DNA of 36,777 nt from a virus. Under the pieces are notes generated by a model, which was not told where the DNA came from, searched no databases, and worked only from the letters and a program-made list of their open reading frames with translations. Each line of letters begins with the position of its first letter. Position 1 is the stretch's first letter. Location of the stretch: positions 1 through 36,777 of the IMG/VR virus record IMGVR_UViG_3300046171_000119. The stretch is one strand, 5' to 3'. This document shows, piece by piece, positions 1 through 36,777 of this stretch. The translations under genes and the position numbers were made by a program.

Positions 1-75
1 CGTCACGAAGGACGTTTCAGTGTTTTCTGTATAATCCTGTATCGCTGTCTTCAGTTGTGCGTATGTAAATGCCAT
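1..75 (-). CDS. Partial conserved phage structural-operon protein (N-terminus only)
   Basis: Only the first 25 codons are inside the window; the gene continues past the left edge. The start ATG abuts the TAG stop of the preceding gene, as expected for translational coupling. The N-terminus contains TAIQDYTENTETSF, which I recall from a conserved protein found next to tail-adaptor genes in uncultured marine phages. The function of that family is not known to me. Position after the tail adaptor gene suggests a tail or virion component, which is inference. Confidence 0.6.
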   Translation of the reverse strand, partial: MAFTYAQLKTAIQDYTENTETSFVT

Positions 76-582
76 CTACTTCTCCAGAGTCACCGGTCCG
101 ACAGTCGCATTCTCACCGCCGCCTCGTGAATTACCTGCGGTTGCGGTGCCCGACGAAGCCGTGAAGGTATACAGATTTGAATCAGTGACAGTAATCGTGT
201 AACCACTTGCGCTCTCCAGTGCAGCTTCGGTGAATCCATCAAAAGCCTCGGCTTTGCGGAACCTTACAGTATCACCGGTCGTACGTCCATGCGAAGGCTC
301 TACCACCGTAATTACGGCGCTGCCAGAAGAACTCGACAAAAACGGATTCGCCGATAACAACCGAGCGACCCCTACCTCGGCCCTCTGATCCGGTCGTGGA
401 TTGTGAAGAGCCTGCGGATCCGGCCCCACTCGAACGGGCTGTAGTTGAGGATGCTTCGTCTCATACTCATCAGGTCCGACTTTTAAACCATTCCACTCCG
501 TAACCATTTCTCGAAGACGATACCGGAAGCCGGATCTATCCGAATAGCCCCAGGCGTCTTTTCCTGAAGCGAACCGCGCCAT
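76..582 (-). CDS. Putative virion/tail protein, 168 aa
   Basis: Intact 168-aa frame that overlaps the upstream tail-adaptor gene by one base (TAATG arrangement) and directly abuts the next gene. The N-terminal two-thirds is polar. Residues ~85-150 contain a beta-rich stretch (ITVVEPSHGRTTGDTVRF ... GYTITVTDSNLYTFTA) resembling the small beta domain annotated in phage proteins as 'ubiquitin-activating E1 FCCH-like'; it occurs in tail and virion proteins. The end is Gly-rich. Place in the operon between adaptor and tail genes fits a structural role. The domain assignment is from memory and tentative. Confidence 0.65.
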   Translation of the reverse strand: MARFASGKDAWGYSDRSGFRYRLREMVTEWNGLKVGPDEYETKHPQLQPVRVGPDPQALHNPRPDQRAEVGVARLLSANPFLSSSSGSAVITVVEPSHGRTTGDTVRFRKAEAFDGFTEAALESASGYTITVTDSNLYTFTASSGTATAGNSRGGGENATVGPVTLEK

Positions 583-1250
583 TAGTTCACCCTCAGATAC
601 TGAATGCTTGGCTGTAGCTTGAGAGCCACACGATCTTCATCTTCATCTGCGGCTCGTTGAAACTCTTCTTCGTAAACCACTTTCAAAAGCTGCACACGTT
701 CCGGCGCTTTCTTCATCGCAAGATAGTATGCAAGACCAGCGACCATACACGGCAGAAATCTAAACGGTGCATCCGTGGTGTTCACCAAAGCATCAGCGTC
801 TTGAATTCTTTGCACGTAATAATAAACTAAGCTGTCTGTCGAATTTTCAGGAGTCGGCCACAGTGTAACTTGTGGTGTTACTTGCCTGTTGTAGAAATAC
901 TGGCTGGGGCGTCCTGTCTGTGTTTTATTGGGCGTCGTCAAGTATTCGCTTCGAGACATGCGGTCAAGCTGGTAGTCCGTGCCGCTTCTTCGAATCACAA
1001 CCTCAAGTAGATCGGTGTACGCTGTGTCGAAGGTGTACGTAGCAGTTCCTGCGGTCAACGCCTGTGTTCCCTGCTGCACCGTCCACAGATTCAAGCCACG
1101 GTTAGCCCAGTCTGCAAACATAAGATTCAGAGACCTACGAGCCGTACGCGCATCATAACCGGTGCGAACCTCAAGACCGCACCGCTCATATGCTTCTTCG
1201 ATAATCTCTGCTACATCGAGATCAAAATCTCTGGATCCGGAAGTTGCCAT
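582..1250 (-). CDS. Tail adaptor / head-tail connector (T7 gp11- or P22 gp4-like)
   Basis: A 222-aa intact protein. The N-terminal ~60 residues (DVAEIIEEAYERCGLEVRTG, then ARRSLNLMFADWANRGLNLW) are the helical signature I associate with phage tail tubular protein A / gp4-type adaptors, which bind the portal from below and carry the tail in short-tailed phages. A beta-rich middle with LWPTP and a helical end (FLPCMVAGLAYYLAMKKAPE) also match that family. Length is usual for it. It overlaps the next gene by one base. No alignment was run, so the family call rests on motif recognition. Confidence 0.75.
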   Translation of the reverse strand: MATSGSRDFDLDVAEIIEEAYERCGLEVRTGYDARTARRSLNLMFADWANRGLNLWTVQQGTQALTAGTATYTFDTAYTDLLEVVIRRSGTDYQLDRMSRSEYLTTPNKTQTGRPSQYFYNRQVTPQVTLWPTPENSTDSLVYYYVQRIQDADALVNTTDAPFRFLPCMVAGLAYYLAMKKAPERVQLLKVVYEEEFQRAADEDEDRVALKLQPSIQYLRVN

Positions 1251-1421
1251 CTATTTATTCTTCTTGTGTGTGCCGCCGTAACCAAAACCAGGAACGCCGC
1301 GACCTTTTAGAATATCTTGCTTCGTGACCTTACCATCACCTGTTAGGTCGGGGAAGTTACCACCACCCATTTTAAAACGAGTGCGGCTAGGAGCCTTGTT
1401 GTTGCGAGTAGGCATTACCAT
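1251..1421 (-). CDS. Small hypothetical protein, 56 aa
   Basis: Short frame ending directly against the tail adaptor start. The product is Gly/Lys-rich and contains DLTGDGKVTKQDILKGRGVP, which looks like an EF-hand or dockerin-type loop (D-x-D-G-x-[IV]-[TD]). Small proteins with this loop are common in marine phage structural operons. The start is uncertain: the ATG at 1421 and a second in-frame ATG at 1415 both lack a clear ribosome site, and the frame is open upstream to the stop of the preceding gene. Confidence 0.5.
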   Translation of the reverse strand: MVMPTRNNKAPSRTRFKMGGGNFPDLTGDGKVTKQDILKGRGVPGFGYGGTHKKNK

Positions 1422-1460
1422 CGCGCCCGGCAGCGGCTTTTCGAGGAGAACAATGAGACA

Positions 1461-1739
1461 TTATTTTTTCCTTCTCTTTAGTGATTTAACCCGTCGTGGC
1501 TTACCGGCAGGCTGTCCAATGCGTTTCTTTTGACTGATTCTACTACGCTTTTCAGCCGCTGTCATTTCTGACGATGTTTTAGGAGTCTTCGAAGAAACTC
1601 GTTTGGAAGGACGACAATAAGGAGTGCCACGCTTTTCACCCTTTTTTCTGCCACACGCCTTGCCAGTGCGTACATCTTTCCAATCCTCTTTAAACCAGCG
1701 CTTTAACGCCAATCCTTTTTTGGTTTTTCGTACAGCCAT
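1461..1739 (-). CDS. Basic protein with CGRKKGEKRGTPYCRPSKRVSSKTP motif region (DUF5872-like)
   Basis: 92 aa starting at MAVRKTKKG, one base after the stop of the upstream gene and behind a GAGA-type ribosome site. A longer ATG exists upstream but lies inside the previous gene. The protein is very Lys/Arg-rich and contains a Cys-bearing core (WKDVRTGKACGRKKGEKRG, then PYCRPSKRVSSKTP) that matches my memory of DUF5872, a family shared by phages and large DNA viruses with unknown function. The charge suggests nucleic-acid contact, perhaps as a virion internal protein; that is inference. Confidence 0.65.
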   Translation of the reverse strand: MAVRKTKKGLALKRWFKEDWKDVRTGKACGRKKGEKRGTPYCRPSKRVSSKTPKTSSEMTAAEKRSRISQKKRIGQPAGKPRRVKSLKRRKK

Positions 1740-1740
1740 C

Positions 1741-2435
1741 TCAGTCTCTCGACTTTCGTATTTGTTCAAGACTCTCTTGTATTGTCATGTCTTTTTTTGC
1801 ATTCGGGTCATACTTGCACTGATATTCGTTTGGCACAAATTCTAGGTACTGAAAAAACTGAGACTCAATGGTATTGTTTGCGCCTCGGAATACGCAAACC
1901 ATTTCTCTGTTATCCAGCTTTTCACACTTCACCTTACGACAAGTAACCATTTGATCAGCACTAGCTGAATGCGCTTTTAACAATAGTATAAAGGCCAATA
2001 AAGCCGCGACACCAATTCCGGAAAACAGAATCCACGCTACAATCTCTACAAACTTACGTCGTCGCTCACGCTGACGATACAACGTCTCTTTGCGTCCTCT
2101 TTCTTATTTGACCTTCCATTGCCACGAGTTGATCCCATTTTGACTTGCCCATCGTCAAAGAAATCCACTGCTGTAGCTCATAGCGTTGCTGCTGCGCCTT
2201 TTGCTTGTTAGCAAAGGTCGTTATGGCTTCTTGCTCGACGCTTTGACCCCCAAACAGTTTTTTAAAAATTCGGGGGGTTTTTTGCCTCTCTTTCCATCTG
2301 GTCCAAATCGGACAGAGCACCCATCCAACGAGAAAGATCAGACGCCATCGCCTCGATATCCCGACCAACAGCAAAGCCCTTTTTTAGAGCCGAAAATGCC
2401 GCTGACGCGGTTGCCATTGCTGATATGGGATCCAT
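1741..2435 (-). CDS. Conserved phage membrane protein (~230 aa), broken by two single-base insertions
   Basis: Starts at ATG 2435 (MDPISAMATASAAFSALKK) behind GAAGG and overlaps the upstream stop as TGATG. The first frame reads a helical region, then meets TAA at 2264-2262; the next frame continues with FKKLFGGQSVEQEAITTF and MGKSKWDQLVAMEGQIRKR to a stop at 2066. A third frame continues with ETLYRQRERRRKFVEIV, a membrane segment (WILFSGIGVAALLAFILLL) and a Cys-rich tail ending QESLEQIRKSRD. I recall these blocks as one contiguous protein in marine phages. Both shifts are cured by removing one base (near 2265 and near 2095). Likely sequencing error; a split gene is possible. Confidence 0.6.
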
Positions 2436-2624
2436 CAATAAACCTTCGTATCTTCATCAACCAGCCGAGGCACACAATAGGCGGTGATCTTCTGACCTTG
2501 TTTGTGAAGCTGTCGAGCAAAGTACGTACACTCGTTAATATCTCGAAAGTACATGTCGTTACTTACCAGCTTCTTTTCTTCTCCCTATCCCAACGAACAC
2601 AAACAATAAAAATGCATGGATCAT
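2435..2624 (-). CDS. Small secreted or membrane-anchored Cys-containing protein, broken by one insertion
   Basis: Starts MIHAFLLFVFVGIG, a hydrophobic signal or anchor segment, then shifts frame near 2570-2580 (GGGAGAAG) and continues MYFRDINECTYFARQLHKQG to a stop that overlaps the next ATG. The core YFRDINECTYFA with a downstream AYCVP matches a short exported protein that I recall from marine phages. Removing one base gives 62 residues with whole-codon length. The function is unknown; a role in lysis or the envelope is only a guess from the signal segment. Confidence 0.5.
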
Positions 2625-2626
2625 CG

Positions 2627-2899
2627 CTAAGAGCAGCGTGTCTTCTTCCGCCGTCCGTTCATCACACCGCCGCAACCTCGAGCCACAACTTGGTTGGACT
2701 CTAGGTTTCCTCGGAACGGACGTTTGGCACGTTGCTCGGTGATGCCTCCAGCGGCGGCTTTTCTGGTTTTCTTCTTGCCCTTGTTGCCCCAGTTTGCGGC
2801 TCCGACCTTACGGCACTTGGCGATGGCCCCGCTTGCGTACGCCGACGGGAAAACCTTATATCTTGCCTTAACTTTGCGATAGCATGCATCTTTAGCCAT
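2627..2899 (-). CDS. Conserved small basic protein (MAKDACYRKVKARY family), 90 aa
   Basis: The start at 2899 is chosen because MAKDACYRKVKARYKVFPSA is the conserved N-terminus I recall; an upstream in-frame ATG at 2938 lies inside the overlapping gene. Contains WPSAYA-type core (VFPSAYASGAIAKCRKVGAA) and ends ARGCGGVMNGRRKKTRCS, a C-terminal pattern (RGCG-x-VM-x2-RRK) seen in several small proteins of these phages. Strongly basic with Cys residues. The function is unknown; location among virion genes suggests an internal head protein or DNA-binding role. Confidence 0.65.
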   Translation of the reverse strand: MAKDACYRKVKARYKVFPSAYASGAIAKCRKVGAANWGNKGKKKTRKAAAGGITEQRAKRPFRGNLESNQVVARGCGGVMNGRRKKTRCS

Positions 2900-3029
2900 T
2901 CCTTCGTTTCCTCTTACTGGCGCAATGTGCTTTTTCACTAAACCCTTTAGGACGCTTGCAATTCACTTTTGCCTTACGAGCCTTGGTCCATTTTTTCTTT
3001 TGTGGAGGCTTGGATATCTGCTGCCTCAT
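2892..3029 (-). CDS. Very small basic Cys protein, 45 aa, overlapping both neighbours
   Basis: Starts ATG 3029 (MRQQISKPPQKKKWTKARK) inside the 3' end of the membrane-protein gene at 2974-3240 in another frame, and ends 8 bases inside the following gene. The product has KVNCKRPKGFSEKAHCASKRKR, a compact basic Cys motif that I recall from small marine phage proteins, which is why I keep it despite the 56-base overlap. No known function. Could be a spurious frame if that recollection is wrong. Confidence 0.45.
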   Translation of the reverse strand: MRQQISKPPQKKKWTKARKAKVNCKRPKGFSEKAHCASKRKRRNG

Positions 3030-3240
3030 CGAACCACGCGACATCGCCATTTCTTTGTCTCCGAACGTAATCTTCCCATAAAGGTGTCAACATCTTGTGG
3101 TTAGATTCAACCTTCACCACAATAACCGCCGTGCGCTTATCGACCTCTATTAGTGTCGTGAGGATCCAAACCACAAGAGAAAGAGCCACGCCCCCAAAAC
3201 CAATAACACCGGCTTTAACCAAGGTCTTTTCATCTAGCAT
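2974..3240 (-). CDS. Small membrane protein, holin-like candidate, 88 aa
   Basis: The start at 3240 (MLDEKTLVKAG) is preferred because GGAG lies six bases upstream; in-frame ATGs at 3246 and 3264 are alternatives. One strong membrane segment (AGVIGFGGVALSLVVWILTTLI) at residues ~9-30, then a polar C-terminal domain with WEDYVRRQ. Topology is an N-terminal anchor with a cytoplasmic tail. A lysis or envelope role is possible, but single-pass proteins of this size are also tail or scaffold accessories. Confidence 0.55.
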   Translation of the reverse strand: MLDEKTLVKAGVIGFGGVALSLVVWILTTLIEVDKRTAVIVVKVESNHKMLTPLWEDYVRRQRNGDVAWFDEAADIQASTKEKMDQGS

Positions 3241-3500
3241 TTCCATCTCCGACGCGCCGCGCAAATACGCTTCTTTGGCGTCTTCTTACAGCTAATCCCA
3301 TGCATTTTCATCTGACCGGCAGATCGTTTGCAATACGATGTGCGACGTTTGCCGCCACCGGGCTGAGGTGCTTTTAATTTAGAACCTGTTGCCCTGTTAT
3401 ATTTGGATCGGCCCTTAGCCGTAAGTCCGGCGCCTTTGGAAGCGGGGAGTTTTTCCCCCCGCTTCACTGAAAGACTGACCGTTTTTTTCTTCTTGGCCAT
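3234..3500 (-). CDS. DUF6321-like basic protein, 88 aa
   Basis: Starts at MAKKKKTVSLSVKRGEKLP; its ATG overlaps the upstream stop (TAATG). The block KLPASKGAGLTAKGRSKYNR followed by ATGSKLKAPQPGGGKR and Cys residues near the end is the signature I know as DUF6321, found in marine phages and a few marine bacteria, function unknown. The protein ends RRRWKC. Intact, unlike the gene just upstream. Highly basic, so nucleic-acid contact inside the virion is a reasonable but unproven idea. Confidence 0.7.
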   Translation of the reverse strand: MAKKKKTVSLSVKRGEKLPASKGAGLTAKGRSKYNRATGSKLKAPQPGGGKRRTSYCKRSAGQMKMHGISCKKTPKKRICAARRRWKC

Positions 3501-3778
3501 TAACCAAAGAACCCAGGTTATAGAATCTACGTTGGTTAGTGTCACGTGACACTCATCCTCGAAGATCATACCGTGATCAGGAATGGTGATTTGATTGTCA
3601 TCCTGATGTGTGAAACACCATAGAGCAGCAATGTTGCACCACCGCTCCCGTTCTTAAACACAAGCCGCAGGCGAACCACTGGCAGGCGGTCTTTACGTAG
3701 AACGCCTTTAGACGAGTTCTACCGCCCTGCAATGTTCCTGTAGCTGTAGGCAGTCTTTGCTGTAATAGAAGCAGCCAT
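3500..3778 (-). CDS. Conserved small structural protein, heavily frameshifted
   Basis: Starts MAASITAKTAYSYRNIAG behind AGGAGGGCGGA, then breaks. Downstream frames carry RLKAFYVKTA, PVVRLRLVFKNGSGGATLL, MVFHTS, DDNQITIPDHGMIFEDE and CHVTLTNVDSITW, ending in a stop that overlaps the next ATG as TAATG. All blocks read in order and match one ~90-aa family I recall from marine phages. About five single-base changes are needed to join them, so this is the most damaged gene of the window. Position between the capsid gene and DUF6321 suggests a virion protein. Confidence 0.5.
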
Positions 3779-3790
3779 TCCGCCCTCCTA

Positions 3791-4255
3791 CTAAGCTAGG
3801 TTGTTGTTCTGCTGATACAGGATAGTAACGCGAACAAGACCTGCGTTTGTTGCGAGCAGAGCCAGTAACAGTCAAGACGGATGTCCGCTGTACCAGTGTC
3901 CTGCCAAGCCAATGCAGCGCCAGCCTGAGTTGTTGGATACTTACGACCAGCAGTTGTCCCGATTGCAAATGTGTTCACGAACTGTAGCCGCACCACCCAC
4001 AGTGTCACCGACACTCAGGTTGGTTGTGGTATTGGCTGCGGTGATTACATCAATCACGCAGTCAATGATCTGAGAGTTTGCTGGAATAACAACATCTGTA
4101 ACGGATGCGGCAAGTGCGCCCCCGGAAAGATCTGCTGAAAAAGTCTGAGCCATAACAACTTGACCAACATTAGCAATGTTGCTGCCGAGTGTTGTGCCGG
4201 TAGTGTTTTTAATGGTTCCGGCCTTAATTGGACCAGAAAAAGTAGTTGTAGCCAT
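3791..4255 (-). CDS. Capsid-proximal beta-rich structural protein (~153 aa), three single-base insertions
   Basis: First gene after the terminator that follows the major capsid gene, with an AGGAGAT ribosome site. The first frame (MATTTFSGPIKAGTIKNTTG ... GGAATV) is followed by NTFAIGTTAGRKYPTTQAG and AALAWQDTGTADIRL in a second frame, then a Thr/Val-rich stretch and a QQNNNLA end in others. Removing one base near 3980, 3874 and 3847 gives exactly 154 codons ending at the TAG at 3791. The Thr/Gly-rich beta composition fits a head decoration or fibre-type protein. No family name known to me. Confidence 0.55.
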
Positions 4256-4323
4256 TTAGATCTCCTGTCGTGGCTAGTGTCAGATCCACAATGAATCTGT
4301 CAGGGACTTATGCATAGTACCCT

Positions 4324-4353
4324 AAAAAAAAGGGGGCCGCAATCGCGGCCCCC
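4324..4353 (-). terminator. Intrinsic terminator after the major capsid gene
   Basis: On the minus strand a 9-bp perfect stem GGGGGCCGC / GCGGCCCCC with loop GATT is followed by eight T. It lies just 22 bases past the capsid gene stop, inside the morphogenesis operon. It would raise capsid mRNA relative to downstream genes. Confidence 0.85.
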
Positions 4354-4375
4354 AGTGGGGAGGATTTTTGTGACC

Positions 4376-5290
4376 TTACGCGGCGCCGGGTGAACCGAAC
4401 ACACAACGTGGGTCAGAGAAGCCGAAGCTGTAACGCTCACGAGCCTTGAACCGCATGTTGCCGGTATCGAAATCCGGATCCATGTTGGTTGCAAGCGGCA
4501 TACGCTCGAAGTGCTTCAGGCCGTTAGGTGCATCCGTCTTGATGAAGAACGCATCTGTGTCGGTCAGGTAGTCGTTGACTACGTAGCCTTCTGGAAGCAT
4601 GCCCATGCTCTTGAGGGCGTTAACATCGTTGTCAGCAGTGCCGACGCGGAGGTTAGACACCATCAGGCGCTCTGCTACAAACTGAAGCTGGCGTGGAACG
4701 ATCAGCTTCATGCCACGAAGGGCAATGACAAGGCCACGCTCATCGACGAAACCAGCGATGCTGATCAGTGCGTCTTCGAGAGAAGTCTCGTTCAGGTCTG
4801 CGGCAGTACCCGGCTCGTTGGCAAAAGTGCCACCGTTTGTCAGCGGGTGTGAAGCATCGCAAAGTGCCACACCGTCACCACCAGCAGTTGCGCCTGCGGT
4901 AAACGCAGAGTTAAGAACAGAAGCTGCCTTAACCTGCTTGGTGTGCGCCATTGAACGTGCCAGAGCACGAGTGTAGCGAGATGCTAGGCGGTCGTAGAGA
5001 TTGTCTTCTACAGCTTCCTCGGTGATCGAGAAACCCATAGCAACAGTCTCGTGTGTATACCGTGCGGTATACGCCTCTTGAGCGTCATCGAACGAGATAC
5101 CAGCACCTTCGTTCTTAACCGGTGCGGCTCCGAATCCGGACAACATCACCTCTTCCTCGAATGCCCGATCTGATGCCTCGGTGTCGAAGATTTCGGAATG
5201 CTGACCCTCGTAGCGATTGTACTCCATACCAAAGAGGGCATTGAGGCCAGGCTCAAGCTCTTTAGCGAGTTGTGCGCGAGAAATAGCCAT
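4376..5290 (-). CDS. Major capsid protein
   Basis: 304 aa, intact, ribosome site AGGAGGG upstream. Features of HK97-fold coats of short-tailed marine phages: a helical N-terminus (MAISRAQLAKELEPGLNALFGMEY), ITEEAVEDNLYDRLASRYTRALARS in the spine-helix region, AGGDGVALCDASHPL, and a C-terminal half with KLIVPRQLQFVAERLM and TDAFFIKTDAPNGLKHFER, where contacts with small ligands or neighbouring subunits are typical. Order scaffold - 153-aa protein - 204-aa protein - capsid - terminator supports the call. No N-terminal propeptide is evident at this length. The coat family assignment is from memory. Confidence 0.85.
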   Translation of the reverse strand: MAISRAQLAKELEPGLNALFGMEYNRYEGQHSEIFDTEASDRAFEEEVMLSGFGAAPVKNEGAGISFDDAQEAYTARYTHETVAMGFSITEEAVEDNLYDRLASRYTRALARSMAHTKQVKAASVLNSAFTAGATAGGDGVALCDASHPLTNGGTFANEPGTAADLNETSLEDALISIAGFVDERGLVIALRGMKLIVPRQLQFVAERLMVSNLRVGTADNDVNALKSMGMLPEGYVVNDYLTDTDAFFIKTDAPNGLKHFERMPLATNMDPDFDTGNMRFKARERYSFGFSDPRCVFGSPGAA

Positions 5291-5305
5291 AACTAACTAC
5301 CCTCC

Positions 5306-5920
5306 TTACGATGCTGCCGCTTCTGAGTCAGCGCCCAGAAGTGCATGGTTGTTGATCATTACAATCATCGGAATGCCAGCGGCAGCGAAGTCTTCATTCT
5401 CAACGTCGGCTTGAATGCCCACAATCTTCAAAGGAAGAGATGTGTTGCTTGAGTCGAGAGTGGCGACATCCATTTTAGCACTGGAGTTACCGGTGGTTGT
5501 GCTGCCGCTTGCACCGCTATCAAGCTGAGTGTTCTCAAAGATAGAAGCGATTGCAGTAGCGCGATCTGTGAAAGTAGCGTCTGTAGCAATTATGAAACGC
5601 TGCATCGGGTTGTCGTACACGTGTCCGATAATATCGAAGTTTGTGTCGGCGCCCGAACCAGGCCAGTAATTGGAAAAGACCTTCTTACCAGTAGTGGAAG
5701 AAACATACTCACAGCCAGCGAACACACCTACGTATTTATCAGTGTCACCGGTAGCAGAACCAATGGCGATTTCACCACCATCTTACAGCTTTAACCGGAG
5801 AACCCTGATAAATCGCGGAAGCACCACTGTCGATGAAGTATGCATTAGTACCGGAAGTAGCTGGAGTGCTACCTGCGGTATTGATCGGCTTTAGACCGAA
5901 TGCAACATTGGGTTTGCCAT
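5306..5920 (-). CDS. Capsid-associated protein (MANPNVAFG family), 204 aa, two compensating indels
   Basis: Lies directly upstream of the capsid gene in the transcript. The expected N-terminus MANPNVAFGLKPI is obtained by adding one base near 5910; as read, the frame ends after nine codons. A second shift (one extra base near 5784) precedes GGEIAIGSATGDTDKYVGVF; from there the frame is open to TAA at 5306. With both corrections the length is exactly 205 codons. Conserved blocks include AYFIDSGASAIYQGSPVKA and NYWPGSGADTNF. Known to me as a protein next to capsid genes in marine phages; a decoration or accessory coat role is likely but not shown. Confidence 0.6.
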
Positions 5921-5936
5921 CTGTTCACCTCACAGG

Positions 5937-6400
5937 TTATTCGGGGGAGTTCTTTCCCGCCGAAGGTTACACGACTTTTTCCTATCGTTGTGGATAGGCA
6001 TCGAGGGATGTTGTTCCCTCATAAGGTTTTCATCAACGGCTTTCATTTGATTGCGGGTCTGCTCCCGATAGTATTCAGTTCTTTCCTCGACCGTTTCTTC
6101 AGGAATACGGCACAGCATAAGACCGCCGACACCGATAACTCCTGCATTCTTCCCCTCTTGGATCACTGGATAGCGATCTCCCATGTCGGGATACTCGTCA
6201 GCACGTACTGGTTCCCAGCCTTCACGCAACTTAGAGTGTACGTTAGTCAGGTCATCCTCGCCCCGAAGCGCGGTTCGAACCCAACGATGCTTAAAACCGA
6301 TTGGTGCATCAGGTGCATCCAACTTGGATGGGGGTGCCCAGGGCTTGCGCCGCTGAGTGTTTGCGCGACTCTTTGCTTCGCGTGTAGTTCTTTCAGCCAT
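5937..6400 (-). CDS. Conserved head-operon protein (~153 aa), C-terminus broken by two insertions
   Basis: Starts MAERTTREAKSRANTQRRK. The body (GWEPVRADEYPD ... GVIGVGGLMLCRIPEETVEE) matches a protein family I recall between scaffold and coat genes of marine phages; function unknown. The frame as read ends at 5930 with a Cys/Arg-rich tail. Removing one base near 5971 and one at 5952 yields the usual end VTFGGKNSPE with TAA at 5937 and exactly 154 codons. Rich in charged residues and likely helical, so a head assembly helper is plausible. Confidence 0.6.
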
Positions 6401-6403
6401 TTC

Positions 6404-7271
6404 TTACTCCTTTACGTACTTAGGCATATTCCTCGAGCGGAACATTCAATCGTTTCGCAATCGCAATCTGCGATGGAGTCAGTTTGACTGTTCTGCGCCC
6501 CTTTGACGACGACTTGAAGCCGTGGACCCAGCAGAAGCGACTCTGGGTCCGGTGATCGCGTTTGTCTCCGCAAACTTGTGCGGGAAACTCTGTGCGAACA
6601 CGTTTATCAAGCTCACTATAATAACTCATCTGACGTGGGGTCAAACCCCATCGGCATCGATAAGTTGCCGATGAATACCAAAAGCGGCGTATGTCATGGT
6701 CTGGTCGTTGCCAAACCAATCATTCTTAGACGCCCACGCCTCGGCCTTTGGATCAGGCTTGCCTGCTGCGGTGCGGCACCTGTTGTGCACGAGCTCTGCT
6801 GCCGGCTGTTGCTGTCGCTCTTCGTTCGACGCGCTTGGCTTCCTGATAACGAGCCTGCTCTAAGGCAATCTGACTAATGATGCTGGTGCATCAAACATCC
6901 TCTCGTCACCTCTTCATACGCTTTCCTGTACGCTCCTTAGCTGCGCAGCGTCAGCTTCAAACGGCTACCAAACTCACCAACGTAAGACTCGTCTACTATT
7001 CAAACGGCTTTTTAAATCTTCGTTCTGCTTTTGAACCGCTTCCGCGTATTCAATCGCGGCCTGGCCGCTGCCGTTCTTCTTCACGAAATCTGTTTGTTAG
7101 CTTCGATATCCGCTTTTGAACGGATTCTGAATACTGCTCTAACTCATCTTCCTTGCCTTCCGAGTCAGCCGCCTCTTGCTCTGCTTCAGGCTGCTCCTCT
7201 ACCGGCTCGACCTCGATACCCTCGGTCTCGGGAATTTCTACATCTTGCTCTTCTGCGAGATTGTTCTGCAT
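6404..7271 (-). CDS. Scaffold-like head assembly protein (~285 aa), multiply frameshifted
   Basis: Starts MQNNLAEEQDVEIPE, a very acidic N-terminus (Glu-rich to residue ~45), then ESVQKRISKLTNRFREEERQR. Frames then change repeatedly, but in order one reads IEYAEAVQKQNEDLK, KPDPKAEAWASKNDWFGNDQ, TMTYAAFGIHRQLI, SYYSELDKRVRTEFPAQ and RRTVKLTPSQIAIAKRLNVP. This acidic, coiled-coil protein with the KAEAW...WFG...MTYAA block is the scaffold equivalent I recall from marine podovirus-like phages, sitting upstream of the coat. The stop is 6420 as read; removing one base gives AKYVKE and TAA at 6404. At least six indels are needed. Confidence 0.6.
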
Positions 7272-7272
7272 A

Positions 7273-7704
7273 CTATGCTCCGTATGTCTTGATATCGTCT
7301 GGATCGACGATTGTTGCAATGACCTCATCGTCATTGATGATGCGAACCTCGCCACCTTCAATCTGGAAACGCGATCCGGAATACCGACCAATACAAACCC
7401 AGTCGCCCTCTTTGCACCACGGCTCGGAATCAGGACCAAATTTGTCCTGATCCTGATAGGCTAAGGGACCAACCTTAACAACATATGCCACAACAGTGGC
7501 TCGTGCTTCTCGGTCCTTGGCTTGATCGGGAACGTATACCCCGCCCTCAGTCTTGTCCTTGCCTTTGTACGGCATAACAAGAACTCGCCAACCGGTCGGT
7601 TGAGGAACTCTTTCTAGGGCGGTTTTTTTAGAGGCTTCTTCTTCAGCTTTTTTCTTGGCTTGCTGCTGCCGGAGAACGTGATCAGGGACTAGAAGCGTCG
7701 TCAT
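7273..7704 (-). CDS. GroES-like co-chaperonin (Cpn10 fold)
   Basis: 143 aa, intact. The region from residue ~35 has the Cpn10 pattern: PTGWRVLVMPYKGKDKTEGG with VYVPD (mobile-loop position), then VVAYVVKVGPLAY, and a late EGDWVCIGRYSG with DDEVIATI. A ~35-residue Lys/Glu-rich N-terminal extension (QQQAKKKAEEEASKK) is not in bacterial GroES. Phage co-chaperonins cap host GroEL to fold the coat protein (as T4 gp31 does); location two genes before the coat fits. Ends two bases before the scaffold start (TAGTATG). Confidence 0.8.
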   Translation of the reverse strand: MTTLLVPDHVLRQQQAKKKAEEEASKKTALERVPQPTGWRVLVMPYKGKDKTEGGVYVPDQAKDREARATVVAYVVKVGPLAYQDQDKFGPDSEPWCKEGDWVCIGRYSGSRFQIEGGEVRIINDDEVIATIVDPDDIKTYGA

Positions 7705-7888
7705 AATTCACCTTTTTTAGCAGGGTGCGTAACTCTTCTAGCGCATAAGTGATCCCCTGAATCTCACTTACCATAGCACGATATGATTCCATATCAGATG
7801 CGCCACCGCTAGTCAGGGAGATGCTAATATCATCTACCCGGTTTTGCAAGGTTTTCTGATACCTTGATAGAAAATCTACGATATCCAT
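7682..7888 (-). CDS. Small helical protein, 68 aa
   Basis: Intact frame overlapping the co-chaperonin start by 23 bases and the upstream stop by one base. The sequence (MDIVDFLSRYQKTLQNRVDD ... IQGITYALEELRTLLKK) is predicted to be two amphipathic helices, a pattern I know from a short uncharacterised protein in marine phage head operons. No catalytic motif. Likely an assembly accessory. Confidence 0.6.
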   Translation of the reverse strand: MDIVDFLSRYQKTLQNRVDDISISLTSGGASDMESYRAMVSEIQGITYALEELRTLLKKVNYDDASSP

Positions 7889-8388
7889 TATGCCATCATT
7901 TTTTCATCTGTTATGGGGCCGCCAGAGACCCATGCATTACAGACACGCATTGAAGCGCATTTAAACTTTAAAAACTGACAGTACCCAATGTCGCCGGCCT
8001 TAACAGATTCAAAAGGATCTGCGCCATCATCCATGCCAATACCCGTGGCGATGCAGTCTTTTATGCGTGAGGTGAGATTAAAAGCAGCGCAGTTTCCGCA
8101 GCGGCTTTCTTTTGCTGCTTCTATATCTGCGTTAAAGGTGTCAGCTATGTTCTGCCAAAAATCATCGTTCTTTCCAGTGTCATCCAGATTTGGGTTTAAC
8201 GGTCCATAGCCGTATTCATCAATGGCTTCCTGTCTGTTTTCTAAATTAAGGTCAATGTCCTGTGTTGCCGCAGGACAAGAGTCACCCTCGTCATCGCCGC
8301 CGTTGACCATCTGATCAACAGGGATGCCGTCTTGAATCTCTTTTGCCAGATCTAACCCGTCTGGAATTAGTTTTATTTCAATTTTCAT
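7888..8388 (-). CDS. Cys-rich metal- or Fe-S-binding-like protein, 166 aa
   Basis: Acidic N-terminal half, then a conserved C-terminal domain with the Cys pattern RCGNCAAFN - DC - GYCQFLKFKC - RVCNAWV (residues ~98-155). The CxxCxxF start and C-x-x-W end resemble high-potential iron-sulfur proteins (HiPIP), though a zinc site is equally possible. I recall the domain from many marine phage head operons, always of unknown function. The ATG overlaps the upstream stop (ATGA), so it is coupled to the preceding gene. Metal type is not decidable from sequence. Confidence 0.65.
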   Translation of the reverse strand: MKIEIKLIPDGLDLAKEIQDGIPVDQMVNGGDDEGDSCPAATQDIDLNLENRQEAIDEYGYGPLNPNLDDTGKNDDFWQNIADTFNADIEAAKESRCGNCAAFNLTSRIKDCIATGIGMDDGADPFESVKAGDIGYCQFLKFKCASMRVCNAWVSGGPITDEKMMA

Positions 8389-9170
8389 CGGTAAAGTGGA
8401 AACCTCTCTAAATAAGATTGAAGAAGATTATCCGGAGATAACGCTTCAGTTCCTATCCCGCTACTTACGTTTTGAAATGTACGGTCCTGGTCAGTGCCCG
8501 GGAAATCCAAAACACCTTGAATCGTGGTCATTTCGGGAGTCACAGTTTCATCCATTCGAAGTTCCGGCGGACCTTGCAACTCATCAAGGACATCTATGCT
8601 TGTCGTGGTTGGAATAGAGGATTGCACAAAATTATCTTGAACTCCCATAGGCACACTCGCTGCCGGAACGTAAGAAGGCCCAGCTTCTGTCGGGAATTGT
8701 GCCCCCGGAACAGAAAGCTCACTTCCTCTGTCTGCAAAACGCAGCATCGGACCAACAATCGGCAGCATGCTAGCGATGCCTCGGTCCGGGCGCCTGTTTG
8801 GATCTCGGGTCACCGGGCCAAACCTAGTCAAAGATCCCTCGTCCAGCATACCACGAACCTGACCCCTGCTGTCCAAGGGGTTCATAAACTGGTCGTAAGC
8901 TAGATTGCGAACATTGGCGATGCCCTGTGTGCCAAGAGTATTTGTGTAGTCAATCTTGCTGGGATCAATTCCAAAAACACGACTAAAGAATCCCTCTTGG
9001 CCATACGGGTTAGTATCAGTGATCCCCTTCACAGACTCAAATACAGGCTGGCTCATGTAGCCCGTTCCTGGGTCGTCAACCACAGGACGTGTGTCCATCG
9101 TTGGCCTCGGGTTGGTCGGGCCTCGATCCTCGAAGGACATTCCGTATGGGTCTCTGTTAGGTGGCGGCAT
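8385..9170 (-). CDS. Low-complexity structural-operon protein, 261 aa
   Basis: Intact. Rich in Pro, Asp, Arg and Gly over most of its length (start MPPPNRDPYGMSFEDRGPTN), which predicts disorder; one helical-looking patch lies around residues 70-110 (SRVFGIDPSKIDYTNTLGTQ). No family recognised. Placed between the HTH-like protein and the Cys-rich protein and overlapping the latter by four bases, so it is co-expressed with head genes. Disordered proteins at this place are often scaffolding helpers or internal head proteins; this is inference. Confidence 0.6.
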   Translation of the reverse strand: MPPPNRDPYGMSFEDRGPTNPRPTMDTRPVVDDPGTGYMSQPVFESVKGITDTNPYGQEGFFSRVFGIDPSKIDYTNTLGTQGIANVRNLAYDQFMNPLDSRGQVRGMLDEGSLTRFGPVTRDPNRRPDRGIASMLPIVGPMLRFADRGSELSVPGAQFPTEAGPSYVPAASVPMGVQDNFVQSSIPTTTSIDVLDELQGPPELRMDETVTPEMTTIQGVLDFPGTDQDRTFQNVSSGIGTEALSPDNLLQSYLERFPLYR

Positions 9171-9620
9171 CTACTTCACTCCGCTAAACTTAGTGCCTTG
9201 TATCGCTTTGCCCATGCCACGACAGGACATATACTTGCCATCGGCTGCATAAACCTCGCCTCTTTTACCACGTGGCGGCTTTGGAGTGGGTCTCGTCGGT
9301 CGCGGTCCCTGACCTTCTGTGCTAATTGGGTGATCTGGGTCGATCATACTTGGGTTTTTCCGAACGGCGTCCTTGTAGTTCTCCGGAATATCAGGGTCAC
9401 CCATGTAATCCCGATATCTTTTCTCTGCTTCGGTGAGAGGTGTAGGCCGCGTCATTTTCTCTGTGCCGCCTTTTTGATATCCACGCATCTTGTTCATGTT
9501 GCTCTCCAGCACTTGAGAGCCACCGTCTTTGCGGCGCCGGCCCTTGTTGATAAGATCCTTGGCATCATCATAGCCGATTCCCATGTCACCAGCAAACTGC
9601 CTAATACGTGGTCGTGCCAT
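9171..9620 (-). CDS. Protein with IF2-N / HTH-like N-terminus and basic C-terminal tail, 149 aa
   Basis: The N-terminus (MARPRIRQFAGDMGIGYDDAKDLINKG) resembles the small helical domain at the start of bacterial IF-2, also seen in marine phage proteins. A polar, Pro-rich linker follows and the end is MSCRGMGKAIQGTKFSGVK, a C-terminal motif (RGxGxAxxGTKF) that recurs in small proteins of these phages. Directly abuts the upstream and downstream genes. Function unknown; nucleic-acid binding is plausible. Confidence 0.6.
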   Translation of the reverse strand: MARPRIRQFAGDMGIGYDDAKDLINKGRRRKDGGSQVLESNMNKMRGYQKGGTEKMTRPTPLTEAEKRYRDYMGDPDIPENYKDAVRKNPSMIDPDHPISTEGQGPRPTRPTPKPPRGKRGEVYAADGKYMSCRGMGKAIQGTKFSGVK

Positions 9621-9836
9621 CTACTTAACCTTTTCTTTTTCGTGGCCCAGCCAGACCGCAAATGCACCTGTCATGGCCCCCGTGACTACACTTACCAGAC
9701 CGGCCTGCGCTGGAGTTGGATCCGGCAAAGTCATAAACCACTCCACTACCCGCCAAGCCGATATTGACATCATAAGCATCATCAAGCGGGGAAGTATCTT
9801 CCACCGCAGAAATCTTTCCATCGTAACTTCGGCCAC
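9621..9836 (-). CDS. Two-TM membrane protein, holin candidate, 71 aa
   Basis: A GTG start at 9836 is chosen because GGAG lies seven bases upstream; ATG at 9821 (MERFLRWKILPR) is the alternative. Two membrane segments: residues ~14-35 (ILPRLMMLMMSISAWRVVEW) and ~44-63 (AGLVSVVTGAMTGAFAVWLG), joined by a short PDPTPAQ turn, with a charged end EKEKVK. Size and topology fit a class II holin, and I recall the FLRWK...PDP...TGAFAVW family from many marine phages. The lysozyme is far away at 35 kb, so pairing with it is inference. Confidence 0.65.
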   Translation of the reverse strand: MAEVTMERFLRWKILPRLMMLMMSISAWRVVEWFMTLPDPTPAQAGLVSVVTGAMTGAFAVWLGHEKEKVK

Positions 9837-9890
9837 GATTCTTCTCCGCCTGTTCTAGTGTGGTGCGATTGTGCATATCCCACATGATCA

Positions 9891-10274
9891 TCACTTCTTA
9901 CCAAAAAACTTGGTAGCACTACGTACGCCAAAAGAAGCAGCAACAATAACACCAAGGGAATACTGATACCAATCCGGCATCTTGTCCAACTGCTCAAAAC
10001 CATTTGCAACTACACCCTCCATCCCCGGGATAAAGCTCAAAATGAGCGGAACCGAGAACAATATTACCAACCACTCATCTTTCCAAGACGACTGACTGCC
10101 ACGAGCCATCTCGAGATCCCAGTCGATCTCGCCCGTAGCTTTCTTCTCCATAATCGTAGCCTCGGCTTTAGCCCGCGCAACTTTCGCTCCTGTCTCGGCC
10201 TTGGTCTTTTCAACCTTACCTTCCAGCCACGTGCCGGCCAGAGAAGCAATCGGCCCTATCAATGCTTGAATCAT
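9891..10274 (-). CDS. Holin-type 3TM family protein (GTA holin-like), 127 aa
   Basis: MIQALIGPIASLAGTWLEGK is a hydrophobic N-terminal segment, followed by an Ala/Lys-rich helix (VARAKAEATIMEKK), then WKDEWLVILFSVPLILSFIP and a third segment YSLGVIVAASFGVRSATKFF. This order matches the three-segment phage and gene-transfer-agent holin family that I recall (Pfam GTA_holin_3TM type). Follows the small protein after portal. With the 71-aa protein there are two candidate membrane lysis factors; which is the holin and which an antiholin cannot be told. Confidence 0.65.
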   Translation of the reverse strand: MIQALIGPIASLAGTWLEGKVEKTKAETGAKVARAKAEATIMEKKATGEIDWDLEMARGSQSSWKDEWLVILFSVPLILSFIPGMEGVVANGFEQLDKMPDWYQYSLGVIVAASFGVRSATKFFGKK

Positions 10275-10547
10275 TTAGAAAATTCCCTTGAAGGTGCCAC
10301 CACGTGCTTTCATCACTGCGCCGCCTTTTTTGCGTCCAAGCTCTCTGTCGTGCTTGTCCCTCATTTTCTTAGACCTATACAGTGCGCGTCCAGTCAAAGC
10401 TCCGCCAATTCCAGCTAAACCATGCATTCCATAATTTATGATGTCTTGAGCGTATGGTCCCACAGCCATGAAGGTATCCATCGCCGCAGAAGTTTCTTTA
10501 GTATTCTTGTTTTTCTTTTTAGGAGTTTTTGGTGCTCTATTAGTCAT
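10275..10547 (-). CDS. Small basic protein ending in TFKGIF, 90 aa
   Basis: ATG overlaps the portal stop (TAATG). The N-terminus is Lys-rich (TPKKKNKNTKETS), the middle is a weakly hydrophobic helix (IINYGMHGLAGIGGALTGRA), and the end is GGAVMKARGGTFKGIF. The last residues resemble the ends of two other proteins of the operon (PQKFRGIF, GTKFSGVK). Function unknown; likely a minor virion or assembly component. Confidence 0.6.
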   Translation of the reverse strand: MTNRAPKTPKKKNKNTKETSAAMDTFMAVGPYAQDIINYGMHGLAGIGGALTGRALYRSKKMRDKHDRELGRKKGGAVMKARGGTFKGIF

Positions 10548-12931
10548 TACTTGTTCCTCGACAATGCTGCCTGTGTGTTGATGCGATAGATATTCACATC
10601 GTTACGTGCGCCAGCGATATCTTCCTGCAACTCCTGACGCTGCTGCGCCAAGTCATAGGCTTGCTGCAACTTGGCCTGATCAATCTGGAAGTCCATCTGA
10701 TCATTTGCTGTTTTACGCTGGATTTCCATCTGCGAGTTCTGCAACTCTTGCTGACGAATCGCGACCAACGGATCTTGCTGCTGGGCCGGCTGAATCATTG
10801 GCATGATCTGCTGCATGATCTCACTAACCTGCTGTGCAATCGCGGACTCAACCGTAGCTGGGTCAATCTGTGCAGGTGGCTCACCCGCCGCCATAGCCTC
10901 CTGCATGGCGTTCTGGAAGAATGCACTAACCTGATCCCTTGCAAGCATACCAACGTGCTCCTGCACATGCGAGAGGAGCAGCAAGAAGGCTTGTGGGTTG
11001 GCCCCTGACACAGGTGACGACAAGAACATCGCATGCGCCAGAATGTGCGCCTCATGATCCTGCTGCGGAAATGCCTGAAACGGCATGTTCTTCACAGCAG
11101 CAGCGTTCTCTGTAGCTGGATCCATAGGCTGCGGCTGCGGAGGTGGCGGCAAAATCGCGTCAATGTTCTTCACATCCAGCGCATCATACATCCGGCGATA
11201 CGCCTCGTACTGATTGTGAAGCTGCGGAGCAGCCTGCGCCAACTGCATCTGCGTCTGTGCCAGCGACAAACGCTGTGACATTGAGAAGATAGACGGATCC
11301 GACACAGGCAAAATGTCTACCCGGCCATCAAAATCCTGCGCCATAATGTCAGCGGCTACGCCCTGTCCCACAAAGTACGGGTAAGGTACAGGGTTATCCC
11401 CGAATACCTCGGCAAGTAACCGAAACTCCTGCTTTTGCCCGTAGTGCAGCCGCTTGTGAATCGAAGAGATGATCTTCGAGCCTTGCTCAATCAGTGCAAC
11501 CGTGGTTCCGACGGGAGCTTGTGAATTAGCGTCTGCGATCTTTGCATCTGCAACTTGTGCAAATCGTCTTCCTGAATCGACGATAACGCCCAGTAGTTGA
11601 GCAAGTGTCCCAGAAGGTTCCTTGTATGGAAGGGGCATAAGAGCATTCCGAAGGTCACCACCGGGAGCATCAATATCACGGAACTCGCCAGGAGAAAGCG
11701 GCTCATCATCGTTACGAATACGAACACCACGAGCCTTGAAGCCAGCAGGAAGATTCGAAAGAGTCCCCGCATCGATAAGCTGACGAAGGATCGAGGTCGC
11801 TGCACGGGACAAACCTCCTATAGTATGTAACAGGCCAAAGCCATAAAAGCCAAACCCAGGCAAAAACTTAAAATGAGTGAAGTATTGCCGCTTTCTGCGA
11901 AGTGGATCCGCCTCTCTATAGTTTCGCACCACCGAGAGAACCTGTCCTGAATCTTCATCCAAAGTGACAATGTAAGGGAGTTTAACACCCGTAGGCTCAC
12001 CCTCGGGTCCAATGTCTTCAAAACCCTCGAGATCAAGTTCCGTATGACACTCAACAAGAGTGAAAACGTCATCGCCATACGACGGACGAATCCCTTGCAA
12101 CTCGTTACCAGTCTCTCTAATCGGTCCTTCATCGTCATCATCTCCAGCCTGCAAGTCCACGTCCCGGTACACACCAGCAACCTGCAACTTGCGAAGCTCG
12201 TTCTCCGTCATGCGAACAACATGAGTTACCCGCTCGGCTGTGTTCAAGTCACTCGCCGAATACGGAACAATCAAATCCTCCGCAGGTACAAACTTCGACA
12301 CAGCCCGCTGCTTGCCCGGATCAAAATACACCTTCTTAAATGTGGACCCCGTCAACGGTAAATAAAACAACATCTGATCCGTGTCCGGATCATACTCTTC
12401 CATGATCTCAGTAACCTGATAGTTCATGAAATCTTCAACACGCTGGGCCTGATCCTCCAGTGCCGAGTTCGGCGTTCCAAGAATCTGTGCCTTTACAGGA
12501 CCACCCGCCGGTAACATCTCCTTGTAAGCCTGCGCCTGAAACTGCGTAACAGCCTCACTCAACAACGGATGATGAACACCACTAGCGCCAAGAAACGGAT
12601 CACTGCGCTCCTCGTAATTCACACCAAGCAACTTCAAGCCGCTGGCAATCGCCTCTTCCCAATCCTCGCGCGACTCCTTGTCATCCTCAATCTTGTCACG
12701 AAGGTCCGAGGACAACGAACCAAGAACCGAATCATCAAGGATCTCCGCCAAGTTCGCGCTGTGATCGTACATCGCAGCTTGAACCTCGATCATTTCTTCC
12801 ATGCCGGCCATCTCAACGCCCTCTGGAAGCATGTCCTCGGCGGGTAACTCCACCATCATCTCTTCAGGCATGGGTTCCGCCGGACCACCAGCGCCCATTG
12901 CCATATCAACCATCTGTGGAGGAAGTGCCAT
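10547..12931 (-). CDS. Portal protein
   Basis: 794 aa, intact over 2.4 kb. Acidic Met-rich N-terminus (residues 1-55), then a portal-like body: DDKESREDWEEAIASGLKLL, PFLGASGVHHPLLSEAVTQF, YDPDTDQMLFYLPLTGSTFKK, PGFGFYGFGLLHTIGGL and a long helical stem/crown region with Gln-rich coiled coil near the end (residues ~690-785). The family is the large portal type of short-tailed marine phages; the portal is the DNA entry ring at one capsid vertex. It sits after the terminase and before scaffold and coat, the usual order. The family name is from memory. Confidence 0.85.
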   Translation of the reverse strand: MALPPQMVDMAMGAGGPAEPMPEEMMVELPAEDMLPEGVEMAGMEEMIEVQAAMYDHSANLAEILDDSVLGSLSSDLRDKIEDDKESREDWEEAIASGLKLLGVNYEERSDPFLGASGVHHPLLSEAVTQFQAQAYKEMLPAGGPVKAQILGTPNSALEDQAQRVEDFMNYQVTEIMEEYDPDTDQMLFYLPLTGSTFKKVYFDPGKQRAVSKFVPAEDLIVPYSASDLNTAERVTHVVRMTENELRKLQVAGVYRDVDLQAGDDDDEGPIRETGNELQGIRPSYGDDVFTLVECHTELDLEGFEDIGPEGEPTGVKLPYIVTLDEDSGQVLSVVRNYREADPLRRKRQYFTHFKFLPGFGFYGFGLLHTIGGLSRAATSILRQLIDAGTLSNLPAGFKARGVRIRNDDEPLSPGEFRDIDAPGGDLRNALMPLPYKEPSGTLAQLLGVIVDSGRRFAQVADAKIADANSQAPVGTTVALIEQGSKIISSIHKRLHYGQKQEFRLLAEVFGDNPVPYPYFVGQGVAADIMAQDFDGRVDILPVSDPSIFSMSQRLSLAQTQMQLAQAAPQLHNQYEAYRRMYDALDVKNIDAILPPPPQPQPMDPATENAAAVKNMPFQAFPQQDHEAHILAHAMFLSSPVSGANPQAFLLLLSHVQEHVGMLARDQVSAFFQNAMQEAMAAGEPPAQIDPATVESAIAQQVSEIMQQIMPMIQPAQQQDPLVAIRQQELQNSQMEIQRKTANDQMDFQIDQAKLQQAYDLAQQRQELQEDIAGARNDVNIYRINTQAALSRNK

Positions 12932-13825
12932 TTATTTCAATCCAAAAAAGTTTAACATACTGTCTACCATGCCCGTCTCCTGCTTCTTCGGAACAGCGCG
13001 GCGCGGAACACCACGTTCATCCAAAACAGCCAACGCCGCTTCGTTGTAGTCTTCCAGCACATTCCGGGGAATGCTCATATACTTGTTTTTCATTACAGAC
13101 ATGTCACTAACCTGCTGATCGCTCTTTGGCATCATGCCCTCACTCAGCGCTAACTCAGCCTGCAACATATCCATCGCATTCTCTTCTGTACGAAGACTGC
13201 GAACATCCATGCCCCTGCGCTCTAACTCGCGTACACCAACATGCGCCAACTCTTCCATCAACGTATTCAAAGAATAGTCGTTGTCAATCGTACCGGGGAC
13301 ATCAACAACCTTGCCGTCTTTTATTTCTGTCTTCGGCTGATCCGAGTCGTAAATAACAGTAGAACCACGGTCCGAGGACAAAAGACCTTCAATCCCCTTG
13401 CCAAAACGATCAAGATCACGGGCCATGTACCTAAGACCAGAACCCTCTGGGTCAGCCTTAAATACATCCGCATCAAAAAATCTTCGGCCCGTAGGAGTGT
13501 CTTCCCCCGCCGGGTTTAAGTCTGTAGACGGAAGCATTAACCCCACAACACTGGTTCCACCACCAAACCGAGGCACAATGTCCCCGCCCATCTCACCAGC
13601 CGTCGGCTCCAGTAACCCGCGCTCAATAATGTCATAACCTAACTGAGCTACCGGAGACAAAGCCAAACGACTTTCTAAATCGGCGCGAAGCTCTAGGTTC
13701 CCGAACCGTGTAGCTTGGACCTCGGCATCCGGATTGCCGACATAGTTCAGCGGCTTCGGAGTCGGAACAGACTTCGGAAGGGTCTTCAGATCCTTCTCTA
13801 TTTTCTTTTCCGCTGTCTCAGCCAC
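12932..13825 (-). CDS. Conserved protein with degenerate zincin-like motif, 297 aa
   Basis: Intact; one base overlaps the upstream stop and it abuts the portal start. The N-terminal half is polar. Around residues 185-205 is DYSNTLMEELAHVGVRELER-like sequence (read NTLMEELAHVGVREL), which looks like the HExxH helix of zinc metallopeptidases but with Glu in place of the first His. Ends in a short amphipathic helix MVDSMLNFFGLK. I do not recognise a named family. Candidates are an inactive peptidase domain kept as a structural module, or an unrelated helix. Confidence 0.6.
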   Translation of the reverse strand: MAETAEKKIEKDLKTLPKSVPTPKPLNYVGNPDAEVQATRFGNLELRADLESRLALSPVAQLGYDIIERGLLEPTAGEMGGDIVPRFGGGTSVVGLMLPSTDLNPAGEDTPTGRRFFDADVFKADPEGSGLRYMARDLDRFGKGIEGLLSSDRGSTVIYDSDQPKTEIKDGKVVDVPGTIDNDYSLNTLMEELAHVGVRELERRGMDVRSLRTEENAMDMLQAELALSEGMMPKSDQQVSDMSVMKNKYMSIPRNVLEDYNEAALAVLDERGVPRRAVPKKQETGMVDSMLNFFGLK

Positions 13826-14049
13826 TAAAAGATACCCCGAAACTTCTGTGGTCGAGCAATCGGACTAAAGCCCTTAACCACACCACCCGTGTTGTAACGC
13901 TTACCCGGCAAAGGCGTACCCGGAGCCTGCGCCCCGTCGAGATCAAACTCAAGCTCAATAATCTCGTCAATCATATCCTTGTCGTAACCCGACCGACTTA
14001 ACTGCCGGCGGCGTAACTCTCTAGCCTTGGGTGTCTTAAACTTGGACAT
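13825..14049 (-). CDS. Small protein ending in KFRGIF, 74 aa
   Basis: Overlaps the terminase stop and the next start by one base each. N-terminus basic and helical (KARELRRRQLSRSGYDKDMI), then an acidic helix (IDEIIELEFDLDGAQ) and a Gly/Pro-rich tail ending ARPQKFRGIF. The C-terminal F-[KR]-G-I-F motif is shared with the 90-aa protein after portal. Function unknown. Confidence 0.6.
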   Translation of the reverse strand: MSKFKTPKARELRRRQLSRSGYDKDMIDEIIELEFDLDGAQAPGTPLPGKRYNTGGVVKGFSPIARPQKFRGIF

Positions 14050-15533
14050 CAGTAATACTCTCGCTTCTTGGACGGCAGCCAGTCTTCTAGCTCTTCGCCC
14101 TGTAAACTGATAAAACCACCTTGGCGAAACCGCATCAAGGCCATTGTCATGCTATCACAGAAGTCATCATGATCGCCATTTGGAAACGAAGCTACTTCCT
14201 CGATTACCTCATCCGCGAACTTCTGCGCGGCAGGATACCATACTTTTCCTGATTCGAATATGGGCGAAGCCATATGCATGCGGGTCATCTTATCAAGACC
14301 CCCGCCGCCCTTCTTGCGCCCCGGAGCAAACGTAATTACAGGCAGGTTCAGTAACCTCATCTCATCAGCCAAAGGTGTACCAGTCGCCTTGGCCTCAATC
14401 AACATCATGTCAGGTTCCCAATACTCATTCTCTTCCTGTGCAATCTGCTTCAACTCAGGAAAGTTCCAACGGCCACGTTTCGCGTCTAATAGAATCAAAT
14501 GCTGATCACCATTGCCATGCGGCTCAAATACACCCCACGTCGTAATAGCAGAAAAGTCAGCCGACTCCTTCTTACTGTATGCCGTGTCATACGACTGAAT
14601 CACATAATCTAAATTCGGAATGTCCTCTTCTTCCCACTCGTTCCACCACTCCCTCTTAATAACAGCGGTTTCCTCGGACACGGGATTTTGCTGCCACTGT
14701 GCATTCCATTTGCCCACGGACAGTGCAGCTTTGACTTTTAGTAACTCGTCCTTTTTCCAGAACTCAGGCCAGAGCGGTTCCCCCGATGGCATGATGGCCG
14801 GAAACTCAACCACCTCCCACTGGTCCGACATCATGTCGTTACCCTGCGCTTGCAGTAACCTGCCCGTAAGATCCTTCTTGGACCACCGTGTCTGAACGAT
14901 GATAATCGATCCACCCGGCTGCAAACGCTGACGCGGGCCAGATGTGTACCATTCATATGTATGGTCATACGCTGTCGAGGACAGAGCATCTTGCTCCGAG
15001 TGCGGATCATCAATGATGAGAAGGTCAGCACCACGACCAGTCATTGCAGCACCCACCCCGGCTGCAAAATATTCCCCGCCTGCGCTGGTCTCCCATCGAC
15101 CTGCTGCTTGGCTGTCCGGTTTCAGGTCAGTGTCTGGAAAAATCTCGTGGTATATCGGATCTGCAATAAGATCCCTGACCTTACGTCCGAATCTTACAGC
15201 AAGTTCCGTGTTCATTGTAGCCTGAATGATTTTTAACTTGGCATTTCTGCCAAGGAACCAGGACGGCATAAGATAAGAAGCAAACTCGGACTTCGAGTGA
15301 CGAGGTGGCATGTTGACTATCAAACGCTTCAAGTCACCCGATGCTATGCGCTCGAGCTTTTCTGCAATGATTTTGTGATGCCGGCCAACAATGAACCCAT
15401 CATACACATGATCGACATACGCCATGAAGCTGGTCTGTGCAGCTTCGCGGGTTTCAAGTTTCTTTAGCTGCTCTTCTAGCAGCAACAGTTCACGCAGATC
15501 GTGATCGGGAATCGTGTGGAGAGCACCGGACAT
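14049..15533 (-). CDS. terL: Terminase large subunit
   Basis: 494 aa from ATG 15533 (MSGALHTIPDHDLRELLLLE); a GTG at 15581 would add 16 residues over a repeated TCGTG tract and is less likely. The ATPase domain has Walker A-like PPRHSKSE (76-83) and Walker B LLIIDD (171-176). The RNase H-fold nuclease has acidic residues in QSYDTAYS (D315), LIEAKATG (E380) and GDHDDFCD (455-460). It packages DNA through the portal. The small subunit is not adjacent: it lies at 19,083-19,622 beyond an opposite-strand cassette. Confidence 0.93.
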   Translation of the reverse strand: MSGALHTIPDHDLRELLLLEEQLKKLETREAAQTSFMAYVDHVYDGFIVGRHHKIIAEKLERIASGDLKRLIVNMPPRHSKSEFASYLMPSWFLGRNAKLKIIQATMNTELAVRFGRKVRDLIADPIYHEIFPDTDLKPDSQAAGRWETSAGGEYFAAGVGAAMTGRGADLLIIDDPHSEQDALSSTAYDHTYEWYTSGPRQRLQPGGSIIIVQTRWSKKDLTGRLLQAQGNDMMSDQWEVVEFPAIMPSGEPLWPEFWKKDELLKVKAALSVGKWNAQWQQNPVSEETAVIKREWWNEWEEEDIPNLDYVIQSYDTAYSKKESADFSAITTWGVFEPHGNGDQHLILLDAKRGRWNFPELKQIAQEENEYWEPDMMLIEAKATGTPLADEMRLLNLPVITFAPGRKKGGGGLDKMTRMHMASPIFESGKVWYPAAQKFADEVIEEVASFPNGDHDDFCDSMTMALMRFRQGGFISLQGEELEDWLPSKKREYY

Positions 15534-15703
15534 GCCCGAACGATAATATCTTCCAATGAATTTATCAACCCAACACGACACGACACGACAGCGCCTAGAC
15601 CCCCGAAATCTAGGGGGTGGGGGGTCCGAGCCATGCCGCCGGAACCAGTAACCCGGCCCAGTAACCCCCGAACCCGCGCTCAGAATGAGCTATCTTTTTT
15701 TAT

Positions 15704-15713
15704 TTTATCCCAT
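15704..15713 (-). promoter_or_regulatory. Promoter-like element ATGGGATAAA facing terL
   Basis: Minus strand reads TAAAATGGGATAAAAT, with TGG before GATAAA like an extended -10 box. The same core precedes several plus-strand operons in the window. It lies about 170 bases upstream of the terL start. Confidence 0.35.
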
Positions 15714-15743
15714 TTTAGTGCTGGACATTCCCATCTGGGGCGG

Positions 15744-15760
15744 GATACCTTTCAGGTATC
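15744..15760. promoter_or_regulatory. Operator-like inverted repeat GATACCT-TTC-AGGTATC
   Basis: Perfect 7-bp arms with a 3-base spacer, 27 bases upstream of the first cassette start codon and overlapping the proposed -10 position. It could be a repressor site or a 5' mRNA hairpin. Confidence 0.4.
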
Positions 15761-15787
15761 GAAACAGCCAACGACACGGAGGTCACA

Positions 15788-16081
15788 ATGGCAACACAAT
15801 TTCAGCAGCAGGTCACCGACCTGATCACCACCAACCGCAAGGCCGACAAGGTCAAGCGTTGGCAAGAGCTTGCAACCGCCGCCGCACTGATCAAAGCAGA
15901 GATCGACGCACTGAAGACCGGCATCCTCGAGGACAACGACCAGCGGTTCATGATCGTCGAAGACACCGTCCGCGAGTCAGCCCCATCCAAGGCCGACTAC
16001 ATCAAGCTTCACGGTGAAGCAGCCTTCGAAGAGAATAAGAAGGTCACCAACGTCAAGCGCCATGTCAAAGGCATCCGCTAA
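15788..16081 (+). CDS. Conserved hypothetical helical protein, 97 aa
   Basis: First gene of the plus-strand cassette with a strong ribosome site (ACGGAGG, 7 bases before ATG). The protein is mostly helical and charged (QELATAAALIKAEIDALKTG in the middle, basic end VKRHVKGIR), with no Cys and no membrane segment. Function unknown. It ends six bases before a UUCG hairpin. Confidence 0.7.
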   Translation: MATQFQQQVTDLITTNRKADKVKRWQELATAAALIKAEIDALKTGILEDNDQRFMIVEDTVRESAPSKADYIKLHGEAAFEENKKVTNVKRHVKGIR

Positions 16082-16087
16082 CCAACA

Positions 16088-16105
16088 GGGGGGCTTCGGC
16101 CCCCC
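16088..16105 (+). terminator. GC-rich UUCG hairpin, intercistronic
   Basis: GGGGGG-CTTCGG-CCCCCC: 6-bp stem plus a C-G closed UUCG tetraloop, six bases past the stop codon. There is no T-run, so it is more likely an mRNA 3'-end stabiliser or pause site than a complete terminator. Confidence 0.6.
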
Positions 16106-16127
16106 ACCCAGCCAACGGAGGGAAACA

Positions 16128-16361
16128 ATGGCTATCACTCGCATTCACGTTAACCAGCACGTGATCCGGTCCAACGCCAAGAGCGGCGAACGCTGGCCGG
16201 TCTTCACGGTCAAGAACCGGAAGGACAACCATTACGCCAACGCTGTAGAGATCGATGGCCCCTGCCGCCTAGTCTATAGCCCGGACAAGCCCCTGTCCTG
16301 CGGCGCCAAGGTCTGGATCGAGCTTGACGATCAGAAGACCCGGGTCACCATCGACCCATAA
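16128..16361 (+). CDS. Conserved small protein (MAITRIHVNQHVI family), 77 aa
   Basis: Start chosen by ACGGAGGG eight bases upstream; longer frames upstream run through the previous gene. The sequence (TRIHVNQHVIRSNAKSGERW, VEIDGPCRLVYSPDKPLSCG, AKVWIEL) is a small beta-rich protein that I recall as widely conserved in phages and some bacteria, function unknown. Its stop is followed directly by a UUCG hairpin and then the hammerhead-like fold. Confidence 0.75.
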   Translation: MAITRIHVNQHVIRSNAKSGERWPVFTVKNRKDNHYANAVEIDGPCRLVYSPDKPLSCGAKVWIELDDQKTRVTIDP

Positions 16362-16367
16362 GACCCC

Positions 16368-16385
16368 GGGGGGCTTCGGCCCCCC
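16368..16385 (+). terminator. GC-rich UUCG hairpin abutting the hammerhead candidate
   Basis: Same 18-base hairpin as at 16088-16105 (GGGGGG-CTTCGG-CCCCCC). Its last base is immediately before helix III of the proposed ribozyme, so cleavage would leave this hairpin seven nucleotides from the new 3' end. Confidence 0.6.
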
Positions 16386-16440
16386 ACCCGTCGGGCAGTG
16401 TGTGCTGTCCCCTGATGATGGCTGTTAGGCCGAAACGGGT
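16386..16440 (+). ncRNA. Candidate type III hammerhead ribozyme
   Basis: Order of parts matches a hammerhead opened at helix III. Helix III is ACCCGU (16386-16391) with ACGGGU (16435-16440), six perfect pairs including the U-A pair next to the cleavage site. Cleavage base C is 16392 (GUC triplet). Helix I is GGGCAG (16393-16398) with CUG-U-CCC (16405-16411), one bulged U. Core CUGAUGA is 16412-16418. Helix II is GGC (16420-16422) with GCC (16429-16431), then GAA (16432-16434). One extra U at 16419 between the core and helix II departs from the consensus; it may be natural or one of the single-base insertions common in this sequence. Located between two genes of the cassette. Confidence 0.7.
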
Positions 16441-16464
16441 AACCTGACATAACGGAGGTACGAT

Positions 16465-16794
16465 ATGTCACTCACACGTACAACACTCGAGCTTGTGATC
16501 GAGAACAACAGAGTCGTCGGCATGCAGATCAAAGAGCCGGCACCACAGCCCGTCATCATCGATGACGAACCCGAGACGGTGACGTTCCGGATGGGCGTCA
16601 AGACCAGACAGCGGGCCATCGATCTTCTGTCCAACGCCCGCGAGGGGTTCACCATCGAGCAGCTTGGCGGGTTCCTTGGGCTGACCGAGAGCAGTGTCCA
16701 CACGCTGCTGACCGACCTGCGGAACGGCGGGACGGAGATCGAGGTCCAGCCCTCACCATACGGTGGCCGTCGTCGGGCCTACCGGATCGCTTAA
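16465..16794 (+). CDS. Winged-helix-like DNA-binding protein candidate, 109 aa
   Basis: ATG preceded by ACGGAGG. N-terminal ~40 residues are acidic and flexible. The C-terminal half (TRQRAIDLLSNAREGFTIEQ, LGGFLGLTESSVHTLLTDLR, then basic YGGRRRAYRI) has the helix-turn-helix and wing pattern of small winged-helix regulators. It is the first gene downstream of the hammerhead candidate, so cleavage would give its mRNA a new 5' end 72 bases before the ATG. Target unknown; control of the neighbouring promoters is a reasonable guess. Confidence 0.6.
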   Translation: MSLTRTTLELVIENNRVVGMQIKEPAPQPVIIDDEPETVTFRMGVKTRQRAIDLLSNAREGFTIEQLGGFLGLTESSVHTLLTDLRNGGTEIEVQPSPYGGRRRAYRIA

Positions 16795-16801
16795 CCACTG
16801 C

Positions 16802-16821
16802 GCGGGGGCTTCGGCCCCCGC
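16802..16821 (+). terminator. GC-rich UUCG hairpin, intercistronic
   Basis: GCGGGGG-CTTCGG... pairing to CCCCCGC, third UUCG hairpin of the cassette, eight bases past the HTH gene stop. No T-run. Confidence 0.55.
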
Positions 16822-16839
16822 CAACCAACGGAGGACAAG

Positions 16840-17022
16840 ATGAAGAACGAGTACACCACAGACATGAATGGCGAGATCATTCACACCAGTCAGCTTTGCT
16901 GCCGCTGCTCAGAGTTCAAGGGCGAGATGCAAAAACACGCTGACGAAGATATCGGTGGGTTCTTCCTGTGCAACTTTTGCGTAGGCGAGATCCTTGAACG
17001 GAAGCAGCGGGGGGACTGGTGA
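16840..17022 (+). CDS. Small zinc-finger-like protein, 60 aa
   Basis: Ribosome site ACGGAGG. Two Cys pairs (CCRC around residues 20-23 and CNFC around 45-48) separated by ~22 residues suggest a zinc site. The rest is charged. Its stop overlaps the next ATG (TGATG). No named family; function unknown. Confidence 0.65.
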   Translation: MKNEYTTDMNGEIIHTSQLCCRCSEFKGEMQKHADEDIGGFFLCNFCVGEILERKQRGDW

Positions 17023-17171
17023 TGACACAACAAGACATGATCGAGGGCGCCAAGCGCGCCAAGTTTAGGATCGAGTTCATGGCGATGATGCTACTCGCGG
17101 GTCGAAACGACGAAGCAGCGGAGGCGTACGAAGAGGCGCTGCGCGAGTTGGTACAGATCATCGGAGACTAA
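17022..17171 (+). CDS. Small helical protein, 49 aa
   Basis: Overlaps the preceding stop by one base (TGATG) and ends just before a terminator. The sequence (MIEGAKRAKFRIEFMAMMLL, then DEAAEAYEEALRELVQIIG) is two amphipathic helices. Translationally coupled to the zinc-finger-like gene, so it may act with it. No family known. Confidence 0.6.
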   Translation: MTQQDMIEGAKRAKFRIEFMAMMLLAGRNDEAAEAYEEALRELVQIIGD

Positions 17172-17177
17172 TAACAG

Positions 17178-17203
17178 AACCCCGGGCTTCGGTTCGGGGT
17201 TTT
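17178..17203 (+). terminator. Intrinsic terminator
   Basis: AACCCCG / CGGGGTT stem around a UUCG-containing loop, followed by TTTT, seven bases past the stop of the 49-aa gene. It ends the first cassette transcript. Confidence 0.7.
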
Positions 17204-17228
17204 CCCAAAAACCCTGCGGGTTTTTGGG
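17204..17228. terminator. Second perfect hairpin in tandem
   Basis: CCCAAAAACCC-TGC-GGGTTTTTGGG, an 11-bp perfect stem with a 3-base loop, directly after the first terminator. Symmetric, so it could act in both directions; no T-run beyond the stem. Confidence 0.5.
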
Positions 17229-17250
17229 TCTTAGGGCGCAGGTCGCAGGC

Positions 17251-17340
17251 CCACATATATATGGCGCGGGTCGCAGGTCGCAGGCGCAGGTCTATTATTT
17301 ATTGGATTAGTTGGGATATTCTGGTATTATTTAGGTGAGC
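17251..17340 (+). repeat. Promoter/repeat module 1 (pair with 17870-17960)
   Basis: Order of parts: CCACATATATATGGCGC (17251-17267), GCAGGTC-type heptamers (17270-17292), an A/T-rich stretch, then TTGGATTAGTTGGGATATT (17302-17320). The same order recurs at 17870-17960. Further heptamer copies lie just upstream at 17235-17250. A small inverted repeat TGAGC-aatatc-GCTCA follows at 17336-17351. Confidence 0.65.
17302..17320 (+). promoter_or_regulatory. Promoter-like element TTG-N6-TTGGGATATT
   Basis: Variant of the TTG-N6-ATGGGATAAT motif. It lies 50 bases before the ATG of the 63-aa gene and downstream of two terminators, where a new promoter is needed. Confidence 0.45.
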
Positions 17341-17369
17341 AATATCGCTCAATAACGGAGGTTAATTAA

Positions 17370-17561
17370 ATGAAGTATGCAGATGAAATCCAGAAAGCGA
17401 ATGGGCTGATCAGTCAGGCTATTCACATGCTGGAAGAAGTGACATGCGCCATGATGGATGATGACTTTGCCGATGAGGCAAAGCTCGACACCATCGAGCA
17501 CCACATCGGTGAGCTTGAGCATGTCGAGGGTGAGCTTGAAAGCATAGCGCCCACCAACTAG
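17370..17561 (+). CDS. Small acidic helical protein, 63 aa
   Basis: Ribosome site ACGGAGG, ten bases before ATG. Mostly helical and acidic (LISQAIHMLEEVTCAMMDDD, HHIGELEHVEGELESI), with no membrane or metal site. Shares size, acidity and an ELES-type end with the next gene, so the two may be distant paralogues. Function unknown. Confidence 0.6.
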   Translation: MKYADEIQKANGLISQAIHMLEEVTCAMMDDDFADEAKLDTIEHHIGELEHVEGELESIAPTN

Positions 17562-17566
17562 ACCCT

Positions 17567-17606
17567 CCGTGCCCGGGCAGGCTGGATACCTGCCCGGGGA
17601 ACACGG
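17567..17606 (+). terminator. Strong hairpin CCCGGGCAGG / CCTGCCCGGG
   Basis: 10-bp perfect inner stem (17572-17581 with 17589-17598), loop CTGGATA, and an outer CCGTG / CACGG pairing. Six bases past the 63-aa gene stop, no T-run. Attenuator or 3'-end protection. Confidence 0.55.
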
Positions 17607-17627
17607 ACCAAACGGAGACAGAAAACA

Positions 17628-17816
17628 ATGGAAAAAGAAAATAAAATCCCGGCTTTACAGCAGACCATCGCAGGCATCAAAGCCTGTGTCACATGCTTGG
17701 AGAGCCAACTCAAAAACCCTGACGACAAAGCAGTCATCTATTTTCTAGACCGGACAATACGCGAGTGCCGACATCTCAAGGACGAGATCGAGGTCGAGCT
17801 TGAAAGCCTGCGCTAA
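17628..17816 (+). CDS. Small helical protein, 62 aa
   Basis: Ribosome site CGGAGA ten bases upstream. One helical protein (LQQTIAGIKACVTCLESQLK, RHLKDEIEVELESLR) with two Cys spaced CVTC. Function unknown. Followed by a strong terminator, so it closes this transcript. Confidence 0.6.
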   Translation: MEKENKIPALQQTIAGIKACVTCLESQLKNPDDKAVIYFLDRTIRECRHLKDEIEVELESLR

Positions 17817-17831
17817 TCGGTCCCTCCGGAG

Positions 17832-17864
17832 ACTAGGGCCACCATTCGGTGGCCCTAGTTTTTT
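17832..17864 (+). terminator. Intrinsic terminator
   Basis: ACTAGGGCCACC-ATTC-GGTGGCCCTAGT, a 12-bp perfect stem, followed by TTTTT. Textbook strong terminator after the 62-aa gene. Confidence 0.88.
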
Positions 17865-17869
17865 GCGGT

Positions 17870-17960
17870 CCATATACATATGGCGCAGGACGCAGGACGC
17901 AGGACGCAGGATTATTTTATTTGATTAGATGGGATTATCTGATAATATCTTAGGACATGG
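17870..17960 (+). repeat. Promoter/repeat module 2 (pair with 17251-17340)
   Basis: CCATATACATATGGCGC (17870-17886), GCAGGAC heptamers repeated about three times (17885-17910), an A/T-rich stretch, then TTGATTAGATGGGATTAT (17921-17938) with an ATTATC-T-GATAAT inverted repeat. It differs from module 1 in the heptamer base: A here, T there. Confidence 0.65.
17921..17938 (+). promoter_or_regulatory. Promoter-like element TTG-N5-ATGGGATTAT
   Basis: Same motif family as at 17302, 19850 and 24408. Lies directly after a strong terminator and 43 bases before the GP88-like gene start. Confidence 0.45.
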
Positions 17961-17980
17961 AAAAACGCGGAGGTTAAACC

Positions 17981-18646
17981 ATGCAAATGCAAACCCGATA
18001 TAAGAAAAGCCGCCGAGCTATGGCGGACTATCCATTCAAAGCCCTAAAACCGGTCACCAATAAGAAGCTTTTAAAAGAAGTCCTAAAAGGCCGCTTCAAA
18101 GGTTACCGCGTCCACACTCTGACGCTAGAAGAGCGGGCAACATGTCCCGCAACATGCCACCATCTAGAGTCATGCTATGGTAATAACATGCCATTCGCAC
18201 ACCGGCTGGAACATGGGCCGGAGTTAATCGCCAAGATTGACGACGAATTAAAAGCCCGCCATGACAAGCTGACGCTGGTTCGGTTGCATGTCCTGGGCGA
18301 TTTTTGGTCCGTCGAATATGTCGAACAATGGGGCCGGTGGCTGGATGATCACCCGAAGCTGGCCGCATGGGGCTACTCGCATAACTGGCCCGACAGCATC
18401 ATTCCGCTGGAAAGGGCCATCGGGCAAGCCATCCAACGGGTAAAGGATCGGCACCCGGACCGCTTCCGGATTCGCTGGTCAGATCGCCCCGATCTGCCCG
18501 ACAGCGCCAACAGTGAAGCGTTAGCGCAGCCGGTAAAAGGTGAAAGCTTGATCTGTCCAGAACAGGAAGGCAAGACCGGCGGTTGCGGTGATTGCGTCCT
18601 GTGCTGGGAACAGCCCGCCCGCAATGTCATATTCAAAACACACTAG
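17981..18646 (+). CDS. GP88-like Cys-rich phage protein, 221 aa
   Basis: Ribosome site CGGAGG eight bases upstream. Motifs: TCPATCHHLESCYGNNMPF (Cys cluster near residues 50-65), VRLHVLGDFWSVEYVEQWGR near 100-120, and a C-terminal cluster CPEQEGKTGGCGDCVLCW. This layout (T-C-P-x-x-C ... C-Y, R-x-H-x-x-G-D-F, C-x-x-C-x-x-C-W) matches the 'gene 88 protein' family that I recall from mycobacteriophages and other phages; biochemical function is unknown to me. The conserved Cys, His and Asp suggest a metal or Fe-S centre. Last gene of the cassette, ending before a bidirectional terminator. Confidence 0.7.
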   Translation: MQMQTRYKKSRRAMADYPFKALKPVTNKKLLKEVLKGRFKGYRVHTLTLEERATCPATCHHLESCYGNNMPFAHRLEHGPELIAKIDDELKARHDKLTLVRLHVLGDFWSVEYVEQWGRWLDDHPKLAAWGYSHNWPDSIIPLERAIGQAIQRVKDRHPDRFRIRWSDRPDLPDSANSEALAQPVKGESLICPEQEGKTGGCGDCVLCWEQPARNVIFKTH

Positions 18647-18661
18647 GAGCTTCCTCCGGGA

Positions 18662-18694
18662 AACGGGGACGGACTATAGTCCGTCCCCGTTTTC
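18662..18694. terminator. Bidirectional terminator between convergent genes
   Basis: A perfect 30-base palindrome (AACGGGGACGGACTA and its complement, 18662-18691) followed by TT on the plus strand. It sits between the plus-strand GP88-like gene and the minus-strand nuclease gene, overlapping the last codons of the latter. Confidence 0.7.
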
Positions 18695-19165
18695 GTTCGT
18701 GCTGCCGGCGCCATCATCACAGGGCGCAGGGCCGCAGGACGCAGGATCGAGCAACTCGATCCATGACTCACGGGCCGCAAGGCGCAGGGCGCAGGGCGCA
18801 GCAGATATATCACCATACCAGCGGGCCGCAGGACGCAGGACCGAGAGCCGCGAACCGTGCAACTTGGCCGCTAAACCACCGTCAAACAAAAATACAAGCC
18901 TCGTAGAGGGGTCGTGGACCAAGAAAAAACTGACACCACCACACCGCGTATGCCCCAAATGCCAAGCAATCTGGGATTTTGAGATGGTAAAGCGGTCATT
19001 CTTGGTAATTTTTAGTTCAGCCCATACCGGCACACCATCCATGCACAGATATACGTCCGGCATACCTTCACCGGCACGGTTCTCAATCCGCTGGCAGTGG
19101 GTCTTTTTCGGTAACTTCTGCCTCAATGAGTTCCATAGCTGGCGTTCTGTCCGAGGCATCTTCAA
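18674..19165 (-). CDS. PD-(D/E)XK nuclease (VRR-NUC / resolvase-like)
   Basis: 163 aa; the start overlaps the terminase small subunit by 83 bases. Nuclease core: TERQLWNSLRQKLP, RIENRAGEGMPDVYL (D37), VWAELKIT (E50, K52) and SKSQIAWHL (Q65), the PD-x(n)-ExK order. The family usually ends near residue 110; here about 55 more residues (from SVLRPAARW) are encoded by the GCAGG-repeat region and look added. Next to terS it may nick or trim DNA during packaging, as nucleases do in other packaging modules; that role is inference. Confidence 0.75.
   Translation of the reverse strand: MKMPRTERQLWNSLRQKLPKKTHCQRIENRAGEGMPDVYLCMDGVPVWAELKITKNDRFTISKSQIAWHLGHTRCGGVSFFLVHDPSTRLVFLFDGGLAAKLHGSRLSVLRPAARWYGDISAAPCALRLAARESWIELLDPASCGPAPCDDGAGSTNENGDGL
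18721..18845. repeat. GCAGG-type short repeat cluster within the nuclease 3' end
   Basis: Repeated GCAGGAC, GCAGGGC and close variants, with a perfect hairpin GGATCGAG-CAA-CTCGATCC at 18744-18762. Related to the heptamers of the two cassette modules. It lies inside the coding sequence for the unusual C-terminal tail of the nuclease. Confidence 0.6.
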
Positions 19166-19622
19166 CCCTCTTCATATTGTCAAAGGCATGTGGGTGTCGT
19201 TTGCGAAGATCATCGAGTCGGGCGACGATCTCTTCCCGCGACAGTTGGTCAAGCTGGTGGATGTGGTTCTGTTCCCGCCGGTCTATGGTCAGGCCACCGA
19301 GAGCGGACCTGATCTTCTCCGCATTGATGGCGGCAGAGAATTGACCAGACTCTTCTGCCCCGCGCGACAGTTCGTCAAGGCGTTTGAGTTGACCGACAAG
19401 GGTCACGCCGTATTTGCGCTCCCGCTCTTCCCGCAGTTCTTTGATCAGATCAGTGACCAGAGGGTAGGACGTACCATCCAGCAGTTTGTATGCGTGTTGC
19501 TTGGCGGCGTCGGGCGAGTAGCCAGCCAGCCGAGCGCACTCAGCATTACTGTATCGCCCCTCGACGTAGTACCTAGCAAACTCTCGTTGCCTGTTGGTCA
19601 GGCCAGCGGTCTTCTTTGGCAA
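19083..19622 (-). CDS. terS: Terminase small subunit
   Basis: 179 aa. LTNRQREFARYYVEGRYSNAECARLAGY is the N-terminal HTH (residues ~8-35) that binds packaging sites; a central helical oligomerisation region follows (LVGQLKRLDELSRGAEESGQ, FSAAINAEKIRSALGGL) and an acidic tail. The start is a TTG at 19622 with GGGGG six bases upstream; a weak start suits a low-dose protein. It is the first gene of a minus-strand unit with the nuclease, and 3.5 kb from terL. Confident on family, less on the exact start. Confidence 0.85.
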   Translation of the reverse strand: MPKKTAGLTNRQREFARYYVEGRYSNAECARLAGYSPDAAKQHAYKLLDGTSYPLVTDLIKELREERERKYGVTLVGQLKRLDELSRGAEESGQFSAAINAEKIRSALGGLTIDRREQNHIHQLDQLSREEIVARLDDLRKRHPHAFDNMKRVEDASDRTPAMELIEAEVTEKDPLPAD

Positions 19623-19744
19623 GGTAAGCCCCCTATAGGTTTTTCTGTGGGTTTTTGTTTTTCAAAAGGAAAAGGTCGCGCGCGTCGGACTCGCAACGGG
19701 ACAAACGGGCCGAAGCGGGCCGAGAATTGTTCAACAAAAACAAC

Positions 19745-19771
19745 ACTTGTCCCACTTGTCCCACTTGTCCC
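19745..19771. repeat. Three tandem ACTTGTCCC repeats
   Basis: Three perfect 9-bp copies, about 125 bases upstream of the terS start (GGGACAAGT on its coding strand). A related GGGACAAAC lies at 19698-19706. Iterated sites next to terS resemble small-terminase or regulator binding sites. Confidence 0.7.
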
Positions 19772-19849
19772 ACCATTTTTCAAAAATTTTTTCCAAAAAC
19801 TTTTTCGTGTGGAAAAAGCTATAGGAGCGAACACGCTTAATATTTTCTC

Positions 19850-19868
19850 TTGTGTAACATGGGATAAT
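19850..19868 (+). promoter_or_regulatory. Promoter-like element TTG-N6-ATGGGATAAT
   Basis: TTG at 19850-19852, ATGGGATAAT at 19859-19868: an extended -10 (TGG-GATAAT). About 80 bases before the first early gene. Confidence 0.5.
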
Positions 19869-19947
19869 ATGAGACGATCCTCAATGTTGGTTCTACATGG
19901 GACTATATAGGTCCAAGGACCGAGGTTCAAGTTTCACGGAGGTTTAC

Positions 19948-20259
19948 ATGAAAAAGCAGAACGAAATGATCGCGAGTCTTGAGTCTCGCGCCGAGGCACT
20001 GGGTGGCGAGGTTGAGGTTACGCGGTATCGCTACATTAAGGAGGCGATTGTCGAGGCCAAGTTCGGCAGCGGCAGCAACCTGATGGTCTGTATTGGTCCG
20101 CGTGGTGGCATCAAGTATTGCTCTTGGTTCGTGACTGCCAGCGATGGCGTCTGGTCTGTCCACCATGACGACCATCGGTTCACGGGCATTCGTAATGCCG
20201 ACGAGGTGGAGAAGTTCTTTAGCCGCGTTCAATTCTATGCAGTAAGGGAGGCAGCGTGA
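19948..20259 (+). CDS. Hypothetical early protein, 103 aa
   Basis: First gene of the long early operon. ATG 19948 follows CACGGAGG by five bases; a longer frame from 19897 exists but lacks a ribosome site. Compact alpha/beta-looking protein (SLESRAEALGGEVEVTRYRY, NLMVCIGPRGGIKYCSWFV). No family recognised. Its stop overlaps the next ATG (TGATG). Confidence 0.65.
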   Translation: MKKQNEMIASLESRAEALGGEVEVTRYRYIKEAIVEAKFGSGSNLMVCIGPRGGIKYCSWFVTASDGVWSVHHDDHRFTGIRNADEVEKFFSRVQFYAVREAA

Positions 20260-20585
20260 TGCCGAGATATTTTGCGAAACAGGAGGTGGTCAGCAACGGG
20301 CTGATCATCTCGACGAGCACCACCCACATGGTGGACAGCATCGACAAGTTGAAGAAGGTGATCATTCGCAACCGCGATTTCCTGCGGAAGAAGATGAACA
20401 CCGAGTTGGAGGATTTTTCCAATCGCGTCCGCGTGTATCGGTTCGGGCGTGATGAGTTCAATCAGATGCGGGCGATACCGCACGGCATCTACGAGGTCGA
20501 TGAGTTCGTGGATATGGGTGAGAAGTGGGCCACGGTCACGCGGACCAAGCGCATGTTCATTGATACGGAAGGAGAGTTGACATGA
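20259..20585 (+). CDS. Hypothetical early protein, 108 aa
   Basis: Coupled start (TGATG) to the previous gene. Lys/Arg-rich alpha/beta protein (VVSNGLIISTSTTHMVDSID, FLRKKMNTELEDFSNRVRVY). Overlaps the next gene by four bases (ATGA). No family recognised; likely one of the host-takeover proteins typical of early operons. Confidence 0.65.
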   Translation: MPRYFAKQEVVSNGLIISTSTTHMVDSIDKLKKVIIRNRDFLRKKMNTELEDFSNRVRVYRFGRDEFNQMRAIPHGIYEVDEFVDMGEKWATVTRTKRMFIDTEGELT

Positions 20586-21037
20586 TTAAGGTTGAGCATT
20601 CGGCGTCCACTGGTGCGCCAATGGTTACCATCTCATCCAGCCCGACGTGGGATGCGTGGGCAGAGATTGCCGAGGCTGTGTGGGTCACGGCACTGGAGGG
20701 CGGCTGCAATTACTGGATGGACTACATCCACATTCGCCATCTGGAGACGAGTGCCCCATACGACAAGCTGCCGGAGGGCCGGTACTGGAGTCTGAAAGAC
20801 GGTGGCGACATCATCAAAAATTTCAGCATCGCGGTTCACCACAACGCTGACGACTGGCCGTCCAGCACATCCGAGGTTACCGAGGCCAAGTCATTTGATG
20901 TGGTCACGGTGGGCATCAACAATCTGCCGCCGGAGATCAAGCTGTCGATTATGAATCCATACACCTGTGACATCGACGCCGAGATTGCGGACATGATCGT
21001 GCAGACAGGTTTGTTCGGGAGTGTGGTCTATGGGTAA
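20582..21037 (+). CDS. Hypothetical early protein, 151 aa
   Basis: ATG overlaps the previous stop. Trp- and Asp-rich globular protein (SSPTWDAWAEIAEAVWVTAL, CNYWMDYIHIRHL). No catalytic or metal motif that I recognise. Function unknown. Confidence 0.65.
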   Translation: MIKVEHSASTGAPMVTISSSPTWDAWAEIAEAVWVTALEGGCNYWMDYIHIRHLETSAPYDKLPEGRYWSLKDGGDIIKNFSIAVHHNADDWPSSTSEVTEAKSFDVVTVGINNLPPEIKLSIMNPYTCDIDAEIADMIVQTGLFGSVVYG

Positions 21038-21287
21038 ACGAGCAAGGGTGGCACCGCCTTGGGTGCGTGGCGATGCGAAGCACGGCAGTCCCAAGGACCG
21101 AGGTTCGGCGGACAGGTATTATGGTCGGCGGTACAACCCGCATTGGGAGTGGTACAGCGATCATGGGTGTCAGCGCATAGACTCTGAGCACATGACCGTC
21201 GAGGAGATTGGTGAATACAACGAGGGCTGGCATGGCGAGACAGGCGAGAAGGTCTGGTTCGAGCCGGAGCCGAGGGAGGATTATTGA
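21030..21287 (+). CDS. Conserved early protein with DRYYGR motif, 85 aa
   Basis: ATG 21030 overlaps the end of the previous gene by eight bases. Contains SADRYYGRRYNPHWEW and MTVEEIGEYNEGWHGETGEK, a pattern I recall from short proteins in the early regions of many marine phages and some bacterial genomes, where tyrosine- and tryptophan-rich segments alternate. Function unknown. Ends as TGATG with the next gene. Confidence 0.7.
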   Translation: MGKRARVAPPWVRGDAKHGSPKDRGSADRYYGRRYNPHWEWYSDHGCQRIDSEHMTVEEIGEYNEGWHGETGEKVWFEPEPREDY

Positions 21288-21439
21288 TGACAAAGAGATG
21301 GAAGGTCGAAGTAATTGTCTGTCACAGGTTTGATGTTGAGGCAGACAGCTATGACGAGGCTAGGGAAGAAGCAAACCACGTTATCTGGGATGACAACATC
21401 GAAGATGTGCGTGTGGAATTAGAAGAGAGGTTGGACTGA
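21287..21439 (+). CDS. Hypothetical protein, 50 aa
   Basis: Short gene coupled on both sides by TGATG overlaps. The product is acidic (WKVEVIVCHRFDVEADSYDE, then a helix to ELEERLD) with the look of a small alpha/beta fold like that of short phage antirepressor-type or DUF proteins. No family assigned. Confidence 0.6.
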   Translation: MTKRWKVEVIVCHRFDVEADSYDEAREEANHVIWDDNIEDVRVELEERLD

Positions 21440-21618
21440 TGGAAGAACTACCGCTCGACCATGAGCCTAGCCTCGACCATTGGGCGAAGGGTATCGCCGA
21501 CGAGGACGTAGCCACCGGCTACCACACAAACTGGGATCATGCCTATGAAGAGGCATGGCACGGGTTGGATGCTGAATACAACTACACCTACGAGTATCAG
21601 GGAGAGAGGGTAGAGTGA
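21439..21618 (+). CDS. Hypothetical acidic protein, 59 aa
   Basis: Overlaps neighbours by one base at each end (TGATG). Acidic, His/Tyr/Trp-rich (HWAKGIADEDVATGYHTNWD, AYEEAWHGLDAEYNY). The short Tyr-rich composition resembles the 85-aa gene product upstream. Function unknown. Confidence 0.6.
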   Translation: MEELPLDHEPSLDHWAKGIADEDVATGYHTNWDHAYEEAWHGLDAEYNYTYEYQGERVE

Positions 21619-21923
21619 TGAAGAAGGACATCTTGACGGTTCGTTTTATTATGGAACGCGAGTATTGGGTTCAGCCCAAAACAGACGGTCTTGGGGCTTT
21701 TGACCTTGGCGACATGATGGTGATGAGCGGCCACAATGTTAATGACACGCTGAAACACGAGTCCGTCTTTGACAAGCCTGTCAGTGCGTTTCGTCCATTC
21801 AAGGGCATCCACTTACATGATGCCAATTTATACAACATCCAAAATTTTCACGACGAACCAGAGCCGTGGCTTCTGAGAGAGATGCACGAGGTTTTGAGTG
21901 ATTTGTCTGGCACAGGATATTAG
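21618..21923 (+). CDS. Hypothetical protein, 101 aa
   Basis: Coupled start (TGATG). Beginning is beta-rich (DILTVRFIMEREYWVQPKTD), end is helical (PWLLREMHEVLSDLSGTG). No motif recognised. Confidence 0.6.
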   Translation: MKKDILTVRFIMEREYWVQPKTDGLGAFDLGDMMVMSGHNVNDTLKHESVFDKPVSAFRPFKGIHLHDANLYNIQNFHDEPEPWLLREMHEVLSDLSGTGY

Positions 21924-21934
21924 GGAGAAGAGTG

Positions 21935-22141
21935 ATGGGTAAGGTAAGTGATTGGCTGATTGGCATGGAAGAAGATGCCGCGTGGATGAGCCGAGATTCG
22001 TGGGCCGCGAAGAATGGCGCACAGAATCTGCGAGTCTATGACGAGGTGCAAGAGGACATGACAGGTCAGCGTTCTCCGACGCCTGAGATGTTGCAGGAAC
22101 AGATCAACAAGCTGGAGGAGATATTTGGTGGGAAAGCCTGA
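21935..22141 (+). CDS. Conserved early protein (MGKVSDWLIGMEEDAAWM), 68 aa
   Basis: ATG 21935 follows GGGAGAAGAGTG. The opening (VSDWLIGMEEDAAWMSRDSW) is conserved in short phage early proteins that I recall, and a helical second half ends INKLEEIFGGKA. Overlaps the next gene by 14 bases. Function unknown. Confidence 0.65.
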   Translation: MGKVSDWLIGMEEDAAWMSRDSWAAKNGAQNLRVYDEVQEDMTGQRSPTPEMLQEQINKLEEIFGGKA

Positions 22142-22307
22142 CCCCAGGATCATGCATGTGGCCGACGAGGTTCGTCGGCTCATGCGCGAGTTCGGTGATC
22201 TCTGTTTTGACGAGGCACCGCAGGATGAAATCGATGCGGCTTGGCGCAGGTACAAATCCGTCAAGCGGCTACAGCAGGAGGGGGTTCAGTATGTCCCTCG
22301 ATTCTGA
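22128..22307 (+). CDS. Hypothetical helical protein, 59 aa, GTG start
   Basis: GTG start with GGAGGAG seven bases upstream; no ATG in a suitable place. Helical (MHVADEVRRLMREFGDLCFD, IDAAWRRYKSVKRLQQ). Function unknown. Confidence 0.55.
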   Translation: MGKPDPRIMHVADEVRRLMREFGDLCFDEAPQDEIDAAWRRYKSVKRLQQEGVQYVPRF

Positions 22308-22452
22308 GGACTGCCTGTACCATTACCGTGGAGTCGAATGCGACCAGTGCGGTGAGAGATGCTGGGAACATACCAGCTATTTTGGGGACATTCGTTGCGA
22401 CGAGTGTGCCTGCGAAGACGAAACCTATAGAAGGGAGATTCTAGGTGAGTGA
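22291..22452 (+). CDS. Small zinc-ribbon-like protein, 53 aa
   Basis: ATG 22291 behind AGGAGGGGG, overlapping the previous gene by 17 bases. Cys pattern: ECDQCGERC, then RCDECAC about 20 residues later, so one zinc site is likely. One of several small zinc-ribbon proteins in this operon. Confidence 0.6.
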   Translation: MSLDSEDCLYHYRGVECDQCGERCWEHTSYFGDIRCDECACEDETYRREILGE

Positions 22453-23092
22453 GAGATATAGCATTGTATTAGTGGACAGCAGCGACTGGCCTGTCCCTGA
22501 TTTTAATAGTCGCGGTCAACCTGACCTGTTGAGATGGGACGACGCAGTGGACGCATGGGAGCCGGAGAAAACGGTGATTGCTGCCTTTTGCGACAAGGAC
22601 GATGCCGAGCAAATCTTGGCATTGCTGAAGCCCAAGTATGACTCCGAGGAAAGGGCTACGGAACTAAGGATTCACAAGCACCAAGAAGAAGAAGAGTCCT
22701 ACACCCTGCAAGATTGGTGGAAGGACAACGACGAATGCTTCTGTGATCTTGATCACTACGGCCTGACTGAGAAGGACGATAGCGGGAACCCATACAACTG
22801 GGAAGACAGGGACATCTTGTACCAACAGAAGCCTAGCTACCACGACTTCATCTCTTTGCTGGCACATGAGGCGGCGGGTGATGTGTTCGACAACAACAAC
22901 TGTGTCGATTGGACGATGGCTGAAAAGCGTCGGTACAATCAGCAAAAGATGAACAATCTGTGGAAGCTGCACGACAGTTTGTACGACGCCGATCTGGAGT
23001 TTGGCGACTGTTTCGTAGGCGGCATAGACACAGGGTTTGTGTACGCCAGCGTGTCTATCAAGGTTCATGGCGCAGAAAGGAAAGACAAATGA
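22445..23092 (+). CDS. Hypothetical early protein, 215 aa, GTG start
   Basis: GTG start overlapping the previous gene by eight bases. Very acidic and Asp/Trp/Tyr-rich (DNDECFCDLDHYGLTEKDD, WEDRDILYQQKPSYHDFISL). The opening beta strand MSERYSIVLVDSSDW is followed by a helix typical of small alpha/beta proteins. High negative charge could mimic DNA, as in phage anti-host proteins; that is only a composition argument. No family recognised. Confidence 0.6.
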   Translation: MSERYSIVLVDSSDWPVPDFNSRGQPDLLRWDDAVDAWEPEKTVIAAFCDKDDAEQILALLKPKYDSEERATELRIHKHQEEEESYTLQDWWKDNDECFCDLDHYGLTEKDDSGNPYNWEDRDILYQQKPSYHDFISLLAHEAAGDVFDNNNCVDWTMAEKRRYNQQKMNNLWKLHDSLYDADLEFGDCFVGGIDTGFVYASVSIKVHGAERKDK

Positions 23093-23379
23093 TGGATCAC
23101 ATCATACCGGATGAAAAACAAACCATGATGGTGGTTATGGAAATTCAAGGGCTTTTACAAGTCATCCAAGAAAACCCCATAACCACAAAAAGCAAGCTGG
23201 CCCGTGAAAAAGCTGACTCGGTGGCTCTTTGTGCTTGTGAGGGGTTCATCAGCACCATGCTGCCTGATGGACATTTCACAAACTTCTGGATGATCACAGA
23301 GGATGGCATTGATTGGCTTGAAACTAACGCAGTCGCCAACAAGTCTTCGAAATCACCATCACTTCGAGTAGTGCAATAG
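23089..23379 (+). CDS. Hypothetical protein, 96 aa
   Basis: Overlaps the previous stop (ATGA). Helical first half (MMVVMEIQGLLQVIQENPIT) and a later TNFWMITEDGIDWLETN segment that resembles a winged-helix end. Basic linker TTKSKLAREKAD between. Possible DNA-binding protein; weak evidence. Confidence 0.55.
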   Translation: MMDHIIPDEKQTMMVVMEIQGLLQVIQENPITTKSKLAREKADSVALCACEGFISTMLPDGHFTNFWMITEDGIDWLETNAVANKSSKSPSLRVVQ

Positions 23380-23390
23380 GGAGAAAAAAA

Positions 23391-23642
23391 ATGAGTGTAC
23401 ATGACAAGCGAGTGACGCGCGAAATGCGTCGGAAGATGTTGGAAGTCCATAACGACCTGAAAAGCATTCGCTGCACAGTCGAAGAGTGCAACGATATGTG
23501 GCTGTCTGATCTGGCTAAGATGAACGATATCATCAACTACCTACAAAGGGAGTTCGAGTTCAAGCCGCCGCAGGGTACGGGTGGGTATTACATAAACTAT
23601 ATTTTTGCAGAGGATGTTCCAGAGGAGGACGATGATGATTGA
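23391..23642 (+). CDS. Hypothetical protein, 83 aa
   Basis: Ribosome site AGGGAG. Helical body (VTREMRRKMLEVHNDLKSIR, LSDLAKMNDIINYLQREFEF) with two Cys and an acidic tail ending EEDDDD. Overlaps the next start. Function unknown. Confidence 0.6.
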   Translation: MSVHDKRVTREMRRKMLEVHNDLKSIRCTVEECNDMWLSDLAKMNDIINYLQREFEFKPPQGTGGYYINYIFAEDVPEEDDDD

Positions 23643-23805
23643 GTTGAACGTAACCGGTGAGGTGGACAAGCGCATGTCGCTTGCCATCACCGAGATGGTG
23701 CATGACATCCTGATCGAGTGGGGTCACGGTGTCACGGCTTTCGATTGGGAGTTGAAGGTTACGCTCCCCAACAAGGACGACCCCAACAAGGACGACGAAG
23801 AATGA
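23635..23805 (+). CDS. Hypothetical protein, 56 aa
   Basis: The start at 23635 fits GAGGAGG best; ATG 23632 is one codon earlier. Alpha/beta-looking (MIELNVTGEVDKRMSLAITE), charged tail. Overlaps the next ATG (AATGA). Function unknown. Confidence 0.55.
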   Translation: MIELNVTGEVDKRMSLAITEMVHDILIEWGHGVTAFDWELKVTLPNKDDPNKDDEE

Positions 23806-23990
23806 AGCTGGTCTGGGTTCTGCTTTTAGTCACGGGATACGGTGTCGATGAGTTCGACACCAAGTCTCTGGGCGGCTACGATACTATGGCAGAATGTCAT
23901 GTGGCATCGACTCAAACATTTTGGGAAAACATGCCCATAAATCAGGAAGCACTCTGCATCAGAGTGGAGACAAGGATAGATGACGATTGA
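23802..23990 (+). CDS. Small exported protein with signal peptide, 62 aa
   Basis: The start MKLVWVLLLVTGYGVDEF is a short hydrophobic signal or anchor. The rest has two Cys (ECHVAS, ALCIRV) that could form a disulfide after export, and TFWENM. I recall short proteins of this type in marine phage early regions; function unknown, perhaps envelope modification or superinfection exclusion. Confidence 0.6.
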   Translation: MKLVWVLLLVTGYGVDEFDTKSLGGYDTMAECHVASTQTFWENMPINQEALCIRVETRIDDD

Positions 23991-24168
23991 TAAAGGCGAC
24001 GGAGTAATGGCAAGGCGGCTGGCACACGGCATGTGTCCAAAGTGTCAGACCGCGATACCAAAAGCACCGAGGATCAAGTGCCCTGGTTGCGGACTCGAGA
24101 TCAGAAGCAACGAGACGCAGGACGAAGATCGTCCTGTCGTCGTTAGAATGAAGGCGGTTTGGAAATGA
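23980..24168 (+). CDS. Zinc-ribbon protein, 62 aa
   Basis: ATG 23980 overlaps the previous gene by 11 bases; ATG 24007 (MARRLAHG) is an alternative. The core MCPKCQTAIPKAPRIKCPGCG is a clear two-CxxC zinc ribbon. Basic N-terminus and C-terminus fit nucleic-acid binding. One of at least four short zinc-site proteins of the operon. Confidence 0.65.
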   Translation: MTIDKGDGVMARRLAHGMCPKCQTAIPKAPRIKCPGCGLEIRSNETQDEDRPVVVRMKAVWK

Positions 24169-24398
24169 GTAGAGCGTTTTATATTCATCCATCGGCATGC
24201 ATGTATGCAGGGGTTCTGGATCCGGATTTTGATTTGATGTTTGGTGGCAGCTTTCCTGCCGATCTGACATTTCAGGAGGAACCCTATCGAGGAAACATTG
24301 GTGGCAGCATCAATGGTCCTGTTGTCCGCAACACACAGGTCTATGACCTTCCGGCGATTGGTAGGGTCAGTCCGTGGCCTGAGATTCGCAGGCAATAG
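24165..24398 (+). CDS. Hypothetical protein, 77 aa
   Basis: Overlaps the previous stop (ATGA). Gly/Pro-rich, beta-type composition (FYIHPSACMYAGVLDPDFD, GNIGGSINGPVVRN). Last gene before a promoter-like element, so it may end a transcription unit although no terminator is visible. Function unknown. Confidence 0.55.
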   Translation: MSRAFYIHPSACMYAGVLDPDFDLMFGGSFPADLTFQEEPYRGNIGGSINGPVVRNTQVYDLPAIGRVSPWPEIRRQ

Positions 24399-24407
24399 CG
24401 GATAGCA

Positions 24408-24426
24408 TTGCATGGCATGGGATAAT
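24408..24426 (+). promoter_or_regulatory. Promoter-like element TTG-N6-ATGGGATAAT
   Basis: TTG at 24408-24410 and ATGGGATAAT at 24417-24426, identical in the core to the element at 19850. It lies in the only real gap (61 bases) of this part of the operon, 34 bases before the next start. Confidence 0.55.
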
Positions 24427-24459
24427 AAAGTATCATATGTCATTTCAGGGAGATTGGAC

Positions 24460-24648
24460 ATGAGCGAAGAAACAAAACTGATGCCAGAGGCACAGGCAAG
24501 AACTGTTATGGAGTGGAGCACCGCTGTTCAGGTAATCGACTGGTGCGTTAATGAAGTGCTGTGCACTTTGCACGAATGGCCGGAAGATTTCGAAGACGGT
24601 CAGGCAGATAAGGTCATGGAAGCATGGGAACGGATTCTGAGAGGGTGA
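24460..24648 (+). CDS. Hypothetical protein, 62 aa
   Basis: First gene after the promoter-like element; AGGGAG is seven bases before ATG. Helical (ARTVMEWSTAVQVIDWCVNE, QADKVMEAWERIL). Function unknown. Confidence 0.6.
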   Translation: MSEETKLMPEAQARTVMEWSTAVQVIDWCVNEVLCTLHEWPEDFEDGQADKVMEAWERILRG

Positions 24649-24649
24649 T

Positions 24650-25087
24650 ATGTTTGTTGCGATAATAGCTGTCTGCTTTGCGGCGGATGTGAATGGTCTG
24701 CCGGTAAACAAATGCTACATGCGTCAGAGCGATGAGCGTTTTAATAGTCTGGCTATCTGCGAAGCGTGGTCTTACCGCAACGAGGAGAGTATGTTCCGAG
24801 CCATGACGTTAGAGTCTACAGAACCAGTGGTTATCAACATTGTTTGCCGTACCGCTGATGAGGAAACAGACATGAAACCCCGCGATCCAAGCTGGCGCGA
24901 CATCCGTCGCCACCACATAGTGCCGGACAAGCGTCAGGATATGCTTGCCAAGATTCACGAGGAAGAGATGCAGGATCGATGCCCGCGCTGTGGAGGTGCT
25001 GGTCGGGTTGAGGTTCATGGACACTATCAATGTGCTGCATGTGGCAGCGTGATCGATGACTGCTGCCAAGGAGAATGCGCGATATGA
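24650..25087 (+). CDS. Exported-type segment fused in frame to a zinc-ribbon protein, 145 aa
   Basis: Residues 1-74 begin MFVAIIAVCFAADVNGLP (signal-like) with several Cys. Residues 75-145 (from ATG 24872, MKPRDPSWRDIRRHHIVPDK) hold a zinc ribbon DRCPRCGGAG ... YQCAACG ... DDCCQGEC, a family I recall as a stand-alone protein. A good ribosome site (GAGGA) precedes ATG 24872, and TGA lies there in the next frame, so the natural state is probably two genes overlapping as ATGA, joined here by a one-base indel. A true fusion is possible but an exported zinc ribbon would be odd. Confidence 0.55.
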   Translation: MFVAIIAVCFAADVNGLPVNKCYMRQSDERFNSLAICEAWSYRNEESMFRAMTLESTEPVVINIVCRTADEETDMKPRDPSWRDIRRHHIVPDKRQDMLAKIHEEEMQDRCPRCGGAGRVEVHGHYQCAACGSVIDDCCQGECAI

Positions 25088-25314
25088 CCGACAATGTACT
25101 TAGCTTTCCGGTCCACAAAGTAGAAAAAGCCAGAGACCCTGTGCCGCAGGTGTGTGAGGCCGCAGCAAAAAACTTCAAGGAATTAATTATACTTGGTCAG
25201 AACGAGGCTGGCGAAGTGCAGATGATAACCACGGTCCACGATCCAGCAGAGATATTTTGGTATTTCGAAGCTGCCCGATTCGGGATCATGCTAGGAGCAA
25301 CAGACGATGAGTGA
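25084..25314 (+). CDS. Hypothetical protein, 76 aa
   Basis: ATG overlaps the previous stop (ATGA). Starts MTDNVLSFPVHKVEKARDP, then a helix and a strand (FKELIILGQNEAGEVQMITT) and a second helix (DPAEIFWYFEAARFGIML). This order recalls short conserved phage proteins of unknown function. Overlaps the next gene by eight bases. Confidence 0.65.
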   Translation: MTDNVLSFPVHKVEKARDPVPQVCEAAAKNFKELIILGQNEAGEVQMITTVHDPAEIFWYFEAARFGIMLGATDDE

Positions 25315-25501
25315 AGTTGTAGAAATGATTCGCGTTCAGTTTGATTACATGGACGGCAAGCTGTCGCTGCGAGAGGCGCTGGATGCTTTCGAGGAGTGTG
25401 GTTCAGACTGTACCCGTGGGCAACTGGAGAAGATGCTGCGAGAGTCACCGCGCTACAATGTAACAAACATAAAAGAACCGAGGACCGAGGATGAAGTTTA
25501 A
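25307..25501 (+). CDS. Hypothetical protein, 64 aa
   Basis: Overlaps both neighbours. Helical (VVEMIRVQFDYMDGKLSLRE, CTRGQLEKMLRESPRY) with two Cys. Directly upstream of the helicase, so co-expressed with it; could be a small partner. Function unknown. Confidence 0.6.
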   Translation: MSEVVEMIRVQFDYMDGKLSLREALDAFEECGSDCTRGQLEKMLRESPRYNVTNIKEPRTEDEV

Positions 25502-26948
25502 CTATAGGACGGAGCCGTATGCTCACCAGCATGAAGCGCTGGTTCGAAGCTACGACAAACGCAACTACGCTTACTTTATGGAGATGGGATGTGGCAAGTC
25601 GAAGGTACTTATTGACAACATGGTGTGGCTCTACGAGCAGGGCTGTATTGACACGGCGGTTATTGTTGCGCCGAAGGGTGTTTATCGCAACTGGGAAACG
25701 GCGGAGATTCCCACCCATTTCCCCGAAGCCGTTCCGCACGAGGTTTATGTATGGAATCCGAGTCCCAACAAGTCACAGGCAGAACGTCTTGCAGCCGGTG
25801 TTAAAGAGCGTGGTGTCTTCCGCATCCTTCTGGCAAACGTGGAAGGGTTTGCGACTAAGAAGCTGCCAGCTTTTGTGGATAAGTTCACACAAGGCAGCAC
25901 GTTCTTACTTGCTGTTGATGAGTCCACTACAATCAAGAACCCCAAAGCCAAACGCACTAAGACGCTGGTCATCTTCGGTGCAAAGGCTGCATATAAAAGA
26001 ATCCTGACGGGATCACCGGTAACCAAGTCACCGTTGGATTTGTATGCACAATGTGGATTCATGGACAAGCGGCTGCTCGGGTTCGACTCGTTCTATTCTT
26101 TTCAAGGTAGGTATGCGATCACGCGAACGCAGCGGATGGGATCGCACAGTTTCAATCAGGTGGTGGGCTATCGGAATCTGGAAGAGTTATCGAACAAGCT
26201 GCTGACGTTTTCGTATCGCGTAACGAAAGACGAGGCGCTGGATCTTCCGGATAAAGTCTACACCACGCGCAATGTCTCACTGACCAAGCAGCAGATCGAG
26301 CACTACCACTCGCTCAAGAAGGCTGCGATTGCGATACTTGAAAGTGGTGAGTTGGTTTCGGCGCCCGCTGCTATGACGCAGTTGATCAGGCTGCAACAGC
26401 TACTGTGTGGGCATCTGGTAACAGACGACGGCGAACTGGTCGAGATTCCCAGCAACAGGATTACGGCGCTGCTGGACTGTATTGAAGAGATGACTGGTAA
26501 GGTTATTATCTGGTCCAGGTTCCGCTACGACATCCGCAAGATTGAAGCAGAGCTAAAGAAAAAGTATGGACCAGAAAGCACAGTCACATACTTCGGCGAC
26601 ACGACCAGTGACCAGCGCGAGGAGGCAAAGAAACAATTCCAGACAGGTGATGTTCGGTTCTTTGTTGGCAACCCGCAGACCGCTGGCATGGGTCTGACAC
26701 TGCATGCTGCAACGAACGTGGTTTACTATGCAAACGACTTTAATCTCGAGAGTAGGGTGCAGTCAGAGGATCGAGCGCATCGGATTGGTCAGCATCATCC
26801 TGTTCTATACGTTGACCTGATGGCTCCGCAGACTGTGGATGTTCACATTGTGAAGACGCTTCAGAAGAAGATTGAACTGTCGGCTGCTGCTCTGGGTGAA
26901 GAAGTCCGGAGATGGTTGGAACTCTCCCCCCGTGCCAATGACGATTAG
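25491..26948 (+). CDS. SNF2-type SF2 DNA helicase/translocase, 485 aa
   Basis: Walker A MGCGKSK (32-38), motif II DEST (143-146, in place of DEAH), motif III TGSPVT (~175), and the C-terminal RecA domain with GNPQTAGMGLTLHAATNV and the SNF2 motif VI QSEDRAHRIGQ. Short linkers and no accessory domains: a minimal phage version (about 450-500 aa is usual). Expected to use ATP to move on dsDNA; phage relatives act in replication, recombination or replication-fork restart. Intact. Its stop TAG overlaps a minus-strand TAA (26945-26947) of the facing gene in one frame. Confidence 0.88.
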   Translation: MKFNYRTEPYAHQHEALVRSYDKRNYAYFMEMGCGKSKVLIDNMVWLYEQGCIDTAVIVAPKGVYRNWETAEIPTHFPEAVPHEVYVWNPSPNKSQAERLAAGVKERGVFRILLANVEGFATKKLPAFVDKFTQGSTFLLAVDESTTIKNPKAKRTKTLVIFGAKAAYKRILTGSPVTKSPLDLYAQCGFMDKRLLGFDSFYSFQGRYAITRTQRMGSHSFNQVVGYRNLEELSNKLLTFSYRVTKDEALDLPDKVYTTRNVSLTKQQIEHYHSLKKAAIAILESGELVSAPAAMTQLIRLQQLLCGHLVTDDGELVEIPSNRITALLDCIEEMTGKVIIWSRFRYDIRKIEAELKKKYGPESTVTYFGDTTSDQREEAKKQFQTGDVRFFVGNPQTAGMGLTLHAATNVVYYANDFNLESRVQSEDRAHRIGQHHPVLYVDLMAPQTVDVHIVKTLQKKIELSAAALGEEVRRWLELSPRANDD

Positions 26949-27288
26949 AAGCCTTCTCGATGATGGCCTGATGTTGAACTGTTAAAGAAGAGTAAAGCTG
27001 ATGAGGGTACAAAGCACATCTCCCCGTCTCGGGTTCCACATACAGAAGACGTACGCCCATCTTTCTCTGCTTGGGTTTAAGCTTTCGAGATATGTACGAT
27101 CCGTTTTCTCTTTGCGCTGCTTTCTTGACATCGAACAGGTGCAGCTTGCCGTCGGGCGCAAGAGCAATCAGGTCTATTGGACCCTGAGACATGACCGGTT
27201 GGTAGACATAGCACCCTTGTTGTACCAACCACGCGGCGGCAATAAGCTCACATTGAGCGCCGTCACGGATTCTATGATCTATTCCCAT
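26740..27288 (-). CDS. PD-(D/E)XK endonuclease, resolvase-like, on the opposite strand
   Basis: N-terminal 100 residues carry the nuclease core: CELIAAAWLVQQG (E14), GPIDLIAL (D39), HLFDVKKA (D53, K55), which is the layout of Holliday-junction-resolvase-like and group I homing-associated nucleases. Such phage proteins are usually ~105 aa; this frame runs 182 aa and its last 70 codons lie antisense to the helicase. Another frame stops at 26945, exactly at the helicase stop, so I suspect an indel near 26,960-27,000 and a natural end at 26945. The only minus-strand gene in the early operon. Confidence 0.65.
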   Translation of the reverse strand: MGIDHRIRDGAQCELIAAAWLVQQGCYVYQPVMSQGPIDLIALAPDGKLHLFDVKKAAQRENGSYISRKLKPKQRKMGVRLLYVEPETGRCALYPHQLYSSLTVQHQAIIEKASNRHWHGGRVPTISGLLHPEQQPTVQSSSEASSQCEHPQSAEPSGQRIEQDDADQSDALDPLTAPYSRD

Positions 27289-27295
27289 TGAATGC

Positions 27296-27323
27296 TTGAC
27301 TCCCTCGCATTGTATGGGGTAAG
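27296..27323 (+). promoter_or_regulatory. Promoter candidate TTGACT ... TATGGGGTAAG
   Basis: TTGACT at 27296-27301 and GGTAAG 16 bases later, the latter aligned with the ATGGGATAAT family. It lies after the opposite-strand nuclease, where the early operon needs a restart, and 37 bases before the RHH gene. Confidence 0.5.
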
Positions 27324-27360
27324 TTTCCCTTAATCTTCGTATAAAATCAAGGAGAAGAAC

Positions 27361-27504
27361 GTGGACAAGACGAAGTACAAATCTGTTGCAGTGTCGATAG
27401 AGATTTACAAAAAGTTACAGAAGCTGGCAGAGGACAGCGACAGAAGTGTGAGTCGTCAGATTGCACACATGGTCAAATTACAGGAGCAGCAGAAAGCTGC
27501 TTGA
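27361..27504 (+). CDS. Ribbon-helix-helix (Arc/CopG-type) regulator, 47 aa
   Basis: GTG start with AAGGAG six bases upstream. The sequence is a minimal RHH fold: strand KYKSVAVSIEIYKKLQKLA (strand plus helix 1), then DRSVSRQIAHMVKLQEQ (helix 2). RHH proteins bind DNA as dimers through the paired strands and commonly repress their own promoters. It follows a promoter candidate and precedes a structured RNA region and a replication-type gene cluster, so it may time the late part of the early operon. Confidence 0.7.
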   Translation: MDKTKYKSVAVSIEIYKKLQKLAEDSDRSVSRQIAHMVKLQEQQKAA

Positions 27505-27508
27505 CCAT

Positions 27509-27596
27509 AAAAGTTTGCCGGTGTATCACACTGGCCGCAGCCCGCGCTTACCTCCGTGGGCAGGGCTGCACCACCACCCGAAGGGGTTAAACTTTT
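27509..27596 (+). ncRNA. Multi-branched structured RNA element in the leader of the 189-aa gene
   Basis: A closing stem AAAAGTTT (27509-27516) / AAACTTTT (27589-27596) encloses three hairpins: CCGGTGT-ATC-ACACTGG (27518-27534, one G-U), GCAGCCC / GGGCTGC (27537-27543 with 27563-27569) and ACCC-GAAG-GGGT (27576-27587). An alternative stem GCCCGCG / CGTGGGC (27540-27546 with 27555-27561) excludes the second hairpin. It ends 19 bases before the next ATG. The class is not one I recognise. Confidence 0.5.
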
Positions 27597-27614
27597 TACC
27601 AGAAGGAGAGAGTG

Positions 27615-28184
27615 ATGAGCGATGTGTTCTCGCTATTTGAAGAAGAGGCAGTCAACGCCGACAAGTTTGACAACGTGCAGAAGGAAGGCGCAAGCGACCT
27701 TTCCAACCTGATCCGTCGATCCCTCGAGATCGATAAGCAGATCGCAGATGCAGAACAGTTTCTGAAAGATCTGAAATTTAAAAAGCGCAAGATCAACGAA
27801 GAAGATATTCCAATGCTCATGGAAGAGATGGGCATGGACAGCGTCACCGTGGACGGTAACAAGGTTACTCTGCGGCAGTTCGTTCACGCGCGGATTACAG
27901 AGGACAAGCGCAATGAAGCGTTCGGTTATCTGCGATCCATTGGCGAGGCCGACATCATAAAAAATGATGTAACGATCTCGTTCTCAGCAGGACAAGACAA
28001 CATGGCTGGCTCGGTGGTAGATGACCTCCGGCAACAGTACGGTCTTGATCCGTCACAAAAGACTCACGTACATCCGTCCACCCTGAAGGCGTGGGTCAAG
28101 AACAGAATCGAAGCCGGCAAGGAGTTGGACTTCGACACATTTGGGGTTTTCGTTGGCACAGAAGCCAAGATTTCAAGGAGCTAA
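27615..28184 (+). CDS. Conserved phage replication-region protein, 189 aa
   Basis: ATG 27615 behind GGAG (GTG 27612 possible). N-terminal acidic helix, then a coiled-coil-like segment (LEIDKQIADAEQFLKDLKFK), DSVTVDGNKVTLRQFVHARI, and a C-terminal part (HPSTLKAWVKNRIEAGKELD, FGVFVGTEAKI). I recall this layout from a widespread phage protein near SSB and primase genes, in some genomes labelled gp5.5-like; I would not claim that function. Likely interacts with replication proteins or host nucleoid proteins. Confidence 0.65.
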   Translation: MSDVFSLFEEEAVNADKFDNVQKEGASDLSNLIRRSLEIDKQIADAEQFLKDLKFKKRKINEEDIPMLMEEMGMDSVTVDGNKVTLRQFVHARITEDKRNEAFGYLRSIGEADIIKNDVTISFSAGQDNMAGSVVDDLRQQYGLDPSQKTHVHPSTLKAWVKNRIEAGKELDFDTFGVFVGTEAKISRS

Positions 28185-28186
28185 AA

Positions 28187-28414
28187 ATGAGTGTTGCTAG
28201 TTTTACGGCAGAAGAAGAACTGGAAGTGTTTGGAGGTGAGTGCCTCTATGACGTTGCAGTGCGGCTCAAGGTGGTAGTGGATTTTTCCGAGACTGGATTG
28301 GATTGGAAAGATGCACTGCGAGAAGAGGTGCGGAAACAAATGATTGAGTATGTGAGTGAAGACCATTTTGCGTTCGATCACGCTGGACCGTTTTCACCAA
28401 AGGAGGAAAACTAA
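28187..28414 (+). CDS. Hypothetical protein, 75 aa
   Basis: Ribosome site AAGGAG. Alpha/beta-looking (LYDVAVRLKVVVDFSETGLD, LREEVRKQMIEYVSEDHFAF). Lies between the 189-aa protein and SSB, with a good ribosome site for SSB right after it. Function unknown. Confidence 0.6.
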   Translation: MSVASFTAEEELEVFGGECLYDVAVRLKVVVDFSETGLDWKDALREEVRKQMIEYVSEDHFAFDHAGPFSPKEEN

Positions 28415-28415
28415 C

Positions 28416-29229
28416 ATGGCTGGTACAGCAGTAGCAGATAAGAAAGAAACCGCACCGTCCACAATCTTTGCTGACATGGCAGAGTTTGCAGGCGAGGGCA
28501 TGGATTCAATTGGTACAGAGGATATGCAGATTCCGTTCTTGCGGATTCTCCAGCCTCTGTCGCCAGAGGTGCAGAAGGGTGACGCCAAGTTTATTAAGGG
28601 CGCATCCGCAGGTGACCTGTTCAACACCGTTACTCAGCAGGTCTGGGACGGCGAGGAAGGCGTAGTAGTTATTCCGTGTGGGTACACCGTCAAGTACCTC
28701 GAGTTCGGATTGCGTGAGGCTGGTGGAGGTTTCCACGGTGAGTTGGATCCTAATTCACCGGACGTGAAGAACACTACACGCAATGGCGCGGCAGAAATAC
28801 TACCGTCGGGTAATGAGCTTGTCCGTTCGGCACAGCATCTTGTGTTGCTTGTTGATCTTAAAACAGGGTCATACACAGCAGGCGATCTGTGACATGAAGA
28901 AGACACAGTTGAAGGTGTCTCGTCGCTGGAATACGCAGATGCGTATGGTGCAGTACGAAGGACCACAAGGTCTGTTCAACCCACCGATGTGGGGCACTGC
29001 CTGGAAGATGACGGTGATCTCGGAAAGCAACGACAAGGGTACGTGGTACAACTATGGCGTGTCTCGTGTCGAGCCGACCGAAGTTCCAAGTTCCGCGTTT
29101 CACGCTGCGAAAGCATTCTTCCAGTCGTTCCGTTCCGGCGATGTAAAGACACAAGCTGGTACACAGGACGAGATGAACAAGCAGTCGAACGCTGCCTCCA
29201 GCAACACTGACGACGATATCCCCTTCTAA
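28416..29229 (+). CDS. Single-stranded-DNA-binding-type protein with DDDIPF tail (~270 aa), one insertion
   Basis: Strong ribosome site (AAAGGAGG). The first frame ends at TGA 28892; the protein continues in the next frame from QAICDMKKTQLKVSRRW to GTWYNYGVSRVEP and a C-terminal acidic tail NTDDDIPF. Removing one base near the GGG at 28866-28868 gives 271 codons. The last six residues equal the C-terminal tail of bacterial SSB, which recruits partner proteins. Length and place before primase fit a T7 gp2.5-type functional analogue, although the body is not one I can align. Frameshift is probably an error in a G-run. Confidence 0.65.
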
Positions 29230-29353
29230 TCCACCGGGGTTTTGACCGTGGTACAGGGGGCTGCGGAAAGATTAACAGGTCCGGTGGGTGTGCTCCTTTC
29301 GCGCACGAAGTTTGCTTGTTAATCACCCCCTGCCTTTTTTTATGGGGGCAGGT
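29229..29353 (+). promoter_or_regulatory. Pseudoknotted leader upstream of the primase gene (riboswitch-like)
   Basis: A: CCACCGG (29231-29237) pairs CCGGTGG (29281-29287), extendable by two pairs. B: CAGGGGG (29254-29260) and GATTAACA (29270-29277), both inside loop A, pair CCCCCTG (29326-29332) and TGTTAATC (29317-29324) beyond A, giving an H-type pseudoknot. A hairpin GTGTGC / GCGCAC (29288-29306) lies between. CCTGCC (29329-29334) can instead pair GGCAGG (29347-29352), which is part of the primase ribosome site. This is an ON/OFF layout; no ligand class recognised. Confidence 0.55.
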
Positions 29354-30882
29354 ATGAACCTAGCACAACGGTTCATGGCTGCGTTTGAAGGATTCAGCGC
29401 AGCACATGGACAGACACAAATATCAGAAGAACGTCGAGCCGGTAAGCAGAAGGCCAAGTCCTTTATCGTACGTCAGCCGCTCACGCTCGAACTTATTGAA
29501 GGGCATCTTGCCGGCGCCAAGGGTGTTGGCTCGATCCCGATTAAGGAAAACAACAAGTGTTCCTTTGGTGCACTCGACATCGATCAGTACCCGCTCGACC
29601 TTGTGGCAATAGACAAGAGGCTACGAGACAATGATATCCCGGCTGTGGTCTGCCGCTCGAAATCAGGTGGCGCACATATCTTCTTCTTTTTCACAGAGGA
29701 AATTGGCGCTGGTGAGTTCCGTGACAAGGCGGGTGAGATCAGTGCCTTTCTTGGCTACGGCGGTTGCGAGGTGTTCCCAAAGCAGGAGCAGCTTCTCGTC
29801 GAGCGTGGTGATGTTGGTAACTTTATTAACCTTCCGTACTTTGATTCGGAACAGACGATGCGTTACGCCATTAAGGAAGATGGCGACGAAGCAGAGATCG
29901 AGGAGTTCCTAGAGCTTGTTGAAGCTCGACGGTGTACTCCAGACGCTTTCGTTACACTGTCCCTCGGGCGCAGCCTCGACGAGTTTATGGAATACCCACC
30001 CTGTATGCAGAGCCTGTTCTCGGACGGCGTACCAGAGGGAACGCGGAACATCGTAATGTTCGGCACGTGCGTGGCGTGTAAGAAAGAGCAGCCAGAAAAT
30101 TGGAAGGGCAGGCTCGAAGAGATCAACATGTCTCATGTGCAGCCTCCGCTGCCTGCATCCGAGATGGTGATCATCCAGACACAACACGAGAAGAAAGAGT
30201 ACGGTTTCCCCTGCCAGCAGGAGCCGTTCAAGTCTCGCTGCAACAAGACCCTGTGCAAAACGAAGCAGTTCGGAATCGGTGGGGGCAGTGCCTCCGCCGA
30301 CATCACTGGGCTGTGCGTGGTCAAGTCGGAGCCGCCGGTCTGGTTCTGCGACGTTGATGGCAAGCGTGTAGAGTTGATTACCGAGGAGCTACAGACACCG
30401 CAGAAGTTCCAGAAGGCATGTATGGAACAGATCCATCAAATGCCTCCGCTAATGAAGTTGGGCGACTGGCAGGCTATGGTCACGATGCTGATGTCCGACA
30501 TGAGCGAGATCGAGGTGCCGGAGGAACTGACATACAAGGGTCAGTTCATGGACTTCCTCGAAGAGTTCTGCACCGGCAGGGTTCAAGCTGCGAGTCCCGA
30601 GGAACTAGCACTGGGCAAGCCGTGGACTGATGACGGGCTGACCTACTTCCGTATCGAGTCCCTGATCAAGTACCTGCGGAACAACCGCTTCGACACCTAC
30701 AGCCGTGGTCAGATTCAGGAGCGCCTGAAGGAGATGAACCCAGACGGCAACGCCAGCGGACAAAAAAGTTCAAGGGGTCTGATGGTCAGTGGAAGAACAT
30801 CCGCGTCTGGCACATCCCAGCCTTTAGTTCCGAGGTCGAAGCTCCGGACATCGACATACAAGGGGAGGACATTCCGTTCTGA
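29354..30882 (+). CDS. Archaeo-eukaryotic-type primase (TOTE/AEP-like), ~509 aa, one deletion near the end
   Basis: Starts MNLAQRFMAAFEGFSAAHGQ. Catalytic core of the AEP fold: FGALDID (D75, D77 metal ligands) and CRSKSGGAHIFFFF (SxH motif, 102-108), then GYGGCEVFPKQEQLLVERGD. A later Cys cluster (CQQE...SRCNKTLC) suggests a zinc site. The frame breaks in the A6 run at 30762-30767; with seven A it continues KFKGSDGQWKNIRVWHI to a GEDIPF end and TGA 30882, exactly 510 codons. The stop overlaps the next ATG. It makes primers for the polymerase at 32.7 kb. Confidence 0.75.
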
Positions 30883-32393
30883 TGGAAAAGGCAATCTTTG
30901 GCCCACCGGGCACAGGCAAGACAACCACCCTCCTCAACATCGTGGACGAGGCGCTGCAAGGCGGCATGGATCCGACGCGCATTGCATTTGTTTCGTTTAG
31001 CCGCAAGGCAGCAGACGAGGCGCTGTCCCGTGCACAAGAGAAGTTCGGATATGACAAGAAACAGCTTGTTTGGTTCCGGACTCTGCATTCGATGGCGTTC
31101 AAGTACCTCGGCTTAAAGCAGCAGGATGTCATGCGCGGCGCTGACTACAACGATCTTGGCAAGGCACTCGGACTCGAGTTTCGGTCACACGCTGCGCTGA
31201 AGATGGAAGACGGTCCAATGTTTGCTACTGGTGTCGGCGGCGATGCGTACATCAACATCATCAGCAAGGCGCGGGCGGCAGAGATTCCTGCCGAGCGGGA
31301 GTTCGACATATCTGCCCACTGGAGCATGAGCCGGCAGCAACTGCGGCTGGTTGAGAATGCGTTGGCACGGTATAAGGATGTGCACGACAAGGTGGACTTC
31401 GTCGATATGATCGAGCAGTTCACCCTCGGCGGCGAAGGCCCGAACCTCGACCTGTTGATTGTGGACGAGGCACAAGACCTGACACCAATGCAGTGGCGCA
31501 TGATTCGAGAGGTTCTAGTTCCACGGTCCAAGGTTGTCTATTACGCGGGCGACGATGACCAGTGCATCTATTCGTGGATGGGTGTGGATGTGAAGGACTT
31601 CATGAACGCATCTGAAAACGTCACCGTTCTGGACAGATCGTATCGTCTACCCAAGCCGATCTACGATGTGGCTCAGAGCATCATCCGTCGTGTGGCGGTG
31701 CGACAAGATAAAAGCTGGGATCCGAACGATCACGCTGGCACCGTTAAGTTCCATCATGATATCATGAACGTGGACCTACGAACTGGTGAGTGGCTTATCC
31801 TTGGCCGTACAAATCACATCGTCAACAAAGTCGCCGCCTCTCTTAAAGATCAAGGCTTCGTCTTCTGGCGCGAGGGTTCGGGTTGGTCCATCTCCCCGAA
31901 AACACTGAACGCACTGGAGGTATGGATCCGATTATGCAGAGGCGAAAAATTTACCCCACTGGAAATGAAGACTTTTGGCTCGTACTTGAGGAAGGAAGTT
32001 ATCAACCGCCAGGGGAAAAGACGCTTCAACAATTTAGACCCCGAGATCGCCTACTCTCTCGACGAACTTATCGAGAACTGCAACATGCTCGTATCGCGAG
32101 ATATGCACTGGACCAAGGTTCTGCGGGCCTCGGAGAAGGAGGCACTGTACATAGCCTCTATCCGGAGGAGTGGCGAGAAGATTCTGGGGGATGCGAAACC
32201 GAGGATCCGTCTATCGACGATTCACAAAGCAAAAGGTGGCGAGGCGGATAACGTCTTACTCCTGACCGAAACCACAAAGACCTGTGACAAGAACGATCCG
32301 GACGACGAGGCGCGTGTTTTTTATGTGGGGGCCACCCGCGCCCGACAGAACCTGCACGTCGTTGAATCCGGCAAAGTGAGGTATGCGATATGA
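30882..32393 (+). CDS. UvrD/Rep-like SF1 DNA helicase, 503 aa
   Basis: Intact; ATG overlaps the primase stop (TGATGG). Motif I GPPGTGKTT (7-15), motif Ia FVSFSRKAADE, motif II VDEAQD (194-199), motif III GDDDQCIYSW (223-232), motif IV SYRLPKPI, motif V STIHKAKGGEADNVLLL and motif VI FYVGATRARQNLHVV. It is smaller than E. coli UvrD (about 720 aa), with reduced insertion domains, as in other phages. A 3'-5' unwinding role at the replication fork is expected from family and context. Confidence 0.9.
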   Translation: MEKAIFGPPGTGKTTTLLNIVDEALQGGMDPTRIAFVSFSRKAADEALSRAQEKFGYDKKQLVWFRTLHSMAFKYLGLKQQDVMRGADYNDLGKALGLEFRSHAALKMEDGPMFATGVGGDAYINIISKARAAEIPAEREFDISAHWSMSRQQLRLVENALARYKDVHDKVDFVDMIEQFTLGGEGPNLDLLIVDEAQDLTPMQWRMIREVLVPRSKVVYYAGDDDQCIYSWMGVDVKDFMNASENVTVLDRSYRLPKPIYDVAQSIIRRVAVRQDKSWDPNDHAGTVKFHHDIMNVDLRTGEWLILGRTNHIVNKVAASLKDQGFVFWREGSGWSISPKTLNALEVWIRLCRGEKFTPLEMKTFGSYLRKEVINRQGKRRFNNLDPEIAYSLDELIENCNMLVSRDMHWTKVLRASEKEALYIASIRRSGEKILGDAKPRIRLSTIHKAKGGEADNVLLLTETTKTCDKNDPDDEARVFYVGATRARQNLHVVESGKVRYAI

Positions 32394-32686
32394 AGAACAG
32401 AGAACACTTCTTGCGGGAAGCAGAGGGACTAATCAACGGTCCGAGGGCCGAGGACTACGGGCCAGCGTTGGTAAACCACGAGCGGATTGCTGCGATCTGG
32501 AACGTGCTGCTTCGTTCCAAGTTACTGGACAAGATCACGCCGACAGAGGTGACTGCAATGATGATCGGCCTGAAGCTTGCCCGCCTTGCCGAGGACATGC
32601 ACAAGGACGACTCGTGGGTAGATATCATAGGCTATGCCGCTCTGGGAGGAGAGATTTCTAACGATGAAAAAGAAACATCAGTTTGA
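32390..32686 (+). CDS. DUF6378 protein, 98 aa
   Basis: ATG overlaps the helicase stop (ATGA). Core AEGLINGPRAEDYGPALVNH and ERIAAIWNVLL then MMIGLKLARLAEDMHKDDSW with VDIIGYAALG is the pattern I know as DUF6378, common in phages; all-helical, with MazG-like flavour, so nucleotide pool sanitation is sometimes suspected but unproven. Overlaps the polymerase start region by 23 bases. Confidence 0.75.
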   Translation: MKNREHFLREAEGLINGPRAEDYGPALVNHERIAAIWNVLLRSKLLDKITPTEVTAMMIGLKLARLAEDMHKDDSWVDIIGYAALGGEISNDEKETSV

Positions 32687-34577
32687 CATCTTCGATGCAG
32701 AAGACCTGAAACGTGTAGCGGCGTCAGGGGTTGAGGGAACGTGGTCTCCACCGTCCAACTTCCCTGACCTAACGCAGTTTGATCGGATTGCCATCGACCT
32801 TGAGACTCGAGATCCAAATCTGACGCGGCTCGGACCCGGGTGGTGCCGAGATGATGGTTACGTCATTGGCTACGCTGTAGCCGCTGGGGATTTTGTGGGG
32901 TATTATCCCGTGCGTCACGAAGGCGGCGGGAATATATCAGAGAAGAAGGTGGTCAACTGGCTGAAGAAACAACTGGCTACACCGCACATCGATAAGATTA
33001 TGCATAACGCACTGTACGATCTGGGCTGGTTGCGCTGGGCTGGCATCGAAGTGCAGGGTCGGGTGATTGATACGATGGTTGCAGCGCCGCTGCTCGACGA
33101 AAACCGTCGGTACTACAACCTGAACAGCCTGGCTCGTGACTATCTCAGTGAGTTTAAAAACGAAAAGCTGCTGCGTCAGGCGGCGGATGTGTTTGGTGTA
33201 GATCCCAAGTCTGGCATGTGGCAACTACCCAGTCAGTTTGTTGGCCCGTATGCCGAGCAAGATGCTGCTGTTACTCTGCGACTGTGGGATCGTTTGGAAC
33301 AGGAATTGCGTGACGATGAATGCACAGGCATCTTTGAACTAGAGTCGTCGTTGACTCCACTGCTGCTAGACATGAAACAGACTGGTGTCCGTGTTGACGT
33401 AGATCGCGCAGAGCAGGTGCGAAAAGAACTGAAGACTAGAGAGTCAGTTTTACTTAAAGAAATAAAGGAAGAGACCGGCGTCCTTGTAGAGCCTTGGGTT
33501 GCCACATCGATAGCAAAGGCGTTCGACGCGCTTCGGCTCACGTACGAAAGGACAGAAAAGTCTAATGCGCCCGCTTTTACAAAAGCTTTTCTTGCGAATC
33601 ACGAGCATCCTGTCGCGCAGAAGATCGTACGCCTTCGCGAGTTTAACAAAGCCAACACGACATTTATCGAAACTATACTCGAGCATTCTCATAACGGGCG
33701 TATCCATTGTGATTTTCACCCTCTTCGTTCAGATGAAGGGGGCACAGTTACCGGACGATTTTCTTCGTCCAACCCGAATCTCCAGCAAATCCCGGCACGA
33801 GATCCAGAAATAAAAAAGATGATTCGCGGACTCTTCATACCAGAAGAGGGGCACAAATGGGGATCGTTTGACTACGCATCTCAAGAGCCACGGTGGCTGG
33901 CCCACTACTGTGCGTCACTAAAAAACCCACACCCCATGATCGAAGAAGTTGTACAAGAATACCACGAAGGCGCTGCCGACTTCCACCAGAAGGTGGCAGA
34001 CCTAGCAGGGATCAGTCGCAAAGAAGCAAAGACCGTGAACTTGGGTATCATGTACGGCATGGGCAAGAAGAAGCTGGCTGGTGTCATGGACATCGAGGTG
34101 GACGAGGCGACCGAACTGCTGGGCAAGTACCACGACAAGGTGCCATTCGTGAAAGGCATGGCAGACCTTGCCATGCGTCAGGCAGAAAAGAACGGGTTTA
34201 TCCGCACCGCTCTGGGACGAAAGTGCCGGTTTAACATGTGGGAGCCAAAGATGTTCGGCTACCACAAGCCTCTGCCACTCGAAGAAGCCGCCAAGGAATA
34301 TGGCGGACGTGGGGCAATCAGGCCGGCGTTTACATACAAGGCGCTGAACAAGCTGATTCAAGGTTCAAGTGCCGACCAGACAAAGAAGGCGATGGCGGTG
34401 TGCTATTCAGAAGGATTCACACCAATCCTCACGGTGCATGACGAATTGTGTTTTAACGTGAACTCTGATGAACAGGCAGCGCGGATCAGTGAAATAATGT
34501 CAACTTGTGTGAAGGGACTGAAGGTTCCCTTCGATGTGGATACCGAGCTTGGCAACAACTGGGGTGAGGTGGGATGA
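32664..34577 (+). CDS. polA: Family A DNA polymerase with 3'-5' exonuclease, 637 aa
   Basis: ATG 32664 is chosen (GGAGGAGAG upstream). Exonuclease: AIDLETRD (D45, E47), HNALYDLGWL (D119) and PYAEQD (196-200). Polymerase: TVTGRFSSSNPNLQQIP (361-377), motif A SFDYASQEPRWL (D403), motif B RKEAKTVNLGIMYGMG (452-467) and motif C TVHDEL (591-595). The residue at E. coli position 762 is Leu (L460). No 5'-3' exonuclease domain. It is the replicative polymerase of this phage. Motif A DYASQEPR replaces the common DYSQIELR, a known variant in phage enzymes. Confidence 0.93.
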   Translation: MKKKHQFDIFDAEDLKRVAASGVEGTWSPPSNFPDLTQFDRIAIDLETRDPNLTRLGPGWCRDDGYVIGYAVAAGDFVGYYPVRHEGGGNISEKKVVNWLKKQLATPHIDKIMHNALYDLGWLRWAGIEVQGRVIDTMVAAPLLDENRRYYNLNSLARDYLSEFKNEKLLRQAADVFGVDPKSGMWQLPSQFVGPYAEQDAAVTLRLWDRLEQELRDDECTGIFELESSLTPLLLDMKQTGVRVDVDRAEQVRKELKTRESVLLKEIKEETGVLVEPWVATSIAKAFDALRLTYERTEKSNAPAFTKAFLANHEHPVAQKIVRLREFNKANTTFIETILEHSHNGRIHCDFHPLRSDEGGTVTGRFSSSNPNLQQIPARDPEIKKMIRGLFIPEEGHKWGSFDYASQEPRWLAHYCASLKNPHPMIEEVVQEYHEGAADFHQKVADLAGISRKEAKTVNLGIMYGMGKKKLAGVMDIEVDEATELLGKYHDKVPFVKGMADLAMRQAEKNGFIRTALGRKCRFNMWEPKMFGYHKPLPLEEAAKEYGGRGAIRPAFTYKALNKLIQGSSADQTKKAMAVCYSEGFTPILTVHDELCFNVNSDEQAARISEIMSTCVKGLKVPFDVDTELGNNWGEVG

Positions 34578-34813
34578 GAAAGTTTCGTTACCGTCCCGCC
34601 ATCGCCAACGGCAACCCGGTTGTTCAGTTCCTGTTCAAGGAGATGCACAAGCAGCGTTGCTGTCAGATGGATCTGTCAGAGCGGGTTGGACTGCACCGTG
34701 ACACCCTGCGTAAGTGGCGCACGACGCACACCCCCAGGATCAGTGACATGGAAGCAGCACTGAACTACCTCGGCTACACGCTGAAGGCAGTGCCTATCAG
34801 GGAGAAGAAGTGA
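34574..34813 (+). CDS. XRE/Cro-type HTH protein, 79 aa
   Basis: ATG overlaps the polymerase stop (ATGA). Residues ~30-65 (MDLSERVGLHRDTLRKWRTT, then ISDMEAALNYLGYTL) form a Cro/C1-like helix-turn-helix. Small size without a dimerisation or cleavage domain suggests a Cro-like regulator. Its position after the last replication gene may serve to switch off early or turn on late transcription; target sites unknown. Confidence 0.7.
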   Translation: MRKFRYRPAIANGNPVVQFLFKEMHKQRCCQMDLSERVGLHRDTLRKWRTTHTPRISDMEAALNYLGYTLKAVPIREKK

Positions 34814-34998
34814 TGCAAAACTGTTTTGCTTGTGGCGGAAAATTAATCTGGGGCGGTGATCACGACATTGAAGACGACGAGGACTACTTCATCGTCTCTA
34901 ACCTGTCATGCCCTGAGTGTAAGGCGTTCTATCTTATGTATCACCCAACGCCGCCATCCGATGAGACAAACGAGACGCCCGATTCGGAGTCTGTTTAG
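34813..34998 (+). CDS. Zinc-ribbon protein, 61 aa
   Basis: ATG 34813 overlaps the previous stop (TGATG). Cys pairs NCFACGG and SCPECKA (residues ~3-6 and ~35-38) form a zinc ribbon with an acidic middle and a disordered acidic tail. Last plus-strand gene; its final 65 bases overlap, antisense, the 3' end of the lysozyme gene. Confidence 0.65.
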   Translation: MQNCFACGGKLIWGGDHDIEDDEDYFIVSNLSCPECKAFYLMYHPTPPSDETNETPDSESV

Positions 34999-35383
34999 CC
35001 CACTTCGAGTCCAACATCTGACGACTGGCCTCTGCCCAGTCCCTAGAATCGACTGCCGCTTTCATTTTTTTGAAGCCTGTTAGCCGAGGACGACCTAATT
35101 GGAAGCACATGTTTGCGATGATCAATTGTAGCTCTTCCGATAACTCGTTGAAATCACTATACAATAATTCGCAATCTCGTACAGTTCGTTGGATGTCCTC
35201 GTGGAATAGTTCATCGACGTGCTCCTGAGAGACCTCTGAGCCGACTTCAAAGCCGTAAAGCTCGTCATTTTCAGTAATTAGGTGGCCAATTCCGACGGTG
35301 GGGTAGCCAAGATGGTCCAAATAGATCTCGAGCTTGCATCCTTCGTCGGCGGCTAGCTCTTTTTGTAACTGTTCTAGGTTCAT
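34934..35383 (-). CDS. Endolysin, GH24 (T4-type) lysozyme, 149 aa
   Basis: N-terminus ADEGCKLEIYLDHLGYPTVGIGH has E14, D23 and T29, with the same spacing as T4 lysozyme E11-D20-T26. ELQLIIANMCFQLGR and RASRLSHRMA at the end match the family's helical domain. Length 149 versus 164 in T4. It cleaves the glycan strands of peptidoglycan at lysis. There is no signal peptide, so a holin is needed; candidates are at 9.6-10.3 kb or outside the window. Convergent with the zinc-ribbon gene. Confidence 0.9.
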   Translation of the reverse strand: MNLEQLQKELAADEGCKLEIYLDHLGYPTVGIGHLITENDELYGFEVGSEVSQEHVDELFHEDIQRTVRDCELLYSDFNELSEELQLIIANMCFQLGRPRLTGFKKMKAAVDSRDWAEASRQMLDSKWAKQTPNRASRLSHRMAALGDT

Positions 35384-35419
35384 GGTCCAGTCCTTGTGGC
35401 TATCAGTTGAGTTCCCGGG

Positions 35420-36777
35420 TTAAGACCAGCCAACGCCTGTCGCGTTTGCGGGACTTGTAGTTGTGGGTACGGGGGCTGCCGTCGTTGCCGGAGGAGCAAC
35501 GCTAGAGGGAGATGGCGCCCCCGTGTTCTGTTGCATTAACTGTTGTTGAGGTGTCAGCGCAATCCCCTGAGAAAAGCCCGCCACTCGTCGGTGCCGCAGA
35601 AAGATCCGAGGACCGAGTTTCATCAGGCTCCTCCAGCGATCCGAGAGGAGTGCCTTTAAGATCGAAGCGTATATCGTTCAGTGCAGATATCGGAAGATCA
35701 TTTCCGTTCTCTCGGACCTCTCGCCTTGTTTCTCGGCTTATAGCCATCGGCACAAACTCACCATTCATAAGCTCACGCACATTTCCTATCTTATACTTTT
35801 TCAAAGATTTTCGGATGTCCGCGTCATCCATGCCCAGTGCCCGCATGTCTTTGACAGTCTGGTACATCTTACTCTGCACTCGGAACAGGGCTTCGTTTGC
35901 GTTTTGATAAGCGTTTATTGCTTCTTCATCTGTCAAAGAACCGCGAGTCTTGACCGCAGTATTAAAGTTTTGCCGTGCTCCGGTAATGTTGCCGGAGTAA
36001 TCAAACGAGGAATACATAACGATGTTGTCCGGCTTCACTTCGATTTCAGACAACCCCGAGATAGCGCGAAGAAATTCTGTCGCAGCAAAACGCTCGTTGC
36101 CGGCGGGATCAGCTTCACTACTAATCATGCCGCGCATGAATCTACCTAACTCCACACCCGGCATCTGAGTTGTTTTTTTCTGCGCTTTTAAATCGACAGG
36201 AGACATGCCGGGGTTGAATGCGTCCAGAATGTGGACAAAGCTCTTTCTTATTTTGGTGCCGGCTTCATCCACTTCACGATAAACCTTGGAACCTGTCTTT
36301 GTCTCGCCACGGCGCTGGGTTACATCTACAATTTTTTCCGTGATGATTGATTCGGTAATAAACGGATCAAATATTTCCAACATTGCTTCCATAGTTGCAT
36401 CGAATGCAATTTTTCCAGGATCCTTGCCAAGATCCTGCCCGTCTACGACAGCATTGAAAATACCCTGAATTGGCTTTTGCAGATAATCGTATGGATTTGT
36501 GTAGCTGTAATCAAAGTAACCTGTCAGATTACCCTTATCATCCACGCTTGTAGGAATGAGGCGACTATTGCGAGACCACTCAGGCCCGCTTCGGCGCACA
36601 GCATCAAGCTGATCTGAGTCCACACCGGTCAACATCATCGCGGTCTGCTGTAGTGCAACGGGTGCCGCCATCGTTGTAAAAGTCAGTCCAGTCAGACGAC
36701 GCATGCCAATGCGTTGAAGCTCGGGCGATTCGCTGGCAAGCTCAGTAAGAGACTGCTTTAGCGTGTTGCCGCTGGTG
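35420..36777 (-). CDS. C-terminal part of a large virion protein, partial, one insertion near its end
   Basis: Open without a stop to the right edge, so the start lies outside. Over 440 residues are visible. Segments: LTGLTFTTMAAPVALQQTAM (helical, Ala-rich), GNLTGYFDYSYTNPYDYLQK, AFDATMEAMLEIFDPFITES, and a late SLKKYKIGNVRELMNG. The frame ends at 35502 as read; dropping one base near 35575 gives a Gln/Pro/Thr-rich tail to TAA 35420. Large proteins of this kind in short-tailed phages are internal virion (ejection) or polyvalent proteins. No catalytic domain is visible in this part. Confidence 0.7.

Follow-up and report, generated by a model that had tools for sequence, protein, structure and literature searches.

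Could an RNA that cuts itself between two neighbouring phage genes give their messages separate fates? The question is raised by a short gene gap in the window, by which we mean the whole stretch of DNA analysed here, a 36.8-kb virus record (36,777 nucleotides) encoding terminase, portal, a Mu-like gpT capsid protein, DNA polymerase, primase and helicases. Among the window proteins tested, neither a transposase nor an integrase turned up. The gap separates a gene for a 77-aa product, hereafter the 77-aa gene, from a gene with a weak helix-turn-helix (HTH) match, and an initial annotation had placed in it a hammerhead ribozyme whose cleavage would split a polycistronic RNA. The gene arrangement agrees with that proposal, cleavage itself being a prediction: the genes on either side are both read rightward, on the + strand, and a scan between them found no sigma-70-like promoter and no + strand intrinsic terminator.

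Judged from its sequence, the stretch at 16386-16440 on the + strand is a real hammerhead of type III, far beyond what chance would give. It reads ACCCGUC / GGGCAGUGUGUGCUGUCCC / CUGAUGA / U / GGCUGUUAGGCC / GAAACGGGU, with the core motifs CUGANGA and GAAA and the UH cleavage site all present in the correct order and three helices, of which helix III is open; helices III and I have 6 bp each and helix II has 3-4 bp. When 16300-16500 was compared with all 4227 Rfam families under an E-value threshold, the top match was RF00008 (Hammerhead_3), over its full length, at 32.6 bits (E 1.3e-5). R1, a covariance model trained on 42 phage hammerheads with the window and its variant excluded, scored 49.1 bits on the window (E 2.6e-13), where the runner-up reached 14.9 bits; neither R1 nor a descriptor script found a second hammerhead anywhere in the window. 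These two matches provide the covariance-model check that the initial annotation had proposed, and all the hammerhead elements and coordinates it gave are confirmed in the sequence. The features of the locus are as follows.

16128-16361, + strand: upstream 77-aa gene, no Pfam family match; its message would gain a hairpin-capped 3′ end.
16368-16385, + strand: UUCG hairpin GGGGGG-CUUCGG-CCCCCC, 7 pairs, flush with helix III and kept in relatives.
16386-16391, + strand: 5′ strand of helix III, ACCCGU (sequence, RF00008 and R1 alignments).
16390-16392, + strand: GUC (sequence).
16392, + strand: C17, the last base of GUC, with cleavage predicted 3′ of it from the aligned hammerhead consensus.
16393-16411, + strand: helix I hairpin GGGCAG-UGUGUG-CUGUCC(C), which would become the 5′ end of the downstream RNA (RF00008, fold, R1).
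16393-16398 and 16405-16411, + strand: helix I strands GGGCAG and CUGU-CCC, with one core-side C unpaired or a U bulged.
16412-16418, + strand: catalytic core CUGAUGA (sequence, RF00008, R1).
16419, + strand: extra U between A9 and G10.1 (sequence comparison).
16420-16431, + strand: helix II GGCU-GUUA-GGCC, with GGC(U) at 16420-16423 pairing with (G)GCC at 16428-16431.
16432-16435, + strand: GAAA core segment, in which A16435 is A15.1 and pairs with U16391.
16435-16440, + strand: 3′ strand of helix III, ACGGGU (sequence, R1).
16465-16794, + strand: downstream gene, 109 aa, with a weak helix-turn-helix match (HTH_11, E 0.0018, below the Pfam cut-off).

The RF00008 score of 32.6 bits lies below the curated gathering cut-off of 48.5, and consensus relatives reach only 43.4; that cut-off is a reporting threshold and not a trait of ribozymes. 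At Rfam gathering thresholds the whole window yields the Mu-gpT-DE RNA alone (RF03012, 70.2 bits), which is encoded on the opposite strand (4253-4305), in the gap that separates the capsid gene from the minus-strand gene following it. Compared with its closest consensus relatives (GGGCAG..CUGUCC CUGAUGA GACC), the window hammerhead has two extra bases, a C adjacent to the core and U16419. The initial annotation had counted a single departure from consensus, which is right for U16419 but leaves out the C. It had also drawn helix I with a bulged U; the alternative register, in which a G.U pair forms and a C stays unpaired, is more stable by 1.1 kcal/mol (-18.6 vs -17.5 kcal/mol). The two extra bases stand at the edges of the core and may slow the window variant. 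Helix III has a probability of just ~0.4-0.5 in the folded context, which counts against the explanation that we favour below.

Relatives of the HTH gene occur on nine viral contigs, and all nine (9/9) have a hammerhead at the same place directly upstream. In 6/9 it is the identical variant, and in 3/9 it is a consensus type III hammerhead (ACCGUC CGGCAG UGUGUG CUGCCG CUGAUGA GGCC AAAA GGCC GAAACGGU; 43.4 bits with RF00008). Across the six variant-bearing relatives the HTH gene DNA is ~5% divergent, and the hammerhead and leader are identical at 82/82 positions. The window variant precedes at least four gene families, and in at least three of them other members have a consensus hammerhead at that place. 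Upstream, identity among the relatives stops at the 5′ edge of the hairpin (16368; L002, L006, L008), so that, as far as the aligned sequences tell, hairpin, hammerhead and gene travel as one and the joint is also a cassette border. Scanning viral contigs for the conserved loop and core returned 37 stretches, mostly hammerheads right behind a GGGG(UUCG or GAAA)CCCC hairpin; these hammerheads lie mostly just 5′ of a ribosome-binding site, with many different genes downstream. Searched by BLAST, 50,697 records of isolate phages contained no match to the region, to the HTH protein or to the hairpin-hammerhead consensus. RF00008 had one match over 385 genomes of Celeribacter's class, making cellular genomes unfit as a replication set. 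A scan of genome contigs for hairpin plus hammerhead gave four matches, all false and without a foldable hammerhead.

Compensatory changes among related phages, which had been put forward as a check on the ribozyme, are abundant. In 42 distinct fixed-length phage type III hammerheads, both-sided changes that preserve pairing were counted in 206 cells, vs 59 +/- 7 in shuffles and 10-32 when partner columns were slid by 1-3. These both-sided changes are the informative part of the covariation; all six helix I pairs (6/6) covary, with 100% pairing, a percentage inflated by pre-filtering of the set for at least 10/16 pairs. The UGUGUG sequence of loop I, the loop that would make the tertiary contact with loop II, is strongly kept despite the covariation of its stem. 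Six loci open helix II with a U.U or A.A mismatch and otherwise follow the consensus (L018, L290, L294, L319, L335, L337), and a U-U start to helix II is reported in PMC3088659. At ~3550 of another contig (L021) lies an element resembling a type II hammerhead (GGACGAAAC-hairpin-GUC-hairpin-CUGAUGAGUCC).

On comparative evidence, U16419 appears not to be damage. The window variant is common to at least 18 contigs, ahead of several genes, and in a scan of viral contigs 102 stretches have a hammerhead core in which a U follows CUGAUGA ahead of helix II, vs 1 for a mutated-core control pattern. Of 83 distinct instances of the insertion, a crude folding test assigns 42 to type III, and many others fold as type I; L073, L080, L096 and L118 are examples of the insertion. 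In chrysanthemum chlorotic mottle viroid, the plus-strand hammerhead has an extra nucleotide between A9 and helix II. That nucleotide is an A according to PMC3705267 (citing De la Pena and Flores 2001), and known alignments permit one or two nucleotides inserted at the core/helix junction (PMC10085705). Given the abundance of U-insertion hammerheads in viral contigs and the viroid precedent for an extra core nucleotide, the window variant is probably an active ribozyme, though its rate may differ. Hammerheads with an extra U after A9 are a common natural form in phages, and searches or thresholds bound to the strict consensus miss real hammerheads, such as the one in this window, which falls below the Rfam cut-off.

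If the hammerhead cuts, what would be left on the upstream message? The initial annotation did not note that the hairpin at 16368-16385 abuts helix III, and we find that it is part of the hammerhead unit. Its pairing probability in folds is 0.99-1.0. An intrinsic terminator was considered for this element and rejected, since the hairpin is followed by ACCCGUCGGG, with no U-tract, and no + strand terminator was found there.

We counted hairpins beside type III hammerheads that a descriptor script located in fetched loci. A hammerhead scored as positive if a perfectly paired hairpin with a stem of 5 bp or more stopped 0-3 nt short of helix III on its 5′ side. Loci fetched with the hairpin in the search pattern were set aside, as were the HTH relatives, and the remainder were clustered, which removes phage relatedness from the counts only in part. 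Among the matches listed for the discovery set, the hairpin is present in 35 of 81-82 type III hammerheads vs 1 of 84-85 of type I. Windows shifted by 60-300 nt give 4-9/~81 and shuffles a mean of 4.75 with a maximum of 10, again among the matches listed; shifted windows are mostly at 0-11%. Type I keeps the helix III hairpin at the 3′ end of the upstream product and type III does not, which had led to the prediction, borne out in the discovery set, that type I lacks an extra hairpin. A prediction for a held-out set was then written down before the last scan, and anything similar to the first set was dropped; this prediction held, with the hairpin at 23/38 type III vs 3/89 type I hammerheads among the matches listed. 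Combined, the matches listed give 58/119 for type III vs 4/173 for type I (Fisher p 8e-23).

The contrast remains at 46/99 vs 4/123 when one hammerhead per contig is taken from the matches listed, and in the 13 listed contigs with both types the hairpin stands at 7/18 type III and 0/18 type I hammerheads (p 0.008). Type II is represented among the matches listed by four examples, none with the hairpin (0/4), too few for a test of that type. Of the 58 hairpin-hammerhead joints among the matches listed, 42 are exactly flush, UUCG is the commonest loop, and none (0/58) has TTTT 3′ of the hairpin. About half of the type III hammerheads among the matches listed are without a perfect hairpin, and a fold-energy version of the test gives a smaller contrast. 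Part of the association is due to lineage, as shown by hammerhead-free gene gaps, which are also hairpin-richer in type III contigs (24% vs 12% in type I contigs), and by hairpins without a ribozyme in the window itself. The latter are similar UUCG hairpins at 16088-16105 and 16802-16821 on the + strand, between neighbouring early genes, and they point to a function for the hairpin itself where genes end. Further downstream in the locus, a seven-base inverted repeat (UGACAUA/UAUGUCA, 16445-16470) encloses the Shine-Dalgarno sequence of the HTH gene and reaches its start codon. Hairpins enclosing the Shine-Dalgarno sequence were rejected as a ribozyme-linked feature, being at chance level downstream of these hammerheads.

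From this sequence evidence we consider it probable that the ribozyme, fused to the upstream hairpin, acts as an RNA-processing joint that would cut the polycistronic RNA and leave the upstream message hairpin-capped. In bacterial RNA decay, hairpins at the 3′ end slow 3′ exonucleases, and 5′ hairpins and non-phosphorylated 5′ ends slow decay that depends on the 5′ end. Rightward transcription would cross the 77-aa gene, the UUCG hairpin and then the ribozyme, and the RNA would cut itself after C16392. The upstream message would end in hairpin-ACCCGUC with a 2′,3′-cyclic phosphate, and the stable hairpin a few bases from this end would block 3′ exonucleases; the downstream message would begin at the foot of helix I with a 5′-OH, 72 nt 5′ of the HTH start codon. 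In this way the joint would need no terminator to form a hairpin-capped 3′ end, and it would uncouple the two messages. Cleavage, end protection and the effect on expression are all predicted steps. The initial annotation had already placed a UUCG hairpin close to the 3′ end that cleavage would give the upstream RNA, and that point gains strength from the general, topology-specific association described above.

An upstream-product hairpin is shared by type I and type III, on which ground 3′-end formation would be the more general function. We regard as evenly balanced the broader proposal that phage hammerheads of any topology make mRNA 3′ ends without a terminator, each leaving the upstream RNA with a hairpin close to, or at, the end so formed. 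Types I and II would do this through the helix III hairpin and type III through a separate hairpin flush on the 5′ side of helix III. Hammerheads stand in series ~0.3-2 kb apart in many contigs, a spacing that fits cutting into gene-sized pieces. Five contigs (L285, L174, L281, L252, L329) have four to seven serial hammerheads each, ~0.3-1 kb apart, with a single topology per array.

Other readings of the joint have to be weighed against end formation. The hairpin could be structural and not protective, aiding the folding of a ribozyme that still cuts, either by stacking on the open helix III or by stopping upstream mispairing. Coaxial stacking would want an exactly flush hairpin, as in 42/58 of the joints among the matches listed, and an open helix III is available for stacking only in type III. 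Hairpin-bearing hammerheads also have a slightly shorter helix III (5.3 vs 5.8 bp, p 0.07), but this link is weak, and for that reason we also rejected the idea that the hairpin merely compensates for a short helix III. Type I hammerheads, whose open helix I is equally short, do without a flush hairpin (4/173 among the matches listed), and the same hairpins occur in ribozyme-free gene gaps of the window; a folding aid seems to us rather unlikely.

The window copy might instead be degraded and inactive, its two extra bases abolishing cleavage. It scores 32.6 bits vs 43.4 for the consensus relatives, and core insertions that lower activity are on record in PMC3088659; the same variant is nevertheless undecayed in at least 18 contigs before several genes, the U insertion recurs in both type I and type III hammerheads, and an extra A is recorded in the viroid plus-strand hammerhead (PMC3705267), which makes loss of activity improbable. 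We give slightly less credence still to a passenger role, in which the hammerhead would be a neutral or mobile joint at the cassette borders where phages exchange genes, and its cleavage would have little consequence. Such a role would suit the fall in relatives' identity at the hairpin 5′ edge and the swapping of variant and consensus hammerheads before orthologous genes, which marks the joint as a recombination border. A neutral joint would decay, however, whereas here the core and the pairing are kept while stem sequence changes, and the hammerhead stays identical while the downstream gene diverges. The processing joint with a hairpin-capped upstream end is the reading that we retain.

The ribozyme itself is of a known kind. 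It shares with RF00008 type III the III-I-II order, the open helix III, the CUGAUGA and GAAA cores, the GUC site and the three helices, and differs in the extra U between A9 and G10.1, the extra C or helix I bulge, the score below the cut-off and the flush UUCG hairpin on its 5′ side. Our literature search, with subscription papers such as the 2014-2015 ribozyme discovery papers outside its range, found no description of a hairpin flush with helix III or of its restriction to type III, the available part of PMC3088659 included; the hairpin-ribozyme composite and its type III restriction look new. The initial annotation had called the separation of two messages by a ribozyme uncommon, a judgement that we revise: phage hammerheads and the idea of cutting long RNAs date from 2011 (PMC3088659), and the motif is widespread here. 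According to that paper (Perreault et al. 2011), hundreds of bacterial hammerheads include clusters around single prophage genes, with cleavage in vitro, and were proposed to cut long phage RNAs to gene-length mRNAs. Like the window's, these bacterial and prophage hammerheads are intergenic and often serial around single genes; tandem examples of theirs were cleaved in vitro. HHphage of haloviruses HF1/HF2 likewise has an insertion at the helix I/core junction and lies just 5′ of an early viral gene, and a 5′ end was mapped within three nt of its cleavage site; unlike the window's, it belongs to a hypersaline archaeal virus and has a different insertion, with no U9a reported in the available part of PMC3088659. 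The viroid hammerhead resembles the window's in the extra nucleotide of its plus-strand core and differs in that this is an A and not a U, in a plant RNA pathogen with no linked mRNA (PMC3705267).

The purpose of phage self-cleaving ribozymes is still described as open (PMC6155905, PMC10085705), and according to a 2023 paper the genes of Mu-like phages are those with which hammerhead and twister ribozymes are most associated, for a reason stated to be unknown (PMC10085705). If true, the end-forming function would be common to ribozymes whose phage role was called unknown, and the type-specific hairpin rule offers the concrete hypothesis that they make hairpin-capped mRNA ends. The ribozymes of PMC10085705 are, like the one described here, phage-associated self-cleaving RNAs, and the window phage likewise has a Mu-like capsid gene; what our analysis offers beyond them is an anatomical rule for how the ribozyme is built, namely the hairpin at the 3′ end of the upstream product.
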